Origin: Flaviaesturariibacter aridisoli
Lineage (GTDB): Bacteria; Bacteroidota; Bacteroidia; Chitinophagales; Chitinophagaceae
DNA: 64,000 nt
Direction of reading: 5' to 3'
Assembly: GCF_004343705.1 (NCBI RefSeq)
Contig: NZ_SKFH01000001.1
Span: 124,001 to 188,000, forward strand
The position numbers and the translations under genes were made by a program. The notes below the pieces were generated by a model that ran no database searches, was not told where the DNA came from, and saw nothing but the letters and a program-made list of their open reading frames with translations. Within the stretch, counting starts at the first letter, position 1. Each line of letters begins with the position of its first letter. Shown piece after piece: positions 1 to 64,000 of the stretch.

Positions 1-672
1 GGGCTCGCCGATATGGTGCAGCAACACGTCGCGGGCCTTCAGGATTTTTTCGCGGTCGTCGGCGTTGGCCAGGAAGCGGCACTCGAACACCTCGGGTTCC
101 TTTTCGCCCAGCAGGCAGCTGAGGCTTTGCAGCAGCAGGAGCTGCACCTGGGCGTTTACGAAGATATTGGCCAGGCTGTCGGCGTAATTGTGGTTGAGCA
201 GGGCTTCCAGCAGGGTGCGGGTCTTGTTGCACAGGGGCACCGTTTTGCTGAAGGTACTTGTGTGGCGGAAGCTGAGCACCGACTCGGTTATATGCCGGTT
301 CTCGTTGAGGCCACGGGCAAATTGCCCGAGGAAAGCGGGGGTAAAGCTGAACTGCAGCAGGTCGAGGCTCTCGGTGCGGTCGGGGCAGGGGCCTTCTTTG
401 TGGATCGTGCAGTCGTCGCAATCCTTGCCCTTGCGGGCGCAATAGGTGTTGCCCGTCAGGCAGAAATAGAGTTGCAGCGAGCCCCCGTTGTCGGAAGCGG
501 GTGCGTAGTGGAGCATGCCGACGTCCTCGCGTGCCCAGCCTTCGGGGCGCAGGTAGCGGCGGATGCTGTAATGCACCGATCCCGGCACCTGCTGCTCGGT
601 CTCCTGGATCAGGTTACCGGCATCGGTGGCGAGCGCAAGACCCGGGAGGCTTATGGACGTCTGGAATGGCAT
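1..672 (-). CDS. AraC-family transcriptional regulator, N-terminal part (runs off window edge)
   Basis: 224 codons are visible, starting at the ATG at 672 (MPFQTSISLPG); the rest, including nearly all of the helix-turn-helix domain, lies beyond base 1. The last visible residues (KILKARDVLLHHIGEP) resemble the linker helix that precedes the AraC DNA-binding domain in a Bacteroidota subgroup; this is pattern recall, not a search. The sensor part has five Cys at about residues 71, 78, 85, 88 and 96, four of them in a compact cluster that could bind metal or sense redox state. It is divergent from lpxC with an 89-nt gap. A -7 box lies just upstream. The regulatory target is unknown. Confidence 0.65.
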   Translation of the reverse strand, partial: MPFQTSISLPGLALATDAGNLIQETEQQVPGSVHYSIRRYLRPEGWAREDVGMLHYAPASDNGGSLQLYFCLTGNTYCARKGKDCDDCTIHKEGPCPDRTESLDLLQFSFTPAFLGQFARGLNENRHITESVLSFRHTSTFSKTVPLCNKTRTLLEALLNHNYADSLANIFVNAQVQLLLLQSLSCLLGEKEPEVFECRFLANADDREKILKARDVLLHHIGEP

Positions 673-679
673 GGCCCCG

Positions 680-687
680 CAAAGGTA
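680..687 (-). promoter_or_regulatory. -7 box TACCTTTG for the AraC-type gene
   Basis: Exact match to the Bacteroidota -7 consensus TAnnTTTG, 7 nt upstream of the ATG at 672, implying a very short leader. A TTG lies about 24 nt further upstream, slightly beyond the usual spacing. Confidence 0.55.
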
Positions 688-749
688 CGGGGGGCGGGCG
701 GGCGCGGCTGTCAACGAACTGTAAAGTATTCGGGTTACCGCCTTTTTCC

Positions 750-757
750 TACTTTCG
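750..757 (+). promoter_or_regulatory. -7 box TACTTTCG for lpxC/fabZ
   Basis: Seven of eight positions fit TAnnTTTG; the box ends 4 nt before the ATG at 762, so the transcript would be leaderless or nearly so. Confidence 0.5.
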
Positions 758-761
758 CGGC

Positions 762-2180
762 ATGCTTTCCGAGAATAAAGCTCCTGAATATCAACATACA
801 TTGGCCAAGGAAGTGACGGTCAGCGGGGTGGGGATCCACTCCGGCGAGACCGTAACGATGCGCCTGAAGCCGGCCGAAGCACATTCGGGCGTCGTGTTTC
901 AGCGTGTAGACCTTCCCGGCAAGCCTTCCGTTAAGGCCGACGTGGACAACGTGGTGGAAACCACCCGCAGCACCACCATCGGCAACGGCGAGGCCCGCGT
1001 GAGCACCATCGAGCACCTGATGGCGGCGCTCTACGCCAACGGCATCGACAACGTGTGCATCGAGATCGACGGCGCCGAAGTGCCCATCCTCGACGGCTCC
1101 TCCGGCCCCTTTGTAAAGGCCATCCTCGAAGCCGGCCGCCAGCAGCAGGGCGCCCAGAAAACCTGGTACACCCTGCAGCACAACATCGTGCTGGTAGACG
1201 ACGACAAGAAAGTAGAGATGGTGGCCATGCCTTACAACGGCTACCGCATCAATACCCTCATCGACTTCAATTCGGCCGTTCTGGGCACGCAACACGCGTC
1301 GCTCAAAGACATCGCCGACTTCAACGGGCAGATCGCCGACTGCCGCACCTTCTGCTTTTTCCACGAGCTGGAATACCTCTTTGAGCACAACCTGATCAAG
1401 GGCGGCTCCAAAGACAACGCCATCGTGGTAGTCGACAAGCCGATCACCGAGGCGCAGGTAGCCAAGCTGGGCCAGCATTTCGACGGCATCGCCATCCCCG
1501 AGGGCCGCGGTTACCTCAACAACGAGGAGCTGCGCTTCGACAACGAGCCGGCGCGGCACAAGCTGCTCGACGTGGTGGGCGACCTGGCGCTGGTGGGCAT
1601 GCCCTTCCGCGCCCACGTCATCGCCAACAAGCCCGGGCACGCCACCAACGTGGCCTTTGCCAAGAAGATCAAGGAGCACCTCAAAAAGAACCGCGTCAAG
1701 GCCGAAGTGCCCGTGTACGATATCGAGCAGCCGCCGCTTTTCGACGTGGTGGCCATCGAAAAGATCCTGCCCCACCGCTTCCCGATGCTGATGGTGGACA
1801 AGATCATCGAGCTCACCGACACCCGCGTGGTGGGCATCAAGAACGTTACTTACAACGAGCCCTTTTTCCAGGGGCACTTCCCCGGCAACTACGTCATGCC
1901 GGGCGTACTGATGGTGGAAGCCCTCGCCCAGTGCGGCGGCATCCTGGCCATTCCGAAAGACACCGACGACAAGTACGATACCTATTTCATCAAGATCGAC
2001 AACTGCAAGTTCAAGCAGAAAGTGGTCCCCGGCGATACCCTCATCCTCCGGATGGAGTTGTCGGCGCCGATCCGCCGTGGCCTTTGTGAAATGAAAGGAA
2101 CTATTTTTGTCAACAACAAGATCGCCGTGGAAGCCGACCTCGTGGCGCAAATCGTAAAAAGACCGAAGACCAATGATTAG
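762..2180 (+). CDS. lpxC/fabZ: bifunctional UDP-3-O-acyl-GlcNAc deacetylase / 3-hydroxyacyl-ACP dehydratase
   Basis: 472 aa, cytoplasmic. The N-terminal two thirds is LpxC, the committed zinc-dependent deacetylase of lipid A synthesis: the IEHLMAAL His (near residue 84) and the HKLLDVVGD motif (near 266) are the metal ligands. The C-terminal 140 residues are FabZ, with LPHRFPMLM (near 336) and the catalytic HFPGNYVMPGVLMVE stretch (near 372). This fusion is characteristic of Bacteroidota. The ATG at 762 was chosen because LpxC homology begins there and a -7 box lies directly before it; the longer in-frame extension upstream has no family similarity. The stop overlaps lpxA by 8 nt, so the two are translationally coupled. 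Confidence 0.97.
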   Translation: MLSENKAPEYQHTLAKEVTVSGVGIHSGETVTMRLKPAEAHSGVVFQRVDLPGKPSVKADVDNVVETTRSTTIGNGEARVSTIEHLMAALYANGIDNVCIEIDGAEVPILDGSSGPFVKAILEAGRQQQGAQKTWYTLQHNIVLVDDDKKVEMVAMPYNGYRINTLIDFNSAVLGTQHASLKDIADFNGQIADCRTFCFFHELEYLFEHNLIKGGSKDNAIVVVDKPITEAQVAKLGQHFDGIAIPEGRGYLNNEELRFDNEPARHKLLDVVGDLALVGMPFRAHVIANKPGHATNVAFAKKIKEHLKKNRVKAEVPVYDIEQPPLFDVVAIEKILPHRFPMLMVDKIIELTDTRVVGIKNVTYNEPFFQGHFPGNYVMPGVLMVEALAQCGGILAIPKDTDDKYDTYFIKIDNCKFKQKVVPGDTLILRMELSAPIRRGLCEMKGTIFVNNKIAVEADLVAQIVKRPKTND

Positions 2181-2967
2181 TCCTTTAGCGCACGTACATC
2201 CGAATGCGAAGATCGGCAACAACGTTACGATCGAGGCCTTCTCGGTCGTCTACGAAGACGTGGAGATCGGCGACGGCACCCACATCATGCCCCACGTCAC
2301 GGTCTTCGATGGCGCGCGCATCGGTAAGGACTGTGTGATCTTCCCCGGCGCCGTCATCAGCGCCATCCCGCAGGACCTGAAGTTCGTCGGTGAAAAAACG
2401 ACGGCCGAGATCGGCGACCGCACGACCATCCGTGAGTGCGTCACCATCCACCGCGGCACCAAAGACAAGTGGACCACCAAGGTGGGTTCCGACTGCCTGC
2501 TGATGGCCTACGTGCACGTCGCCCACGATTGCCTCGTAGGCAACCACGTGATCCTCGCCAACGCCGTGCAGCTTGCCGGCCACGTGCAGGTTGACGAATA
2601 CGCCCGCATCGGCGGCCACTGCGGCGTGCACCAGTTCATTCACATCGGCGCCCACACCTATGTAGGTGCGCAGCTGCTGATCCGCAAAGACATTCCCCCC
2701 TACGTCAAGGCGGCCCGCGACCCGCTGTCGTTTGTGGGCGTGAACTCGGTGGGGCTTACCCGTGCCGGCTACACCAAGGAGTCCATCGACGAGATCTCCT
2801 CGATCTACCATGTGCTGTTCGTGGAGAAGCATCCTGTAAGCCGCTCTATTGAGCTGATCAGGACCAACTTCCCCGACACCGCGATCCGCAGCGGCATCCT
2901 CTCATTCATTGAAGGCTCGCAGGCCGGTATCATCAAGCGCTATGCAAAGGGCGGCGACGAGGATTGA
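2173..2967 (+). CDS. lpxA: acyl-ACP--UDP-N-acetylglucosamine O-acyltransferase
   Basis: 264 aa, normal length. It catalyses the first step of lipid A synthesis, transfer of a 3-hydroxyacyl chain from ACP to UDP-GlcNAc. The N-terminal two thirds is a left-handed beta-helix of hexapeptide repeats (IGNNVT, IEAFSV, IGDGTH and so on). The catalytic His is in VHVAHDCLVGN (near residue 118); HCGVHQFIHIGAHTYVG follows. The C-terminal helical domain is present. The start overlaps the lpxC/fabZ stop by 8 nt, and the 3' end overlaps the following ABC gene by 26 nt, giving a compact three-gene operon. Confidence 0.96.
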   Translation: MISPLAHVHPNAKIGNNVTIEAFSVVYEDVEIGDGTHIMPHVTVFDGARIGKDCVIFPGAVISAIPQDLKFVGEKTTAEIGDRTTIRECVTIHRGTKDKWTTKVGSDCLLMAYVHVAHDCLVGNHVILANAVQLAGHVQVDEYARIGGHCGVHQFIHIGAHTYVGAQLLIRKDIPPYVKAARDPLSFVGVNSVGLTRAGYTKESIDEISSIYHVLFVEKHPVSRSIELIRTNFPDTAIRSGILSFIEGSQAGIIKRYAKGGDED

Positions 2968-3589
2968 GCTCGCAGGCGCCGGGCGGCGCTTTAACCACGA
3001 CTGGATCTTCCGTAAGGCCGACCTGCACTTCCACGCGGGCCATGCCTACGCGCTCACCGGCCCCAACGGATCGGGGAAATCGACCTTATTACAACTGATC
3101 GGGGGACTTCTTCAGCCCAGTGAGGGCAAGGTGCACTATTACGAGAGCGATCGCCTCCTGGCTCCCGAAAATATCTTCCGCTCCCTTTCGCTGGCCGCAC
3201 CCTACCTCGACGTCATCGAGGAGATGACGGCCCTTGAGTTCCTCCGCTTTCATGCCCGCTTCAAGCCCTTTCGGTCCGGTCAAACGCCCGAAAGCATCCT
3301 GGAGCGCGTGGGCCTCGCAGCCGCCGCGCACAAGCAGGTCCGTTACTATTCCTCCGGTATGAAACAGCGTGTGAAGCTCGCGCAGGCCTTCTTTTCGGAT
3401 ACCTCCGTATTACTGCTGGACGAGCCCACGTCCAACCTCGATATCGTCGGCGTGCAGCTGTACCTCGACCTGATCAATGAAGAAACAAAAGGCCGCCTGG
3501 TGATCGTTTGCTCGAACGACCCGGTGGAGTATGCCTTCTGCGGCAAGGTGCTGTCGGTGCTGGATTACAAGCCCGCCCCGCGGAAGTAG
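2942..3589 (+). CDS. ABC transporter ATP-binding protein
   Basis: 215 aa, a single nucleotide-binding domain. Walker A is GPNGSGKST, the signature is YSSGMKQRVKLA and Walker B is VLLLDEPTSNLD; all are intact. The short, CcmA/YadG-like architecture lacks an extra C-terminal domain. The ATG at 2942 gives the natural N-terminus (MQRAATRIEL); an in-frame ATG at 2909 would lengthen the overlap with lpxA. No permease gene is adjacent, so the substrate cannot be told. Co-transcription with lpxA suggests, but does not show, an envelope role. Confidence 0.85.
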   Translation: MQRAATRIELAGAGRRFNHDWIFRKADLHFHAGHAYALTGPNGSGKSTLLQLIGGLLQPSEGKVHYYESDRLLAPENIFRSLSLAAPYLDVIEEMTALEFLRFHARFKPFRSGQTPESILERVGLAAAAHKQVRYYSSGMKQRVKLAQAFFSDTSVLLLDEPTSNLDIVGVQLYLDLINEETKGRLVIVCSNDPVEYAFCGKVLSVLDYKPAPRK

Positions 3590-3718
3590 AAAAAGAACGC
3601 TGATTCCGCAAGCGGGATACGCAGATGTTTATGATCGGTTATGATTTTTTTCGCGAAAATGAAAATCCGCGCTCATCATAAGAATCATAAAAATCTGCGT
3701 TCCTTCTCTTCCCGGGGT
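3588..3718. repeat. dispersed 125-bp imperfect palindrome, copy 1
   Basis: Begins at the stop codon of the ABC gene and ends before the hemL 3' end. Both ends are near-inverted (AAGAACGCTGATT at the left, ATCTGCGTTCCTTCT at the right), with GTTATGATT and ATCATAA motifs inside. A second copy with most positions shared lies at 27636-27762, also directly after a stop codon. It may act as a terminator-like hairpin between the convergent genes. Confidence 0.8.
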
Positions 3719-3719
3719 G

Positions 3720-5009
3720 CTATACAATTTCCTTCAAACTCTCTTCGGCTGCGTTGATCGTCGCATCCAGGTCCTCTTGCGTCAGTGCGTGGCTCAGGAA
3801 CCAGCTTTCATAGGCCGATGGCGGCAGGTACACACCGCGATCGAGCATCGCGTGGAAGAATTTGTTGAACAGGGCGTTGTTGGCCGATGCGGCCGTGGCG
3901 AAGTCGGTTACGGGATGGTCGCTGAAGTGAACGGAGATCATCGAGCCCATGTGGTTGATGACGAAGGGCGTTCCGGAAGCTTCCAGCACCCGCTGCAGAC
4001 CGGCTTTGAGGTAGTTGCCTTTTTCTTCGAGCTCCGTATAAATACGGGGATTGGCCTTCAGGTGCTGCAATAGCGTGTAGCCGGCGACCATAGCCAGCGG
4101 GTTGCCGCTGAGCGTGCCGGCCTGGTATACGGCGCCGAGCGGAGCGATCTTTTCCATGATCTCCCGGCGGCCGCCGAAGGCGCCCACAGGCATACCGGCA
4201 CCGATCACTTTACCATAGGTCACCAGGTCGGCATCGACCTTCAGGCGTTCCTGTGCACCACCGGGGGCGAGGCGGAAGCCCGTCATCACCTCGTCGAAGA
4301 TGAGCAGGGCGCCTTCTTCCGTACAAATACGGCGCAGGCCTTCCACGAAACCTTCCTGCGGCAGGATGCAACCCATGTTGCCTGCCACCGGCTCGATGAT
4401 GATCGCAGCGATCTCGCCTTTGTTTTCCGCAAAGAGCTGACGCACGGCATCCTGGTCGTTGTAGGCGCAGGTGAGCGTGTCGTTCGACACACCGCCCGTG
4501 ACACCAGGAACGGTTTGAATATTAAACGTCGCCACTCCCGAGCCGGCCTTCACCAGGAAGGAGTCGGCGTGCCCGTGGTAGCAGCCTTCGAACTTGATGA
4601 ACTTGTTGCGGCCCGTGAAGCCGCGCGCAAGACGCAGGGCACTCATGCAGGCTTCGGTGCCCGAGCTCACCATGCGGATCAGGTCCACGTTGGGCGCCAT
4701 GCTTTTCACCAGCTCCGCCATCTCTACTTCGAGCTCCGTCGGGGCGCCGAACGAAGTGGAGTCGAGAGCTTTCTGTTGGATGGCCGCCACTACGGGTGCA
4801 AAGGCATGCCCAAGAATCATCGGTCCCCAGGAGTTGATGTAGTCGATATAGCGGTTGCCGTCCACATCATAGAGGTAAGCGCCCTTGGCGCTTTTCAAAA
4901 AGATGGGATTGCCGCCGACGCTTTTGAAAGCACGCACGGGCGAGTTGACGCCGCCGGGAATGGAGGATTGGGCTCTTTGAAAAAGTTGTTCGCTTTTGGA
5001 GATATTCAT
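3720..5009 (-). CDS. hemL: glutamate-1-semialdehyde 2,1-aminomutase
   Basis: 429 aa, PLP-dependent, cytoplasmic. It converts glutamate-1-semialdehyde to 5-aminolevulinate. The class III aminotransferase fold is clear: [50 protein letters not shown], the cofactor Asp in [10 protein letters not shown] and the Schiff-base Lys in [18 protein letters not shown]. It is the last gene of the minus-strand haem cluster, 105 nt after hemB. The gap carries octamer arrays and a possible -7 box (TACATTAG at 5038-5045), so it may have its own promoter. Confidence 0.97.
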
Positions 5010-5017
5010 GGCAGAAA

Positions 5018-5114
5018 TGTGCTGTGGTGCTGATTTGCTAATGTAGTCTGCAAATGTGTTTAAACTGCTGGTCGGCTAATGTCGAACGAGAATTAGTATC
5101 AGCAGACCAGCAGA

Positions 5115-5125
<11 letters not shown>
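5018..5125. repeat. octamer arrays in hemB-hemL gap
   Basis: Degenerate 8-nt units: GTGCTGTG, GTGCTGAT, TTGCTAAT at the left and, in opposite sense, CAGCAGAC, CAGCAGAC, TAACTAAT at the right. The two blocks can pair with each other. Confidence 0.6.
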
Positions 5126-6089
<964 letters not shown>

Positions 6090-6095
6090 ATGTGT

Positions 6096-6215
6096 GATGT
6101 CTGATTTCTGAAGTCTGATTCGAATGGCAAAATTACCCTGGGCCCGGTACGGATGGAAAGCAAATGGGGTTTGTCTGCTGTTAAAATACATCAGACATCC
6201 GACATCCTACATCAG
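6096..6215. repeat. inverted heptamer arrays in hemF-hemB gap
   Basis: Period-7 units GTCTGAT, TTCTGAA, GTCTGAT at 6096-6121 and the inverse CATCAGA, CATCCGA, CATCCTA, CATCAGC at 6188-6215, separated by 67 nt that contain the hemB -7 box. The left block falls in the hemB 5' leader. Confidence 0.75.
6128..6135 (-). promoter_or_regulatory. -7 box TAATTTTG for hemB
   Basis: Exact TAnnTTTG on the minus strand, giving a leader of roughly 32 nt that is mostly heptamer array. It suggests a second promoter inside the haem cluster for hemB-hemL. Confidence 0.5.
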
Positions 6216-7142
6216 CCATTCTTTGGGGTGCAGGCAAGCCTGCAGCAGTTCGTCTTCGGGGCTGCCCGGTGCGGGCTGGTAGTCGTATTCAAAACGCACG
6301 GTGGGCGGCAGGCTCATCAGGATGCTTTCGGTGCGGCCGTTGGTCTTCAACCCGAAGATGGTACCGCGGTCGTGCACCAGGTTGAACTCGGTATAGCGCC
6401 CACGCCGGATCTCCTGCCAGTGTTTTTGTTCGGCTGTAAAAGGGTCGTTCTTGTGGGCGGCCACGATCGGAACATACGCGGGCAGAAAGGCGTCGCCGCA
6501 GGCCTGCCCGAAGCGCACCCAGAAGTCGAGATCGTGCTGCGCATCCGGCCGCTGGTGATCGTAAAAGATGCCACCGATGCCGCGGCGCTCGCCGTTGCGG
6601 TGGCTGTTGACGAAATAGTCGTCGCACACCTTTTTGAAGCGGGGATAAAACAATGGGTCGAAGCGGTCGCACACCTCTTTGTAGGTGCCATGAAAATGAC
6701 GCGCGTCTTCTTCAAACAGGTAAAAGGGCGTCAGGTCGGTGCCGCCGCCGAACCAGCGGTCGCTCACGGCTCCTTCGCGGTACAGCTCGAACATGCGATA
6801 GTTGCAATGCACTGTCGGAACCATCGGGTTGAAGGGATGCAGCACGAGGCTGAGGCCGCAGGCAAACCAGCGGTCGCCGTCGATCTTGAGGGCATTGCGC
6901 ATCGTATCGGTCACCTCGCCAAAGACCACCGAGGTGTTGACCCCGCCCTTTTCGAATACGCCGCCGTTGGCGATGACGCGCGTTTTACCGCCGCCGCCCT
7001 CGGGCCGCTCCCAGCGGTCTTCGCGGAAACGCTCTTTCCCGTCCTCCGCTTCCAGTCCCGTACAAATACGGTCCTGCAGGTCGTGGATGTAAGCGATCCA
7101 GCGGTCACGGATGTCGGAGGGAGGGAGTTGATTGATGTTCAT
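6207..7142 (-). CDS. hemF: oxygen-dependent coproporphyrinogen III oxidase
   Basis: 311 aa. It oxidatively decarboxylates coproporphyrinogen III to protoporphyrinogen IX using O2. Family blocks are clear: GGGGKTRVIANGGVFEKGGV near residue 50, MVPTVHCNYRMFE, FGGGTDLTPFY, CDDYFVNSHRNGERRGIGGI and EFNLVHDRGTIFGL. Only the aerobic enzyme is present, with no hemN in the window. Unusually for this segment the gene has a clear Shine-Dalgarno (AAGAAGGA at 7147-7154). It is separated from hemE by 119 nt with a heptamer array. Confidence 0.97.
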   Translation of the reverse strand: MNINQLPPSDIRDRWIAYIHDLQDRICTGLEAEDGKERFREDRWERPEGGGGKTRVIANGGVFEKGGVNTSVVFGEVTDTMRNALKIDGDRWFACGLSLVLHPFNPMVPTVHCNYRMFELYREGAVSDRWFGGGTDLTPFYLFEEDARHFHGTYKEVCDRFDPLFYPRFKKVCDDYFVNSHRNGERRGIGGIFYDHQRPDAQHDLDFWVRFGQACGDAFLPAYVPIVAAHKNDPFTAEQKHWQEIRRGRYTEFNLVHDRGTIFGLKTNGRTESILMSLPPTVRFEYDYQPAPGSPEDELLQACLHPKEWLM

Positions 7143-7146
7143 GCTG

Positions 7147-7154
7147 TCCTTCTT
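7147..7154 (-). promoter_or_regulatory. Shine-Dalgarno AAGAAGGA of hemF
   Basis: Four nucleotides before the ATG at 7142. It fixes the hemF start; strong ribosome binding sites are rare among the genes here. Confidence 0.6.
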
Positions 7155-7190
7155 TATTGATCTTCACCAGAGCACGGTAGTTTGCTTCGC

Positions 7191-7214
7191 TACGCTCGCA
7201 ATGACTCGCCCCAG
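7191..7214. repeat. dispersed palindromic motif of the ATTGCGAGCGTAGCGAAGCAA type
   Basis: On the minus strand the hemE-hemF gap contains GTCATTGCGAG CGTAGCGAAG CAA, an element I know as a common intergenic repeat in unrelated bacteria. Only one copy is in this window. Confidence 0.4.
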
Positions 7215-7230
7215 GCGAGGCGGCGCGAGC

Positions 7231-7266
7231 GGCTCACGCCTCACGCCTCACGCCTCACGCCTCACG
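7231..7266. repeat. heptamer array CTCACGC in hemE-hemF gap
   Basis: Five nearly perfect copies of a 7-nt unit end inside the final codons of hemE. Confidence 0.8.
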
Positions 7267-8293
7267 AACCGTATTCCTTCACCGCCTCTACAAACGCCTT
7301 CGCATGATCCACCGGTACGTTAGGGGTGATGCCGTGGCCCAGGTTGGCGATGTAGCGTTGCGTGCCGAAGCCGTCGATCATTTCTTTCACCCACTGCCTG
7401 ATCTGCGGGATCGGCGCCAGGAGCTTCGCGGGATCGAAGTTGCCCTGCAGGGTGATGCGGTTGCCGGTAAGCTCGCGGGCCTTTTGCGGCGACACGGTCC
7501 AGTCGATGCCGATGCCGGAGGCACCGCTCTTCGAAAGGTCTTCGAGCGCATACCAGGTGCCTTTGGGGAAGAGGATCACCGGGGCGTCGTCTTTTACGGC
7601 GTTGCTGATCTGCAAAAGGTACGGCTGGGCGAAGGTTTTGAAGTCTTCGGGGCTCAGCGAGCCGGCCCAGGAGTCGAACACCTGCACGGTGTCGGCGCCG
7701 GCCTTCACCTGTGCTTTCAGGTAGTCGATCGTGATGTCGGTGATCTTTTGCAGCAGGGCGTGCGCGAGCTTGGGCTGGGTATAGGCGAATTGCTTGGCCT
7801 TGTCCCAGGTTTTGGAGCCCTTGCCTTCCACCATGTAGCAGAGGATGGTCCAGGGGGCGCCGGCAAAGCCGATGAGCGGCGTGCGTCCGGCCAGTTCTTT
7901 TTTGGTGAGCGTCAGCGCATCCAGCACATATTTGAGGCTGTCTTCCGCGCCTTCGGTTACGAGGGCGTCGATGTCGGCCTGCGTGGCGATGGTCTTCGGC
8001 AGCGAGGGGCCTTTGCCTTCTTCCATCAGCACTTCAACCCCCATGGCCTGTGGGATAACGAGTATGTCCGAGAAGATGATGGCCGCGTCCACGCCCACCT
8101 GGTCGATGGGCTGCAGCGTGATCTCGGTGGCCAGCTCCGGCGTTTGTACGCGGGTAAAGAAATCGTATTTCGCTTTCAGCTTCAGGTAGTCGGGGAGGTA
8201 GCGGCCGGCCTGGCGCATCATCCATACGGGCGGGCGTTCTACGCTTTCACCGCGGAGGGCGCGCAACAGCAGGTCGTTCTTCAGTTCGCTCAT
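7262..8293 (-). CDS. hemE: uroporphyrinogen decarboxylase
   Basis: 343 aa. It removes four acetate carboxyls from uroporphyrinogen III to give coproporphyrinogen III, without a cofactor. The family opening [17 protein letters not shown] is near residue 20, the [14 protein letters not shown] block follows, and [14 protein letters not shown] is near the C-terminus. The ATG overlaps the hemD stop by 4 nt (ATGA), showing translational coupling in the hemA-C-D-E block. Confidence 0.97.
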
Positions 8294-9006
8294 GATTTAT
8301 CGGTGGTTGTAATGTTCTTTAAATAGTCCATTGCGCGGCGCAGCAAGGTCTCCTTGCCCGGGCCGTCGGCGCTGATTACCCGGTGAGCGCCGGCGCTGCG
8401 CAGGGCTTCAGCAGTGGTGCTGCCGATGGCAAAGTAAACGGTCGAAGGCGACCATTGGTTCACTGAGGCGAAACTTTGCACGGCGCTGGGGCTGAAAAAA
8501 AGCACCGCGTCGTAGGCGCTGCCGATTCGCTGGGGCGCGGCTTCGGTGCGGTATACGGTGATCTCCTCGAGGGCGATGCCGGAGTTCCGTAGTTTTACGG
8601 GAAGCGTGTCGCGGCGGATGTTGCCGCAAAAGAACAGCAGCTCCTGCTCGCCGGCGGCGATGATGCGGTCGGCGAGGGCGGCGGCGTCATCGGCAGTGGC
8701 GGCGGCCTTCAGGCCCAACTCGCTTTCCGCCAGCGCGCGCGTTGTGTTACCGATGCAATACAGCTTCCAGTGGGGCGTTTGCCGCACTTGTGCCGCCACC
8801 GCTTCCACGGCGTTCATGCTTGTAAATACCACGCTGTGCGGCTCGGTGGCGAGAAAGCGCAGGCGCTGTGTCAGCGCGGGGTCTTCGATTGCTTCGGTAT
8901 GTATAAAAGAAAGGCAGTTCACCACGAAGCCGCTGGCAGCGGCTTCCAGCAGCAGCGCCGCCGGCAGCGGGCGCGTGCTCAATATGGTCCGTTCAGCTTT
9001 TGGCAT
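8290..9006 (-). CDS. hemD: uroporphyrinogen-III synthase
   Basis: 238 aa. It closes and inverts ring D of hydroxymethylbilane to form uroporphyrinogen III. Sequence conservation in HemD is low; the call rests on the start ([10 protein letters not shown]), the segment [14 protein letters not shown], the segment [10 protein letters not shown], and above all on its position between hemC and hemE with overlaps of 14 nt and 4 nt. The length is typical for the family. Confidence 0.9.
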
Positions 9007-9958
9007 TCCGGATGGACTGTATGATTTTCTGAACGCGCTCGTCGCGAAGCAATTCGTTGCCTGCTTCCCAGCCGATCCCGTTGGATACGTTGATGTCTGC
9101 GGTCTTCCGTATTTCTACAAGCTCCGTTCCGTGGGGAGCGCAGATGTTTCCTTCGAAGTGTACCTGGGCAAACTCAATGCGTGCCAGTGCCGAAATAGGG
9201 GTGGAGCAGCCGCCCATAAGGGCCCGGAGGAAGTCGCGCTCAAGGCGTGCGCAGAGGGCTGTCTCCGGATGGTTCAAGGGGCGAACGAGCTCCCAGGCTT
9301 CCCGGTCTTCTTCGCGGCACACGATCATGATGGCGCCCTGCGCGGGTGCGGGCAGCATCCAGTCGAGGTTCACAGAGGTCTCGGGGCGCAGGTGGATCCG
9401 TTCCAAACCGGCCGCGGCGAAGATGGCGCCGGTCCAGTTGCTTTCCGAAAGTTTGCGCAGGCGGGTGTTGACGTTGCCGCGCAGGTTCTCCACTTCGGTA
9501 TTCGGGTAGCGGTGTTTCCACTGCGCGACGCGGCGGATGGACGACGTGCCGATGCGGAGGCGTGAGCCGTCCGCCGTGCGCGGATCGTTCCAGGTTCCGT
9601 TCGAGTAACCGAGCGATGCCAGGTCGGCTTCTGTCTTGTATACGAAAATGTCTTTGGTGGAAGCGCGCTCGAGCACGGCGTTCTCCACGATGCCCTGCGC
9701 CAGTTGCGTGGGCACGTCCTTCATGGAGTGTACGGCGATGTCGATGCGGCCGGAGAGCAGCGCGGCGTCGAGGCTGCGGGTGAACACACCCTGCACCCCG
9801 AGGGCGTACAGCGGAGTCACGGTATCGATATCGCCTTCGCTCTTGATATATACGAGCTCGGAGGCGATGCCTTTTTCTTTCAGGAGATCCTGGACAAGGG
9901 TAGCCTGCCAGACGGCAAGCTGGCTGTCGCGGGTGCCGATGCGGAGGGTACGGGCCAT
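8993..9958 (-). CDS. hemC: hydroxymethylbilane synthase (porphobilinogen deaminase)
   Basis: 321 aa. It polymerises four porphobilinogens. The start LRIGTRDSQLAVWQA is canonical; the DMKDVP-type segment appears as AVHSMKDVPTQL, the substrate loop as LRIGTSSIRRVAQ and NLRGNVNTRLRKL, and the dipyrromethane-cofactor Cys as LRALMGGCSTPIS (near residue 238). It overlaps the hemA stop by one base (TGATG) and hemD by 14 nt. Confidence 0.97.
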   Translation of the reverse strand: MARTLRIGTRDSQLAVWQATLVQDLLKEKGIASELVYIKSEGDIDTVTPLYALGVQGVFTRSLDAALLSGRIDIAVHSMKDVPTQLAQGIVENAVLERASTKDIFVYKTEADLASLGYSNGTWNDPRTADGSRLRIGTSSIRRVAQWKHRYPNTEVENLRGNVNTRLRKLSESNWTGAIFAAAGLERIHLRPETSVNLDWMLPAPAQGAIMIVCREEDREAWELVRPLNHPETALCARLERDFLRALMGGCSTPISALARIEFAQVHFEGNICAPHGTELVEIRKTADINVSNGIGWEAGNELLRDERVQKIIQSIRNAKS

Positions 9959-11184
9959 CAGTTTCGTTCGCTTATGAATTCGTTCAATGCAGCAATGTAT
10001 TGGCAGCCGCGCTCATTGCGCTCTTTGATACGGCCGGCCGTTTCGTTGAGCACGCGCTGGATCTGCACGTCGAGGAGCTTGCTGTGCTGCTCGCGCATGT
10101 GGGGGCACTGCGGGTGCTCGTAGAGCGTGCGAAGCTTCGCCTTCAGGTCTTTGAGCAGGGGCACGTGGCGGCGCATGTCGCACCACTCGGCAAATTCTTC
10201 CATGCCTTCGGCGATGATCGCGCGGGCCTTGGGTACCTCGGCCTGGCGCATGCGGAAGGTTTCGTCTTTAAGTTTCGAGAGCTCGTCCACATTCACCATG
10301 CGCACGTTGGGCAGCGTCTGGGCGTCATCGGCCACGTTATAGGGAATGGAGAGGTCGATGATCAGCTTCTCGCCGGCGCCTTCGAGGTGCTCGCGGAGGA
10401 TAGTCTTCTGCTGGGCATTGGTGGCCACGATCACCACATCGGCGGCGCGGAGTTCCGCTTCCAGGTGCTCCAGCGGCGCAGAACGGAGCCCCAGCTCGGT
10501 AGCCAGTTCCTGTGCCTTTTCGGGCGTGCGGTTGATGAGGGTGATGGCGCGGGTGCAGAGGTAGTCGACGAGGTTCTTGCAGGTGTTGCGGCCGATCTTG
10601 CCGGTGCCGACCAGCAGGATCTTCTTGGCGGCCACCTGGGGCACATGAGCGCGGATGTATTGTACGGCGGCGAAGGCGGTGGAAACGGTGCCGCCGCTCA
10701 GTTCGGTGTTGTTCTTGACATTCTTGGAGGCCTGCAGCACGCTGTTGATGAGGCGCTCGGTAAAGGCGCCGACGAAGCCGCCTTCCTTGGCAAACTTCAC
10801 CGCCGTCTTCAGCTGGCCCACGATCTCGTAGTCGCCCAGGATCTGGGAGTCGAGGCCCGAGGCCACGTTGTACACGTGCTCCACGGCTTCCTGTCCCTGG
10901 CGGATATACGCCGATCCGAGGAAGGTTTCTACCGAGCCGGCCGTCTGGCCGCAGAGCAGGCGCACCAGCTGGTGCGGGCAGTGAGCGATGCCGTAGATCT
11001 CGGTGCGGTTGCAGGTAGAGAGTACAAACAGCTCGCTGACACCCTCGGTGGCGGCGCCCTCGAGGATGGCGTTGTATTGATCGCTGCCGATGGCAAAAAG
11101 ACCACGCACGGAGGCGTCGGACTTCTTGTAGTTGATTCCGGCGACGAAAAAATTATCGATGTTCTTGAAGTAGTGGTTGTTCAT
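9958..11184 (-). CDS. hemA: glutamyl-tRNA reductase
   Basis: 408 aa. First enzyme of the C5 pathway, reducing glutamyl-tRNA to glutamate-1-semialdehyde with NADPH. The catalytic Cys is in FVLSTCNRTEIYG, the NADPH-binding loop is LLVGTGKIGRNTCKNL, and a C-terminal dimerisation helix region is present. Starting at the ATG at 11184 (MNNHYFKNID) gives the normal length; a longer in-frame extension covers the promoter. It heads the minus-strand cluster and is divergent from hemH, so both arms could respond to shared signals in the 252-nt gap. Confidence 0.96.
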   Translation of the reverse strand: MNNHYFKNIDNFFVAGINYKKSDASVRGLFAIGSDQYNAILEGAATEGVSELFVLSTCNRTEIYGIAHCPHQLVRLLCGQTAGSVETFLGSAYIRQGQEAVEHVYNVASGLDSQILGDYEIVGQLKTAVKFAKEGGFVGAFTERLINSVLQASKNVKNNTELSGGTVSTAFAAVQYIRAHVPQVAAKKILLVGTGKIGRNTCKNLVDYLCTRAITLINRTPEKAQELATELGLRSAPLEHLEAELRAADVVIVATNAQQKTILREHLEGAGEKLIIDLSIPYNVADDAQTLPNVRMVNVDELSKLKDETFRMRQAEVPKARAIIAEGMEEFAEWCDMRRHVPLLKDLKAKLRTLYEHPQCPHMREQHSKLLDVQIQRVLNETAGRIKERNERGCQYIAALNEFISERN

Positions 11185-11209
11185 GGCACGGTGTTCCGAT
11201 AACACGCGG

Positions 11210-11217
11210 CAAAGGTA
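11210..11217 (-). promoter_or_regulatory. -7 box TACCTTTG for the hemA operon
   Basis: Exact TAnnTTTG, leaving a leader of about 20 nt. A TTAG lies about 20 nt further upstream at the -33 position. Confidence 0.6.
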
Positions 11218-11423
11218 CCCAGCGCGGCTTCCTCGGCCTAACTTCTGTGTCATTGATCTGTCATTTGGACGGGTGATCTTGCTCAGGATGCGGGATGTGG
11301 GAGATCAGTTGCGGCCTCAGGGGATGGATCGGAAGGGAGCCGGTCAACGCAACGGGGCAGACGCAAATGCCTTCCGGGCGCCCGCACTACTGTTCACATG
11401 CTCCCTCGCTCATCGCTCCACCT

Positions 11424-11431
11424 TACTTTTG
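11424..11431 (+). promoter_or_regulatory. -7 box TACTTTTG for hemH
   Basis: Exact TAnnTTTG ending 5 nt before the ATG at 11437, so near-leaderless transcription is implied. Confidence 0.6.
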
Positions 11432-11436
11432 CCGCT

Positions 11437-12528
11437 ATGAAGCGAGCCGTAATCCTGATGAACCTGGGTTCACCCGACTCCACGGAGGTGAAGGACGTGA
11501 AGCGTTACCTCAACGAGTTCCTGATGGACGCGCGGGTGATCGACAAGCCCTGGCTGCTGCGGAACCTGCTGGTGCGTGGTATCATCGTGCCCTTCCGCGC
11601 ACCCAAGTCGGCGGAAGCCTACAAGCAGGTCTGGACCGACGCCGGCTCCCCGCTGATCGTGCTGTCGCAGCAGCTCGCGACCGCCCTCGATGGCGAAGTG
11701 GAGGAGCCCGTGGTCATCGCCATGCGGTACGGCACGCCGTCGCCCCGGCAGGTGTTTGACCTCCTGCAGTCCCAGCACCCCGACCTCGAACAGGTGCTGC
11801 TGGTGCCGATGTACCCGCACTACGCCATGAGCTCGTACGAGACGGCGGTGGAATACGCAAAGGAACAGCACAAGGAAGGCCGTTATCGCTTCCGCCTCGA
11901 CTACATCCGGCCGTACTACAACAACGAGGAATACCTCCACGCCCTCTGTGAGAGCATCCGTCCCTACCTCGATGGCGACTACGACCAGATCTTGTTTTCC
12001 TACCACGGCGTGCCCGAGCGGCACATCTATAAAGGCGACATCACCGGGCAGCACTGCCTCAAGAGCGGCAACTGCTGCGACGTGCCTTCTGCTGCCCATC
12101 AATACTGTTACCGCCACCAATGCTGGGCCACTACCAAAGAGGTCGTCCGGCGCCTCGGCATCCCCGAAGGCAAGTGGGGCTTTTCCTTTCAAAGCCGCCT
12201 CGGCCGCGATCCCTGGCTGCAGCCCTACACGGCGCAGCGCCTGAGCGAGCTGCCGAAGGAAGGCGTGCAAAAGGTCGTGGTGGCCTGCCCGGCCTTTATC
12301 AGCGACTGCCTCGAAACACTCGAGGAGATCGCCGGCGAAGGCAAGGAACTGTTCCTGCATGCCGGCGGCGAAAACTTTACGATGATCCCCTGTCTGAATG
12401 TACACCCACTGTGGGTGCAGGCGCTGGCAAAATGGGTGCGCGATTATGCACAGGGCAAAACGGACATGCTGCAGTTTGATTCGGCCCATGAGCTGCTGCC
12501 GAAGAAGAGCATTATGGACATTATCTAG
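11437..12528 (+). CDS. hemH: ferrochelatase
   Basis: 363 aa. It inserts Fe2+ into protoporphyrin IX. The start MKRAVILMNLGSPDS and the active-site segment FSYHGVPERH (catalytic His near residue 193) are canonical; a C-terminal CPAFISDCLETLEEI with the acidic metal-path residues is present. Between them is a Cys-rich insert (CLKSGNCC followed by YCYRHQC) of six Cys, unlike the classical E. coli enzyme; it may hold an Fe-S centre or zinc, which is inference. The start codon is set by the -7 box 5 nt upstream and by the family N-terminus. Confidence 0.96.
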   Translation: MKRAVILMNLGSPDSTEVKDVKRYLNEFLMDARVIDKPWLLRNLLVRGIIVPFRAPKSAEAYKQVWTDAGSPLIVLSQQLATALDGEVEEPVVIAMRYGTPSPRQVFDLLQSQHPDLEQVLLVPMYPHYAMSSYETAVEYAKEQHKEGRYRFRLDYIRPYYNNEEYLHALCESIRPYLDGDYDQILFSYHGVPERHIYKGDITGQHCLKSGNCCDVPSAAHQYCYRHQCWATTKEVVRRLGIPEGKWGFSFQSRLGRDPWLQPYTAQRLSELPKEGVQKVVVACPAFISDCLETLEEIAGEGKELFLHAGGENFTMIPCLNVHPLWVQALAKWVRDYAQGKTDMLQFDSAHELLPKKSIMDII

Positions 12529-12557
12529 GGTGAATGGTCAATGGTGAATGGTCAAAT
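12529..12557. repeat. left heptamer array (GGTGAAT / GGTCAAT)
   Basis: Four units TGGTGAA, TGGTCAA, TGGTGAA, TGGTCAA start immediately after the hemH stop. The inverse of this array lies at 12950-12978. Confidence 0.85.
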
Positions 12558-12566
12558 AGGTAATCG

Positions 12567-12574
12567 TACCTTTC
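12567..12574 (+). promoter_or_regulatory. -7-like box TACCTTTC before the four-helix-bundle gene
   Basis: Seven of eight TAnnTTTG positions, 20 nt upstream of the ATG at 12595 and just after the left array. It suggests that the small gene has its own promoter and is not merely read through from hemH. Confidence 0.4.
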
Positions 12575-12594
12575 CTGACACCAAAACAACACGC

Positions 12595-12954
12595 ATGTTT
12601 TTGACCTTAAATCATCAGAAGCTCGATCTCTATGGCTTTTCCAGAAAATTTGTCCTTGAATGTTATCGCCTCAGCAATACGCTGCCGCCCGACGAACGTT
12701 TCGGAATGATCGCCCAGGTACGCCGTGCGGCGCTGTCTGTTCACCTGAACATTGCGGAAGGAGCTTCCCGTAAATCGGATGCCGAACGAAAGCGCTTTTA
12801 TGAAATAGCCCGTGGGTCGGTTATTGAAATCGACGCTGCGCTGGACATAGCCCATGATTTGGGCTATTTTGAAAACTATGATTTCAGCAACCTGAAGGAA
12901 AACATGATCCGGACGTTTAAAATCCTTTCCAGTTTGATAAACCCGAATCATTGA
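12595..12954 (+). CDS. four-helix-bundle protein (S23/IVP family)
   Basis: 119 aa, cytoplasmic, all-helical. The hallmark block of the family of proteins encoded in 23S rRNA intervening sequences is present: VHLNIAEGASRKSDAERKRF followed by YEIARGSVIEIDAALDIA. No enzymatic function is established for the family; a related protein is the accessory factor Avd of diversity-generating retroelements. The gene is not inside an rRNA here but between hemH and hemJ, framed by inverted 7-nt arrays at 12529-12557 and 12950-12978. The ATG at 12595 is preferred to an earlier ATG at 12541, which lies inside the left array. Confidence 0.88.
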   Translation: MFLTLNHQKLDLYGFSRKFVLECYRLSNTLPPDERFGMIAQVRRAALSVHLNIAEGASRKSDAERKRFYEIARGSVIEIDAALDIAHDLGYFENYDFSNLKENMIRTFKILSSLINPNH

Positions 12955-12978
12955 CCATTGACCACTCACCATTGACCC
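12950..12978. repeat. right heptamer array (ATTGACC), inverse of the left array
   Basis: Units ATTGACC, ATTGACC, ACTCACC, ATTGACC overlap the stop of the four-helix-bundle gene and end at the hemJ ATG. Together with the left array they form long inverted flanks of about 28 nt. Confidence 0.85.
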
Positions 12979-13524
12979 ATGTACGCCTACCTCAAAGCCC
13001 TGCACATCGTCTTCATCGTCACCTGGTTCGCCGGGATGTTTTACATCGTGCGCCTGTTCATCTACAACCGCGAGGCGCAGGACAAGCCCGAGCCCGAGCG
13101 CAGCATCCTGCAGGCGCAATTCGCGATCATGATCAGGCGGCTGTGGCTCGGCATCACCTGGCCCTCCGCCATCCTGACGCTGATCCTCGGACCTGCCGTG
13201 CTCGTGCTGGGCAACTGGCAGGCCACCTTTGGCGAGGCTGCGGGCCGCTGGCTGGAGGTGAAGCTCGGGTTTGTACTGCTGTTGTATATCTATTTCTTCA
13301 GCCTGCACCGCATCTACCGGCAACAGCTCGCGGGCATCTTCGCCTGGAAGGCGCAAAAGCTTCGGGTGTGGAACGAAGTGGCTACCATCTTCCTTATTCC
13401 CATCGTCATGCTGGCTACGGTGAAGACCGCCATCTCCTGGCTCTGGGGCCTGCTGGGGCTCATCGGTTTTATCATCGTGCTGATGAGCGCCATCAAAATT
13501 TATAAAGCGTTCCGGAAGCAGTAA
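12979..13524 (+). CDS. hemJ: protoporphyrinogen IX oxidase, HemJ type (CopD-like membrane protein)
   Basis: 181 aa with four predicted membrane helices (about residues 5-27, 55-78, 93-112 and 125-170). The HemJ signature is visible: helix 1 LHIVFIVTWFAGMFYIVR with His9, and Lys95 in WLEVKLGFVLLLYIYFF; both residues are essential in characterised HemJ. It oxidises protoporphyrinogen IX to protoporphyrin IX, the step between HemF and HemH, which completes the pathway encoded here; no hemG or hemY gene is needed. The ATG abuts the right heptamer array. Confidence 0.92.
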   Translation: MYAYLKALHIVFIVTWFAGMFYIVRLFIYNREAQDKPEPERSILQAQFAIMIRRLWLGITWPSAILTLILGPAVLVLGNWQATFGEAAGRWLEVKLGFVLLLYIYFFSLHRIYRQQLAGIFAWKAQKLRVWNEVATIFLIPIVMLATVKTAISWLWGLLGLIGFIIVLMSAIKIYKAFRKQ

Positions 13525-13525
13525 G

Positions 13526-13544
13526 AGGCCGCAGGCGGCCTTTC
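13526..13544 (+). terminator. hairpin after hemJ
   Basis: AGGCCGC and GCGGCCT arms with a 2-nt spacer, followed by TTTC, begin 2 nt after the hemJ stop. A second, longer hairpin lies downstream. Confidence 0.55.
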
Positions 13545-13641
13545 ACGCGAGGACGCAAAGTGGCTGGGTGTTACAATGGAACAAGGGAAGCAACGCTTCC
13601 CTTGTTTATGTTATTACTGGCGTCTTTGTCTTTGCGTGACC
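13544..13641. repeat. nested inverted repeats between hemJ and the PepSY gene
   Basis: An inner perfect hairpin at 13581-13605 (ACAAGGGAAGC, loop AAC, GCTTCCCTTGT) lies inside an outer imperfect pair (TCACGCGAGGACGCAAAG at the left, CTTTGTCTTTGCGTGA at the right). It may terminate both convergent transcripts. Confidence 0.7.
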
Positions 13642-13659
13642 AACAGCAACTGCGCTGTT

Positions 13660-14868
13660 CTAGACCAACTCCGACTCGATCTCTTCGGTCATCAGCACCT
13701 TCTTCCCGTTCTTGCGCTTCTTTGTTCGGTTCCACCACAGGATGGTGCCGGTGACCGGAAACGACACCCCGAAGAGGCACACTACAAAAGCGAGGATCTT
13801 CGTGGGCCAGCCGCCGATGGAGCCCGTGTGCACGGGCTTGAAGGTGCTGCGCACGCGGGCGCCGAGGCTGCGCTGTTCGTAAGCTACCTTGCCCAGCAGG
13901 GCGCCGCTGTACTGGTCGAAGTAGAGGGCGTCGCTGGCCGACTCGTGCACCGGGTGCTGTGGCAGTACCTGCACGGTATACGGGTCCGTGGAATCTTTCG
14001 GGACCTGCAGGTTGTAAAACTGTCCAGCAGGGGCGGCGCTGCGCGCAGCGGCCAGTACGGCTCCGGGACGCAGCGGCTTCGCATCGGCCACGTATACCGA
14101 CTTCGGCGGCGGAGGCGCCTTCAGCGGCGAACCGGTGACCGTATAAATACTGTTGTTGAACCATTCGAAGCTCCACGCAAGCCCGGTGAAGGCGACGATG
14201 AACAGGAAGATGGCGCTGTAAAAACCGAGTACCAGGTGCAGGTCGTGGTTGATGCGTTTCCACGACGCGCCCCATTTGATCGTCAGCCGCTGCTGCAGCA
14301 CCCTGCGGGTGCGCGGCCACCAAAGCACGACGCCCGTGATGAGGATAAAGAGAAACAACAGCGTGGAAGTGCCCACGATGTATTTGCCCACCGACCCTTC
14401 GCCGCCCATCAGCCAGCGGTGCAACGCAAATACCTGGTACCACGACGTTTCGCGGTAGCTGTACTTTTCCCGGATCTCCCCGTTGTAAGGGTCTGCAAAC
14501 ACCGTGAAGCCCGGGGCGCGCCCTTCGGCCGGACGAGCCTTTGCTTCTTTGCCGCCCGGCTTCTGCGCATTGTCCGCGCCTTCTTCTTTCTTTTTCGGGG
14601 CGCTCATCGAAACCTCCACCGTGCGCGCCGGGTCGGCATACCACTTCATCCCCGTGACCTTTCCCGGGAAGGCCGCGCGGACCTTGCCCAGGATCGAATC
14701 GGCAGGAAGAACGGGGCCTGCTGGGTTGGTATAATAACGATGCTTGTTGAAGGCCATCTGCAGGTCCTTCTCGAATACGAGGATCGCGCCGGTGAGGCAG
14801 GCAACGAGAATGACCAGGCCGGCGGCAAAGGAGAGGTAAAGGTGTATGCGGCGGAAGAAAACTTTCAT
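13660..14868 (-). CDS. PepSY-associated transmembrane protein
   Basis: 402 aa inner-membrane protein. An N-terminal helix (HLYLSFAAGLVILVACLTGA), three further membrane helices near residues 155-175, 210-235 and 350-370, and PepSY-type periplasmic segments (one near residues 60-110, interrupted by a Lys/Glu/Gly-rich low-complexity stretch) fit the family often linked to ferric-siderophore receptors and thought to reduce or handle imported iron. It lies 82 nt downstream of a siderophore receptor on the same strand, supporting that role. A -7 box (TATTTTTA) precedes the ATG. Confidence 0.9.
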   Translation of the reverse strand: MKVFFRRIHLYLSFAAGLVILVACLTGAILVFEKDLQMAFNKHRYYTNPAGPVLPADSILGKVRAAFPGKVTGMKWYADPARTVEVSMSAPKKKEEGADNAQKPGGKEAKARPAEGRAPGFTVFADPYNGEIREKYSYRETSWYQVFALHRWLMGGEGSVGKYIVGTSTLLFLFILITGVVLWWPRTRRVLQQRLTIKWGASWKRINHDLHLVLGFYSAIFLFIVAFTGLAWSFEWFNNSIYTVTGSPLKAPPPPKSVYVADAKPLRPGAVLAAARSAAPAGQFYNLQVPKDSTDPYTVQVLPQHPVHESASDALYFDQYSGALLGKVAYEQRSLGARVRSTFKPVHTGSIGGWPTKILAFVVCLFGVSFPVTGTILWWNRTKKRKNGKKVLMTEEIESELV

Positions 14869-14872
14869 GAGG

Positions 14873-14880
14873 TAAAAATA
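14873..14880 (-). promoter_or_regulatory. -7 box TATTTTTA for the PepSY gene
   Basis: Seven of eight TAnnTTTG positions, 4 nt before the ATG at 14868. The heptamer array lies directly upstream. Confidence 0.4.
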
Positions 14881-14945
14881 GCGTGAGGCGTGAGGCGTGA
14901 TGCGTGAGTGGATTTTCGCACGCCTGACGCCTCACGCCTCACGTG
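14880..14945. repeat. inverted heptamer arrays (GCGTGAG / CTCACGC)
   Basis: Four period-7 units in one sense (14880-14910) and the inverse in the other (14917-14944) between the receptor stop and the PepSY start. The unit is the same word as in the hemE-hemF gap. Confidence 0.85.
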
Positions 14946-14950
14946 ATGTT

Positions 14951-17419
14951 TTAGAACTTATAGGCCACCGTAGCCAGGAACTGGCGGGGCGCGATCGGGT
15001 TGACGCTGTAGTTTTCGTGCACGTTCCAGTTGAACGTGTTGGTTACGTTACTCAGCTTGCCCGTCAGCGAGAAGTGCTTCCAGTTGTAGCCGGCAGAAAG
15101 GTCGAGGGTGCTGTAGCCGGCCACATCGAAGAGGCGGTCGTTCCAGCTGAAGGGGCGGCCCGGCTGCTTTACGACCACCGTGTTCCAGCCCGCGGAGCGG
15201 TCGCCGAGATACACGAAGGTGCCTCCCAGCTTCAGGCCTTTGAGGAGGCCCTGGCGAAACGTGTAGAAGGCGCTGGCGTTGGCGGTATGCGCGGGGTTGT
15301 TCACCAGGCGCTCGCCGGTTTTGAAGGCGCCCTGCGTCGTGTCGTTTTTTGTATAGCGCATGTAGTTGTAGCTCCAGCCCGCGCGGAGGTCGAGGCCCTC
15401 GATGGGCGACGCGGCGAGGTCCACTTCCACGCCGTCGGAGAGCGTTTGTCCCGACAGCATCTTGATGTTGCTATTGTTGTTGGGCGTCACGCCGTCTTTC
15501 AGGTAAGGTGCGGTCTGCGCGAGGTTGTTGTTTACGATGCGGTACAGCGTTACGTTGGCCGACAGGCGTCCGCCGAACAGCTCGTTCTTTACACCTACTT
15601 CGTATTGGTCTACCAGCGAGGGTTTCAGCGAATTGCCTTCGAGGTCCTGGCCGGTGTTGGTGACGAAGGTGCTGGCGTAGGAAGCGAACACCGACGTGCG
15701 ATCCGTGGGCTTGTACACCACGCCGAGGCGCGGCGAAAAGGCACGGTCGATGCGGGCCTGGCCGGTCTTGTGCTGGTCGTTGCGGACGTTCACCGAGTCG
15801 ATGCCTTCGGTTACCACGTAGGAGGCACGGATGCCGGCGAGCACGTTGAACTTATCGGACAGCTTCAGGAGATCCTGCGCATAGATGCCGAAGCGGTCGA
15901 TCGGCGCATGGGTCTTCCACAGCTTCTGCGCTTCGGGCAAATTGGTAGCGGCAGCACGCTTGGAAGGATCGAGCAGGTTGATGGTGTCGTAGATGGGCGC
16001 TGCAGCACTGTAGCCATTGAAGGTGAATGTAAAAGCGTCGGTCGTGTAATGGTCGGCGTCGATGCCGGCGAGGATCGTGTGCTCGATGCTGCCGGTGCTC
16101 ACCTTGCCGGTTAGGTTCACCTGGCCGGTGTAATACTGCTCCTCGGTAAGCACACGGCCGAGGGGGCGCGCCCAGTTGCCGGCCGTGTCGGCCTGCACGC
16201 GCTCCACCGCCATGTAGTCGCGCTTATAGAACTGGTAGTTGACCGCCGACGACAGGCTCCAGCTGTCGTTGAGACGCTGCTTCAGCGTAAGGCCGGCCGT
16301 GGCCTGCTGGGTGTGGTTGTATTGCCAGGGCGTGCCGAAGAAGATGCCGCGGCCCACCGGCGTGATGGTCTTGCCCGAAACGGAGCCGTAGGCACCGATG
16401 GTGCCGACGCCGAAGTCGGGCGTGAAGTCGTGCTTCAGGTAGTCGGACTCGAACAGCAGCTCGGTCTTTTTACCCAGCTTGAACAGGAACGAGGGGTTGA
16501 TGTAGTAGCGGTCGGAGTGCACCGTTTCGCGGTAGGAGTCGGCGCTTTCGAAAGAACCGTTGACGCGGTAGGCGACGCTCTTCGACAGCGGTCCGAACAC
16601 GTCGAAGGCGGGCTTGTACAGGTTGTAGGAGCCGGCGCGGAGCGACACTTCGCCGCCGCGGTGGAACTTGGGCTGCTTCGTTACGAGGTTCACCACGCCA
16701 CCGGGCGCCACCTGGCCAAAGAGGATGGCCGCCGAGCCCTTCAGCACTTCCACGCGCTCCACGGATCCCATCTCGGGCATCGCGCCGCTGTTGATGCGGG
16801 CGCCGTTCTTGAACAGGTTTTGCGAGCCGAAGGCATAGCCGCGGGCGGCGAAGCTTTCCTGTACGTTGCCGCGGGTAGTGGTAAGATATACGCCGTTGAC
16901 GTTGCGGATGGCGTCGGAGAGGCGCTGCACCTGCTGGTCGCGCAAGAGGGCCGAGGGCAGCACCGTTACGGCCTGGGGCAGGTCCATCGGGGCGATGGCC
17001 ACCTTGCCGATGCCCGGTGTGCGGTCGTTGAGGGTGCGGCCGGAGGCTACGATCACCTCGGTGAGCTGCTTTTCATTGATCGGCAGGGTCACGTCGAGCG
17101 AGGCGGGGCTGTCGCGGGTGACGTTCACGGTGCGCTCGATGGTCTGGGCGCCGGTCATGCTGATGACGAGGGTGTAGTGGCCGGCGGGAAGGCCGCGGAA
17201 CGAGAAGAAGCCGGCCTCGTCGGAGCTGGTGGCGTAGCGCGTGCCGCGCACCTGGATGCTGACGTAGGGCGCCGGCTGGCCGTCGCTGGTGTGCACGGTG
17301 CCGGAGATGGCGATTTCTTCAGGAGCAAGGAGGCCGGTCGTCAGGTGTTGCGGGGCTTCCGGTTGCGCTGCCGCGCCAAGGGTCGCCGTCGCCAGGAGGA
17401 TCGTATAAATACCTTTCAC
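14951..17419 (-). CDS. TonB-dependent siderophore receptor
   Basis: 822 aa if translation starts at the GTG at 17419, which puts a clean signal peptide first (KGIYTILLATATLGAAAQ). A carboxypeptidase-like regulatory domain (ISGTVHTSDGQPAPYVSIQV, about 33-115) precedes the plug (AVTVLPSALLRDQQVQRLSDAI to GGVVNLVTKQP) and the 22-strand barrel ending in Phe. Plug motifs (RGYAFGSQNLFKNGA, VERVEVLKGSAAILFG) match the ferrichrome/ferrioxamine receptor group. The frame stays open far upstream, antisense to the next gene, but that part has no signal peptide. It is probably co-transcribed with the PepSY gene for iron uptake. Confidence 0.93.
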   Translation of the reverse strand: MKGIYTILLATATLGAAAQPEAPQHLTTGLLAPEEIAISGTVHTSDGQPAPYVSIQVRGTRYATSSDEAGFFSFRGLPAGHYTLVISMTGAQTIERTVNVTRDSPASLDVTLPINEKQLTEVIVASGRTLNDRTPGIGKVAIAPMDLPQAVTVLPSALLRDQQVQRLSDAIRNVNGVYLTTTRGNVQESFAARGYAFGSQNLFKNGARINSGAMPEMGSVERVEVLKGSAAILFGQVAPGGVVNLVTKQPKFHRGGEVSLRAGSYNLYKPAFDVFGPLSKSVAYRVNGSFESADSYRETVHSDRYYINPSFLFKLGKKTELLFESDYLKHDFTPDFGVGTIGAYGSVSGKTITPVGRGIFFGTPWQYNHTQQATAGLTLKQRLNDSWSLSSAVNYQFYKRDYMAVERVQADTAGNWARPLGRVLTEEQYYTGQVNLTGKVSTGSIEHTILAGIDADHYTTDAFTFTFNGYSAAAPIYDTINLLDPSKRAAATNLPEAQKLWKTHAPIDRFGIYAQDLLKLSDKFNVLAGIRASYVVTEGIDSVNVRNDQHKTGQARIDRAFSPRLGVVYKPTDRTSVFASYASTFVTNTGQDLEGNSLKPSLVDQYEVGVKNELFGGRLSANVTLYRIVNNNLAQTAPYLKDGVTPNNNSNIKMLSGQTLSDGVEVDLAASPIEGLDLRAGWSYNYMRYTKNDTTQGAFKTGERLVNNPAHTANASAFYTFRQGLLKGLKLGGTFVYLGDRSAGWNTVVVKQPGRPFSWNDRLFDVAGYSTLDLSAGYNWKHFSLTGKLSNVTNTFNWNVHENYSVNPIAPRQFLATVAYKF

Positions 17420-17566
17420 GGTTTTTGAGAAATTTTTGCAAAGGGACGAAACCCGGGCGGCCCGGCCGTGCCGGATCGGGAAAAACGGCTTACGGAAGCA
17501 GGAAAATGAGTAGGCCGCAAAACGGAAAACGCCGGGGCGTGGCATGAAAATAGAGCCGCCCCCGCC

Positions 17567-18781
17567 ATGCTCCCCCGTTACCTCCTGGCCGGATGCCTCC
17601 TGTGGCTGGCCACGGGCGCCCGCGCCCAGCAGCCCCCCGTAACCGTTAATGCCCGCGAATCGGGGCCGCCGACGCCGCACGTCGTAGACGCCAGCGACCT
17701 CATCGCCGACTTCCTTGGCTGGAAACGCCGCTCCGCCGACACCACCGCCGCCCATTTTTCGGTCATTCCGAGCGTGGGCTATACCGAGCTGACGGGCTTT
17801 TCGGGCGGGCTGACCGGCATTTACTCCTTCCGCCACCGCGACCCCGGCGCCGAGCAGAAGCTCTCCAGCATCCTCGGCGGCGTGACGCTCGCCGAGAAAG
17901 GCCAGCTCAGCATCCCGCTCAACGCCATCGTGTTCAGCCGCCACAACAACTGGAACATCCTCTTCGACGGGCGCTACATGCGCACGACGGCCTTCGAGTG
18001 GGGCCTCGGCACCCACACGGGCGAGGCCGGCCGCTACCGCATCGACTACGACTACCTGAAGCTGCACGGGTCGGTGCTGCGGCGCCTTTCGGGGCATTTA
18101 TACGCCGGACTGGGCTACTATTATGACCGCCTGTGGGACGTGGCCGAGCGCGACCTACCCGCCGGCGCCGTCACCGATTACCAGCGCTACGGGCTGGCAA
18201 AGCGCAGCACCGCCGCCGGCCCGGCCCTGCGGGCCATTTACGATTCGCGCCTCAACCCCATCAACCCCGGCCGCGGCTGGTACGCCGGTGCCACGCTTCG
18301 GGTGAACCGCACCGAGCTTCGTTCCGACAGCAACTGGCAGTCGCTGCTGCTGGAGCTGCGGCACTATATCCCGGTGGGGGCCGAAAAGCGCAGCGTGCTG
18401 GCCCTCTGGAGCTACAACTGGCTCACGCTGGGCCCCGGCAGCCCGCCCTACCTGCTGCTGCCCAGCACCGGCTGGGACGACTTTTTCAATACCGGCCGCG
18501 GCTTCCTGCAGGGGCGCTACCGCGGGCGCAACCTCCTGTATCTCGAGGCGGAATACCGCACAACGCTCACCCGCAACGGGCTGCTGGGCGCCGTGCTGTT
18601 CGCCAACGCGCAAACCTACCCCTCCGAGCCCTTCGACCGCAACCCGCGCGTGCTTCCCGGCGCCGGTGCCGGCCTCCGCATCAAGCTCGATAAGTACTCG
18701 GCTACCAACATCGCCCTCGACTTCGGCTTCGGCCCCGGCGGTACCGGGATCGTTGCCCTCAACATCGGCGAAGTGTTTTAA
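17567..18781 (+). CDS. BamA/TamA-family outer-membrane beta-barrel protein
   Basis: 404 aa with a signal peptide (LLAGCLLWLATGARAQ) and a C-terminal Omp85-like barrel: RAIYDSRLNPINPGRGWYAG is the conserved barrel segment, FNTGRGFLQGRYRGRNLLYL contains the lid-loop R-G-x-x-R-G pattern, and the protein ends in Phe. No POTRA domains fit in the short N-terminus, so it is a minimal surface-antigen-type member; its role (lipid export, partner of a phosphatase, other) is unknown. It is divergent from the siderophore receptor over 147 nt. Confidence 0.85.
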   Translation: MLPRYLLAGCLLWLATGARAQQPPVTVNARESGPPTPHVVDASDLIADFLGWKRRSADTTAAHFSVIPSVGYTELTGFSGGLTGIYSFRHRDPGAEQKLSSILGGVTLAEKGQLSIPLNAIVFSRHNNWNILFDGRYMRTTAFEWGLGTHTGEAGRYRIDYDYLKLHGSVLRRLSGHLYAGLGYYYDRLWDVAERDLPAGAVTDYQRYGLAKRSTAAGPALRAIYDSRLNPINPGRGWYAGATLRVNRTELRSDSNWQSLLLELRHYIPVGAEKRSVLALWSYNWLTLGPGSPPYLLLPSTGWDDFFNTGRGFLQGRYRGRNLLYLEAEYRTTLTRNGLLGAVLFANAQTYPSEPFDRNPRVLPGAGAGLRIKLDKYSATNIALDFGFGPGGTGIVALNIGEVF

Positions 18782-18809
18782 GTGTTTCGTGTGTTTAGGA
18801 GGTTCGGGC

Positions 18810-18817
18810 TATTTTAG
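18810..18817 (+). promoter_or_regulatory. -7 box TATTTTAG
   Basis: Seven of eight TAnnTTTG positions, 4 nt before the ATG at 18822. Confidence 0.35.
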
Positions 18818-18821
18818 CCGC

Positions 18822-19478
18822 ATGGCCCAGACCCTTGCCCAGAAGCTGAAGATCCGCGACGGATTCACCCTCCGCACCCGTAATGCCCCGCCGCATTTCG
18901 AGGCGGCCCTCGGCGACCTGCCCGACGGCGTGACGCTGAGCAACAAAGGCAAGCGCTTCGAGCAGCTGCACTGGTTCGTGACCAGCCGCGCCGACCTGGA
19001 AGCCGGTCTTCCCGAAGTGCTGGAGCTCGTAACGGGCGCCGTCACCTGCTGGGTGTATTTCCCGAAAGGCAGCTCCCGGGTGCAGACCGATCTCACCCGC
19101 GACAAGGGCTGGGAAGCGCTTACGGCGCAGCCGCAGCTGCAGTGGCTGTCGCTCATCTCCTTCGACGATACCTGGTCGGCCTTCGGCTTCCGCCCCAGCA
19201 CGGCCGCCGACGAGGCCCGCGCGGGCAAGGCGAAGGAACGCGCCATCTTCGGCTACATCGACCCGGTGAAAAAGGAAGTGCGCCTTCCCGAAGACCTCGC
19301 CGCGGCTTTCCAGAAAGACAAAGAAGCCGCCCGCGTATTCGACAGCCTCGCCTTCAGCCACCGCAAGGAATACGTGGAATGGATCGTGGAGGCGAAACGC
19401 GACGAGACGCGCCGGAAGCGTGTGGCCGGCACCATCGAGCGCCTGCAAAAGGGCTGGAAGAATCCACGGAACCTGTAA
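18822..19478 (+). CDS. YdeI/OmpD-associated family protein
   Basis: 218 aa, cytoplasmic, no signal peptide. The C-terminal 60 residues (AAFQKDKEAARVFDSLAFSH, then RKEYVEWIVEAKRDETRRKR) are the YdeI/OmpD-associated domain, linked in literature to resistance against antimicrobial peptides. The N-terminal part (KLKIRDGFTLRTRNAPPHFE) resembles the small DUF3052-like fold; that part of the call is weak. The ATG at 18822 is preceded by a -7 box. It stands alone between the barrel gene and a convergent rhodanese gene. Confidence 0.75.
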   Translation: MAQTLAQKLKIRDGFTLRTRNAPPHFEAALGDLPDGVTLSNKGKRFEQLHWFVTSRADLEAGLPEVLELVTGAVTCWVYFPKGSSRVQTDLTRDKGWEALTAQPQLQWLSLISFDDTWSAFGFRPSTAADEARAGKAKERAIFGYIDPVKKEVRLPEDLAAAFQKDKEAARVFDSLAFSHRKEYVEWIVEAKRDETRRKRVAGTIERLQKGWKNPRNL

Positions 19479-19479
19479 G

Positions 19480-19566
19480 TAACCGGTTGACCGGTTGATC
19501 CATTAATCGGTTCATCCATTATCCGGTCAACCCATTAACCGGTCAACGGATCAACCGGTGAATCAT
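19480..19566. repeat. octamer array (ACCGGTTG / ATCCATTA types)
   Basis: About ten units with an 8-nt period fill the gap between two convergent genes; the left part (ACCGGTTG) and the right part (ACCGGTCA, ACCGGTGA) are largely inverse. Confidence 0.8.
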
Positions 19567-20249
19567 TTGATCTGCTTCAGCACCGTTTTCTTCGGCACAT
19601 AACCCACGTTCCACCACTTCACCTTGCCTTTTTTATACAGCACCAGCGTGGGCAGGGCGCGGATCTCGAGGGCTTTGGCGAGCTCGGGGTTCTGGTCTAC
19701 GTCGATCCGGATCACCTCCACTTTGGCGGCCTGGTCGTTCCGGATCTCCTCCAGGTAGGGGGCCATCACTTTGCAGGGGCCGCACCATTCGGCGTAGAAA
19801 TCCACCAGTACCAGCTTGTCGGACTGGAGCAGGGCATTGTATTGATCCGTGGTCATGCCGCGCGGCACTGCGCCTTCTTCGAGGAGGCCGGCCTTGCGCC
19901 AGTTCATGATGCCGCCGTCGAGCTCGTACACCTGCGTGTAGCCGAGGCTGCGGAGGCGGGCCGTGGCCGCGGCGCTGCGGCCGCCACCGAGGCAGTAGAC
20001 GAAGAGCGGCGTGTTCTTGCTGATGGAAGCCACACCCTGCTCGAAGGCACCGCCGTTCCAGTTGATGTTGCGGGCGTCTTTGAGGTGGCCCTTGCCGAAC
20101 TCCTCGGGGGTACGCACGTCGAGCAGCAGCGCGGCGGGCGTTTCGAAGACCTTTTTGGCGAAGTCGTTGGGGTTCAGCAGTAAGGAGTCGCGCTGCGCCG
20201 AAGCGGTCAGCGCAAGGAAGAAGGCCAGGACGGCAAGGAGGCGTTTCAT
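19563..20249 (-). CDS. periplasmic rhodanese-thioredoxin fusion protein
   Basis: 228 aa with a signal peptide (LLAVLAFFLALTASA). Residues 25-120 form a rhodanese domain with an intact active-site Cys (FVYCLGGGRSAA) and LLDVRTPEEFGKGHL; residues 125-228 form a thioredoxin domain with WCGPC. The order sulphurtransferase then thiol oxidoreductase on one exported chain suggests sulphane-sulphur or disulphide handling in the periplasm. It is 52 nt downstream of a paralogue in which the rhodanese Cys is lost. A -7 box (TACTTTTA, 20254-20261) precedes the ATG. Confidence 0.9.
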   Translation of the reverse strand: MKRLLAVLAFFLALTASAQRDSLLLNPNDFAKKVFETPAALLLDVRTPEEFGKGHLKDARNINWNGGAFEQGVASISKNTPLFVYCLGGGRSAAATARLRSLGYTQVYELDGGIMNWRKAGLLEEGAVPRGMTTDQYNALLQSDKLVLVDFYAEWCGPCKVMAPYLEEIRNDQAAKVEVIRIDVDQNPELAKALEIRALPTLVLYKKGKVKWWNVGYVPKKTVLKQIK

Positions 20250-20253
20250 GGCC

Positions 20254-20261
20254 TAAAAGTA
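20254..20261 (-). promoter_or_regulatory. -7 box TACTTTTA for the rhodanese-thioredoxin gene
   Basis: Seven of eight TAnnTTTG positions, 4 nt before the ATG. Confidence 0.4.
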
Positions 20262-20301
20262 CGGAAGCCGGTGCCGATCCGGATGTTAAAGGGGCGGAAC
20301 C

Positions 20302-21045
20302 TCAATACGGGTCGGCCACCATGATCTTTTCTTCGGGCAGCTCCGGCATTTCCTCCCGCAGTGCCCGGCGCACCTTGAAGGCGATGGCCTCGTGCACCAG
20401 GAAGCCCACCTGCTTCCACACACGCTTGCCGTACTGGTACAGGTAGAGCGTGGGAAAGTGGGTGACGTTGAACCAGGCGCAGAGGTCGGGGTGCAGGTCG
20501 GCGTCGATCCTGATCACCGTCAGGGCGCCGGCGTGCTCCCGCGCCAGGCGTTCGGCGCTGGCGGACACCGGCGGGCAGTAGCCGCACCAGTCGGCGTAAA
20601 AATCCACCAGCACCACGCCGTTGGCGTGCAGCAGGCTGTCGAAGGCGGCGCGGGTCATGCCTACGCCGCCGGGGCCTTCGAGCGGCAACCCGTTGCGGCG
20701 CCAGTAAGCGATGCCGCCATCGAGGTACTGCGCCTGGCGATAGCCGGCGCGGCGCAGGCGCTTCGCGCAGGTCTCTCCTTCTTTATCGTTCTTGCCGTAC
20801 ACGAGCAGCGGCGTGTTTTTCGGAACCGGGGCCAGCAGGCGGCGCAGGGCGCTGTCGGAGGCGGGGAGGAGCGTGGCGCCCGGGAGGTGGCTTTGGGCAT
20901 ACGCTTCGGCGGGCCGCCCGTCGAAGATCTGGGCGCCGGGCTTCGCCAGCCAGGTTTCAGCCTCGGGGAGCTCTGTTTTTCGCTGTGCCCGCAGCGCCGG
21001 GGCGAAGAGGAGGCAACACAGCAGGGCGGCAAAAGGAATCGGCAT
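20302..21045 (-). CDS. rhodanese-like (degenerate)-thioredoxin fusion protein
   Basis: 247 aa with a signal peptide (PFAALLCCLLFAPALRAQ). Same architecture as its neighbour, but the rhodanese active-site loop reads LLVYGKNDKEGE: the catalytic Cys is replaced by Gly, so sulphurtransferase activity is unlikely. The thioredoxin centre is WCGYC, a change in the inter-Cys pair that alters redox potential in this family. About 20 extra C-terminal residues (EEMPELPEEKIMVADPY) are unique. The tandem pair looks like a duplication followed by specialisation. Confidence 0.88.
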   Translation of the reverse strand: MPIPFAALLCCLLFAPALRAQRKTELPEAETWLAKPGAQIFDGRPAEAYAQSHLPGATLLPASDSALRRLLAPVPKNTPLLVYGKNDKEGETCAKRLRRAGYRQAQYLDGGIAYWRRNGLPLEGPGGVGMTRAAFDSLLHANGVVLVDFYADWCGYCPPVSASAERLAREHAGALTVIRIDADLHPDLCAWFNVTHFPTLYLYQYGKRVWKQVGFLVHEAIAFKVRRALREEMPELPEEKIMVADPY

Positions 21046-21049
21046 GGAG

Positions 21050-21080
21050 CAAACCTAGCGGGCAGAGGGGTGGCGGGCAA
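21050..21080 (-). promoter_or_regulatory. full -33/-7 promoter: TTG-N20-TAGGTTTG
   Basis: TTG (complement of 21078-21080), exactly 20 nt, then TAGGTTTG (complement of 21050-21057), 4 nt before the ATG at 21045. Both elements match the Bacteroidota consensus, and the transcript would be leaderless. Confidence 0.65.
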
Positions 21081-21242
21081 TCGTTATTAATCAGTAGCGG
21101 TTATCGGGCGCGCGCGCTGCGGCCAGGTCAAAGGGGCAGGTAAGCGGCTTCGAGACGGGTGTAAGCGGCGCCGGTCATCCCACTCCGCTTCACCCTATGC
21201 CCCGGCGGCACCAATGCTCCCCGGGCCCGCCGCGCGTAGCCA

Positions 21243-21275
21243 ACTACAAACTACAAACTACAAACTACAAACCCC
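21243..21275. repeat. heptamer array ACTACAA
   Basis: Four perfect 7-nt units in the 301-nt gap before ccoI. The rest of that gap (21058-21346) is GC-rich, shows short palindromes around 21110-21240 and holds no gene. Confidence 0.85.
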
Positions 21276-21332
21276 AAACTATTCTCACCTCCCCCCTTGA
21301 CCCCCGTCACCTCCCCCCTCCGCGGTTCTCTT

Positions 21333-21340
21333 GACTTTTG
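21333..21340 (+). promoter_or_regulatory. -7-like box GACTTTTG for ccoI
   Basis: Seven of eight TAnnTTTG positions, 6 nt before the ATG at 21347. Confidence 0.35.
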
Positions 21341-21346
21341 CCCCCT

Positions 21347-23803
21347 ATGACCGAAGCCCCTCCGAAGAAGCCCCGTACCGCCGCCCCGGCCACCGCCACG
21401 CAGTGCTACCACTGCGGCGAGGGCTGCGACCGGAGCCTCGGGCAGGACGACCACTACTTCTGCTGCGAAGGCTGCCGCTTCGTGTACGGCCTGCTGCAGG
21501 AAAACGGGCTCTGCAACTACTACGAGCTCGAAAAGATGCCCGGCATCAAGGTGCGCGGGCAGTTCGCCGCCGGGCGCTTCGCCTACCTCGACAACGAAGA
21601 CGTGCAGCAAAAGCTCCTGCGCTTCAGCGACGGTAAGCAGCAGCAGGTGCAGTTGGTCCTGCCCACGATGCACTGCGCCTCCTGCATCTGGCTGCTCGAA
21701 AACCTCCACGCCATCAAACCCGGCGTGCTCCAAAGCAAGGTGGCCTTCAGCCGCAAGGAAGTGTTCATCGCCTTCGATCCCGCCCAGGTAACGCTGCGCC
21801 AGATCGTGGAGCTGCTGGCCTTCGTGGGCTACGAGCCCGAGATCCGCCTTACCGACGGCGAAACGAAACGCGCCAGAAAGGTCGACCGCCGCGCCTGGTA
21901 CAAGATCGGCGTCGCGGGCTTCTGCTTTTCCAACATCATGATGCTGGCCTTCCCCGACTACTTCGCGGGCGGCAGGCTGGGACAGGAAACGCTGAAGCAC
22001 ATCTTCGCCTACGCCAGCCTGCTGCTGGCGCTGCCGGTGTTTTTTTACAGCGCCAGCGAATTCTTTGTGTCGGCCTGGAAAGGCCTGCGCCAGCGCTGGC
22101 TCAACATCGACGCGCCCATCGCCCTGTCGGTGCTCATCACCTTCTCGCGCAGCGTATACGAAGTGCTGAGCGGCACCGGCGCCGGCTACTTCGACTCCAT
22201 GAGCGGCATCGTCTTCTTCATGCTGATCGGCCGCTGGTTCCAGGCCAAGACCTACGACTCTTTCTCCTTCGACCGCGACTACAAAGCCTACTTCCCGCTC
22301 GGCGTCACGCGCCTGTCGGAGCGCGGCGCCGAGGAGCCGACCACCATCAGCCAGCTGCGCCGCGGCGACCGCATCGCCGTGCGCCACAACGAGCTCGTGC
22401 CCGCCGACGCCGTGCTGCAACAGGGGGAGGGCTATATCGACTACAGCTTCGTGTCGGGCGAGAACACGCCGGTGCACAAGCGCAACGGCGAGCTCGTATA
22501 CGCCGGCGCCCGCCAAACCGGCGGCCGCATCGAGCTGGAAGTGGTGAAGGCCGTGTCGCAGAGCTACATCACGCAGCTGTGGAACAACAACCAGGCGGCG
22601 TCGCGGAAAAACGAGGAGCAAAGCTTCATCCACCCCTGGAGCCGCTACTTTACGCTGGGCCTCTTCAGCGTGGCCGCGGCCACGGGCCTCTACTGGGCTT
22701 TCATCGACTCTTCGAAGGTGCTGCCGGCCGTGTCGGCGGCCCTCATCGTGGCCTGTCCCTGCTCGCTGCTGCTGTCGGCCACCTTCACCTTCGGCAACAT
22801 GCTGCGCCACTTCGGGCAACGCCGCCTCTATCTCAAAAATGCGTCGGTGATCGAGTCGCTGGCCCGGATCAATACGGTGGTGCTCGACAAGACCGGCACG
22901 CTCACGCATACCGACGAAGCCGAGATCGACTTCAGCGCCGACCCGCTGACGGAAGCCGAGCGCAACGCCGTGTACAGCCTCGTGAAAGAATCCGCCCACC
23001 CCCTGAGCCGCCTCCTGCAGAAGCACCTGCTGCGCGCCGGCGCACAGTCGCTGCCGCTGGAAGCTTTTACCGAGCAGGGCGGCAAGGGCCTCGAAGCCGT
23101 GGTGGACGGCCGCCGCCTGCGCGCCGGCTCTTATGCCTTTATCCACGGAACCGCCGACCCCGCCGCTGCCGCCGGCAGCGCCGTGTGGCTGTCGGTTGAT
23201 GGCGCCGTGCGCGGCTGCTTCGACATCCGGGCCCGCTACCGCGCCGGCGTCGGCCCCATGATCGAAGGCCTGCGCGCCCGGGGCTACGCCCTGCACCTGC
23301 TGTCGGGCGACAACGACGGCGAGCGCGATCACCTGCGCCTCCTCCTCGGCGGCGACGTGACGCTGCGCTTTCACCAGACGCCCCAGAGCAAGCTGGAATA
23401 CATTAAAGAACTGCAGGCGAAGGGCGCCCGCGTGCTGATGGTCGGCGACGGCCTCAACGACGCCGGCGCGCTGCTCCAGGCCGACGCGGGCATCGCCGTC
23501 ACCGAAAACACGAGCCAGTTCACCCCCGCCTGCGACGCCATCCTCGACGCCTCCGGCGTATCGCTCCTCGACCGCTTCCTCGCCTACGCCCGCCGCGGCA
23601 AGCACGTGGTGACGGCCTCCTTTATCCTGTCGATCTGCTACAACGTCGTGGGCCTGTCCTTCGCCACCCGCGCCGTGCTGAGCCCGATGGTGGCGGCCAT
23701 CCTCATGCCGGCGTCTTCGATATCGATTGTGACGCTGGTGACCGTGGTGACGGGCCTTGTGGCGCGTAGGATCTTCCGGAAAAATAGAGGGCAGATCAAA
23801 TGA
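21347..23803 (+). CDS. ccoI: copper-translocating P1B-type ATPase of the cbb3 locus (CcoI/FixI type)
   Basis: 818 aa inner-membrane pump. An N-terminal Cys-rich segment (CYHCGEGCDRS and CCEGC, about residues 16-45) is typical of the CcoI subgroup; a heavy-metal-associated domain with MHCASCIW follows near residue 110, then eight membrane helices. Metal-path CPCS, phosphorylation DKTGTLT, GDGLNDAGAL and the SEHPL-like ESAHPLS motif are intact. It exports copper to the periplasm for CuB insertion into cytochrome oxidase. It is first in the cluster ccoI-S-NO-Q-P-G-H, which fixes the subtype. Confidence 0.95.
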   Translation: MTEAPPKKPRTAAPATATQCYHCGEGCDRSLGQDDHYFCCEGCRFVYGLLQENGLCNYYELEKMPGIKVRGQFAAGRFAYLDNEDVQQKLLRFSDGKQQQVQLVLPTMHCASCIWLLENLHAIKPGVLQSKVAFSRKEVFIAFDPAQVTLRQIVELLAFVGYEPEIRLTDGETKRARKVDRRAWYKIGVAGFCFSNIMMLAFPDYFAGGRLGQETLKHIFAYASLLLALPVFFYSASEFFVSAWKGLRQRWLNIDAPIALSVLITFSRSVYEVLSGTGAGYFDSMSGIVFFMLIGRWFQAKTYDSFSFDRDYKAYFPLGVTRLSERGAEEPTTISQLRRGDRIAVRHNELVPADAVLQQGEGYIDYSFVSGENTPVHKRNGELVYAGARQTGGRIELEVVKAVSQSYITQLWNNNQAASRKNEEQSFIHPWSRYFTLGLFSVAAATGLYWAFIDSSKVLPAVSAALIVACPCSLLLSATFTFGNMLRHFGQRRLYLKNASVIESLARINTVVLDKTGTLTHTDEAEIDFSADPLTEAERNAVYSLVKESAHPLSRLLQKHLLRAGAQSLPLEAFTEQGGKGLEAVVDGRRLRAGSYAFIHGTADPAAAAGSAVWLSVDGAVRGCFDIRARYRAGVGPMIEGLRARGYALHLLSGDNDGERDHLRLLLGGDVTLRFHQTPQSKLEYIKELQAKGARVLMVGDGLNDAGALLQADAGIAVTENTSQFTPACDAILDASGVSLLDRFLAYARRGKHVVTASFILSICYNVVGLSFATRAVLSPMVAAILMPASSISIVTLVTVVTGLVARRIFRKNRGQIK

Positions 23804-23892
23804 GTACATGATTACATGAGTACCTGAAGTCAGAATTCTTCCTTCCCTTCTACCCTCATGTACTCATGTAATCATATGTTCATGTAATCTTC
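23803..23892. repeat. inverted octamer arrays (ATGAGTAC / CATGTACT)
   Basis: ATGAGTAC, ATGATTAC, ATGAGTAC at the left and CATGTACT, CATGTAAT, CATATGTT, CATGTAAT at the right, in opposite sense, follow the ccoI stop; a plausible long stem. The remaining 130 nt up to ccoS carry possible -7 boxes at 23962-23969 (TTCCTTTG) and 24003-24010 (GAGTTTTG). Confidence 0.8.
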
Positions 23893-24028
23893 CCTTTTCT
23901 TCCCTTCCCCTTCCACCTTCCTCCCTCATCCCTCATCCCTCCACCTGATTAGCATCATGTTTTCCTTTGAGTGACCTCACCGTGTCACGGGGCCCTAAAA
24001 GCGAGTTTTGCCCTCTCAATCACACGCT

Positions 24029-24202
24029 ATGAGTGTCCTTATTATTCTGATCGTGGTCTCTGTGCTGGTAGCCGGCACCTTTCTCACCTTTTTCGTGCTG
24101 AGCGTGAAGGGCGGCCAGTACGACGACGACTATACCCCCTCGGTGCGGATGCTCTTCGACGATACCAAGCCGCAGCCCAAGGCGAACGCCAAGAGCCTCT
24201 AA
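24029..24202 (+). CDS. ccoS: cbb3-type cytochrome oxidase assembly protein CcoS
   Basis: 57 aa, one N-terminal membrane helix (VLIILIVVSVLVAGTFLTFF) and a short charged tail with GGQYDDDYTPSVRMLFDD, the CcoS signature. CcoS is needed for insertion of haem b and copper cofactors into CcoN (family knowledge). Starting at the ATG at 24029 gives the standard N-terminus; the in-frame codons before it are not conserved. It lies between ccoI and ccoNO. Confidence 0.93.
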   Translation: MSVLIILIVVSVLVAGTFLTFFVLSVKGGQYDDDYTPSVRMLFDDTKPQPKANAKSL

Positions 24203-24253
24203 GAACCTTTCAGAACCACCAAGAACCTCTCAAAACCTTTCAAAACCCGATAA
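24201..24253. repeat. decamer array (AGAACCTTTC / AAAACCTTTC)
   Basis: Five units with a 10-nt period fill the whole ccoS-ccoNO gap. The ccoNO leader is thus made of repeat. Confidence 0.8.
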
Positions 24254-26470
24254 ATGGAAACGATCCGACCTGAACAAGTGGTGCACGTTCCTCCCGCGCC
24301 GCAAGTGTCTGTCAAGCGGGAGCAGTTTTTCTACGACAACAAAATCGTGCGCAACTTCGCCTTTGCTACCGCCTTCTGGGGCGTGGTGGGGATGCTGGCC
24401 GGTCTGTTTGTGGCCCTTGAACTGGTGTTCCCGAAAACCCTGAGCCTCGGACCCTGGTTCAACTTCGGCCGCCTGCGCCCGCTACACACCAACGCCGTCA
24501 TCTTCGCCTTCGTCGGCAACGGCATCTTCATGGGCTACTACTACTCCCTCCAGCGCCTGCTGAAGTCGCGGATGTGGAGCGACAAGCTCTCGAAAATTCA
24601 CTTCTGGGGCTGGCAGCTCATTATCGTGGCCGCCGCCATCACCCTGCCCCTGGGCTACACCACGGGTAAAGAGTACGCCGAGCTCGAATGGCCCATCGAC
24701 ATAGCCATCACCGTCATCTGGGTGGTGTTCGGCCTCAACATGTTCATCACCATCCTGAAGCGCCGCGAGCGCCACCTCTACGTGGCCATCTGGTTTTACA
24801 TCGCCACCTTCATCACGGTAGCGGTGCTGCACATCGTCAACTCCGTAGAACTACCGGTATCGATCCTGAAAAGCTACCCGGTATACGCCGGCGTGCAGGA
24901 CGCCCTGGTGCAGTGGTGGTACGGGCACAACGCCGTGGCCTTCTTCCTCACCACACCCTACCTCGGCCTCATGTACTACTTCCTGCCGAAGGCCGCGAAC
25001 CGCCCCGTATTCTCCTACAAGCTGTCCATCATCCACTTCTGGGCGCTCATCTTCCTGTACATCTGGGCCGGCCCGCACCACCTGCTCTACTCGGCGCTGC
25101 CCAACTGGGCGCAGTCGCTCGGCGTGGTGTTCTCCTTCACGCTGCTGTTCCCTTCGTGGGGCGGCATGATCAACGGCCTGCTGACGCTGCGCGGCGCCTG
25201 GGATAAGGTGCGCGAAGACGTGGTGCTGAAGTTCATGGTCGTGGCCATCACCGCCTACGGTATGGCTACGTTCGAAGGGCCGATGCTGTCGCTCAAATCG
25301 GTGAACGCCATCTCGCACTTCACCGACTGGACCATCGCCCACGTGCACGTTGGTGGCCTCGGCTGGAACGGCATGCTCACCTTCGGTGTACTGTACTGGC
25401 TGCTGCCGCGCATCTTCCGCACCGAGCTGTATTCGAAAAAGCTCGCCAACCTGCACTTCTGGCTGGGCACCCTCGGCATCCTGTTCTGGGCCGTGCCGAT
25501 GTACTGGGCTGGCTTCATGCAGGCTTCGATGTGGGCGCAGTTCACTCCCAGCGGCCAGCTGAAATACACCTTCCTGGAAACGGTCACCTACATGAAGCCC
25601 TTCTACGCCCTCCGTGCGTTCGGTGGCGCCCTGTTCATCTCCGGTGTTTTCGTGATGGTGTACAACCTCGTGAAGACCGTGAAGCAGGGATCGTTGCTGG
25701 CCGACGAAGCCGCCGAGGCACCCGCGCTGCAGAAAGAATACAAGAAGCATGAAGGCGAACACTGGCACCGCTGGATCGAGCGCCGCCCCACGCCGCTGCT
25801 CGTGTTCACGCTCATCACCATCCTTATCGGCGGCGCCGTGGAGATGATCCCCACCTTCCTCATCAAGAGCAACATCCCCACCATCGCCTCGGTGAAGCCG
25901 TATACCCCGCTCGAGCTCCAGGGCCGCGACCTCTACATCCGCGAAGGATGCTACGTATGCCACTCGCAGATGGTGCGCCCCTTCCGCTCCGAAACGGAAC
26001 GCTACGGCGAATACTCGAAGGCCGGTGAGTTCGTGTACGACCACCCCTTCCAGTGGGGCTCCAAGCGCACCGGTCCCGACCTGGCCCGCGAAGGCGTAGG
26101 CAACAACAAGAAGAGCGACACCTGGCACTTCAACCACCTCGACGACCCGCAGTCGATCTCTACCGGCTCGGTGATGCCCGCCTACTCGTTCCTTATCGAC
26201 AAGACCCTCGACATCACCACTACGCCGACCAAGATCAAGGCGATGCGCAAGCTCGGTGTTCCGTACCCCGAAGGCTACGAGCGCCAGGCCAACACCGACC
26301 TCCAGAAGCAGGCCGAAGGCATCGCCGCCAACCTGCGCAAAGACAGCATCAACGTGCCCTCGGGCCGTGAGATCATTGCCCTCATTGCATACCTCCAGCG
26401 CCTCGGAACCGACATCGGCAAAGAGCCGAAAGCCGCCCCCAGCAATGGAACCGTAGCCGAAAACAAATAA
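24254..26470 (+). CDS. ccoNO: fused cbb3-type cytochrome c oxidase subunits CcoN and CcoO
   Basis: 738 aa. Residues 1-490 are the 12-helix catalytic subunit CcoN: haem and CuB histidines occur in LHTNAVIFAF, WWYGHNAVAFFLT, WAGPHHLLYSALPNW and IAHVHVGGLGWNG. After a linker (KHEGEHWHRW) a further helix (PLLVFTLITILIGGAVE) leads to CcoO, a membrane cytochrome c with REGCYVCHSQMVRP and distal Met region GSVMPAYSFL. The fusion is normal in Bacteroidota, whereas proteobacteria have two genes. It is the high-affinity terminal oxidase core that consumes the haem made by the upstream cluster. Confidence 0.97.
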   Translation: METIRPEQVVHVPPAPQVSVKREQFFYDNKIVRNFAFATAFWGVVGMLAGLFVALELVFPKTLSLGPWFNFGRLRPLHTNAVIFAFVGNGIFMGYYYSLQRLLKSRMWSDKLSKIHFWGWQLIIVAAAITLPLGYTTGKEYAELEWPIDIAITVIWVVFGLNMFITILKRRERHLYVAIWFYIATFITVAVLHIVNSVELPVSILKSYPVYAGVQDALVQWWYGHNAVAFFLTTPYLGLMYYFLPKAANRPVFSYKLSIIHFWALIFLYIWAGPHHLLYSALPNWAQSLGVVFSFTLLFPSWGGMINGLLTLRGAWDKVREDVVLKFMVVAITAYGMATFEGPMLSLKSVNAISHFTDWTIAHVHVGGLGWNGMLTFGVLYWLLPRIFRTELYSKKLANLHFWLGTLGILFWAVPMYWAGFMQASMWAQFTPSGQLKYTFLETVTYMKPFYALRAFGGALFISGVFVMVYNLVKTVKQGSLLADEAAEAPALQKEYKKHEGEHWHRWIERRPTPLLVFTLITILIGGAVEMIPTFLIKSNIPTIASVKPYTPLELQGRDLYIREGCYVCHSQMVRPFRSETERYGEYSKAGEFVYDHPFQWGSKRTGPDLAREGVGNNKKSDTWHFNHLDDPQSISTGSVMPAYSFLIDKTLDITTTPTKIKAMRKLGVPYPEGYERQANTDLQKQAEGIAANLRKDSINVPSGREIIALIAYLQRLGTDIGKEPKAAPSNGTVAENK

Positions 26471-26473
26471 GCC

Positions 26474-26668
26474 ATGTTCAAATTCATCAAGAAATACGCG
26501 GAGACGATCGACCACATCGACATCTATCCCATCATCTCGCTGCTCGTCTTCTTCCTGTTCTTCGTCGTCATGCTCTGGTTTGTAAAGCGCATGCGCAAGG
26601 AAGCCGTGCAGGAGATCTCGAACCTGCCGCTGGAAGACTCCGCCCAACCCGCCCCGCTACATTTCTAA
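26474..26668 (+). CDS. ccoQ: cbb3-type oxidase small subunit CcoQ
   Basis: 64 aa, single membrane helix (IYPIISLLVFFLFFVVMLWF) followed by a basic stretch and a Pro-rich tail. Length, topology and position between ccoNO (3-nt gap) and ccoP identify CcoQ, which stabilises the complex. Confidence 0.9.
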   Translation: MFKFIKKYAETIDHIDIYPIISLLVFFLFFVVMLWFVKRMRKEAVQEISNLPLEDSAQPAPLHF

Positions 26669-26686
26669 AACCTGACTTTCCTGATT

Positions 26687-27637
26687 ATGAAACGCATGTA
26701 CACCCTCCGTTACGCCCTCCTGGCCCTGCTGGCCCTGGGGCTGCAAGGCGCCGCCATCGCCCAGGAGACTGCCGCCACCGCCACCGACGCGGCCACCGCC
26801 GCACCGGCCGGCATCGACTGGTTCAGCTCCGAGAAAGCGCTGATCTATATCTTCCTCGTGTTCTTCGTGCTTTGCGGCATCATGGTGGCCCACATCCTGT
26901 GGCGCGTCAACCAGATGGTGCTCGAGCGCCTCGGCAAGACGAAGCCCGCGAAAGTGAAAGCGGCCGGGCCGGGTAGCCTCCGGCTGTGGTGGGCCCGCAT
27001 CAACAACCGGTACCTCACCCGCGCCATCCCCGTGGAGCAGGAGGAAGACCGCATCCTCGACCACGAATACGACGGCATCCGCGAGCTCGACAACGCGCTG
27101 CCGCCGTGGTGGAAATGGGGCTTTTACCTCTCCGTGGTCCTGAGCTTCGTGTACCTCTGGCACTACCAGTTCGGCGACGGCCCCAACCCCGAGCAGGAGT
27201 ACCGTGCTGAAATGAAAACCGCCGAGGCCGAGATCGAAGCCTACCGCCTGGCATCGAAAGACAACGTGGACGAGAAATCGGTGACCATGGCCGATGCCGC
27301 CGGCATCGAGGCAGGCAAGGCGATCTTCCAGAAGAACTGCTTTATGTGCCACGGCGCGGCCGGTGAAGGCGGCGTAGGCCCCAACCTCACCGACGAATAC
27401 TGGCTCCACGGCGGCACCATCAACGACGTGTTCCACACCATCAAGTACGGTTATGCCGACAAGGGCATGCAGGCCTGGGAAAAGATGTTCTCCCCCGCCC
27501 AGATCCGCGACCTCGCCTCGTATGTGAAGTCGCTGAAGGGCTCCAAGCCCGCCAATGCCAAGGCCCCGCAGGGCGACCTGTTCGTAGACAACGGCGCGGC
27601 CCCGAAGGATAGCTCGGCCCCCGTGGCAGCGAAATAG
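26687..27637 (+). CDS. ccoP: cbb3-type oxidase cytochrome c subunit CcoP
   Basis: 316 aa: signal-like N-terminus, a first membrane helix (ALIYIFLVFFVLCGIMVAHI), a conserved loop (HEYDGIRELDNALPPWWKWG, the CcoP hallmark), a second helix and one cytochrome c domain with CFMCH. Only one CxxCH is present, whereas classical proteobacterial CcoP carries two haems. The C-terminal 30 residues are Ala/Pro/Lys-rich and disordered. The stop is followed at once by the dispersed 125-bp palindrome. Confidence 0.95.
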   Translation: MKRMYTLRYALLALLALGLQGAAIAQETAATATDAATAAPAGIDWFSSEKALIYIFLVFFVLCGIMVAHILWRVNQMVLERLGKTKPAKVKAAGPGSLRLWWARINNRYLTRAIPVEQEEDRILDHEYDGIRELDNALPPWWKWGFYLSVVLSFVYLWHYQFGDGPNPEQEYRAEMKTAEAEIEAYRLASKDNVDEKSVTMADAAGIEAGKAIFQKNCFMCHGAAGEGGVGPNLTDEYWLHGGTINDVFHTIKYGYADKGMQAWEKMFSPAQIRDLASYVKSLKGSKPANAKAPQGDLFVDNGAAPKDSSAPVAAK

Positions 27638-27762
27638 AGAAAGAACGCAGATCACGCTGGGCGGGATACGCATATTTGTTAAGATTCGTTATGATTTCTT
27701 AGAAAAACGTTTATCCGCGTTCATCATAACCATCATAAAAATCCGCGTTCTTTCTCTCCCGA
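27636..27762. repeat. dispersed 125-bp imperfect palindrome, copy 2
   Basis: Counterpart of 3588-3718. End arms AGAAAGAACGCAGAT and ATCCGCGTTCTTTCT are nearly perfect inverses. Both copies start at a stop codon. Confidence 0.8.
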
Positions 27763-27801
27763 TGCCGCAGGCATCCTGACGAATGTTAGTTTTTGTTGGA
27801 C

Positions 27802-27847
27802 CAAAGGTCAGGGCTTCCGCCAGGGAGGTGCCTGACCTTTGTCTTTT
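27802..27847 (+). terminator. stem-loop before ccoG
   Basis: Perfect 11-bp arms (CAAAGGTCAGG and CCTGACCTTTG) with an 18-nt loop followed by TCTTTT. It can terminate the ccoNOQP transcript; the right arm GACCTTTG also resembles a -7 box for ccoG. Confidence 0.55.
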
Positions 27848-27885
27848 CAAATACTTCCGACTTCGCACTTCCGACTTACCAACTT

Positions 27886-29301
27886 ATGGAGACGACCGCA
27901 CCCGAAAAGACGACAACCCTCGACCAGTCCTTCCGCGACTCCATCGCCACGGTGGACAAGCAGGGCCGCCGCAAATTCCTGTTCCCGAAGAAGCCGAAGG
28001 GACGCCTGTACAACAAGCGCACGATCGCCTCGATCATCTACCTCGTGGTGTTCTTCACGCTGCCCTTCCTGAAGGTGGACGGCGAGCCGCTGTTCCTCTT
28101 CAACGTGATCGAGCGGAAGTTCATCTTCTTCGGGCAGATCTTCTGGCCGCAGGACTTCTTCATCTTCGCCATCGGCTTCCTCACCTTCATGGTGTTCGTG
28201 ATCCTGTTCACCGTCGTGTTCGGCCGCGTGTTCTGCGGCTGGGCCTGCCCGCAGACGATCTTCATGGAGATGGTGTTCCGCAAGATCGAGTACTGGCTCG
28301 ACGGCGACTCCTCGGCGCAGAAGCGCCTCGCCGCGATGCCCTGGAACGGCTACAAGATCCGCAAGCGCGCCGTCAAGATCTCCGTGTTCTATGCCCTGTC
28401 CTTCCTCATCGGCAACTTTGCGCTCGCCTACGTGATCGGTATGGACAACGTGGAGCTCATGATCCGCGAGGGCATCGGCGCCCACCCGGTTACTTTCTCC
28501 GCGCTGATCGGTTTTACAACGACGTTCTTCCTCGTTTTCTATTGGTTCCGCGAGCAGGCCTGCCTCGTGGTGTGTCCCTACGGCCGCCTGCAGGGCGTGC
28601 TGCTGGATCGCAAGAGCATGGTGGTGGCCTATGATTACGTGCGCGGCGAGCCCCGCGGCAAAGTGAGCAAAACGAAAGAAGCCGAAGACCTCGGCGACTG
28701 TATCGACTGCGCGGCCTGCGTGCGCGTTTGCCCCACCGGCATCGACATCCGCAACGGCACCCAGCTCGAATGCACCAATTGCACCGCCTGCATCGACGCC
28801 TGCGACGCCATCATGGTTTCCCTGCAACGGGCGGAAGGCCTCATCCGCATCGACTCGGAAGAGAACATCGCCCGCGGGCAAAAGAAACTCTGGAACGGCC
28901 GCACGAAGGGCTACTCGGCGCTGCTCGCCGTGCTGCTCGGGGTGCTGGTAACGCTGCTCGTCACCCGCAACGACGTGGACGCCACGGTGCTCCGCACGCC
29001 GGGACAGATCTTCCAGACGCAGCCCGACGGCCGCCTGAGCAACATCTACACCATCAAGTTCGCCAACAAGACCCGCAACGATATCCCGATGACCCTGAAG
29101 CTCGAAAACATGAACGGCGAGATCCAGGTAGTCGGCAACGCCCTCGTAGCGCCGCGCGAGAGCTACACCCAGTCGCCCTTCTTCGTCAAGATCAAACGCG
29201 ACCAGATCCTGCGCCGCAAAACGAAGATCGCCATCGGTGTGTACGAAGGCACGAAGCGGATCAAGACCGTGGAGACAACGTTTTTCGGGCCGGGGTATTG
29301 A
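27886..29301 (+). CDS. ccoG: cytochrome c oxidase accessory protein CcoG (FixG/RdxA)
   Basis: 471 aa membrane-bound ferredoxin-like protein, a cupric reductase in the copper route to cbb3 oxidase (family knowledge). Five membrane helices are recognisable; GRVFCGWACPQT and EQACLVVCPYGR carry conserved Cys, and two [4Fe-4S] motifs follow (CIDCAACVRVCP and CTNCTACIDACD). The C-terminal domain is periplasmic and immunoglobulin-like. The ATG at 27886 (METTAPEKTT) is chosen because the frame before it crosses the hairpin. Confidence 0.95.
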   Translation: METTAPEKTTTLDQSFRDSIATVDKQGRRKFLFPKKPKGRLYNKRTIASIIYLVVFFTLPFLKVDGEPLFLFNVIERKFIFFGQIFWPQDFFIFAIGFLTFMVFVILFTVVFGRVFCGWACPQTIFMEMVFRKIEYWLDGDSSAQKRLAAMPWNGYKIRKRAVKISVFYALSFLIGNFALAYVIGMDNVELMIREGIGAHPVTFSALIGFTTTFFLVFYWFREQACLVVCPYGRLQGVLLDRKSMVVAYDYVRGEPRGKVSKTKEAEDLGDCIDCAACVRVCPTGIDIRNGTQLECTNCTACIDACDAIMVSLQRAEGLIRIDSEENIARGQKKLWNGRTKGYSALLAVLLGVLVTLLVTRNDVDATVLRTPGQIFQTQPDGRLSNIYTIKFANKTRNDIPMTLKLENMNGEIQVVGNALVAPRESYTQSPFFVKIKRDQILRRKTKIAIGVYEGTKRIKTVETTFFGPGY

Positions 29302-29304
29302 CAC

Positions 29305-29420
29305 CGCCTGCCTCCCTTCGGCTGCGCTCAGGGTGACAGGCGGGCATTCTCCTCTGTCAGGCTGAGCGAAGGGCAACAAGCGGGCATTCTCTTCTGTCAG
29401 GCTGAGCGCAGTCGAAGCCC
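29305..29420. repeat. dispersed repeat with two direct units (CTGTCAGGCTGAGCG)
   Basis: CGGGCATTCTCCTCTGTCAG and a near copy 42 nt later, each followed by GCTGAGCG; a partial inverse (CTGCGCTCAGGGTGACAG) precedes them. I recognise this word as a widespread intergenic repeat; its function is unknown. Confidence 0.65.
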
Positions 29421-29455
29421 AACCACAAACTATAAACTACAAACTATAAACTTCT
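29421..29455. repeat. heptamer array ACTATAA / ACTACAA before ccoH
   Basis: Four period-7 units end 5 nt before the ccoH ATG. Confidence 0.8.
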
Positions 29456-29459
29456 CTCC

Positions 29460-29897
29460 ATGCGTATCTCCTGGGGCCATAAAATCGCCGCCGTTTACAT
29501 CACCTTCATCAGCGGCATCACCTTCCTCGTGTTCAAGGCCAACGCCCAGCACTTCGACCTGGTAACCGAGAACTACTACGAGCAGGAGCTCAAATACCAG
29601 GACGTCATCGACCAGCAGAAAAACGTGTCCGGCCTGTCGGCCGCGCCGCGCTACGGCACTACGGCCGGCACCGTGCAGGTAGCGCTGCCCGCCGAATTCG
29701 AAGGCAGGCAATGGAAGGGCCACCTGTATTTATACCGTCCCTCCAGCGCCGCCCTCGACCTGCACAAAGACGTTCCCGGCAACGGCCGCGCCTTTGTATG
29801 GGTGCTGCCCAAACAACTCGAAGGCAGCTACCGCCTCAAGTTTTCCTGGGAGCTGGACGGGAAGAAGTTTTACGACGAATCCGTCGTCTCTTTCTAA
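29460..29897 (+). CDS. ccoH: FixH/CcoH family protein
   Basis: 145 aa, N-terminal membrane anchor (AAVYITFISGITFLVFKANA) and a periplasmic beta-rich domain with NYYEQELKYQDVID and RLKFSWELDGKKFYDE, both FixH marks. It assists cbb3 assembly. The ATG at 29460 is set by the N-terminus and by the array ending just before it. Confidence 0.92.
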   Translation: MRISWGHKIAAVYITFISGITFLVFKANAQHFDLVTENYYEQELKYQDVIDQQKNVSGLSAAPRYGTTAGTVQVALPAEFEGRQWKGHLYLYRPSSAALDLHKDVPGNGRAFVWVLPKQLEGSYRLKFSWELDGKKFYDESVVSF

Positions 29898-29914
29898 CCT
29901 CCGCCGCGCATCGC

Positions 29915-29948
29915 GCAACTACAAACTATAAACTACAAACTACAAACG
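29915..29948. repeat. heptamer array ACTACAA / ACTATAA
   Basis: Four period-7 units between ccoH and the TauE/SafE-like gene; the same word as at 21243 and 29421. Confidence 0.85.
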
Positions 29949-29957
29949 CTCCCTCCC

Positions 29958-30662
29958 TTGTCCCTCACCGAACTACTCACCTCCTCCTTCCTCATCGGCG
30001 CCGCCGGCTCCCTGCATTGCCTGGGCATGTGCGGACCGCTGGCCCTGTCGCTGCCCCTGCCGGGGCGGACGATGGGCGCGCGCCTGAAGGGGGGACTGCT
30101 GTACAACGGCGGGCGCATCACGACCTATGCGTTGCTGGGGCTCGTGCTCGGCACAGTGGGGGAGGTGCTGCTGCGCCCCGAGTGGCAGCGGGGCTTGTCC
30201 ATCAGCGCGGGTGCGCTGTTGCTGCTGTATTTGTTTGGCGGGCAAAAACGCCTCGAGGGCGCGGGCGCGCAGGCAAAGCCGTTTCTCAGGCTGCGTTCGC
30301 TGCTATCCGGGCTGTTCCAGAAACACAACTACGCCTCGGTATACAGCATCGGCCTGCTCAACGGCCTGCTGCCCTGCGGCACGGTATACCTGGCCCTGCT
30401 CACCTCTTTCTTAACCGGCGGTGCGCTGAAGGGCGGCCTCTTCATGGCGGTCTTCGGGATGGGCACCTTGCCCGCCATGCTGCTGATGGTGCTCTGGGGC
30501 GCGGCGCTCGGTTCTTCCATGCGCATGCGCTTTCGCAAGGCCGCCCCGGTGGTATTGGGGATCATGGGCGTGTTGCTCGTGCTGCGGGGGATGAACCTCG
30601 GTATTCCCTTCGTGAGCCCGCATATGGTGGCTGGGGTGGAAGGAGCGGTGGGCTGCCATTGA
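29958..30662 (+). CDS. sulfite exporter TauE/SafE-like (DsbD-type) membrane protein
   Basis: 234 aa, about six membrane helices. HCLGMCGPLAL near the N-terminus and LLPCGTVYLAL in the middle carry the Cys pairs of the DsbD-like branch of this family, which is often found at cbb3 loci and connected with copper or thiol handling. The start is most likely the TTG at 29958 (SLTELLTSSFLIGAAGSLHC); no ATG fits upstream because the array fills the gap. Last gene of the oxidase cluster. Confidence 0.82.
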   Translation: MSLTELLTSSFLIGAAGSLHCLGMCGPLALSLPLPGRTMGARLKGGLLYNGGRITTYALLGLVLGTVGEVLLRPEWQRGLSISAGALLLLYLFGGQKRLEGAGAQAKPFLRLRSLLSGLFQKHNYASVYSIGLLNGLLPCGTVYLALLTSFLTGGALKGGLFMAVFGMGTLPAMLLMVLWGAALGSSMRMRFRKAAPVVLGIMGVLLVLRGMNLGIPFVSPHMVAGVEGAVGCH

Positions 30663-30741
30663 GGGGAATGATGGCGATTCGTCTGTACAACGTCTGTGCG
30701 ATCCACCAGTCTGGTATGAAGCAGTAGAAGATCGATGGAAT

Positions 30742-31423
30742 TGCATTGGCAGCGAAACGCTCCGTAGGAGCGGAATGTCTGTGGCTCCCGCCAAGGCGGG
30801 ACAGGCTCCGGGTGAAACCCGGGGTTGTGTACGCAAGTGCGAAAAGGCGCGCCCTGTAGGGCCGCCACCTTATCCCGCGGGCTTAAGCCCCGGGAGGCCC
30901 ATTCTTCGCGGTGGCACCCCTACAGGGTGCGCTATCGACCTACCCGCATTTAACCCCGGGTTGCACCCTATCGTGTGGACACAATTCTTGGCCATGCCTT
31001 CTTCTTGATGGCTGTTCCAATCCAATAAGGAAGTGAAAATCAATACTCCGAAGGAGCACTGTGTCACTGGCCCCGGGCGCAAGCCCGGGGACTACGGGGC
31101 GTCCTATTGGCTTCTGCGCCCCGCAGGGGCGCCGTATTGCCGCGCTGCTGCCTTGCAACAGATTGTTGAATCGGGGCAGGAGCAACACGGCACCGCTTCG
31201 CGGTGCAGATGCGCCATCGCTCCGACTTCCCCGGGCTTGCGCCCGGGGCCAGTGACACGGCACCGCTTCGCGGTGCATTGTTCGTACATTCAATCGGATG
31301 CCAGCCGCGAATCATCGAAAGATCGAATGGTGTCCACACGATAGGGTTGCACCCGGAGCCTGTCCCGCAGCGGCGGGAGCTACCAACAGGCCGTCCCTAC
31401 GGGACGGTTCGCTACCAGCGCAT
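30742..31423. repeat. mosaic of nested palindromes with inverted outer units
   Basis: Most of the 1,015-nt gap 30663-31677 is a string of perfect short hairpins: 30758-30772 (CGCTCC/GGAGCG), 30786-30801, 30808-30822, 30914-30930, 31046-31056, 31071-31090 (CCCCGGGC, loop GCAA, GCCCGGGG), 31116-31132, 31190-31206, 31229-31248 and one in 31391-31407. An outer unit at 30742-30820 is repeated in inverse at 31347-31423; the inner 25-bp pair 30958-30982 / 31330-31354 (ending in CTATCGTGTGGACAC) and the 30-bp pair 31060-31090 / 31229-31258 are also inverse. No protein-coding sign was seen. The last 250 nt before 31678 are pyrimidine-rich. Confidence 0.88.
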
Positions 31424-31677
31424 TGTCAACGAACTATTTTTAGACAGCCTCCGAGGGTGCTAGAGTATTGCATGAATGGCCAGTTGCCTTTTCGCCTTTT
31501 TTTACTTCCGGCTTGACTCTCTGATGCGTTCAATGGATGGTTGTTTGCCCCGGGCGTACAAATGCCTGTTTTTCCTGGGTCTCCCCAAAATCTCCGTATT
31601 TCTACTATTCTTTTTCTCATTTTCTTTTTCTTCCTTTATCAGGTCATCAATTTTCCAAACCGTAAAACTTTCAGCTT

Positions 31678-32433
31678 ATGCCCCGTTCCATTTCCGAAAC
31701 CGGTCACGGCGTGAACCGCGCCAACTTTGACGGTCTTTACGAATTGACCGGCCTGATCGGTACCAGCTACAAACCCAGTAACGAAAACCTGAAGCGCGAC
31801 GCCCTCAAGGCGAAGGCCACCGAATGCGGGATCGCCTTCGAAGAGGGTGAAGCGGCGCGGCGCGCTTTCGACAACGCCGTTGCCGCGCGTGCCGAGCCCT
31901 ACAGCGGGATCAGTGCGCTGTGCACCCGCATTCTAAAAAGTTTCCGTACCTCGGGCGCGCCGGCCAAGGCCATTGCGTCGGCCGATGCCCTCAAGAAGAA
32001 GGTACAGGGCACGCGCGTCACGCCGCCACCAACAGCGGTGGACGGCGAGGAGGCTGCGAAAGCCCGGTCAGTGTCGCAAACGAGCTACGACATGGTGCAT
32101 GTTCATTTTGAAAAGCTGGTGGCCGGCCTGGCAGAGACGGCGGAATACAACCCCGCCGAGGAAGAACTCACGGTAGCGAGCCTGAAGGCGCGGGCGCGCG
32201 CCATGAAAACCGGGAATACAACCGTGGTAACCACCGAAGCGGCCCTCACCGCCGCCCTGATCCGCCGCGACCTGGCCTTCTACGCACCCGAAACCGGTCT
32301 CGTCGATACCGCCAAGTACGTCAAGGATTACCTGGGCTCCCTCGATCCCGCCAAGGTGCCCGCCGCGGTGGAAGCCAAAAAGTTCAAATTCCGCAATGTG
32401 CGCAAGCTGCTGGCAAAGGCCGGCCTTGCGTAA
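31678..32433 (+). CDS. hypothetical protein with internal duplication
   Basis: 251 aa, no signal peptide, no membrane helix, predicted mostly helical. It starts MPRSISETGHGVNRANF, a start I associate with an uncharacterised family recurrent in Bacteroidota. Two halves look related: YKPSNENLKRDALKAKATEC (about 33-52) with AFDNAVAARAEPY, and YNPAEEELTVASLKARARAM (about 157-176) with LTAALIRRDLAFY, suggesting duplication of a helical unit of roughly 110-120 residues. It stands alone between the palindrome mosaic and a strong terminator followed by a 21-nt array. No function can be given. Confidence 0.8.
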   Translation: MPRSISETGHGVNRANFDGLYELTGLIGTSYKPSNENLKRDALKAKATECGIAFEEGEAARRAFDNAVAARAEPYSGISALCTRILKSFRTSGAPAKAIASADALKKKVQGTRVTPPPTAVDGEEAAKARSVSQTSYDMVHVHFEKLVAGLAETAEYNPAEEELTVASLKARARAMKTGNTTVVTTEAALTAALIRRDLAFYAPETGLVDTAKYVKDYLGSLDPAKVPAAVEAKKFKFRNVRKLLAKAGLA

Positions 32434-32456
32434 CGGCATACCGGTGCTTATACCGC

Positions 32457-32486
32457 AACAGCCCCGTCTTTGACGGGGCTGTTTTG
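32457..32486 (+). terminator. intrinsic terminator after the duplicated hypothetical gene
   Basis: Perfect 12-bp arms (AACAGCCCCGTC and GACGGGGCTGTT), loop TTT, then TTG. It starts 24 nt after the stop and ends 4 nt before the 21-nt array. Confidence 0.85.
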
Positions 32487-32490
32487 TGGC

Positions 32491-32742
32491 CGGGCGCGCA
32501 GCTTCCGCACCCGGGCGCATGCTTTCACAACCCGTGCGCACAGAATCCGGGACCGTGCGTACGGGTTCAGAGAGGATGCGCACGCCTCCACAACTGGAGC
32601 GCACGTCTTCAGAAGTGGAGCGCATGCTTTCAGGGATCAAGCGCACGCATTCAGGATGCATGCGCACACTTTGAGAAATGGAGCGCAGGCATTCAGAAGG
32701 CAGGCGCAGGCTTTGTGCATCCGGGCGCACGATCTTTCAGAT
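32491..32742. repeat. minisatellite: 12 units of exactly 21 nt
   Basis: Twelve consecutive 21-nt units without one indel, diverged in sequence, with the shared core GCGCA followed by a TTCAG-like word (for example GGAGCGCATGCTTTCAGGGA). Several frames stay open through it on both strands because 21 is a multiple of three, producing 7-residue periodic peptides, but no start, signal or family supports translation. A thirteenth unit decays at 32743-32763. The remaining 70 nt up to 32832 show nothing. Confidence 0.92.
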
Positions 32743-32832
32743 TGGTGCAACGCAAGGTGGGCTGACGCACGATCAGGGCACGCGGACCCCCAGGCCTCGG
32801 CATCCGTTTGCCCACATCCGCCTGCATCGTTC

Positions 32833-34578
32833 CTACAGCGCCGACGTGTAAATCGGCGCATCCGCTCCTGCAAAGGCTTCCTTCGCCTGCCGGCGGGCGC
32901 GGGCGGCGGCCTTGGTCTTGCCCTGCCGGTTCAGCGCGGTGGCCAGCCCGGTGAGCGACCAGCCGTTGGCGGGGTTGATGGCGAGGTCTTCACGATACAC
33001 CCGCTCCGCGTCGGTCCACCTGCCGGCTTGGAGCAGCACCGCGCCGAGGTAGTGGCGGGCCGGGTGCACCCAGTCTTTGGGCTCGTTGTATTGCATGCGG
33101 TCTTCGCGGTCCACCGCCTCTTCCAGGAAAGCGATCGCCTCCGGGTAATCATTTTGTTCCTCGGCCAGCACCCCCTGCAGGATCTTCAGCGCCACGGTGC
33201 CGCCTACTTCGCCGGCATTGGAAAACGAAGGCGCCGGTGCCCGCATCTGTTCGGCGGCTAAAGCCTCCCGTACAGCGGCCAGTTCCGCACCGGCCTTTGC
33301 GAAGTCGTGCTTCCGTGCAAAGGCCAGCCCGCGCCCGTAGTGCCACAGCAGGCCCGCATACACATGGGCGGCGGGCGGCGCGGGCGTATGCAGGAGGCTG
33401 TCCCACTTGCCGAAGCGGATAAGTGTCAGGTAGGGCGTTAGGTAGAGGTATTGCGCGTAGATACCCATGTAGCCGGGGAGGCCTTGCCAGCTGCTGTCGA
33501 AGCTGCGGCGGCAATCCAGTGATGCGGTCCGCGCGGCCCCGTAACGCCCGGCCATGTTGGCGCAGGTGGCCTGCATGTGCAGGTTGTGCACGAGGTACAG
33601 CGGCGCGTTGTTGGCTACCAGCGGGAAAGCCGCTGCGTAGGCGTAATAGCTTTTCACCGCTTTCTCGTTCACCACGACGCCCTTGCGGTAATAACCGGAG
33701 CGGATGTAAATGTGCGAGGGCATATGCACCACGTGCGCCACGCCCGGCATCAGGTGGGGCAGCCGCAGCGCCTGGATAAACGCTCGCTTGGGCTCCGCCG
33801 ACGCTTCCACGGCGTGCACGTAGTAGTGCGCCGCGCCGGGATGATCGGGCGATTGCCGCAGCAGGCGCTCGAGCGTCTGCACGATCTCGGGCGTCCAGGG
33901 CTTCGGTTCGTAGGTGTGGGTATACAGGTCCCAGGGGTGCTGCACCATCAGGGCGTCGGCATAGAGGGCCGCCGCATCGGCGCTGGCCGGGAAGCGGCGC
34001 TGCACGTCCTTCATCGCATCGGCGTACAATTGGTTCAGGTGTTCGCGCGCTTGCGTGGTATCGGGCGAATAGCGCACCTGCATGGCGTCGATGAGCGCCT
34101 GCTCCACCGGCGTGCAGGAAGCATCCAGGGCTTTGGCCCGCCGCATTGCCGTAAGGGCATCCGGCGACGCGCTGTAGCCGAAGTCGTTGATGTTGGGGCC
34201 ATAGGCAAGCGCCTTGCCCCAGTGCCCCATGGCAAAGTTGCTGTCGAAGCGTACCGACTTTTCAAAGGAAGCCAGCGCTTCGATGATGTGAAAGCCGTAG
34301 TACATATTGATGCCTTGCTCGAAGTAGATCCGCGCGCTGTCGTTGGGGGCCGTAACGGGCATCCGGTAGTCGCCCCAGCCGGGGAGCAGGGGAATGAGGT
34401 TGGCGCTGTCGGTGAAGTCGATCCCGGCGGCGGTGGGTCCGCAACCGATGGCCACGCGCTGTCGGTAGGCTTCGTTGGCGTAGGCGGGTCGCTGCGACTC
34501 AAAGGGCGTGCGCACCTGGATCAGGGCCCAGGCTGCGGGCAGGGAAAAGGCCAGTAACAGGAGGAGGAACATTTTCAT
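32833..34578 (-). CDS. tetratricopeptide-repeat protein, exported
   Basis: 581 aa with a signal peptide (FLLLLLAFSLPAAWAL). TPR-like helical pairs are seen near residues 90-160 (INMYYGFHIIEALASFEKSV, then NFAMGHWGKALAYGP) and at the C-terminus (ALAINPANGWSLTGLATALN-like repeats). His-rich segments HPGAAHYYVHAVE and HVVHMPSHIYIRSGYYRKG are characteristic of a family of large uncharacterised exported TPR proteins. The ATG at 34578 (MKMFLLLLL) is preferred to one 9 codons upstream because it begins the signal peptide. Role unknown; it stands alone. Confidence 0.85.
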   Translation of the reverse strand: MKMFLLLLLAFSLPAAWALIQVRTPFESQRPAYANEAYRQRVAIGCGPTAAGIDFTDSANLIPLLPGWGDYRMPVTAPNDSARIYFEQGINMYYGFHIIEALASFEKSVRFDSNFAMGHWGKALAYGPNINDFGYSASPDALTAMRRAKALDASCTPVEQALIDAMQVRYSPDTTQAREHLNQLYADAMKDVQRRFPASADAAALYADALMVQHPWDLYTHTYEPKPWTPEIVQTLERLLRQSPDHPGAAHYYVHAVEASAEPKRAFIQALRLPHLMPGVAHVVHMPSHIYIRSGYYRKGVVVNEKAVKSYYAYAAAFPLVANNAPLYLVHNLHMQATCANMAGRYGAARTASLDCRRSFDSSWQGLPGYMGIYAQYLYLTPYLTLIRFGKWDSLLHTPAPPAAHVYAGLLWHYGRGLAFARKHDFAKAGAELAAVREALAAEQMRAPAPSFSNAGEVGGTVALKILQGVLAEEQNDYPEAIAFLEEAVDREDRMQYNEPKDWVHPARHYLGAVLLQAGRWTDAERVYREDLAINPANGWSLTGLATALNRQGKTKAAARARRQAKEAFAGADAPIYTSAL

Positions 34579-34739
34579 AAAAGAAAATTTTGTGGAAGCC
34601 CTCAATGATGCGGCACAGATCTTCTTCCCCAGGCGGGAGCAACGCCTCCTTTAAGGTACACCATTTCCAACCTCCCTGCACATAACGGTTGCGGGCTAAA
34701 GCCCGGCAGCAGTACCGTGATGGCTGGCGCGCGAGAAGG

Positions 34740-34837
34740 GGGCACGCGGAAAACGCAGAAAACACTGAAAGAGGTTTGTGTGGGATAGTCTTACAGGTGC
34801 GCGTCTCTCTGCTGTGCCGCATTCCTTTTAGTGGAAG
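34740..34837. repeat. 98-bp direct repeat, copy 1
   Basis: Starts GGGCACGCGGAAAACGCAGA and ends CATTCCTTTTAGTGGAAG; copy 2 of equal length is at 35651-35748. The rest of the gap 34579-35122 has a GGGCTAAAGCCC palindrome near 34692, an inverse fragment of the repeat near 35076-35105, and no gene. Confidence 0.85.
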
Positions 34838-35122
34838 TGCCGCTAGAAATAAGGAAGCACCCTGCAGGCTGACGTTTCCGGTAAATACGCGGAAAGACTC
34901 CGACACAGGCGGAAAAATTTAATTCACGGAAAGCCTCCCACCGAGGCGTTCTCTTTCCGCGTATTTAACTGATACTACCACAGAACGCTGGCCCTGCTTT
35001 TAGCGAACACTTCGGCAAACACGTGTTCCAACATAGTACGGCTTTGGTAATCGAAGGCCATCCCCCCCGAACAAGCTTCCGCGTCTTCAGCGTTCTCCGC
35101 GTACAAGAAAATCCTGCTGCCT

Positions 35123-35488
35123 TTACAGGATCAGCGTCAGGATGAAGATGATGGCCAGCACCGCGAGTATGACGACGATGATGTATTCTTTGGGCCGGTT
35201 CTTCCGCGCACGATCTTCATCCGTCAACGGTGCTGCGTGTTGCTTGTCGGGAATGAACCGCGCCGCCGCCGACCGGTAGCGTTCGTCGGTGATGTAGTCG
35301 GCGTCTTCTTCATAGTCGTTGACCAGGTTGGCCGGGATCTCGATGCTGCCGTTGTCCAGTTCGGTGGCGTAATAAAAGTTGGTATGCAGCGCGCTGCGCA
35401 CATAGTGGCCCACCTGCGGGTTGAACGTGCGCAACCGGTTCAGGACCGAGATAATGGTGTTTCGTTTGACGTCAGCTTGCTGGTTCAT
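35123..35488 (-). CDS. hypothetical tail-anchored membrane protein
   Basis: 121 aa: hydrophilic, acidic N-terminal 95 residues (ETLDNGSIEIP-like region followed by NDYEEDADYITDERYRSAAA) and one C-terminal membrane helix (YIIVVILAVLAIIFILTLIL) that ends the protein, so a tail anchor. The ATG at 35488 (MNQQADVKRN) is chosen because the frame upstream is not protein-like. It is flanked by the two 98-bp repeats. No family was recognised. Confidence 0.7.
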   Translation of the reverse strand: MNQQADVKRNTIISVLNRLRTFNPQVGHYVRSALHTNFYYATELDNGSIEIPANLVNDYEEDADYITDERYRSAAARFIPDKQHAAPLTDEDRARKNRPKEYIIVVILAVLAIIFILTLIL

Positions 35489-35650
35489 ATGTGTCGGATT
35501 ATGTGCTGAACGAATACCTGCGGCCTCTTTGCAGAAGTCTTTCTCTAAGGTACCATTTTCGCCGTTCATTTTCGCTCATGCATGGCGTTCGGATGGGGCT
35601 TTGTCCAGGCTCTGGTGTGGGAAGCTTCCCGGGCTGGCGCATTTGGTTTT

Positions 35651-35748
35651 GGGCACGCGGAAAACGCAGAAAACGCTGAAAGAGATTTATGAGGGGCAGT
35701 CTTCCAGGTGTGCGTCTCACTGCTGTGCCGCATTCCTTTTCGTGGAAG
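35651..35748. repeat. 98-bp direct repeat, copy 2
   Basis: Same length and about 85% the same as copy 1 by eye. The gap 35489-35905 otherwise contains the octamer array and a -7-like box (TACCTTGC at 35878-35885). Confidence 0.85.
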
Positions 35749-35830
35749 CTTTATCAGAAAGATGAGGGAGGCGAAAAAACCGTTCCAGCTATGACCCGTC
35801 CGTTGCGTGCGCCGTCTGCCTCGTAAATCA

Positions 35831-35864
35831 GGTACTCATGTATTCAATTACTCAGGTAATCTCC
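35831..35864. repeat. octamer array GGTACTCA / ATTACTCA
   Basis: Four units of 8 nt 40 nt before the aldo/keto reductase start. Confidence 0.65.
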
Positions 35865-35905
35865 CTTGTTTTCGTTCTACCTTGCCTTCCTCAACCCTTA
35901 TACCT

Positions 35906-36859
35906 ATGACCCTTCGCCCTCTTGGCCGATCGCCCTTCTCGGTAGCGCCCATCGCGCTCGGCACCAACGTTTTCGGCTGGACCATCGACGAGGCCCGATC
36001 CTTCCGCATCCTCGACGCCTTCGTCGACGCCGGTTTCAATCTTATCGACACCGCCGACGTGTATTCCACCTGGAAGCCCGGTAACAGCGGCGGCGAGTCG
36101 GAGACCATCATCGGCCGCTGGCTGCGGCAATCGGGCAAGCGCGACCGCATCGTGCTGGCCACCAAGGTGGGCGGCGACATGGGCCAGGGCGGCAAGAGCC
36201 TGAAGAAGGAGTACATCCATCGAGCGGTGGAGGATTCGCTGCGGCGCCTGCAAACCGATCACATCGACCTGTACCAGGCGCACTGGGACGATGAAACGCT
36301 GTCGGTGGGTGAGCCGATCGAGGCCTTCGCGGAGTTGATCGAAGCCGGCAAGGTGCGGGCCATCGGCGCGTCCAACTTCAGCGGCGAGCGCCTGCGGGAA
36401 GCGCTGGTGTTCAGCGGGCAATATGGCCTCCCGCGCTACGAGACCTTTCAGCCCGAATACAATCTCTATAACCGCGAGCGCTTTGAAAAGGAATACGCGC
36501 CGCTGGTGCAGGCGGAGGGCCTCGGTGTGATTTCCTACTATGCGCTTGCCTCCGGCTTCCTGTCGGGCAAATACCGCAAGCCCGAAGATGCGCACAAGAG
36601 CGCGCGCGGCGGGTCGGTGCTGCAGAAGTACGTCAACGAGCGCGGCCTGCGCATCCTCGCGGCGCTCGACGCCGTGGCGGAGCGCTACCAATCCTCGCTC
36701 ACCTCGGTGGCCCTTGCGTGGACGATGGCGCAGCCCGGCATCACGGCGCCCATTGCCAGTGCCACGGAAGAAGAACAGCTAAAGGAGATCCTGCAGTCCG
36801 TAGAACTACAGTTGGACGAGGCAGCGCTGCGCCAGCTGACCGGGGCGAGTGCGTGCTGA
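35906..36859 (+). CDS. aldo/keto reductase
   Basis: 317 aa, NADPH-dependent oxidoreductase of the YajO/Tas type, cytoplasmic. The TIM-barrel signature is complete: FNLIDTADVYS (Asp and Tyr), IVLATKVGGDM (Lys), HIDLYQAHWDD (His), RAIGASNFSGERL and the C-terminal cofactor segment LAWTMAQPGITAPIASA. Starting at the ATG at 35906 (MTLRPLGRSPFSVAP) fits the family; the longer frame crosses the octamer array. The substrate is unknown. Confidence 0.93.
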   Translation: MTLRPLGRSPFSVAPIALGTNVFGWTIDEARSFRILDAFVDAGFNLIDTADVYSTWKPGNSGGESETIIGRWLRQSGKRDRIVLATKVGGDMGQGGKSLKKEYIHRAVEDSLRRLQTDHIDLYQAHWDDETLSVGEPIEAFAELIEAGKVRAIGASNFSGERLREALVFSGQYGLPRYETFQPEYNLYNRERFEKEYAPLVQAEGLGVISYYALASGFLSGKYRKPEDAHKSARGGSVLQKYVNERGLRILAALDAVAERYQSSLTSVALAWTMAQPGITAPIASATEEEQLKEILQSVELQLDEAALRQLTGASAC

Positions 36860-36871
36860 TAAGTACGGGCG

Positions 36872-37300
36872 TCAATCCACGTACGTGAACCACCAGTCCT
36901 CGGCGAACTCCGCATTGCCTTCCGTCAATACATAAGGAAAGGTATACTGCAGTTGTTTTTCGGCAAGAGTATGGAAGGTATTGGCCACCACCGCATCGGT
37001 GCCCTTGGGGTATTCCTCGCTCTCAACCTGTGCGTCGAAGGCCACAGCCCAGGCGAGGGCGTTGCCCGCCTGCACGCGGTTGTAAAATTCCTGCTGCAGT
37101 TGCGCGATCACCATTTCGCTGTCGGGTTTCTCTTCGCCATCGTACACCGCCAGGGGCACGAGCTCACCACTCACGTCGATATAGGCGCCCACGGGAAAGA
37201 ACTCCCCGTATTTCTCCAGTAATTCCGAGCCGAATCCCACCAGGTATTGCAGCAGCATGTTGAGGTCTTCTTCCACACGCGTGGCGTTGTTTGCCGTCAT
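36872..37300 (-). CDS. hypothetical protein
   Basis: 142 aa, acidic, soluble, no signal peptide. Features are an N-terminal helix (EEDLNMLLQYLVGFGSELLE), a beta-rich middle (FFPVGAYIDVSGELVPLAVY) and a C-terminal FPYVLTEGNAEFAEDWWFTY. I do not recognise a characterised family; the composition recalls small proteins of immunity or SUKH-like type, but this is too weak to assign. It is convergent with the aldo/keto reductase at 12 nt and has a good -7 box. Confidence 0.75.
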   Translation of the reverse strand: MTANNATRVEEDLNMLLQYLVGFGSELLEKYGEFFPVGAYIDVSGELVPLAVYDGEEKPDSEMVIAQLQQEFYNRVQAGNALAWAVAFDAQVESEEYPKGTDAVVANTFHTLAEKQLQYTFPYVLTEGNAEFAEDWWFTYVD

Positions 37301-37304
37301 GCCC

Positions 37305-37312
37305 TAAAGATA
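37305..37312 (-). promoter_or_regulatory. -7 box TATCTTTA
   Basis: Seven of eight TAnnTTTG positions, 4 nt before the ATG at 37300. Confidence 0.4.
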
Positions 37313-37326
37313 AGGAGCGGGTTTGC

Positions 37327-37416
37327 ATCAGGCCCCGATCTCCACCCGTTCCAGCTGCTGCACGCGCACGGCGGTGCGGCCGTCGGGGCGAAGGAGCAGC
37401 GGCTGTGCGTCTTGGC
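37327..37416 (-). pseudogene. possible gene remnant
   Basis: A 30-codon open stretch ending at a TGA reads as a protein C-terminus (AQPLLLRPDGRTAVRVQQLE and so on) but has a stop directly upstream and no start codon with a site. It could be the tail of a decayed gene. Confidence 0.25.
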
Positions 37417-37470
37417 AGCTCCTTACGGATTACCGATCACGCAGCACTCATTCATCATTGATCATTTCCC

Positions 37471-38202
37471 CTACTCGATCTTGCCCGCCAGCACCGCGCC
37501 CTGTCCCATCGTCAGCGGGCTGTTGCGGGGCAGGCGCCGCAGCAGGGCCTGCAGCTCGGGCTTGTGCGCCTGCAGCAGCCGGTGGGTAAAAGAGGGGAGC
37601 ACCGACACGGTCTGGTAGATACCGTCGGCACAGTCGGGCGCCACGCCGTGGTCGGAGAGGCAGCGGCCCGAGCGTTCCAGCAGCACGTGGAGCAGCTCTT
37701 CGTCGGCGCTCCAGTTTTGCATGATCTCGGTGGCGGCCTGCAGGCGGGAGGCGTTCTCGGCGGCGAAGAGGGCTTCCACGAGGTCGCTGCGTTTTGCCTG
37801 CAGCGCGTTGCGGGCGGTGGCCGAGCCGGCGGCGCCTTCGTTGCGGGCGATGATCTCCACGATCCGCTTGCCCGGCGTGGGCGCGGCATACAACACGGCC
37901 TCGATGGCGATGTTGCGCACCGCCGTATCGGGGTTGGTGAGTTGCTGCATGAAATCCTTGATCAGCTCGCTCTGGCCCACCGAGCTGTTGATGTAGGCCA
38001 CCTGCAGCTCGGACTCGTGGCTCTTGCGTTGCAGCTCCAGCTGGTTGCGGTTGTGTTCGTTGGTGAAGTGCCAGCCTACGAGCGTTAGGGCTACGGGAAG
38101 GAGCAGCGGCGCGATGACGGCCAGCTTATCCCAGAGGTCTTTTTTCTTGCCGGCGAGGTGGCGCTCCAGCTTGTCGAGCCGCTCGTGCAGTTCCGGATCC
38201 AT
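37471..38202 (-). CDS. hypothetical membrane-anchored helical-repeat protein
   Basis: 243 aa. A charged N-terminal coiled-coil-like helix (ELHERLDKLERHLAGKKKD) leads to one membrane helix (VIAPLLLPVALTLVGW), then an 180-residue helical part with HEAT-like character (LTNPDTAVRNIAIEAVLYAA; KRIVEIIARNEGAAGS; ARNALQAKRSDLVEALFAAE). The ATG at 38202 is used; the frame upstream is antisense to the kinase promoter region. It is divergent from the histidine kinase. No function can be assigned. Confidence 0.75.
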   Translation of the reverse strand: MDPELHERLDKLERHLAGKKKDLWDKLAVIAPLLLPVALTLVGWHFTNEHNRNQLELQRKSHESELQVAYINSSVGQSELIKDFMQQLTNPDTAVRNIAIEAVLYAAPTPGKRIVEIIARNEGAAGSATARNALQAKRSDLVEALFAAENASRLQAATEIMQNWSADEELLHVLLERSGRCLSDHGVAPDCADGIYQTVSVLPSFTHRLLQAHKPELQALLRRLPRNSPLTMGQGAVLAGKIE

Positions 38203-38291
38203 GGCGGAAGGTTTTGCTGTGGCGGTAAGATACGAAATCGCGAACAGTGGCGCTAACCGCCCGGGATAGCGGAGCGGACGCGTCCCCGCCG

Positions 38292-38299
38292 TACATTCG
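38292..38299 (+). promoter_or_regulatory. -7 box TACATTCG for the histidine kinase
   Basis: Seven of eight TAnnTTTG positions, 28 nt before the ATG at 38328. Confidence 0.4.
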
Positions 38300-38327
38300 G
38301 GCTGCAGAGCCGCACGCACCCCATACC

Positions 38328-41072
38328 ATGCCGAAAGACACCATCGCTTCCCAACAACTTTCCACCCTCTTTGGCAGCGGTGAAGTTGGCCGCCTGCTCG
38401 GCTCTTTTCCCTGGTCCGAATCGCCACTGGGCCCGCCCGGGCGCTGGCCTGCCGCCTTCCGGGTTACGCTTGGCAACCTGCTGCACAGCGCCTTCCCGAT
38501 GCTCGTACTCTGGGGCCCCGACCTGCGCGTTTTTTACAACGATGCCTACCGCCCCGCCCTCGGCGAGGGCGCAGTGCACGAGCGGCTCCTCGGCCGCCCC
38601 GGCGCCGAAGTATACGGCGAGGCCTGGAGCACCGTAGCGGCCATGCTGGAGCGTGTGTTGCACGGCGAAACCGTATACTACGAGGACCTGCCCGCACCGA
38701 CGCGGCGCAACGACCGTGTGGAAGAAGTATACTGGACCTCGAGCCTCTCGCCGGTATTCGGCGACGCCGGTAGCATCGACGGAGTGCTCGTGGTGTGCAA
38801 GGAAACCACTGAAGCCATCGCCCGCAGCCGCAACCTGATCAGCCAGGTCAATGCCGCCCTGGCGATCTTCATGGGCCCCGACCTCGTCATCGCCGAAGCG
38901 AACCCGGCCACCCTGCGCATCTGGGGCCTCGGCCCCGAAGTGATCGGACGCCCCCTCGCCGAAGTGCGCACTGCCACCAGCGAGCGGTTCATCGACCTGC
39001 TCCGCAGCGTATATAGTAGCGGTGCGCCGGTGCAGGGCTTCGAAACGCCCGCATCGTTTCACCGTCCCGACGGCACCGAGGAGCAGTTTTACTGCAACTT
39101 CGAGTTCGCCCCCTACTACGATAACAACGGCACCCTCGCCGGCGTCATGTCGCTCGCCTACGACGTCACCGCGCAGGTGCTGGCCAAGCGGGCACAGGCC
39201 ATTGCCGAAGAAGAAGTGCAGTCGGCCATCACCGCCGCCGACCTGGGCTACTGGCACGTAGACCCGCGCGACAACAGCCTCCGCTCCAACCGCCGCACCC
39301 GCGAGCTTTTCGGGCTGCCCCCCGACGAGGAGAACGTAGAGCTGTCGCTGGCCATCGCCGCCATCCACGACCAAGACCGCGGGCGCGTGGTGAGCACGAT
39401 CCAGCAAACCGTTACCGACCCGGCTCACGCCAACTACGACATTGAATACCGCGTGGTGCACCCCGGAACAAAACGGGTGAACCACGTTCGCGCCATCGGC
39501 AAGGCCTATTTCGACCCCGGTGCCGGCACGGCCTACCGCTTCAGCGGCACCATCCAGGACATCACGGCCAAAAAGGAAGCCGAGGAATCGCTCCGCGCAT
39601 CCGAGCAACGCTTCAGCGCCGCCATCGAGGCGGTGCAGGGCATCCTGTGGACCAACAGTCCCGACGGCAGGATGCTCGGCGCGCAGCCGGGCTGGTCGAA
39701 ACTCACCGGGCAAACGCAGGCGGAATACGAGGGCTTCGGCTGGACCGCGGCCCTTCACCCCGACGATGTGGCGCCCACCGTGACCGCCTGGAACGAGGCC
39801 GTGGCAGCAAAGGGCCGCTTCGTGTTTGAGCACCGGGTACGCCGCGCCGACGGGCAGTACCGCACCTTCCACGTGCAGGCGATCCCGATCCTGAACACCG
39901 ACGGCAGCATCTACGAATGGGTGGGCGTGCACACCGATATCAGCGAGCAACGCCGCACCGAAGAAGCCCTTCGCCGCAGCGAGGAACAGCTCAGCCTGCT
40001 GGCCGACTTCATGCCCCAGATCGTATGGGCTACCGACGCCGAAGGCTACCACGATTTTTTCAACAAGCGCTGGTACGAATTCACCGGGCTCAGCTACGAG
40101 GAAACGAAAGGCGAGGGCTGGGCCCTCGTGCTGCACCCCGACGATGCGCCCCGCGCCTGGCAGGTGTGGCAGCATTCGCTGGTCACCGGTGCCTATTACG
40201 AGATCGAATACCGCATGCGCCGCGCCGACGGGCAATACCGCTGGCTGCTGGCCCGCGCCACCCCGATCCGCAACGAAAACGGAACGATCCTGCGCTGGTT
40301 CGGCACCTGCACCGACATCCACGACCAGAAGACCTCCGCCGAAACCCTCGAGCGCCTCGTGGCCGAACGCACCCGCGACCTGCAGCGCTCCAACGAAGAC
40401 CTGCAACAGTTTGCCCACGTGGCCTCGCACGACCTGAAGGAACCCGTGCGCAAGATCGCCACCTTCGAAAGCCGCCTCAGCCACGACTTCGGCGACCAGC
40501 TGCCCGAGCGGGCCCGTACCTACCTCGAAAAGATCCGCCTCGCCGCGCGCCGCATGTATACGATGATCGAAGGCGTGCTGCGCTACTCCTCGCTCAACGA
40601 AGGCGAATTGCGCCACTTCGAGCCCGTAGATCTCGGCGAGGTGCTGGCGCAGATCCGCTCCGACCTTGAAGTGCCCATCGAGCAGACCGGTGCCCGCATC
40701 GAGGCCGGGCCAATGCCCACGGTGGACGGACTGCCGACACTGCTTTACCAGTTGTTCTACAACATCATCAACAACGCACTCAAGTTCGCCGACGGCGACC
40801 GCGCGCCGCTGGTCCGTATCAGCAGCGAAGAAGACGGAGCGGGCCAGGTGGTCATTCGTGTTTCCGACAACGGCATCGGCTTCGAGCCCGAACAGGCCGC
40901 CAGGATCTTCAAGACCTTCACCCGCCTCAACCCGAAAGACCGTTACGAAGGCACGGGCCTCGGCCTCGCCCTTTGCCAGAAGATCGTGGACCGCCACGGC
41001 GGAACGATCCGGGCGGAAGGAAAGAAAGATGAGGGCGCGACCTTTTACATTACCCTTCCTATCCGGCACTGA
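38328..41072 (+). CDS. multi-PAS sensor histidine kinase
   Basis: 914 aa with no membrane helix, so a soluble sensor. Five PAS units in a row: about 45-165 (PMLVLWGPDLRVFYNDAYRP), 172-290 (MGPDLVIAEANPATLRIWGL), 300-425, 430-555 (GILWTNSPDGRMLGAQPGWS) and 560-685 (QIVWATDAEGYHDFFNKRWY). A HisKA domain follows with the phospho-acceptor in FAHVASHDLKEPVRK (near 705), then an HATPase with NIINNALKF, DNGIGFEP and GTGLGLALCQKIV. This layout matches phytochrome-like kinases common in Bacteroidota. No receiver or response-regulator gene is adjacent, so the partner is elsewhere. Confidence 0.93.
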   Translation: MPKDTIASQQLSTLFGSGEVGRLLGSFPWSESPLGPPGRWPAAFRVTLGNLLHSAFPMLVLWGPDLRVFYNDAYRPALGEGAVHERLLGRPGAEVYGEAWSTVAAMLERVLHGETVYYEDLPAPTRRNDRVEEVYWTSSLSPVFGDAGSIDGVLVVCKETTEAIARSRNLISQVNAALAIFMGPDLVIAEANPATLRIWGLGPEVIGRPLAEVRTATSERFIDLLRSVYSSGAPVQGFETPASFHRPDGTEEQFYCNFEFAPYYDNNGTLAGVMSLAYDVTAQVLAKRAQAIAEEEVQSAITAADLGYWHVDPRDNSLRSNRRTRELFGLPPDEENVELSLAIAAIHDQDRGRVVSTIQQTVTDPAHANYDIEYRVVHPGTKRVNHVRAIGKAYFDPGAGTAYRFSGTIQDITAKKEAEESLRASEQRFSAAIEAVQGILWTNSPDGRMLGAQPGWSKLTGQTQAEYEGFGWTAALHPDDVAPTVTAWNEAVAAKGRFVFEHRVRRADGQYRTFHVQAIPILNTDGSIYEWVGVHTDISEQRRTEEALRRSEEQLSLLADFMPQIVWATDAEGYHDFFNKRWYEFTGLSYEETKGEGWALVLHPDDAPRAWQVWQHSLVTGAYYEIEYRMRRADGQYRWLLARATPIRNENGTILRWFGTCTDIHDQKTSAETLERLVAERTRDLQRSNEDLQQFAHVASHDLKEPVRKIATFESRLSHDFGDQLPERARTYLEKIRLAARRMYTMIEGVLRYSSLNEGELRHFEPVDLGEVLAQIRSDLEVPIEQTGARIEAGPMPTVDGLPTLLYQLFYNIINNALKFADGDRAPLVRISSEEDGAGQVVIRVSDNGIGFEPEQAARIFKTFTRLNPKDRYEGTGLGLALCQKIVDRHGGTIRAEGKKDEGATFYITLPIRH

Positions 41073-41172
41073 CCGGACAGGCGGAAATCCTTATGTGGCT
41101 AGGTAAAAGATTTAAAAGGAACGAAGGGTCGGAACCGCTAAGGAAAGAAGAAAATAAGGTGGTACGCTAAGC

Positions 41173-41195
41173 AGAGACGCATGATATGCGTCTCT
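41173..41195. terminator. hairpin after the kinase
   Basis: Perfect 10-bp arms (AGAGACGCAT and ATGCGTCTCT) around GAT, 100 nt after the stop; no long T run. The 312-nt gap 41073-41384 shows nothing else except a pyrimidine-rich stretch and the box TACTTTCT at 41354-41361. Confidence 0.45.
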
Positions 41196-41384
41196 TGAAT
41201 TAATCGCCCCGCCTGCGGCAGGACCTTTCTATCCTCTTCGCGAAACGCTTTTTCTCTTCTTCTCTTTGCGGTGAAAAACCTTCTTTCCCTTTGTCTCCTT
41301 CCCGGGAAAAATCCCATTTTTTCCTGAGGATTTTCACATGGCCCCGCCGGACGTACTTTCTAGCTTGCAGTCAAAGTACCGAAC

Positions 41385-42143
41385 GTGGCCCGCAACAACA
41401 TTCCCTTTATTCACAACTATTGCGATCGCTGGTGCGAGCGCTGCCCGTTAACGAGCCGCTGCGCGGTTTTTGAAATGAGCGAGGACCTGCCGCCCGAAGC
41501 CGCCGACCCTGAAAACGAGGCTTTCTGGCAAATGCTGTCCGACCGCTTCAGGGAATCGCTGCACCTCCTTGAGGAAGGCGCGGCCCGGCAGGGCATCGTG
41601 TTGGAAGAGCCCACGCCGGGAGAACTCGTGCTACACCGGCAACCGGGAGAAGAAACCGACCGGCGCCTCGAGGATACGCCGCTGCTGACGGCCGCCCGGG
41701 CCTATGCCGATGCCGTAGAACTACTGTTTACCGAAAGCGATCTCTGGGAACGAAAGGGCGCCGCGCTGACCCGTGAAACGACCCTGGGCATCAAGACCGT
41801 CGACAAGGGCCTGCGCGAAACGGAACTACTCGCCGACTGCCGCCACGTGCTGGGCTGGTACCAGCATTTTATCGGGGTCAAATTCCAGCGGGCGCTGCAT
41901 GGACTTTGGGAGGACGGCGCCGAAGCGCGCGCGCCCCAAAGCGACGCCAACGGCTCGGCCAAGATCGCCCTGCTGGCGGTGGAGCGTTCGCGGCTTGCCC
42001 TCACCACTTTGCTCAGCCTCGTAGGTGAAGAGGATGCCGTACTTGACCTTCTTGCGACCCTCGAGCGGATCGAAAAAGAAGGCCGCGACCACTTCCCGGA
42101 TGCCGGCCGCTTTCGCCGCCCGGGCTTTGACGAACCTGCTTAA
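41385..42143 (+). CDS. unknown protein with N-terminal Cys4 motif, paralogue A
   Basis: 252 aa, acidic, helical, soluble. It starts at a GTG (ARNNIPFIHNYCDRWCERCP) 23 nt after a -7-like box. The N-terminus carries YCDRWCERCPLTSRCAVF: four Cys in the order C-x3-C-x2-C-x5-C, suitable for a zinc or iron-sulphur site. The rest has no recognisable enzyme motif; the C-terminus FRRPGFDEPA is shared with the next gene. The two genes are 10 nt apart on the same strand, an operon of paralogues. I know similar uncharacterised proteins from other bacteria but no function. Confidence 0.82.
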   Translation: MARNNIPFIHNYCDRWCERCPLTSRCAVFEMSEDLPPEAADPENEAFWQMLSDRFRESLHLLEEGAARQGIVLEEPTPGELVLHRQPGEETDRRLEDTPLLTAARAYADAVELLFTESDLWERKGAALTRETTLGIKTVDKGLRETELLADCRHVLGWYQHFIGVKFQRALHGLWEDGAEARAPQSDANGSAKIALLAVERSRLALTTLLSLVGEEDAVLDLLATLERIEKEGRDHFPDAGRFRRPGFDEPA

Positions 42144-42153
42144 ACCCTTTCTT

Positions 42154-42963
42154 ATGCCTGAATGGATCTCCGACATCTATTGCTATTGCAACCAGTGGTG
42201 CGAACGCTGTCCGCTGACGGCGCGCTGCGCCGTCTTTGCGGGCACGGCCGCCCTCGGCGCCACCGAACACGAACCCGACAGCGAAGGATTCTGGAAGGAA
42301 CTGATGGAAGGCTTTTACGCCGCCCACCCCGACTTCCCGCGCGACGCGGTGGAGGGACTCACGGTGCGGCCCGTCACCGAAGAAGAACTCCTCGATGCCC
42401 GGCGCACGCAGGAAGCCTTCGATGCGCGGCTGGGCGAAGAAGCGGCCTGGGCTGCCTTTGCCGAATACCGCGACCGCTTATACGCGCTGCTGGAAGACAC
42501 GGACTACTGGCGTGGGCGGGCCCGGACCTCGGCGGAGCACGCAGCGCTGGGACTTTGCGCCCCGCAGGAGCTGATGCGCGAAGCCGGCCGCGTGACGGGC
42601 TACCTGCACGCACTCCGGCGGCTGTCGGACGTGGGAGAGGACCGCTTGCGGACGGCCTTCGGCCTGTTGCTGCGCCCGGAAGAGGAGCGGGGCCTGCAGC
42701 CCGATGGCCTCGTCAAGGTGGCTTTGCTGGGACTGCAGGAGGCGCGCGACCCGCTGGCGGATCTTTACCGGGTCTTTCCCGATGAAGATCGCATCCTGCC
42801 CCTGTTTGCCGCGCTGGGCGCGGCGGAGCGGGCCCTGAAGGGCCGCTTTCCGGAGGCGCTTGACTTCCTGCGTCCGGGTTTTGATGAGGCACCTGTGCCG
42901 GTTACTGACCGGGAGGCAGGGGAGCGGCCGTGGACCGTCGCTTCCGGATCAGCCGCTCGGTAA
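42154..42963 (+). CDS. unknown protein with N-terminal Cys4 motif, paralogue B
   Basis: 269 aa. ATG start (MPEWISDIYCYCNQWCERCP). It repeats the motif as YCNQWCERCPLTARCAVF and the end as FLRPGFDEAP; between them only the general helical pattern and acidic composition are shared (for example FWQMLSDRF against FWKELMEGF, and SAKIALLAVERSR against LVKVALLGLQEAR). The C-terminal 20 residues beyond the shared block overlap the convergent CPBP gene by 62 nt and are probably not conserved. Function unknown. Confidence 0.82.
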   Translation: MPEWISDIYCYCNQWCERCPLTARCAVFAGTAALGATEHEPDSEGFWKELMEGFYAAHPDFPRDAVEGLTVRPVTEEELLDARRTQEAFDARLGEEAAWAAFAEYRDRLYALLEDTDYWRGRARTSAEHAALGLCAPQELMREAGRVTGYLHALRRLSDVGEDRLRTAFGLLLRPEEERGLQPDGLVKVALLGLQEARDPLADLYRVFPDEDRILPLFAALGAAERALKGRFPEALDFLRPGFDEAPVPVTDREAGERPWTVASGSAAR

Positions 42964-43747
42964 AGACCAACGCCGCCACAAGCAGCAACACCTGGAGCGC
43001 AATGCCGGCCGGCGTTGTTTTTTCGAGTGCGCCTTCGGAGCTGCCGTCCGCCCCGGCGAAACGCCAGAGCGGCTGGGTTGCGCCCATACCGAGGCCGACC
43101 AGGCTTTGCCCGATGTTGACGCCGGCGTGCAGGCCGGTCGGGGCGGCGATGCCGCCGCTGCGGAAGGCGGCGACGCCAAAAACAAAAGCCCAGATAAAGG
43201 GTCCGAGCAGCGACTGCGCCATGCCCCAGCCATTGGCAATATGATACAGCGCGAAAGCGATTGCCCCGGCAAATTGAGCGGTGCGGAGCCCGGTCCGTGC
43301 CGCCAAATGGCGGAAGGGCGCGCCACGGAAAGGGAGCTCCTCCATCAGGGCGAGGGGCACAAAGCCGAAAAGGCCAAGCGCCTGGGGCCAGCCCCAGGAG
43401 CTGCCGGTCGCTGCCAGGCGTACACCGCTGGCGATGCAGATGACCCATACGATCAGGGCCAGGAGGGCCAATCCGCCCAACAGCCCGGCACCGAAATGCA
43501 CCAGGGTGCGGCGTCCGGGCAGGAGGCCATACAAACGCCAGTAGGAGCGCCTGTAGAAAATCGCCGTGGCGGTGAGCGCCGCAAGTGTGCCCAGGAGGCC
43601 GTACCCGATCCGGTCGGGCCGGCCCACCAGCGCCACGAAGGTCACGGTAATCAGGAACAGCAACAGGATGAATGCCGTCCAGCAGGCCAGCGCACGGAGG
43701 AGCGGGTGGGATAAGAGCGGCCGGACCAAACGGGGAGAGGAAATCAT
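42902..43747 (-). CDS. CPBP-family intramembrane protease (CAAX-like)
   Basis: 281 aa with about eight membrane helices. The family motifs are intact: MEELPFRGAPFRHL (EExxxR), FALYHIANGW (His) and LHAGVNIGQS (His/Asn), which form the metal-dependent active site of Abi/CAAX proteases. The substrate is unknown; bacterial members act in processing or self-immunity. The 3' end overlaps the convergent Cys4 gene by 62 nt. The upstream region carries a palindrome at 43792-43805. Confidence 0.9.
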   Translation of the reverse strand: MISSPRLVRPLLSHPLLRALACWTAFILLLFLITVTFVALVGRPDRIGYGLLGTLAALTATAIFYRRSYWRLYGLLPGRRTLVHFGAGLLGGLALLALIVWVICIASGVRLAATGSSWGWPQALGLFGFVPLALMEELPFRGAPFRHLAARTGLRTAQFAGAIAFALYHIANGWGMAQSLLGPFIWAFVFGVAAFRSGGIAAPTGLHAGVNIGQSLVGLGMGATQPLWRFAGADGSSEGALEKTTPAGIALQVLLLVAALVFTERLIRKRRSTAAPLPPGQ

Positions 43748-43791
43748 ACGTGGAAGATATTGTTTTCAGAGGTGCCGGCAAGATTCTGTCT

Positions 43792-43805
43792 ACGAAAACG
43801 TTCGT
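43792..43805. promoter_or_regulatory. palindrome ACGAA-N4-TTCGT between divergent genes
   Basis: A 5-4-5 inverted repeat lies in the 180-nt space between the CPBP gene and the TonB-type barrel gene. Position and form suit a dimeric repressor operator; the regulator is unknown. Confidence 0.35.
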
Positions 43806-43927
43806 CATAATGTAACGCCAATTCATCCCCGATTCTTCCCAATCATACACAATTAGGATGGCGGCACAGCGGCTTTTCGCCAGGTTTACGACAGATTTCG
43901 TAACAATAAGACCCGAAACCCCGGTTT

Positions 43928-46366
43928 ATGAAGAACAAAACCAATCGCCAACTCACCCTCCTGCTGTGTGCCCTCCTCCTGACCTTGGGCAGCTTTGCCC
44001 AATCCGGCAGCATCGCCGGCACGCTGCAGGACAGCGGTGCCCGCAAGGCGCTGCAGTACGCCACGGCCGAACTCTTTGCCGCTGCGAATACCGCCCAGCC
44101 GATCAAAAGCGCTTACACCAACGACAAGGGCCGCTTTACCATAACCGGCGTCGACAGCGGGCGCTACCTCCTCATCGTGTCGCACACGGGTTTCGTGGAG
44201 CGCCAGGTGGAGCTGACCCTGGGCAAGGGCGAGAAGCGGGAACTGGAAGCGATGGGCCTGGCCGCCGCGCCAAAGGAGATGGCTGGCGTGGTGATCAGGT
44301 CGCGCAAGCCGCTCATCGAGAGCAGCGACGACAAGATCGCTTATAATGTGGCCAACGACCCGGTGGCCAAGACCGAAACCGCCATCGACATCCTCCGCCG
44401 CACGCCCTTTGTGAGCGTGGATGGCGACGGCAACATCACCGTCAACGGGCAGACGAACTTCAAGGTGCTGCTCAACGGCCGCGAAACGGCTATGTTCGCG
44501 CAGAATGTGAAGGACGCACTCAAAGGCTTCCCCGGCGCGCTCATTACCAAGATCGAGGTCATCACCTCGCCGTCGGCCAAGTACGACGCGGAAGGCGTGG
44601 GCGGCATCATCAACATCATCACCCAGAAGAAAGTGGTGGGCTACAACGGCTCGGTGAACACCTATTATACCAGCACCGGCTGGTGGAACGCCAACACGAA
44701 CTTCTCCGCCAAGTACGGCAAGCTGGGCTTCACGCTCTATTACGGTATGAACGGCGCCGACCACATTCCCGGCACCAACCGCAACAGCACCACGCTGTTT
44801 GATCCCAACGCCAAATACACGAGCCGCGAGTTGTTTGGCAAGCGCACGATGAACAACTTCTGGAACTTCGGCAACGCCGAACTGAACTACGAGATCGACT
44901 CGCTCAACACCCTATCGGTATACGGCAACGTGAGTGGCGGCCACAACATCACCACGCTGGAGCAATCCATCACCACCTACAAAGGCTCCGTGGCCGACGC
45001 GCCCTCCTTTTACAACCTCACTGCCCGCAACGAGTACCCGACAAAGAGCGTCGGCGCCGATTACGTGCGCAAGTTTTCCAGCAATAAAGAGCGGGAGTTC
45101 AGCCTGCGCTTCAACGGCGAGTTCGGAAACAGCAACTCCTTCAACGACGCCGTGACCGACAATCCGGGCGCTGTTCCCGACCGCTACGTGCTCAACAACA
45201 GCGAAGCCCTCAACCGCCAGTATACCGTGCAGAGCGACTATGTGCACCCGCTGGCAAACGGCCACAAGATCGAAGGCGGCCTGAAGGCGATCCTGCGCCG
45301 CGCCACCTCCGAGTTTGAAAGCCTCGACCGCGCCAACCCCACCGACGCCTACAAGGTGAATCCGTACAACACGAACAACTTCGCCTACGACCAGGAGGTG
45401 TACAGCGCCTACGCCACCTGGAGCTTCAAGTGGAAGAAAACAAACTTCCGCCTCGGCGGCCGCTACGAGCACACCGACGTGGACGGCAACTTCACCTCCG
45501 GCGACACGCGCGTGCTGCAGGCCTACGACAACTTCCTGCCCAACATCCAGGTAAGCCGCAAGGTGGGCGCCGCCAACCTGACGCTCAACTTCAGCCAGCG
45601 CCTGCAGCGGCCCTACATCTGGAACCTGAACCCCTTCCGCAACAACAACGACTCCTTCAACGTGTCGATGGGCAACCCCGACCTGCAGCCGCAGCTCATT
45701 CACAGCCTCTCGCTCGGCGCCCGCATGAGCAAGGGCGGCACCTTCTTCGGGCTCACCCTCAACGGCACCTACAGCGACAACATGATCGTGCAGTTTGCCA
45801 GCAACGACAAGACCACCGGTGTGACCACCACAACCTCGGGCAACCTGGGTAAAGAACTCGCCATGAACCTGAGCGGCAACGTGAGCGCCAAGATCAGCGA
45901 GAAGTGGAACCTGTCGGTGAACGGCAACGTGCGCTGGGCTCAGGTGCAGAACAAGCTCGACGCCAGCACGAAGCGGAGCGGCTTCGGCGGAAACGCCAAC
46001 CTGAACAGCAATTACAACTGGAACAAGCGCATTTACAGCTATACCTACGCCGGTTATTACAAGAGCGCAGTAACCTTCCAGACCTCCTATGCGTTAAACC
46101 TGTGGTATGGTATTGGTACGGGGATTAAATTATGGAACGATAAGTTCAACCTGTCGGTAGGCATTGCGAACTTCTTCCAGAAAGACCGCGACTATAAGAC
46201 GGTGACTACCGACCCGAACTTCCAGACCGTGAACGTGTCGACGCTGCCCAACCGGGGCTTCTCGCTCGGCCTCACCTGGAACTTCGGCAAGATGACCGAG
46301 AACGTGTCGAAGAAGAAAGGCGTCACCAACGACGACCTCGTGGGTGGTTCCGGCGGCGGACGATAA
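43928..46366 (+). CDS. outer-membrane beta-barrel (TonB-dependent receptor-like) protein
   Basis: 812 aa. Signal peptide (LTLLLCALLLTLGSFAQ), a carboxypeptidase-like regulatory domain (SGSIAGTLQDSGARKALQYA, 25-115), a plug-like domain (ETAIDILRRTPFVSVDGDGN; IEVITSPSAKYDAEGVGGII) and a large barrel. The plug motifs are those of the outer-membrane-beta-barrel type 3 group rather than SusC. No TonB box or SusD partner is visible, so the ligand is unknown. The protein ends in a Gly/Ser-rich tail, not the usual terminal Phe. Confidence 0.9.
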   Translation: MKNKTNRQLTLLLCALLLTLGSFAQSGSIAGTLQDSGARKALQYATAELFAAANTAQPIKSAYTNDKGRFTITGVDSGRYLLIVSHTGFVERQVELTLGKGEKRELEAMGLAAAPKEMAGVVIRSRKPLIESSDDKIAYNVANDPVAKTETAIDILRRTPFVSVDGDGNITVNGQTNFKVLLNGRETAMFAQNVKDALKGFPGALITKIEVITSPSAKYDAEGVGGIINIITQKKVVGYNGSVNTYYTSTGWWNANTNFSAKYGKLGFTLYYGMNGADHIPGTNRNSTTLFDPNAKYTSRELFGKRTMNNFWNFGNAELNYEIDSLNTLSVYGNVSGGHNITTLEQSITTYKGSVADAPSFYNLTARNEYPTKSVGADYVRKFSSNKEREFSLRFNGEFGNSNSFNDAVTDNPGAVPDRYVLNNSEALNRQYTVQSDYVHPLANGHKIEGGLKAILRRATSEFESLDRANPTDAYKVNPYNTNNFAYDQEVYSAYATWSFKWKKTNFRLGGRYEHTDVDGNFTSGDTRVLQAYDNFLPNIQVSRKVGAANLTLNFSQRLQRPYIWNLNPFRNNNDSFNVSMGNPDLQPQLIHSLSLGARMSKGGTFFGLTLNGTYSDNMIVQFASNDKTTGVTTTTSGNLGKELAMNLSGNVSAKISEKWNLSVNGNVRWAQVQNKLDASTKRSGFGGNANLNSNYNWNKRIYSYTYAGYYKSAVTFQTSYALNLWYGIGTGIKLWNDKFNLSVGIANFFQKDRDYKTVTTDPNFQTVNVSTLPNRGFSLGLTWNFGKMTENVSKKKGVTNDDLVGGSGGGR

Positions 46367-46368
46367 AA

Positions 46369-46440
46369 CGAATTTCAGATCTAGGATCTCGGATTTCAGA
46401 TTCCGGAATCCTAAATCACAAATCTGAGAGCTGAAATTCC
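46369..46440. repeat. heptamer array ATTTCAG / ATCTAGG with inverse half
   Basis: About ten period-7 units (ATTTCAG, ATCTAGG, ATCTCGG, ATTTCAG, ATTCCGG, AATCCTA, AATCACA, AATCTGA, GAGCTGA) follow the barrel gene stop; the second half is inverse to the first. Confidence 0.8.
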
Positions 46441-46481
46441 CTCCTTTGCGTGTTTTTTTAAGTGTTATAAAGCCTTAATAC

Positions 46482-46506
46482 AAAGCCCTTTTCCTGGGGC
46501 TTTTCT
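46482..46506 (+). terminator. intrinsic terminator after the barrel gene
   Basis: AAAGCCC and GGGCTTT arms with an 8-nt loop and following TCTCTTTT. Confidence 0.65.
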
Positions 46507-46550
46507 CTTTTCCGGCCCGCCGGGACGGCCGCGCAGTGGCGGATGTTGGG

Positions 46551-46802
46551 GTGGGCGTAAACAAAGCGTGGTTGCCGCCGCCGGTTGAACGGGTGGGAGT
46601 AAATTAATTGTGTGTCCTCCTGGCTGACGGGCGGGTGGGCGTATCCGCCTGGTGGTTACTCCCGCCGGATGAACAGGTGGGAGTATCCTTGAGGTGGGTA
46701 CGCCTTCCTGATGAGTAGCGCGGAGTAAAGACGCTGTGGGTACTCCGGGCTGGCAAACGGGTAGGAGTAAACACGATGTGTATACTCCTGCCGGATGAAC
46801 CG
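46551..46802. repeat. minisatellite: 6 units of exactly 42 nt
   Basis: Six units without indels, each built as GTGGGAGTAA... followed by a TACTCC-like word and GCCGGATGAACGG, so that GGAGTA and TACTCC can form a small hairpin in most units. 42 is twice the period of the array at 32491. It starts 44 nt after a terminator, as that array also does. Confidence 0.9.
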
Positions 46803-46847
46803 GGCCGGCGTATGGGGCGTAATGGCCCGATACTTTTACATACCATC

Positions 46848-46886
46848 AAACCTTCAAAACCACCAAAACCTTCAAAACCTATTTGG
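46848..46886. repeat. nonamer array AAACCTTCA
   Basis: Four 9-nt units directly before the ileS -7 box. Confidence 0.75.
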
Positions 46887-46888
46887 TT

Positions 46889-46896
46889 TACCTTTG
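46889..46896 (+). promoter_or_regulatory. -7 box TACCTTTG for ileS
   Basis: Exact TAnnTTTG, 23 nt before the ATG at 46920. Confidence 0.6.
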
Positions 46897-46908
46897 CCCA
46901 CATTTTCA

Positions 46909-46914
46909 GGAGGA
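46909..46914 (+). promoter_or_regulatory. Shine-Dalgarno GGAGGA of ileS
   Basis: Five nucleotides before the ATG at 46920. It decides the start against longer in-frame possibilities that run through the 42-nt array. Confidence 0.75.
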
Positions 46915-46919
46915 ATTTC

Positions 46920-49900
46920 ATGGAAAATCGCTATAAAGAATTCCGGCAGCTCAACCTGCCGGCCATCGAAAAAGAGGTGCTCGCCCGCTGGCAGGCCGAA
47001 GATGCCTTCCGCAAAAGCGTGTCCGTCCGCGAGGGTGCTACGCCCTTCGTGTTCTACGAAGGCCCGCCGAGCGCCAACGGCATGCCCGGCATCCACCACG
47101 TGATGTCGCGCACGCTGAAGGACCTCGTGTGCCGCTACAAAACGATGCAGGGCTTCCAGGTGGAACGCAAAGGCGGCTGGGACACCCACGGACTCCCCGT
47201 GGAGCTTGGTGTCGAAAAAGAGCTCGGCATCACCAAGGAAGACATCGGCAAGAAGATCTCCGTGGCCGAATACAACGAGAAATGCCGCGAAGCCGTGCTC
47301 CGCTACAAGCATAAGTGGGACGAGCTGACCACCAAAATGGGTTACTGGGTGGACCTCGACAAGCCCTACATCACCTTCAACAACGACTACATCGAAACGC
47401 TGTGGTGGTGCCTGAAGGAGCTGTACAACAAAGGCTTCCTCTATAAAAGCGTCTCCATCCAGCCCTACTCGCCGGCCGCCGGCACGGGGCTTTCCTCGCA
47501 CGAGCTCAACCAGCCCGGTACCTACCGCGACGTGAAAGATACCTCCGCCACGGTGCTGTTCCAGGCAAAGGGCGACCGCTTCGGGCACGGCGACTATTAT
47601 TATATGGCCTGGACCACCACGCCCTGGACGCTGCCCTCGAACCTCGGCCTGACCGTGGGCCCGAACATCGACTATGCGCTGGTGGATACCTTCAACCCCT
47701 ACACCCACGAACGGCAAAAGGTGGTGCTGGCACAGGCCCTGCTGGGCAAATATTTCAAGCCGGAAAACGAAAACGGCGATTTCGAAGCCTACGCTTCCCT
47801 CCCGGTCGGGGAGAGCAAGGGTGGGGCGCCCTGGAAAGTGCTCGCTACCAAGAAAGGGGCCGACCTCGAAGGCGCGCACTACGAGCGGCTGCTGCCTTTC
47901 GACGCCAACTCGCCCGAAGCCGTGCAGGCCATCACCCCCGGTGCACAGCCCTGGCGCCTCCTGCTGGGCGACTTCGTGACCACCGAAGACGGTACCGGCA
48001 TCGTGCACACCGCCCCGGCCTTCGGCGCGGACGACTATAAAGTAGGCAAGAAATACGGCATCGGCATCCTCACCCTCGTGGACCGCGAAGGCAAATTCGT
48101 GGACGGGGTAGGACCGTACAGCGGCCGTTATATAAAAGATTACAAGAGCGCTCCCGACTATGCCGACGTGAACGTGGACATCTCCGTGGACCTCAAAAAG
48201 GCGGGCCGCGCCTTTAAAGTAGAGAAATACGAGCACAGCTACCCCCACTGCTGGCGCACCGACAAGCCGGTGATCTATTACCCGCTCGACGCCTGGTTCA
48301 TCAAGACCACGGCCGTGCGCGACCGGATGGTGGAGCTGAACAAAACGATCCGCTGGAAGCCCGAATCGACCGGCACCGGCCGCTTCGGCGCCTGGCTGGA
48401 GAATATGGTGGACTGGAACCTGAGCCGCTCCCGCTACTGGGGTACCCCGCTGCCCATCTGGCGCACCGAGGACGGCTCCGAGGAAAAATGCATCGGCTCC
48501 ATCGAAGAGCTGAAAGCCGAGATGGCGAAAGCCAAGGAAGCAGGTTTCCCGACTCCCCTTCCCCTTGGGAAGGGATTGGGGGATGGGCAGGACCTCGACC
48601 TGCATAAGCCTTTCGTAGATGATGTGGTGCTCGTTTCCGACTCCGGCAAGCCCATGCGCCGCGAGCCCGACCTCATCGACGTGTGGTTCGACTCGGGCGC
48701 CATGCCCTATGCCCAGTGGCACTATCCCTTTGAGAACCAGGAGCAGTTTGAGAAGAACTTCCCGGCCGACTTTATCGCCGAAGGCGTGGACCAGACCCGC
48801 GGCTGGTTTTATACCCTGCATGCGCTGGGCGTGATGCTGTTCGACTCGGTTGCTTATAAAAGCGTGGTTTCCAACGGACTGGTGCTGGATAAGAACGGCC
48901 AGAAGATGTCGAAGCGGCTCGGCAACGTGGTGGATCCCTTCAAAACGATCGACGACTTTGGCGCCGACGCCACCCGCTGGTACCTTGTTACGAATGCCTC
49001 GCCCTGGGACAACCTCAAGTTCGACCTCGACGGCATCAAGGAAGTGCAGCGGAAGTTCTTCGGCACCATATATAATACGTACCAGTTTTTCGCCCTCTAC
49101 GCCAACGTGGATGGGTTTACCTTTAAAGAAGCCCCGATCCCCGTGGCCGGGCGCCCCGAGATCGACCGCTGGATCCTGTCGAGCCTGCACAGCCTGGTGC
49201 AAAAGGTTACGGCGGCTTTCGACGACTATGAGCCGACGCAGGCCGGGCGTCTCATCGAGGATTTCGTGGACGAGCACCTGAGCAACTGGTACGTGCGCCT
49301 CTGCCGCCGCCGGTTCTGGAAAGGGGAGTACGAGACCGACAAAGTGTCGGCTTACCAGACCCTGTACGAGTGCCTCGAGACGGTGCTGCGCCTGATGGCC
49401 CCCATTTCGCCCTTCTTCTCCGACGAGCTATTCCGGGCCCTGAATGCGGTGACCGGCCGTTTTACGGAGGCTTCGGTGCACCATGTGCGCTTCCCGGAGG
49501 CCGACGCGTCGCTGATCGACACGCTGCTGGAAGAGCGGATGACCGCCGCCCAGGAGACCTCCTCGCTCATCCTTTCCATCCGGAAAAAGGTGAACATCAA
49601 GGTGCGCCAGCCCCTGCAAAAAGCCCTCATCCCGGTTTTCAACCCCTTGATGCAGCAGCAGTTGCAAAAAGTAGAAGATCTCATCAAGAATGAGGTCAAT
49701 ATCAAGGAAATGGTATACCTTACCGACACGGAAGGGTTTATCAAGAAAAAGATCAAGCCCAACTACATCGCCCTCGGCAAAAAGCTCGGTCCGAAGATGA
49801 AAGCGGTTGCAAATGCGCTGGCGGCGCTCGAACAGCACGCCATTTCCCACTTTGAAAAGGAAGGACGCTACCTGCTGCCGCTGGAAGGAGAGGAAGAGCC

Positions 49901-50273
49901 TGTAGAGTTGCTGCTGAGCGAGGTGGAGATTGCTTCGGAAGACATTCCCGGTTGGTCGGTGGCCAGCAAGGGAGCACTCACCGTGGCCCTCGACATCGAC
50001 GTGACGCCCGAGCTGGAGCAGGAGGGAGATGCCCGTGAATTTGTGAACCGGATCCAGAAGATCCGCAAGGACAGTGGTTTTGAGGTCACCGATCGCATCA
50101 CGATCGAGGCCGCCGCCACGGGTCGCCTGGCGGATTCGCTGACCCATTTTAATGATTATATTTGCGCCGAAACCGGAGCCGACCAGCTGGAGCTCCGGAC
50201 TGGTATTGAAGGCGGAACGGAGATTGAAGTGCATGATATGCCGCTCTCCGTAAACGTTTTAAAAAAGGGGTAA
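46920..50273 (+). CDS. ileS: isoleucyl-tRNA synthetase
   Basis: 1,117 aa, class I, cytoplasmic, charging tRNA-Ile. The HIGH-type motif is GPPSANGMPGIHHVMSR (near residue 50), the editing domain contains the TWTTTPWTLPSN-type segment (here AWTTTPWTLPSNLGL), and KMSKR in DKNGQKMSKRLGN is near residue 660. The length and C-terminal anticodon domain fit the eukaryote-like IleS2 form found in many Bacteroidota. Two spots in the protein look like in-frame insertions of palindromic repeat (47794-47830 and 48551-48590). It is followed after 6 nt by the H1/DksA-like gene. Confidence 0.97.
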   Translation: MENRYKEFRQLNLPAIEKEVLARWQAEDAFRKSVSVREGATPFVFYEGPPSANGMPGIHHVMSRTLKDLVCRYKTMQGFQVERKGGWDTHGLPVELGVEKELGITKEDIGKKISVAEYNEKCREAVLRYKHKWDELTTKMGYWVDLDKPYITFNNDYIETLWWCLKELYNKGFLYKSVSIQPYSPAAGTGLSSHELNQPGTYRDVKDTSATVLFQAKGDRFGHGDYYYMAWTTTPWTLPSNLGLTVGPNIDYALVDTFNPYTHERQKVVLAQALLGKYFKPENENGDFEAYASLPVGESKGGAPWKVLATKKGADLEGAHYERLLPFDANSPEAVQAITPGAQPWRLLLGDFVTTEDGTGIVHTAPAFGADDYKVGKKYGIGILTLVDREGKFVDGVGPYSGRYIKDYKSAPDYADVNVDISVDLKKAGRAFKVEKYEHSYPHCWRTDKPVIYYPLDAWFIKTTAVRDRMVELNKTIRWKPESTGTGRFGAWLENMVDWNLSRSRYWGTPLPIWRTEDGSEEKCIGSIEELKAEMAKAKEAGFPTPLPLGKGLGDGQDLDLHKPFVDDVVLVSDSGKPMRREPDLIDVWFDSGAMPYAQWHYPFENQEQFEKNFPADFIAEGVDQTRGWFYTLHALGVMLFDSVAYKSVVSNGLVLDKNGQKMSKRLGNVVDPFKTIDDFGADATRWYLVTNASPWDNLKFDLDGIKEVQRKFFGTIYNTYQFFALYANVDGFTFKEAPIPVAGRPEIDRWILSSLHSLVQKVTAAFDDYEPTQAGRLIEDFVDEHLSNWYVRLCRRRFWKGEYETDKVSAYQTLYECLETVLRLMAPISPFFSDELFRALNAVTGRFTEASVHHVRFPEADASLIDTLLEERMTAAQETSSLILSIRKKVNIKVRQPLQKALIPVFNPLMQQQLQKVEDLIKNEVNIKEMVYLTDTEGFIKKKIKPNYIALGKKLGPKMKAVANALAALEQHAISHFEKEGRYLLPLEGEEEPVELLLSEVEIASEDIPGWSVASKGALTVALDIDVTPELEQEGDAREFVNRIQKIRKDSGFEVTDRITIEAAATGRLADSLTHFNDYICAETGADQLELRTGIEGGTEIEVHDMPLSVNVLKKG
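47794..47830. repeat. palindromic repeat-like insertion inside ileS (site 1)
   Basis: CTTCCCTCCCGGTCGGGGAG followed by AGCAAGGGTGGGG encodes the loop SLPVGESKGGA. It resembles the intergenic element at 58166-58197. Confidence 0.5.
48551..48590. repeat. palindromic repeat-like insertion inside ileS (site 2)
   Basis: CCCTTCCC, loop CTT, GGGAAGGG inside a G/C-run flank encodes TPLPLGKGLGDG, a low-complexity loop where homologues have unrelated sequence. Confidence 0.5.
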
Positions 50274-50279
50274 ACCAAC

Positions 50280-51287
50280 ATGGCAACAAAGAAAGCAGCA
50301 CCGAAGAAAGCCGCTCCCAAGGCGGCAAAGGCTCCCGTCAAGGCGGGAACGGCGGCCCGTACGGCCGTAAAAGCACCCGCCAAGCCATCGAAAACCGCCA
50401 CCAAGGGTACTGCCGTCAAGGCTGCCCCGAAGAAGTCCGTCCCGGCCAAAGCGGCCGTAAAGGCAGCACCGGCCAAAAAAGCCGCCCCGGTCAAGGCCGC
50501 CGCGAAAAAAGCAGCGCCCGTAAAAGCCGCACCGGTCAAGGTCGCTCCCAAAGCCGTCAAATCGGCGCCGCCCAAGGCCGCCCCGAAAGCCCCGGCACCC
50601 AAAAAGGCCGCCCCGGCCCCTGCAAAGGTGGCCCCGAAGGCAGCGCCCAAAGCTCCTGCCAAACCGGCAGCACCAGTAGCGCCCGCTCCCAGAAAAGCGG
50701 CCGAGCCGGTAAAGAAGCCCGCCGTTTCCGCGCCGACCACGCCGCAGGTGAAGCCGGCCATCAAGCCGCTGACCGCCCCGGCCAAAAAGCGGGAGGATCC
50801 CAAAAAACCTTTTGTCATCCCTAAAACCACAACGACGAAATCCGTGAAGTACGATCCTGAGTTTACCAAGTCTGTGCTCGATTCCGGCGCCGGCCAGAAC
50901 TCCGATGCCCCCCGTTCGTCCCAGCGTTATAACGATGCCGACCTGACGGAGTTCCGCGAGCTCATCAACCGAAAGCTGGAAACCGCGAAGAAGGAACTGC
51001 TCTACCTGCAGGGGCTTATCACCCGCAAGGACGAGGGCGGCGACCTCGACGAGGGCCGCTACATGACCCTCGAAGACGGCTCGATGTCGATGGAGCGCGA
51101 GCAGCTGAGCCAGATGGCCTCCCGCCAGATCCAGTTCATCGATCACCTCGAGAAGGCGATCATGCGGATCGAGAACAAAACCTACGGCATCTGCCGCGTT
51201 ACCGGGAAGCTGATCGACAAGGCGCGCCTCCGGGCCGTGCCCCATGCAACGCTGAGCATCGAAGCGAAACAGATGATGAACAAGTAA
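50280..51287 (+). CDS. DksA/TraR-like protein with long histone-H1-like N-terminal tail
   Basis: 335 aa. Residues 1 to about 170 are almost only Lys, Ala, Pro, Val and Thr in PKKAAP/APAK-type repeats, like the tails of bacterial H1-like proteins; residues 205-335 are a DksA/TraR-type coiled coil (ELINRKLETAKKELLYLQGL, then SRQIQFIDHLEKAIMRIENK) and finger region. The zinc finger is degenerate: YGICRVTGKLIDKARLRAVP keeps one Cys where DksA has four. The C-terminal part matches a common Bacteroidota group; the tail is the odd part. It is 6 nt after ileS and surely co-transcribed. Likely nucleic-acid or RNA-polymerase binding. Confidence 0.88.
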   Translation: MATKKAAPKKAAPKAAKAPVKAGTAARTAVKAPAKPSKTATKGTAVKAAPKKSVPAKAAVKAAPAKKAAPVKAAAKKAAPVKAAPVKVAPKAVKSAPPKAAPKAPAPKKAAPAPAKVAPKAAPKAPAKPAAPVAPAPRKAAEPVKKPAVSAPTTPQVKPAIKPLTAPAKKREDPKKPFVIPKTTTTKSVKYDPEFTKSVLDSGAGQNSDAPRSSQRYNDADLTEFRELINRKLETAKKELLYLQGLITRKDEGGDLDEGRYMTLEDGSMSMEREQLSQMASRQIQFIDHLEKAIMRIENKTYGICRVTGKLIDKARLRAVPHATLSIEAKQMMNK

Positions 51288-51290
51288 TTC

Positions 51291-51316
51291 AAAACCCCGC
51301 GGAAGCGGGGTTTTTT
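51291..51316 (+). terminator. intrinsic terminator of the ileS operon
   Basis: AAAACCCCGC and GCGGGGTTTT arms, 4-nt loop, T6 tail, 4 nt after the stop. Confidence 0.9.
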
Positions 51317-51355
51317 GTTGATTGGTTTATTAGTTGATTGGTTAATTGGTAACTG
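51317..51355. repeat. octamer array TTGATTGG / TTAATTGG
   Basis: Five 8-nt units directly after the terminator. Confidence 0.75.
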
Positions 51356-51392
51356 GGACCTACCGGGAGAGACAGCAAGAGCCCTCGACGCC

Positions 51393-51507
51393 ACGGCGCG
51401 TAGCGCCGTTTTCTTATTGCCTCGGGCTTCAGCCCGAGGCAATAAGAGCGAAGCCAAAAGCTGCGTCGCAGAGCGCCGCCACTTTATCCGAACAGCTTTA
51501 GCTGTTC
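51393..51507. repeat. string of perfect palindromes
   Basis: Three hairpins: 51393-51409 (ACGGCGC, GTA, GCGCCGT), 51413-51446 (16-bp arms beginning CTTATTGCCTCGGGCT, loop TC) and 51490-51507 (GAACAGCT, TT, AGCTGTTC). The same style of element as at 30742-31423. Confidence 0.85.
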
Positions 51508-51519
51508 CCCTGCTGCGCC

Positions 51520-51527
51520 TATCTTTG
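51520..51527 (+). promoter_or_regulatory. -7 box TATCTTTG for the PhoD-like gene
   Basis: Exact TAnnTTTG, 17 nt before the ATG at 51545. Confidence 0.6.
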
Positions 51528-51544
51528 GCCTTCAAGTCCTCGTC

Positions 51545-52885
51545 ATGAAACGCTTTCTCCTTTTCCTGTTTGCCTTGCTCGGTGTATTTGTTGCTCCGGC
51601 TCAGCTTGTCTCTGGCCCCATGCTCGGGCCCGTGGAGCTGCGCGATGCCGTGATCTGGCTCGAAGTAGGACCCGCAACGCGCAGCGTCCACCTCGTTTGC
51701 ACACCCCAGGGGGGCGGCGCGCCCGTCCGGCTGGACCAAAAGATCGAGGCTACGGGAACCTATACCCCGATCCGGTTCGTGGTACCCGATCTCGAACCGG
51801 CTACTACGTACAAATATTCGCTGCTGCTGGATGAAAAGCTGGCGCCGGGCGGCACTTTCACCACCAAAACCCTCTGGCAGTGGCGCCAGCCCGCACCCGA
51901 CTTCACATTCCTGACCGGCTCCTGCGCCTATTTCAACGAGCCGAAATACGACCGGCCCGGCACGCCCTACGGCGGCGATTCGTCCATCTTCAAAACGATG
52001 GCGAAAGAAAAAGCGTCCTTCATGCTCTGGCTCGGCGACAACTGGTATTACCGCGAGGTGGATTTTTACTCCGCCCCCGGCCTGCGCTACCGCGCCCGCC
52101 ACGACCGCGCCCAGCCGGTGCTCCAACCGTTTCTGAAAGCGATGCCGCACTACGCCATCTGGGACGATCACGACTTCGGTCCGAACGATGCCGACAAAAG
52201 CTACGTGCTGAAGGACGAAAGCCGCCGGATTTTCCTCGACTACTGGCCCAACGCTTCGGCCGGCGAGAACGGACAGGGCATCTATACCAAGATGTCGTAC
52301 GGCGACGTCGACATTTTTATGATGGACGACCGCTGGTTCCGCAGCGCCAACGATATGGACGCCACCGTGGGCAGGGTGCCCAACCCGGGCAAGCGCATGT
52401 GGGGCCCGCAGCAGCTGGAGTGGCTCAAGAGCGCGCTGCTTTCGAGCACGGCCACCTTCCGCATCATCGCCACCGGCAACCAGACCCTCAACCCGATGTC
52501 GCGCGCCGAGTGCCTCCAGGATTACCCCGTTGAATTCAACGAGCTGCAAAATTTCCTGGCCGCCGAAAAGATTCCTGGGCTGTTGTTTCTCACCGGCGAC
52601 CGCCACCACAGCGAAGTGATCCGCTATACGCGCGAAGGCGGCTACCCGATCTACGACATCACCAATTCGCCACTGACATCAGGCCTTTCCAAAGTGACGG
52701 GCACGCCCGAGGCGGCCAACGAGGCCCGCGTGGCGGGAACGCTGGTGGAGGCGCAGAATTATACCCGCATCACGGTGAGCGGCGCCAAGGGCGCACGCCG
52801 CCTGCAGGCGCAGTTTGTCGGCGTCAGCGGTGCCGTGCTGGGCACCTGGACCGTTTCTGAAACCGAACTGAAGTACGCACGATGA
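51545..52885 (+). CDS. alkaline phosphatase D-family (PhoD-like) phosphoesterase
   Basis: 446 aa with a signal peptide (FLLFLFALLGVFVAPAQ). An N-terminal fibronectin-like domain (VSGPMLGPVELRDAVIWLEV) is followed by the metallophosphatase: FLTGSCAYFNEP, MLWLGDNWYYRE, YAIWDDHDFGPNDAD, ATGNQTLNP and LFLTGDRHHSEV carry the metal-binding Asp, Asn and His residues. It is a periplasmic or surface phosphodi/monoesterase; the substrate is unknown. It overlaps the next gene by 4 nt (ATGA). Confidence 0.93.
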   Translation: MKRFLLFLFALLGVFVAPAQLVSGPMLGPVELRDAVIWLEVGPATRSVHLVCTPQGGGAPVRLDQKIEATGTYTPIRFVVPDLEPATTYKYSLLLDEKLAPGGTFTTKTLWQWRQPAPDFTFLTGSCAYFNEPKYDRPGTPYGGDSSIFKTMAKEKASFMLWLGDNWYYREVDFYSAPGLRYRARHDRAQPVLQPFLKAMPHYAIWDDHDFGPNDADKSYVLKDESRRIFLDYWPNASAGENGQGIYTKMSYGDVDIFMMDDRWFRSANDMDATVGRVPNPGKRMWGPQQLEWLKSALLSSTATFRIIATGNQTLNPMSRAECLQDYPVEFNELQNFLAAEKIPGLLFLTGDRHHSEVIRYTREGGYPIYDITNSPLTSGLSKVTGTPEAANEARVAGTLVEAQNYTRITVSGAKGARRLQAQFVGVSGAVLGTWTVSETELKYAR

Positions 52886-53361
52886 AAATACCGATCCAAT
52901 ACGAGCGCAAGGCCGTCATCCAGGCGTTGCGCTACCATTTTCTGAGCCGCCGCGAGATCCGCCTGATGATCATCCTGGTGAACGTGTTCGCCCTGGCATC
53001 GGCGGTCCTGTTCTACATGCACAAGATCCTGCCGCTGGCCTTTCTCCTCGGTTCCTTTCTCTGGTTTTCGCTGATGCTGGTGTTCTGGTGGGTGTTGCCG
53101 CTGCTGGTGTACCGCCGCAATGAGACCTTCCAGGATCACTTTACGATGGAGTTCTTCGACGACGGCTTCCGCCTCGGCAATGAACGCGGCGAGCGCTTTT
53201 TCCCGTGGAAGCGCCTCAGCACCTACACCGAAACACCCGGCTTCCTGTATTTCTATTTCGACCCGCGCTCGTTTTTTCTCGTTCCCACAAAAGGTTTCGC
53301 AACCGCCGACGATCTGCAGGAGATCCGGATGCTGCTGCGGCAGCAGGTCGGGAAGAAATAG
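52882..53361 (+). CDS. YcxB-like small membrane protein
   Basis: 159 aa: two adjacent membrane helices (about 28-45 and 52-74) followed by a YcxB-like domain (FFDDGFRLGNERGERFFPWK; FLYFYFDPRSFFLVPTKGF). Function unknown. The start overlaps the phosphatase stop by 4 nt, so the two are co-translated. Confidence 0.82.
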   Translation: MKIPIQYERKAVIQALRYHFLSRREIRLMIILVNVFALASAVLFYMHKILPLAFLLGSFLWFSLMLVFWWVLPLLVYRRNETFQDHFTMEFFDDGFRLGNERGERFFPWKRLSTYTETPGFLYFYFDPRSFFLVPTKGFATADDLQEIRMLLRQQVGKK

Positions 53362-53382
53362 CCGGTTAACCGGTTAATGCAC
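53361..53382. repeat. octamer array CCGGTTAA
   Basis: Two units after the stop; related words (ATCGATCA, ACCGGTTA) appear at 53456-53479 on the other side of the terminator. Confidence 0.55.
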
Positions 53383-53392
53383 ATTGATTTAG

Positions 53393-53433
53393 TAATAAGA
53401 AAATCCCGGCCGCAGGCAGGGATTTTCTTATTA
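53393..53433. terminator. bidirectional terminator
   Basis: Perfect 15-bp arms (TAATAAGAAAATCCC and GGGATTTTCTTATTA) with an 11-nt loop between the convergent YcxB-like and acetyltransferase genes; T/A-rich bases on both sides permit termination of both. Confidence 0.88.
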
Positions 53434-53476
53434 ATTGACGAATATTCATTCCTTAACAGATCAATCGATCAACCGG

Positions 53477-53905
53477 TTACAGCTGCTTTTCCATGACATA
53501 ATGCGGGATGGTGATTTCCTGGAATTCCTCGCCACGCTTGCGGTAGCCCATTTTTTCGTAGAAGCCCTGGGCGTTTTTACGGGCGTGCATGGTGATCTTT
53601 TTATAACCCCGGTCGCGGGCGATATTCTCAGCGAAGTTCATCAGTGCCTTGCCGATACCCTTTCCCTGGAGATCGTCGAGGACGGCCATCTGGCGCAGGC
53701 GCACCGTGTCGGGGGCTTCTTCCACCAGCATACAGCAACCCAGGATGTGGTCGTCTTCGTAGGCCGCCATCAGGATATTATCTTTTTCACTTTCCAGCTC
53801 ATCAGGGGCAAACTGCAACCCGAGCGGTTGCCGAAGGATGACCTCACGCAATTGCACCATTTGATGGTATTCTGGGCTCCCGTGATCGATAATTTTCAAA
53901 GCCAT
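53477..53905 (-). CDS. GNAT-family N-acetyltransferase
   Basis: 142 aa. The acetyl-CoA site is recognisable: VRLRQMAVLDDLQGKGIGKA (motif A, Q-x-x-G-x-G) and the C-terminal NAQGFYEKMGYRKRGEEF. Starting at the ATG at 53905 (MALKIIDHGSPEY) gives the standard length for a single GNAT domain. Substrate unknown. Confidence 0.92.
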   Translation of the reverse strand: MALKIIDHGSPEYHQMVQLREVILRQPLGLQFAPDELESEKDNILMAAYEDDHILGCCMLVEEAPDTVRLRQMAVLDDLQGKGIGKALMNFAENIARDRGYKKITMHARKNAQGFYEKMGYRKRGEEFQEITIPHYVMEKQL

Positions 53906-53962
53906 AGCTGCCGCTTGTAGGTGGCTCAAGATACAACGATCTGATTTTCCGCACAAATGGAC

Positions 53963-53995
53963 TTTGTTTTGGCGAATGATTCCATCCTATATTTG
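53963..53995 (+). promoter_or_regulatory. full -33/-7 promoter: TTTG-N21-TATATTTG (acpP distal)
   Basis: TTTG at 53963-53966 and an exact TATATTTG at 53988-53995. A transcript would begin near 54002 and give acpP a leader of nearly 90 nt. Confidence 0.55.
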
Positions 53996-54054
53996 AGCCC
54001 GCATAGCGGTAGCCGAAAGAAATGCACAGCCGGTGTACTTATTTCAAAAACTTC

Positions 54055-54062
54055 TATTTTTG
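54055..54062 (+). promoter_or_regulatory. -7 box TATTTTTG (acpP proximal)
   Basis: Exact TAnnTTTG, 26 nt before the acpP ATG; a second, closer promoter. Confidence 0.55.
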
Positions 54063-54088
54063 CACCTCTATAACCAAATCTTTACAAA

Positions 54089-54325
54089 ATGTCAGACATC
54101 GCAGCAAGAGTAAAAAAGATCATCGTTGACAAGCTGGGCGTTGATGAAGCAGAAGTAACCAATGAGGCTTCTTTTACCAACGACCTGGGTGCCGATTCGC
54201 TGGACACCGTCGAACTGATCATGGAGTTCGAGAAGGAGTTCAACATCTCGATCCCCGATGAGCAGGCTGAAACCATCACCACGGTAGGACAGGCCGTTTC
54301 CTACCTGGAGGAGCACGCTAAATAA
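54089..54325 (+). CDS. acpP: acyl carrier protein
   Basis: 78 aa, acidic. The phosphopantetheine attachment Ser is in [12 protein letters not shown]; helix II and the C-terminal [13 protein letters not shown] are normal. It carries acyl chains for FabF, FabZ and LpxA, all encoded in this window. It lies 102 nt before fabF, the usual acpP-fabF order. Confidence 0.98.
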
Positions 54326-54333
54326 GCAAACAC

Positions 54334-54393
54334 CCGTAGTTCTACGGTTACTTTACATCCGCCTTCCATGCTACCCGCAGCGAAGGCGGTTTT
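54334..54393 (+). terminator. two hairpins between acpP and fabF
   Basis: CCGTAG, TT, CTACGG at 54334-54347, then CCGCCTTC and GAAGGCGG at 54359-54389 followed by TTTTAT. Together they look like an attenuator that lets acpP be expressed above fabF. Confidence 0.65.
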
Positions 54394-54427
54394 ATCTTAC
54401 AAACGATCGTAACTCCACACAGGCATT

Positions 54428-55684
54428 ATGAAGGGTTTTAAACGTGTAGTCGTCACCGGGATGGGCGCGCTGACTCCGCTGGGCAATACCATTACCGAGT
54501 ACTGGAACAACCTGCGCAACGGGGTGTCCGGCTGTGATTTCATTACCCAGTTCGACGCCTCCAAGTTTAAAACCCGCTTTGCCTGCGAGCTCAAGGGCTT
54601 CGACGCGACCAACTTCCTCGACCGGAAGGAGGCGCGCAAGCTTGACCGCTTTACCCAGACCGCCCTCGTCGCTTCCGACCAGGCCGTGCTCGACGCGGGG
54701 ATCGACAAGGAAACGATGAACCCCGACCGCATCGGGGTTGTGTTTGCTTCCGGCATCGGCGGCCTCATCACCTTCCAGGAAGAAGTCATGAACTTCGCCA
54801 AAGGCGACGGCACGCCCCGTTTCAACCCGTTCTTTATCCCGAAAATGATCTCCGACATCGCGGCGGGGCACATTTCGATGCGCCACACCTTCCGGGGACC
54901 CAACTTCTCCGTCACCTCGGCCTGTGCTTCGAGCACCAACGCCATGATGGAGGCACTGAACCTCATCCGCCTCGGAAAAAGCGACATCATCATTACCGGC
55001 GGCGCGGAAACCGTGATCTCCGAGGCCGGCATCGGCGGCTTCAACGCCATGAAGGCCCTCTCCGAACGCAACGACGATCCCAAGACCGCCTCGCGCCCCT
55101 ACGACAAGGACCGCGACGGCTTCGTCATGGGTGAAGGCGCCGGCGTACTGGTGTTTGAAGAGCTGGAGCATGCGCTGGCCCGCGGCGCCAAGATCTATTG
55201 CGAAGTGGTCGGTGCCGGCGCTACCGCCGATGCGCACCACATGACCGCCCCGCACCCCGAAGGCCTCGGCGCCCGCAACGTGATGCTGCAGGCCCTTGAA
55301 GACGCCGATATGGTTCCGGGCGACATCGATTACATCAACACTCACGGCACCTCAACGCCGCTTGGCGACGTTGCCGAGGTAAAGGCGATCCAGGCCGTTT
55401 TCGGGGAGCATGCCTACAACCTCAACATTTCGTCCACCAAGTCGATGACCGGCCACCTCCTCGGCGCCGCCGGCGTGATCGAGGCGATTGCGTGTATCAT
55501 GGCCGTGCAGAACGACATCGTACCGCCGACCATCAACCACGTGACCGACGACCCGGAGCTCGACCCGCGTCTCAACTTTACCTTCGATGTAGCCCAGAAG
55601 CGCGAAGTGCGCGCCGCCCTGAGCAACACCTTCGGTTTCGGCGGACACAATGCCTGTGTCATCTTTAAAAAATATTCGGCGTAA
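54428..55684 (+). CDS. fabF: beta-ketoacyl-ACP synthase II
   Basis: 418 aa. It elongates acyl-ACP with malonyl-ACP. The catalytic triad is complete: Cys in VTSACASSTNAMM, His in INTHGTSTPLGD and His in TGHLLGAAGVIEA; the C-terminal NTFGFGGHNACVIF is canonical. ATG at 54428. It is followed after 35 nt by rnc. Confidence 0.98.
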   Translation: MKGFKRVVVTGMGALTPLGNTITEYWNNLRNGVSGCDFITQFDASKFKTRFACELKGFDATNFLDRKEARKLDRFTQTALVASDQAVLDAGIDKETMNPDRIGVVFASGIGGLITFQEEVMNFAKGDGTPRFNPFFIPKMISDIAAGHISMRHTFRGPNFSVTSACASSTNAMMEALNLIRLGKSDIIITGGAETVISEAGIGGFNAMKALSERNDDPKTASRPYDKDRDGFVMGEGAGVLVFEELEHALARGAKIYCEVVGAGATADAHHMTAPHPEGLGARNVMLQALEDADMVPGDIDYINTHGTSTPLGDVAEVKAIQAVFGEHAYNLNISSTKSMTGHLLGAAGVIEAIACIMAVQNDIVPPTINHVTDDPELDPRLNFTFDVAQKREVRAALSNTFGFGGHNACVIFKKYSA

Positions 55685-55719
55685 CTTAAGCCCCGGCGCC
55701 AAACCGTCGGACCCCTTGC

Positions 55720-56463
55720 GTGAACTTTTGGAAATCCTTCTATAAGAAAAAGAAAGACGGCGATCTCTCCTTTAAAAAGCAGCTGAAAGGCCTGCTGGGC
55801 TACAGTCCTGGCAACCTTGGCCTGTACAGGACCGCCCTCACGCACCGATCCATCAAGGAAACCAGCGACGAAAACAACGAGCGCCTCGAGTACCTCGGGG
55901 ATGCGATCCTCAGCGCCCTGGTAGCCGAATACCTTTTCAAGCGCTACCCCTACAAAGGCGAAGGCTTTCTTACCGAAATGCGCAGCAAGATGGTGAACCG
56001 TGCCCAGCTGAACGACATCGCCATCCGCATGGGCCTCAAGAAGGTCACCCTTTTCAACAAGTCGGACGCCTCCCTCAAAACGAGCCAGATCTTCGGCAAT
56101 ACCCTCGAAGCCCTCGTAGGCGCCGTGTACCTCGACCTCGGCTATAAAAAGACCGTGCGCTGGGTGCTTGAGCGGGTGGTGCAGCCCCATATGTATATGG
56201 ACGAGCTGGAAACCCGCGACATCAACCAGAAGAACAAGCTCTACGGCTGGGCCAATAAGCATGGCAAATCGCTTGAATTCGAAACGATCGGGGAGAAGCT
56301 CGAAAACGGCCGCCGCCTGTTTACCGTCGCCGCGGTGCTCAACGGTAAGGTCATTGCCGAAGGCAAGGCGTTTAATAAGAAAGACGCGTCGCAGATCGCC
56401 GCGCAAAACGCCGTCGAAAAGCTCGGGATCGAGAACTCCGATTCCACCGGAAACGGCTACTAA
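55720..56463 (+). CDS. rnc: ribonuclease III
   Basis: 247 aa, double-strand-specific endoribonuclease. The catalytic signature is ERLEYLGDAILSALVAEYLF (Glu and Asp ligands), with NTLEALVGAVYLDLGYKKT near residue 130; a C-terminal dsRNA-binding domain ends with KKDASQIAAQNAVEKLG. It starts at GTG (NFWKSFYKKKK); there is no ATG in the preceding gap. The acpP-fabF-rnc order is widespread. Confidence 0.96.
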   Translation: MNFWKSFYKKKKDGDLSFKKQLKGLLGYSPGNLGLYRTALTHRSIKETSDENNERLEYLGDAILSALVAEYLFKRYPYKGEGFLTEMRSKMVNRAQLNDIAIRMGLKKVTLFNKSDASLKTSQIFGNTLEALVGAVYLDLGYKKTVRWVLERVVQPHMYMDELETRDINQKNKLYGWANKHGKSLEFETIGEKLENGRRLFTVAAVLNGKVIAEGKAFNKKDASQIAAQNAVEKLGIENSDSTGNGY

Positions 56464-56743
56464 GCTTTCCACTTAGTATTTACCCCAACCTTTTTAAGTG
56501 TTTTTACAAGCCTGCCTTCAAAATGGGCCAGGTTGAGTCGTGTATTTCCGGCTCTGAGCAGGTCAATTTTGGGGATGAGCTGTCCGCGACAGCGCCGTTT
56601 TTCAGCTTTTTTCGGAAGAATCCCTACCTGCTACCGTAATTCCCACATTTTGCAATTAATTGAATTTCATGTAGTTAATATACAAATAGGGGTTTATAGT
56701 TAGAATTATCCAGTAATTTTACAAAGAAAGCTAGTGTAAATAC
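56464..56743. other. AT-rich intergenic stretch without gene
   Basis: The region before the G8-like gene is clearly richer in A and T than its surroundings. No frame with protein character, repeat array or RNA fold was recognised; the promoter follows at 56744. Confidence 0.6.
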
Positions 56744-56774
56744 TTGCATATTCTAAAGCAGAGCCGTAGATTTG
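56744..56774 (+). promoter_or_regulatory. full -33/-7 promoter: TTG-N20-TAGATTTG
   Basis: TTG at 56744-56746 and an exact TAGATTTG at 56767-56774 with 20-nt spacing. It gives the secreted-protein gene a leader of about 95 nt, long for this segment. Confidence 0.7.
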
Positions 56775-56876
56775 CATCCACAACGACAAAAACGATACCC
56801 CCAAACCCTTAGAAAATCTTACCGATTTTGTCGATTTGTCCTAAACCAATTATTTAAACCGTACCAAAACGACGTC

Positions 56877-57887
56877 ATGAAAAAAGCTTTACTCGCCCTC
56901 ACCCTCCTCCTCAGCATTGCCCAGTTTGCCCAAGCCCGTACGGTTACCGCCCAAGGCAACGGTAACTGGGAAGATGCTTCTACGTGGGCGCCCGGTGCAC
57001 CCGCCAACGGCGACCTCGTTGTTATTCCTCACGGTAAAACAGTCAATGTCACCAGCAACGTTCAGCGGAAAACCTGGACGATGGATGTGCGTGTGGGCGG
57101 CGTTCTGAACTTCGTGGGCGGCGGCGCCAAGCTGTGGTTCAACAGCCAGAGCGTCATCTTTGTATACCCTGCCGGTAAGATCATCGCCAACCAGAACTCC
57201 CAGGTGATTACGCTGGGTAATTCGACTGTGCTTAACGGTACAAACCAGGGTATCACCATCAGCGGTCCTTCCGCAGCCATCTCCGGCGGCGGCACCTCGA
57301 ACCAGGCGGCCCAGTCGGCTTCGCAGCCGGTCAATAGCGGCTTCCTGCCTTACAGCCCAAGCGCGCTCCCCGTACAATTCATCGCCTTTACCGCTACCCG
57401 CCAGGCCGGCGACGTGCTCGTGCAGTGGTCTACCGCTACGGAAGAGAACGCCGACCGCTACGAAGTGGAAGTCAGCACCGATGGCCGCAACTGGACTACC
57501 CTCGGCAGCGTACGTGCCTCGGGCAACAGCTACAATGTGCGTCAGTACAGCTATACTGCCCGCAATCAGAACGGCACCCTGCAGTTCCGCGTGAAGCAGG
57601 TGGACCTCGACGGCCGCTATACCTACACCGCCGTGCGTACCCTGAAGGCCGCCGCCGACGCTTCGGTGAAAATGACCGCCGCTTCGGGCCGCCTCGTGCT
57701 GACCTTTGGCAGTGAGCTGAAAAGCGCTACCGTTCGCATTATGAACAGCGCCGGCCAGGTGCTCCAGGAGCAGAAAATGAACAGCGCCATCGGCCAGGTG
57801 CTGGTGCCCACGAGCCAGAAAGGCCTGTGCATCGTTGCCGTGCTCACCGAAAACGAGATCGCCGCTACCCAGAAAGTAGTGCTCTAA
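56877..57887 (+). CDS. secreted G8-like protein with Bacteroidota C-terminal domain
   Basis: 336 aa. Signal peptide (KKALLALTLLLSIAQFAQA); a beta-helical G8-like part (GNWEDASTWAPGAPANGDLV, then VIPHGKTVNVTSNVQ, 25-130); a Ser/Gly-rich linker; a fibronectin-like domain opening LPVQFIAFTATRQAGDVLVQ with ATEENADRYEVEVSTDGRNW (about 165-265); and a C-terminal domain (SATVRIMNSAGQVLQEQKMN) like type A sorting domains of the type IX secretion system. It would be an exported or surface protein. The ATG at 56877 begins the signal peptide. Confidence 0.8.
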   Translation: MKKALLALTLLLSIAQFAQARTVTAQGNGNWEDASTWAPGAPANGDLVVIPHGKTVNVTSNVQRKTWTMDVRVGGVLNFVGGGAKLWFNSQSVIFVYPAGKIIANQNSQVITLGNSTVLNGTNQGITISGPSAAISGGGTSNQAAQSASQPVNSGFLPYSPSALPVQFIAFTATRQAGDVLVQWSTATEENADRYEVEVSTDGRNWTTLGSVRASGNSYNVRQYSYTARNQNGTLQFRVKQVDLDGRYTYTAVRTLKAAADASVKMTAASGRLVLTFGSELKSATVRIMNSAGQVLQEQKMNSAIGQVLVPTSQKGLCIVAVLTENEIAATQKVVL

Positions 57888-57910
57888 GATATTTTTAAGT
57901 CGGAATCAAA

Positions 57911-57942
57911 GAAAAGCCCCGGTTCTCCAGCCGGGGCTTTTC
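57911..57942 (+). terminator. intrinsic terminator of the secreted-protein gene
   Basis: GAAAAGCCCCGG and CCGGGGCTTTTC arms, 8-nt loop, 23 nt after the stop. Confidence 0.85.
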
Positions 57943-57944
57943 GT

Positions 57945-58034
57945 GTCCCGACCCGACCCCACCCCGGCCCTCCCCGCGTCTCTCCGCCAGAGGCTTCGGC
58001 CACCGGCGGAGGGGAGGATGCCTCCCGGGAGGCT
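57945..58034. repeat. GC-rich palindromic element
   Basis: CCCCACCCCGGCCCTCCCCG at the left and GGCGGAGGGGAGG at the right, followed by GCCTCCCGGGAGGC and a pyrimidine run. The same word family occurs inverted at 58166-58197. Confidence 0.6.
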
Positions 58035-58079
58035 TTCTTTCTCTTTTGAGATCGTTCTTTTTCTGGCGTTTTAAAAAGA

Positions 58080-58106
58080 AGCCCCGATGCCAAAGGCATC
58101 GGGGCT
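58080..58106 (-). terminator. intrinsic terminator of the methylmalonyl-CoA epimerase gene
   Basis: AGCCCCGATGCC and GGCATCGGGGCT arms around AAA; on the minus strand the stem is followed by TCTTTTTAAAA. Confidence 0.8.
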
Positions 58107-58165
58107 CTAAATGAATGCTTCGTCCTTCGAACTGTAACGAACAATAGGAACATCCCACAGGGGCA

Positions 58166-58197
58166 CCCGCTCCTTCGGAGAGGGCCGGGGTGAGGTC
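58166..58197. repeat. GC-rich palindromic element reaching into the mce stop codon
   Basis: GCTCCTTCGGAGAGGGCCGG followed by GGTGAGG; the last bases form part of the stop region of the epimerase gene. Confidence 0.6.
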
Positions 58198-58606
58198 ACT
58201 CACCGGTCGGCCGCTCCTGGCAAAGCTCGATCAACACTCCGTTGGTGTCTTTGGGGTGAAGAAAGCAGACGAGCTTGTTGTCGGCGCCCCGCTTTGGTTC
58301 GGCATTCAACAAGGTAAAGCCCTCGGCCTCAAGGCGTTGCATTTCGGCCCGGATGTCGGCCACGTCGAACGCGATGTGGTGGATGCCTTCGCCCTTTTTA
58401 TCAAGGAACTTCCGGATGACGCCGTCGTCGGTGGTCGATTCGAGTAGCTCGATCTTGTTGGGCCCCGACTGGAAAAAGGCCGTGCGCACGGCCTCGGAGG
58501 CCACCTCCTCGGTTTTGTAGCAGGGGCTGTTGAGGAGTTTCTCGAAAAGGGGGACGGAGTCGGCCAGCGACCGGACGGCAATGCCGATGTGCTCAATTTT
58601 CTGCAT
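58196..58606 (-). CDS. mce: methylmalonyl-CoA epimerase
   Basis: 136 aa, vicinal-oxygen-chelate fold. It interconverts (R)- and (S)-methylmalonyl-CoA. The start KIEHIGIAVRSLADSVPLFE, the segment IHHIAFDVADI with metal His, and the end GVLIELCQ are canonical metal-ligand positions. It is single and divergent from iscS; no mutase is nearby. Confidence 0.95.
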   Translation of the reverse strand: MQKIEHIGIAVRSLADSVPLFEKLLNSPCYKTEEVASEAVRTAFFQSGPNKIELLESTTDDGVIRKFLDKKGEGIHHIAFDVADIRAEMQRLEAEGFTLLNAEPKRGADNKLVCFLHPKDTNGVLIELCQERPTGE

Positions 58607-58683
58607 GAAGGCGGGCTTTTGCGAAATAGGTAAAATTAGCTTTCCTTAACCTGATTTTCCTCAGCTCGGGGCTGAAATTGAAG

Positions 58684-58691
58684 TAAATTTG
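58684..58691 (+). promoter_or_regulatory. -7 box TAAATTTG for iscS
   Basis: Exact TAnnTTTG, 24 nt before the chosen ATG at 58716. Confidence 0.6.
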
Positions 58692-58715
58692 TGTGCTGAA
58701 ATGGAACCTACGCAT

Positions 58716-59933
58716 ATGTTGAAACTCCCCGTATATCTCGACCATAACGCTACCACCCCCTGCGACCCGCGGGTTGTGGAGGCCATGATACCTTACTTCA
58801 CCGAGTCGTTTGGCAACGCCGCCAGCCGCAACCACCCCTTTGGCTGGCAGGCCGAAGAAGCGGTGGATTATGCCCGCGAGCAGGTTGCGCAACTGATCGG
58901 CGCCGACCCCAAGGAGATCATCTTCACTTCGGGCGCTACCGAGGCCGACAACCTGGCCATCAAGGGCGTCTATGAAATGTACGCCTCCAAGGGCAACCAC
59001 ATCATCACCTGCAACATCGAGCACAAAGCTGTACTCGACACCTGCAAGCACATTGAAAAGCTCGGTGGTGAAGTGACCTACCTCCCGGTAAACAACGAAG
59101 GCCTCGTTACGCCCGAACAAGTGGAAGCAGCCATCAAGCCCAATACGATCCTCATTGCCCTCATGTTCGGCAACAACGAGGTAGGCACGCTGATGCCTAT
59201 CCGCGAAATCGGCGCCATCGCCCGCAAGCATGGCATCCTGCTCTTCACCGACGCCACCCAGGCGGTAGGTAAGGTGCCCGTGGACGTCAACGCCGACCAC
59301 ATCGACCTGCTGGCTATGACGGCTCACAAGATGTATGGTCCCAAAGGCATCGGTGCGCTTTATGTGCGCCGCAAGAACCCCCGCGTAAAGGTGACCGCCC
59401 AGATGGATGGCGGCGGCCACGAGCGCGGCATGCGCTCCGGTACCCTCAACGTGCCCGGCATCGTTGGTTTCGGCAAGGCCTGTGAGCTCGGACGCCTCGA
59501 AATGGCGCAGGACGCCGAACGCCTCTCGAAGCTCCGCGACAAGCTCGAAAACGCCCTCCTCGAACTCGAGGAAGCCTACGTCAATGGCAGCAAGGAGCAC
59601 CGCCTCCCGCACGTGTCGAATATTTCCTTTAAATACGTGGAAGGTGAAGGCCTGATGATGGGCTTCAACAAGAACATCGCCCTCTCTTCCGGATCGGCCT
59701 GTACGTCGGCTTCGCTCGAGCCTTCCTACGTGCTGAAAGCCCTCGGTCTTGGCGACGATCTGGCACACAGTTCGCTCCGGTTCGGGTTGGGCCGCTACAC
59801 CACCGAGGAGCAGATCGACTATACCATTGAACAGGTACGCAACACGGTGAACAAGCTCCGCGAAATGAGCCCGCTGTGGGAGATGTACAAGGACGGAATC
59901 GATATGAACTCCATCGAGTGGGCGCACCACTAG
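58716..59933 (+). CDS. iscS: cysteine desulfurase
   Basis: 405 aa, PLP-dependent, delivering sulphur to IscU. Start [22 protein letters not shown] Lys in [19 protein letters not shown]; the catalytic Cys loop is [20 protein letters not shown] (near residue 330). The ATG at 58716 corresponds to the usual family N-terminus; another ATG at 58701 is possible and would leave almost no leader. First gene of an isc group without hscA, hscB or fdx. Confidence 0.95.
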
Positions 59934-59937
59934 GGGA

Positions 59938-60010
59938 AATGTCGGATGTCTGATTTCGGATGTCTGATCGAACCCAACTACAAACAACAATCTACAAACG
60001 ACAAACTTTA
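59938..60010. repeat. two heptamer arrays in iscS-iscU gap
   Basis: ATGTCGG, ATGTCTG, ATTTCGG, ATGTCTG at 59940-59968, then AACTACA, AACAACA, ATCTACA, AACGACA at 59975-60005. Both have period 7 but different words side by side. Confidence 0.75.
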
Positions 60011-60014
60011 AGTC

Positions 60015-60434
60015 ATGGCTTACTCAGATAAATTACTCGATCACTACAACAACCCCAAGAATGTGGGTACGCTCGATAAGGGCAACAAAAACGTAGGCAC
60101 CGGCCTCGTGGGCGCCCCCGAGTGCGGCGACGTTATGCGTCTGCAGATCGAGGTGGACGACACTACCGGGCTGATCAAGGACGCGAAGTTCAAGACCTTC
60201 GGCTGTGGCTCCGCCATCGCTTCTTCTTCCGTGGCTACCGAGTGGCTCAAAGGCAAAACCATCGACGAGGCCGTGAAAATCGACAACATGGACATCGTGG
60301 AGGAACTCAACCTTCCCCCCGTCAAGATCCACTGCTCGGTACTCGCCGAAGACGCCATCAAGGCCGCCATCAACGATTACCGTGTGAAGAACGGCCTCGA
60401 GCAACTCAAGTTCGACGAATCCATCGTTCACTAG
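60015..60434 (+). CDS. iscU: Fe-S cluster assembly scaffold IscU
   Basis: 139 aa. The three cluster-ligating Cys are in APECGDVMRLQI, FKTFGCGSAIASSS and PVKIHCSVLAEDAI, and the conserved YSDKLLDHYNNPKNVG opens the protein. The LPPVK chaperone-recognition motif is present (NLPPVKIHC), although no hscA lies nearby. Between iscS and iscA. Confidence 0.97.
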   Translation: MAYSDKLLDHYNNPKNVGTLDKGNKNVGTGLVGAPECGDVMRLQIEVDDTTGLIKDAKFKTFGCGSAIASSSVATEWLKGKTIDEAVKIDNMDIVEELNLPPVKIHCSVLAEDAIKAAINDYRVKNGLEQLKFDESIVH

Positions 60435-60526
60435 GATGAATGGCTGATGGGATGATGTGCGGAGGGATCCTACCTGTTCGCCTCCAATGATGATCCCATT
60501 ATCCCATTATCCGATGACCCCATTCG
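60434..60526. repeat. inverted octamer arrays (GGATGATG / ATTATCCC)
   Basis: GGATGAAT, GGCTGATG, GGATGATG at the left and ATGATCCC, ATTATCCC, ATTATCCG, ATGACCCC at the right in opposite sense, filling the iscU-iscA gap. Confidence 0.8.
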
Positions 60527-60530
60527 ATCT

Positions 60531-60881
60531 ATGACAGCGACAGATAACGCGATATACGTAAGCGACAAGGCGCGCGATAAAGTGCGTCAACTGATGACCG
60601 ACGCCGGCGTGGCCGACGATCCTTCCTATTTCCTGCGGGTGGGCGTTGTGGGCGGCGGCTGCTCGGGGTTGAGCTATAAGCTCGATTTCGACAACGAGCA
60701 AAAGCCGATGGACCAGGTGTTCGAGGACAATGGTGTGAAAGTGGTTACGGACCTCAAAAGCTTCCTGTACCTCGTGAACACCATGCTGGAGTTTTCCGAC
60801 GGCCTCAACGGCAAAGGATTTTATTTCGACAACCCGAACGCCTCGCGCACCTGCGGTTGCGGGGAAAGCTTTGCGGTGTGA
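60531..60881 (+). CDS. iscA: iron-sulfur cluster assembly accessory protein (IscA/HesB type)
   Basis: 116 aa A-type carrier. The three Cys ligands are in GVVGGGCSGLSYKL and SRTCGCGESFAV. ATG at 60531 (MTATDNAIYVSDKA). It probably receives or delivers clusters made on IscU; third gene of the isc group. Confidence 0.96.
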   Translation: MTATDNAIYVSDKARDKVRQLMTDAGVADDPSYFLRVGVVGGGCSGLSYKLDFDNEQKPMDQVFEDNGVKVVTDLKSFLYLVNTMLEFSDGLNGKGFYFDNPNASRTCGCGESFAV

Positions 60882-60883
60882 TC

Positions 60884-61040
60884 GTGAGCCGTCAGCCGTG
60901 AGCGCGCAATGCGACTTTAATAAAAGAACGGATGCCGAAGGCATCCGTTCTTTCGTTATTAGGCGTCAGCGCTCACGCTTCACGCTTCACGGCTCACGTT
61001 GTGCGTCCGCGCTCACGCTTCACGGCTGACGGCTCACGTC
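60884..61040. repeat. heptamer arrays around the iscA terminator (GTGAGCC / GCTTCAC)
   Basis: GTGAGCC, GTCAGCC, GTGAGCG at the left and a longer inverse run (CGCTCA, CGCTTCA, CGGCTCA words) at 60964-61039, either side of the hairpin at 60923-60953. Confidence 0.8.
60923..60953 (+). terminator. intrinsic terminator of the isc genes
   Basis: AAAGAACGGATGCC and GGCATCCGTTCTTT arms around GAA, 41 nt after the iscA stop. Confidence 0.85.
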
Positions 61041-61105
61041 TTTTAGCACATCCTTCTATATCTTATCTGCGTTACCCGCGTTATCTGCGTGCCTCCTGCA
61101 ACTCG

Positions 61106-61139
61106 CAAAACCATCAAAACCTCCAAAACCTTAGTTTTA
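61106..61139 (+). promoter_or_regulatory. nonamer array and -7 box TAGTTTTA before gldF
   Basis: AAAACCATC, AAAACCTCC, AAAACCTTA end in a box at 61132-61139 that fits seven of eight TAnnTTTG positions, 7 nt before the gldF ATG. The array-then-box layout equals that of ileS. Confidence 0.5.
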
Positions 61140-61145
61140 CAGCCT

Positions 61146-61868
61146 ATGTGGTCCATCTGTAAAAAGGAGCTTGGCCAGTTCTTCAGCAGCCTCACGGGCA
61201 TCATTGCCATCGTGGTGTTCCTGCTGGTCAACGGGTTGGTGCTCTTTGTCTTTCCGAACAACATCCTCGATAGCGGCTATGCCACGCTGGAAGCCTACTT
61301 TGCGCTGGCGCCCTGGATCCTTGTCTTCCTGATCCCGGCCATCACAATGCGCTCCTTTGCCGACGAATACCGCGGCGGCACTTTCGAGATCCTGCGCACG
61401 CGCCCGCTGACACCGGGGCAGATCGTGGGCGGGAAGTTCTGGGGCGCCCTCATCATCGTGGTGATCGCGCTGCTGCCCACGCTCGTGTATTATTTTACCG
61501 TGAACCACCTGGCCGCCACGACCGGCATCGACGCCGGCGCCGCGGCCGGGTCGTACCTGGGCCTGTTCTTCCTGGCGGCTGTATTCACGGCCATCAGCAT
61601 TTTCATCTCCAGCCGCACCAACAACGCGGTGATTGCCTTTATCCTGAGCCTCATCGCCTGCCTGCTCCTGTATTATGGGTTTCATACGCTGAGCGGCCTG
61701 GCCGCTTTCCGCGGCGGTGCCGACTACTACCTCGACCTACTCGGCATCGACGCCCACTACCGCAGCATCAGCCGCGGTGTGGTTGATACCCGCGACCTCG
61801 TATACTTCGTATCGCTGGCCGCCTTCTTCTTATTCCTGACCCGTCAAACCCTGATCCAGCGCGCATGA
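61146..61868 (+). CDS. gldF: gliding-motility ABC transporter permease GldF
   Basis: 240 aa, six membrane helices of the ABC-2 type. Start MWSICKKELGQFFSSLTGII and the loop ITMRSFADEYRGGTFEILRT with RPLTPGQIVGGKFWG identify GldF. With GldG and an ATPase GldA (not in the window) it forms an ABC transporter required for gliding in Flavobacterium and present in many non-gliding relatives. The stop overlaps the gldG start by 4 nt. Confidence 0.93.
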   Translation: MWSICKKELGQFFSSLTGIIAIVVFLLVNGLVLFVFPNNILDSGYATLEAYFALAPWILVFLIPAITMRSFADEYRGGTFEILRTRPLTPGQIVGGKFWGALIIVVIALLPTLVYYFTVNHLAATTGIDAGAAAGSYLGLFFLAAVFTAISIFISSRTNNAVIAFILSLIACLLLYYGFHTLSGLAAFRGGADYYLDLLGIDAHYRSISRGVVDTRDLVYFVSLAAFFLFLTRQTLIQRA

Positions 61869-63574
61869 AGCAACGTACCCGCAAAAGCGCCTGGCTACTC
61901 GCGCTCCTCGCCCTGGTGGCCGTCAACATCGTGGCCGCCCTCGCTCACGCCCGCTTCGACCTCACCGCCGAGCACCGCTACTCGCTGAGCAAACCCACGC
62001 AGCGCCTGCTGCGCGGCATCGACAGCACCGTGAACATCGACGTTTTCCTCACTGGTAAAGATTTGCCCTCCTTCGTGCGGAAGTTTCGCAGCTCGCTCGA
62101 AGATTTTCTTTCCGAAACGCGCGAGTACGGCGGCAGCAAACTGGAGTTCCGCTTCGTGGATCCCTTCGCCGGCGACACGGCGTCCTCGCGCCTCCTGCTC
62201 GACTCGCTGCGCGCCAACTACGGCCTGACACCGGTGGCGGTGCAGGCGCCCGAAAAAGTGGGCGACCGCCTCGAAGTGACGAGCCTTATTCACGGCGCCG
62301 TGGTGCGCCAGGGCGAGCGCGCCGTCGGTGTGGACCTCCTCAAAGGACAGCGCGCCTTCGGCACCAGCGCCGAGGAGCTGGCCGCCCTTTACAACAACGT
62401 GGAGGCCTCGGTGGAATACAAGTTCGCCTCCGCTATCGAGAAAGTAACTACGAAGGAAAAGCCGCTCGTGGCCTACCTCCTGGGCAATGGCGAGGCCTGG
62501 GGCTACAACATCAACGACGCTTTCGTTTCGCTGCGCGACAACTACTTCGCCGATACCCTTAACTTGAAAAAAGTGCCCTTCATCCCGGCGGAGATCGATG
62601 CGGTCGTGGTCATGAAGCCGACGGTGCCCTTCAGCAACGACGACAAGCTGAAGCTGGACCAATACGTGACGCACGGTGGCAAGATCTTCTGGATGGTCGA
62701 CAACATGTACGCCGAATTCGACAGCCTTTATAAAAGCGGCGGCTTCATTTCCTTCGACCGCGGCCTTAACCTCGAAGACCTTTATTTCAACTGGGGCGTG
62801 CGTCTCAACACCGACCTGGTGCAGGACATGCAAAGCGACCAGCTGCCGCAGGTGAACGAAAGCAACGGGCAGCAGCGCCTCGTCAACTGGCCCTTCTTCC
62901 CGGTGCTCGATGGCACGCAGCACCCGATCAGCAAAAACCTGGATGGCGTCCGCGCCTTCTTTCCCACCAGTATGGATACGGTGGAAGCCGCCGGTGTACG
63001 CAAGACCGTGCTGCTGCAGTCGTCGGCCAATGCGCGCGTGCTGGGCTCGCCGGCGAAGATCGACTTCAGCCTGCTGCAGGTGGCGCCCGATGAAAAGCTG
63101 TTCCGCCGCAAGAACGTGCCCGTGGCATACCTGCTCGAAGGCCAGTTTCCATCGCTCTATGCGGGCCGGCTTCCGCGGTCAGTGGCCGATTCGCTCAAGG
63201 CGCAGAAATACGATTTCTTCCCGGCTACCACGCAGCCCAACAAGATGATCGTGGTTGCCGACGGCGACCTGGCCCTCAACCAGTTCAGCGCTTCCTCGGG
63301 GCCCCTGCCGATGGGAATGAATCCCTTCACGCGGTATACTTACGCCAACAAGGAGTTTTTCCTCAACAGTCTCGAATACCTCGTTAATCCTTCCGACATC
63401 CTGCAAACGCGGAGCAAGGAGTTTACACTCCGCCTGCTCGACCCGCGGCGGGTGAAGGAACAGCGCAGCACCTGGCAGGCGGTTACGGTCGCCTTGCCCG
63501 TCGTACTGCTCGTACTCTTCGGGGCGCTTTACCAGCAGGCGCGCCGCCGCCGCTATGCATCGTCCGTATCTTAG
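61865..63574 (+). CDS. gldG: gliding-motility ABC transporter substrate-binding-like protein GldG
   Basis: 569 aa. N-terminal membrane helix (WLLALLALVAVNIVAALA), a large periplasmic part (ARFDLTAEHRYSLSKPTQRL, then VNIDVFLTGKDLPSFVRKFR; GldG/ABC-type auxiliary domain; KPLVAYLLGNGEAWGYNIND; FWMVDNMYAEFDSLYKSGGF) and a C-terminal membrane helix (VTVALPVVLLVLFGALYQ). Translation is coupled to gldF through ATGA. Confidence 0.94.
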   Translation: MKQRTRKSAWLLALLALVAVNIVAALAHARFDLTAEHRYSLSKPTQRLLRGIDSTVNIDVFLTGKDLPSFVRKFRSSLEDFLSETREYGGSKLEFRFVDPFAGDTASSRLLLDSLRANYGLTPVAVQAPEKVGDRLEVTSLIHGAVVRQGERAVGVDLLKGQRAFGTSAEELAALYNNVEASVEYKFASAIEKVTTKEKPLVAYLLGNGEAWGYNINDAFVSLRDNYFADTLNLKKVPFIPAEIDAVVVMKPTVPFSNDDKLKLDQYVTHGGKIFWMVDNMYAEFDSLYKSGGFISFDRGLNLEDLYFNWGVRLNTDLVQDMQSDQLPQVNESNGQQRLVNWPFFPVLDGTQHPISKNLDGVRAFFPTSMDTVEAAGVRKTVLLQSSANARVLGSPAKIDFSLLQVAPDEKLFRRKNVPVAYLLEGQFPSLYAGRLPRSVADSLKAQKYDFFPATTQPNKMIVVADGDLALNQFSASSGPLPMGMNPFTRYTYANKEFFLNSLEYLVNPSDILQTRSKEFTLRLLDPRRVKEQRSTWQAVTVALPVVLLVLFGALYQQARRRRYASSVS

Positions 63575-63595
63575 CGCCTCAAATTTGCGAAACCG

Positions 63596-64000
63596 ATGAC
63601 CCTGGATCAGCTCAGTTACCTGGTATTTGGATTGGTGGTGTTGATCGCCCTTGTGCTCGACCTGGGGCTGCTGAGCAAGCGTTCCACGGAGATCAGCATC
63701 AAGAAGGCGCTGTACCAAACCCTGTTCTGGGTATCGCTGGCCTTCGCCTTCTTCGGCTTTCTTTGGTACGAATACGGAAAGGCACCGGCCATTGAATACA
63801 TCAGCGCTTACCTGATGGAGTGGAGCCTGAGCATCGACAACATTTTCGTTTTCATTCTCATCTTCACCTTCTTTCGGATTGCCAGCGACCACGTGGCGCG
63901 GGCCCTGCTCTGGGGCATCCTCATGGCCATCATCTTCCGCGTCATCTTCATCACCGTGGGTGTGGCGCTGGTAGAGCGCTTTCACTGGCTGCTCTACATC
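63596..64000 (+). CDS. TerC-family integral membrane protein, N-terminal part (runs off window edge)
   Basis: 135 codons are visible from the ATG at 63596. Membrane helices alternate with conserved motifs of the TerC family: LVFGLVVLIALVLDLGLLSK and YLMEWSLSIDNIFVFILIFT (acidic residues inside helices), then HVARALLWGILMAIIFRVIF. Members export metal ions (manganese and others) or confer tellurite resistance. A -7-like box CAAATTTG lies at 63580-63587. Confidence 0.88.
   Translation, partial: MTLDQLSYLVFGLVVLIALVLDLGLLSKRSTEISIKKALYQTLFWVSLAFAFFGFLWYEYGKAPAIEYISAYLMEWSLSIDNIFVFILIFTFFRIASDHVARALLWGILMAIIFRVIFITVGVALVERFHWLLYI

Follow-up and report, generated by a model that had tools for sequence, protein, structure and literature searches.

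A recurrent pairing in Bacteroidota between genes for small helical proteins and tandem arrays with a 21-base step points to an undescribed protein-on-DNA system. The case considered here lies in a 64,000-nucleotide stretch of the Flaviaesturariibacter aridisoli genome (hereafter, the window), in which an open frame on the forward strand (31678-32433) encodes a 251-residue protein that begins MPRSISETGH, belongs to what we call family 1, and is the proposed partner of the array behind it. Family-1 genes are almost always paired with an array that mostly lies behind the gene and steps by 21 bp or, at a few loci, by 22 bp. Our main reading, to which we assign a probability of about 0.5, is that gene and array form a single module in which the array would serve as a DNA platform to which the neighboring protein binds at sites spaced by two helical turns.

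The rule that emerges is that protein families without an assigned function adjoin DNA arrays that are alike in period and not in sequence. The function of DUF6261 (PF19775) and of two unnamed families thereby becomes open to direct testing, a bacterial nucleoprotein system founded on helical phase comes into view as a possibility, and a class of Bacteroidota minisatellites otherwise taken for junk acquires a rationale.

The array of the window

The initial annotation of this DNA had described an indel-free array of twelve 21-nucleotide (nt) units with a conserved core GCGCA and a TTCAG-like word, starting a few nucleotides past a terminator, and each of these features holds up. The terminator-like hairpin, which has 12 pairs and a T run (hairpin scan and sequence), occupies 32456-32484 on the forward strand, between gene and array. 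The array itself, which we assign to neither strand, runs from 32491 to 32742, where the core and then the TTCAG-like word recur in twelve contiguous 21-nt units whose phase is kept exactly. Autocorrelation, a check that the annotation had called for, gives a clear period of 21: the identity at lag 21 is 0.61, versus 0.26 +/- 0.03 at the same lag in 1000 dinucleotide shuffles, and no shuffle exceeds 0.40 across lags 3 to 99. A period scan returns a z of 22.1 at period 21. Columns 4 to 6 are conserved in 12/12 units and columns 7 and 8 in 11/12 (together, the core), and the TT of columns 13 and 14 is conserved in 10/12 and 11/12. This unevenness is greater than in simulations of tandem duplication at a homogeneous rate, with P values of 0.003 to 0.01 when the mutation rate is set to reproduce the mean conservation.

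Because unit sequences differ between loci, searching for the array by its DNA is fruitless. The window array has no other match in its own genome, a similarity search across 98 genomes (its own and 97 others) returned only the array itself, and searches with the core pattern gave mainly the window array together with scattered chance-like matches. The link to other arrays was found by following the protein and by testing for period instead of sequence.

Family-1 proteins

The window protein has no significant relative in Pfam, NCBIfam, PHROG, or the PDB. It matches 27 places in 13 of 98 genomes of its kin (its own included), and 349 relatives were found in genome_contigs, the best 80 of which were carried forward. 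The records behind these best 80 of 349 are titled Flavobacterium, Chryseobacterium, Kaistella, Aequorivita, Chitinophaga, and other Bacteroidota, and they include two metagenome bins with other labels (L059 and L094). The protein alignment consists of the window protein plus 69/77; loci with in-frame stops (L056, L078, and L126) and seven intact ones were left out.

The window protein and a central member of the family were modeled (mean pLDDT, 86.6 and 90.9), and both models consist of helices throughout, arranged as two matching sets, one after the other. The internal duplication that had been noted for the window protein is supported for the family as a whole: in a half-against-half comparison with hhalign (probability, 95.4%; E, 1.8e-8), the two halves are homologous. 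The family is also basic, with a median pI of 9.4 and a net charge of +7 over 70 members. Fold searches returned no structure at an E of <= 0.001 (the PDB for both models and a viral library for the window model) and no known DNA-binding fold for family 1. There is no match to the window protein among 72,556 plasmid records or in phage records. A scan of viral contigs found two relatives at 31% identity, on the viral-collection contigs L236 and L237.

Pairing of gene and array

Whether homologs of the window protein are accompanied by such arrays was a question raised by the initial annotation, and the answer is that 92 of 101 nonduplicate family-1 loci carry one, 89 behind the gene and 3 in front of it; these loci are not independent, as several share a genome or are almost identical to one another, and the thresholds were set in the course of the work and not in advance, such that the count is 91/101 without L048, which was included at a z of 6.9 (the tile null given below was measured at a z of 8). 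A first test on the 101 loci placed 79 arrays with a 21-nt step and 2 with a 22-nt step behind the gene. When the other 20 loci were put through a comb test of higher sensitivity, eight arrays were added behind the gene and three in front (L034, L041, and L047), leaving eight loci without an array and one (L056) that is marginal. Loci on duplicate contigs (L029, L030, L031, and L039) and those with <140 nt of downstream sequence were dropped before counting. Among the 21-nt arrays of the family, the median start is 57 nt past the stop codon, and the number of units, with a median of 11.6, ranges from 4.3 to 35.9.

Such periodicity is rare in control stretches. In the initial period scan, a period of 21 or 42 was present behind the gene in 66/80 loci, and 5/80 stretches in front of the gene were periodic, none of them at 21 or 42. 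A scan with matched controls gave 66/75 behind the gene (51 at 21, 14 at 42, and 1 at 41), versus 0/48 and 1/41 in controls further downstream (the one at 21), 4/76 and 1/72 in upstream controls (periods of 45, 8, 8, 8, and 51), and 1/80 inside the gene (at 21). The upstream control for the 101-locus count yielded four matches at 21 and two at 24 in 102 loci. In a phylum-wide draw, 11 of 395 genomes (the window genome included) match family 1; nine further matches from this draw, five short fragments having been left out, comprise four with an array behind the gene, two with one in front, and three with none.

The step is held while the sequence drifts

Based on averages over the 21-nt arrays of at least 130 nt, identity exceeds expectation by 0.35 at lag 21, 0.34 at lag 42, and 0.33 at lag 63, with an excess of about zero at lags 20 and 22. 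The excess is lowest at lags of 10 to 11, and the unit is therefore not made of two similar half-sites. The constancy of the step is matched by no constancy of sequence: units differ among the arrays of one genome as well as between loci.

Within 23 pairs of related loci, which overlap within a few clusters and thus are not 23 independent tests, the arrays differ by 15.2% over 5499 aligned sites and contain 7 gaps, of which five are exactly 21 nt, one is 4 nt, and one of 80 nt is a contig end (L078). The 90 nt behind the arrays differ by 18.4% over 1952 sites and contain 19 gaps: 17 of 1 to 18 nt, one of 21 nt, and one of 90 nt that the L078 contig end accounts for. Ahead of the gene, there are 11 gaps of 1 to 13 nt in 1575 sites, and the genes have 9 gaps, all of 3 or 6 nt, in 16719 sites. 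Units are gained or lost whole, and phase is held as the letters drift, a pattern not expected from a coding constraint. Selection on spacing, as first suggested for the window array, gains strong support from array gaps that are nearly all whole units next to flanking gaps of 1 to 18 nt. We looked both for an absence of such arrays elsewhere and for frequent indels, either of which had been named as grounds against the original proposal, and found neither in the genome or in its relatives.

Alignment of unit profiles in free orientation gives a weak consensus, CYGCAAWWAGAAWTATNGCAW, which lies on the gene strand in 74/79 arrays; the five reversed arrays and some others fit it poorly. The same columns are constrained within 60 arrays, with a variance of 0.0052 versus at most 0.0012 in 2000 random registers, in a test that is slightly circular given that the register was set by the match to the consensus. 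Array similarity also tracks protein identity (Mantel correlation, 0.38; 0/300 permutations; 61 arrays), a correlation that could be obtained from descent alone. Individual pairs depart in both directions: between L073 and L127, the array is far more conserved than the gene (6.3% versus 22.4% difference), and between L074 and L080, it is far less conserved (34.6%, versus 11.9% for the gene and 4.4% for the flank).

Could the arrays be neutral minisatellites that arose through slippage or unequal exchange and persist by chance? Steps of a higher order (42, 63, and 84 nt), which reflect local duplication of blocks of units, and the whole-unit gaps between relatives are what such a process would leave behind. 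Neutrality does not, however, account for the consistent adjacency to three protein families, for a single period across different sequences, for constraint on particular columns, or for arrays that diverge by substitution without short gaps. We reject this reading on the gap pattern and the consistent adjacency, and we regard it as very improbable.

Coding and RNA readings

The proposal that 21 nt stands for seven codons finds no support. In favor of an array that codes for a seven-residue repeat, 47 of 79 arrays have at least one fully open frame; the other 32 have none, however, and there are 22-nt arrays of 13 to 20 units. Moreover, array gaps are 21 nt and never the 3 or 6 nt seen in the genes. 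On the gap pattern, the 22-nt arrays, and the consistent adjacency, we reject a coding role, which we consider the most improbable of the readings discussed here.

A structured RNA, also raised at the outset, fares better in the window than in general. The window array folds better than its shuffles on both strands (z of -3.7 and -3.4), but as a common feature, structure is not apparent: across 77 arrays, folding has a median z of -1.5, or of -0.7 versus column-permuted arrays. Rfam returned nothing at gathering score in the window stretch and, at six array loci, nothing at gathering score except 5S rRNA and Flavo-1, which lie far from the array in L113. One could nonetheless envision the array as a separately transcribed, repetitive RNA (a guide, an antitoxin, or a sponge) that is bound by the neighboring protein, as in type III toxin-antitoxin systems. 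The array adjoins a gene for a small basic protein, the window array folds well, and the hairpins behind 36/81 genes (see below) could serve both directions. The modest folding of the set as a whole and the Rfam result at the arrays examined weigh against such an RNA, as do the lack of a known toxin family among the Pfam matches and the spacing itself, given that short gaps in the spacers of RNA units would be tolerated and none such were seen. We consider this reading unlikely.

Other families and other arrays

Two further protein families share the pairing, one strongly and one partly, with arrays mostly in front of the gene. The first, family 3, is a further helical family; its array stands in front of the gene and is present at 22/28 distinct genes (10/11 in a first search and 12/18 matches in a second, with one array-less place common to both). 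These arrays lie at some distance ahead of the gene and precede sequences that resemble Bacteroidota promoters (by eye). The second, DUF6261, has a 21- or 22-nt array within 1000 nt (z >= 7.5) at 6/19 genes, 5 of 14 in the window genome and 1 of 5 elsewhere, or at 5/19 without L169, which was counted at a z of 7.6; the remaining 13 of 19 genes have none. For comparison with background, 1000-nt tiles reach a z of >= 8 at period 21 in 6 of 400 cases, the family loci of the sample itself included.

The window genome is rich in all of this. It has 14 copies of DUF6261, a family present in 3/118 genomes of a phylum-wide sample (its own included), and 15 family-3 genes. In total, 19 of its 31 genes from the three families have an array: 2/2 in family 1, 5/14 in DUF6261, and 12/15 in family 3. 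Profile comparisons established no homology among the three families. The resemblance of DUF6261 to family 1 is weak, with 4/70 members matching at E values of up to 0.1 and an hhalign E of 0.0017 at a probability of 15%, and the window protein has no match to PF19775.

A 464-kb sample of the genome (400 kb plus the window) contains eight periodic stretches at a z of >= 12.9, six of them at period 21. One of these six stands in front of a family-3 gene, and three (L186:3946, L188:8311, and L184:3346) have no adjoining gene of the three families. The array at L188:8311 has flanking letters in common with a family-3 locus (by eye) and may have lost its gene.

Two features of family 3 are recorded in passing. 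Some of its proteins in the window genome carry an additional carboxypeptidase-regulatory-like domain at the C-terminal end (L191 by Pfam and L194 by alignment). At L192/L193 of the window genome (C27), a family-3 gene gives two overlapping partial matches, the second of which contains a stop, and is probably broken; the array there has a step of 22 nt.

Genomic context and mobility

At 80 family-1 loci, the nearest upstream gene is co-oriented in 66, opposite in 7, and absent in 7, and the nearest downstream gene is co-oriented in 36, opposite in 18, and absent in 26. Pfam matches for 20 of the 66 co-oriented upstream neighbors indicate secreted proteins with a T9SS tail (six), restriction-modification (four), and metal or efflux functions (four); of the rest, four are others and two have no match. 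In the window, the gap upstream of the gene holds a cluster of nested inverted repeats (30729-31435) with arms of 92, 53, 32, and 23 nt.

An array behind a terminator is a property of part of the loci only, the window included. In a relaxed scan, a terminator-like hairpin follows 36/81 genes, versus 0/81 shuffled sequences and 0/43 control stretches, and 22 of the 36 hairpins precede the third array unit. A strict scan gave 29/81, versus 1/81 shuffled and 0/43 controls, and missed the terminator of the window itself, hence the relaxed one.

Blocks of ~1.2 kb, composed of a short leader, gene, array, and end, recur at ~86 to 98% identity behind different upstream genes, both within one genome (L060/L061) and between records labeled as different genera (L071/L092, where L092 is a metagenome bin). 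Gene and array therefore move together. Several blocks (L060, L061, L071, L082, L083, L092, L103, and L115) end in attC-like inverted repeats, as judged by eye, and the DNA common to the blocks stops at or near the GTT core of these repeats; no such end was seen at the window locus. Membership in integron cassettes, considered for these ends, is unsupported, as the integron integrase model TIGR02249 exceeds its cut-off in 0/8 genomes, a set apart from the window genome. It scores below the cut-off in all 8 and in all 14 controls.

These observations bear on a further alternative, namely, that the array is there for a general host factor, be it a recombinase, a topoisomerase, or a nucleoid protein, or for moving the block, with the proteins as passengers or accessories of mobility. 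A single array format across three families without established homology would be explained in this way, as would the three of six sampled arrays with no such gene and blocks that move behind different upstream genes, some with attC-like ends. The sites of a single host factor, in contrast, would not be expected to differ in sequence within one genome as these units do, or to track the identity of the adjoining protein, and the mobility version is not helped by an integrase that stays under the cut-off in 8/8 genomes. We judge it unlikely as well, if anything slightly more so than the RNA reading.

A proposed platform

Of the possibilities first offered for the array, a protein-binding platform fits best because the step is an exact two turns, the partner protein is basic, and the arrays have no common RNA fold; the binding itself is what we infer. 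In this model, the basic, 2-fold repeated helical protein would bind its own array as double-stranded DNA, with one protein per unit. Because 21 bp correspond to two turns of B-DNA, all units would lie on one side of the helix, and bound proteins could contact one another. We speculate that they would do so and form a regular fiber and, as the least certain step, that the fiber might mark, insulate, silence, or help keep the locus, which may often be an accessory operon for restriction-modification, metal resistance, or secreted proteins.

Several observations count against the platform. No array is found at 8 of 101 family-1 loci (with one more marginal) or at most DUF6261 genes, and half of the six sampled arrays lack a family gene beside them. 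The window array folds well as RNA, and the divergence of the L074/L080 arrays is odd for, and speaks against, strict sequence recognition. That the array falls outside the transcript is shown for part of the loci only, as hairpins follow 36/81 genes. The models match no known DNA-binding fold, and the carboxypeptidase-regulatory-like domain of some family-3 proteins would be unexpected in a DNA-binding partner.

To generalize further, the Bacteroidota might possess self-addressed chromatin systems, in which many small basic helical proteins would each polymerize on their own adjacent array to mark, insulate, or silence a neighboring and often horizontally acquired operon, with dozens of differently addressed copies per genome. 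We offer this broader idea as speculation and think it doubtful.

Relation to known systems

One of the closest analogies to the proposed platform is the plasmid iteron replicon, in which direct repeats of about 17 to 22 bp lie beside a gene whose product contains a replication initiator domain. The likeness is in direct repeats that each span about two helical turns and adjoin the gene for a small protein that binds them or, in our case, is proposed to do so; the window array and its relatives do consist of direct repeats in this size range beside a gene. Unlike Rep, the window protein has no Rep or other Pfam domain and no plasmid match, no Rep-type family is among the Pfam matches listed for 70 members (25 of 30 weak families), and the loci are chromosomal, with many differently sequenced copies per genome. 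ParR-parC and similar partition systems likewise combine helically phased tandem sites with a neighboring gene for a small protein that binds them, and a partition NTPase is encoded next to these. They share with our loci the phased sites adjoining a small gene, but the family-1 array usually lies behind the gene, there are many loci per genome, and no partition ATPase is among the Pfam matches of the 20 upstream neighbors scanned.

In type III toxin-antitoxin systems such as ToxIN, a structured repeat RNA is transcribed upstream of the gene for a ToxN-like endoribonuclease. A repeat array, a small protein gene, and, at some loci, a terminator between them are common to both; in contrast, the family-1 protein is all-helical, the step is 21 nt, the order is reversed, and there is no common RNA fold. 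The window protein has no Pfam match to a ToxN-like endoribonuclease and none to a PDB structure at an E of <= 0.001. CRISPR arrays consist of identical repeats and unique spacers, whereas the window units are contiguous and without spacers. Integron cassettes resemble several Flavobacterium blocks in their attC-like inverted ends (by eye) but not in the integrase, which is over the cut-off in none of 8 genomes. Finally, DUF6261 resembles family 1 in comprising helical Bacteroidota proteins, some of which (6/19) have a 21- or 22-nt array, although an hhalign probability of 15% does not establish homology.

A literature search, judged by titles and abstracts and with most subscription journals and bioRxiv outside its reach, yielded no description of such a protein-array pairing. 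The parts consulted of a survey of prokaryotic satellites make no mention of it (PMC6749651), and repeat typing of Flavobacterium psychrophilum, as far as covered by the parts consulted, deals with repeats of 4 to 9 nt (PMC4501049).

Other periodic stretches

Three other repeats deserve mention. A weaker periodic stretch of the window (46540-46820; lag-84 identity, 0.64; z of 8.4 at period 21) lies between two forward-strand genes, behind a terminator-like hairpin (by eye), with no adjoining gene of the three families. A 34-nt tandem repeat with a z of 31.3 is found at the start of the stretch at L178:1 of the window genome (C1:210001). Within the window, the 7-nt unit AACTACA forms short arrays that recur in gaps, at 21242, 29917, and 59976.
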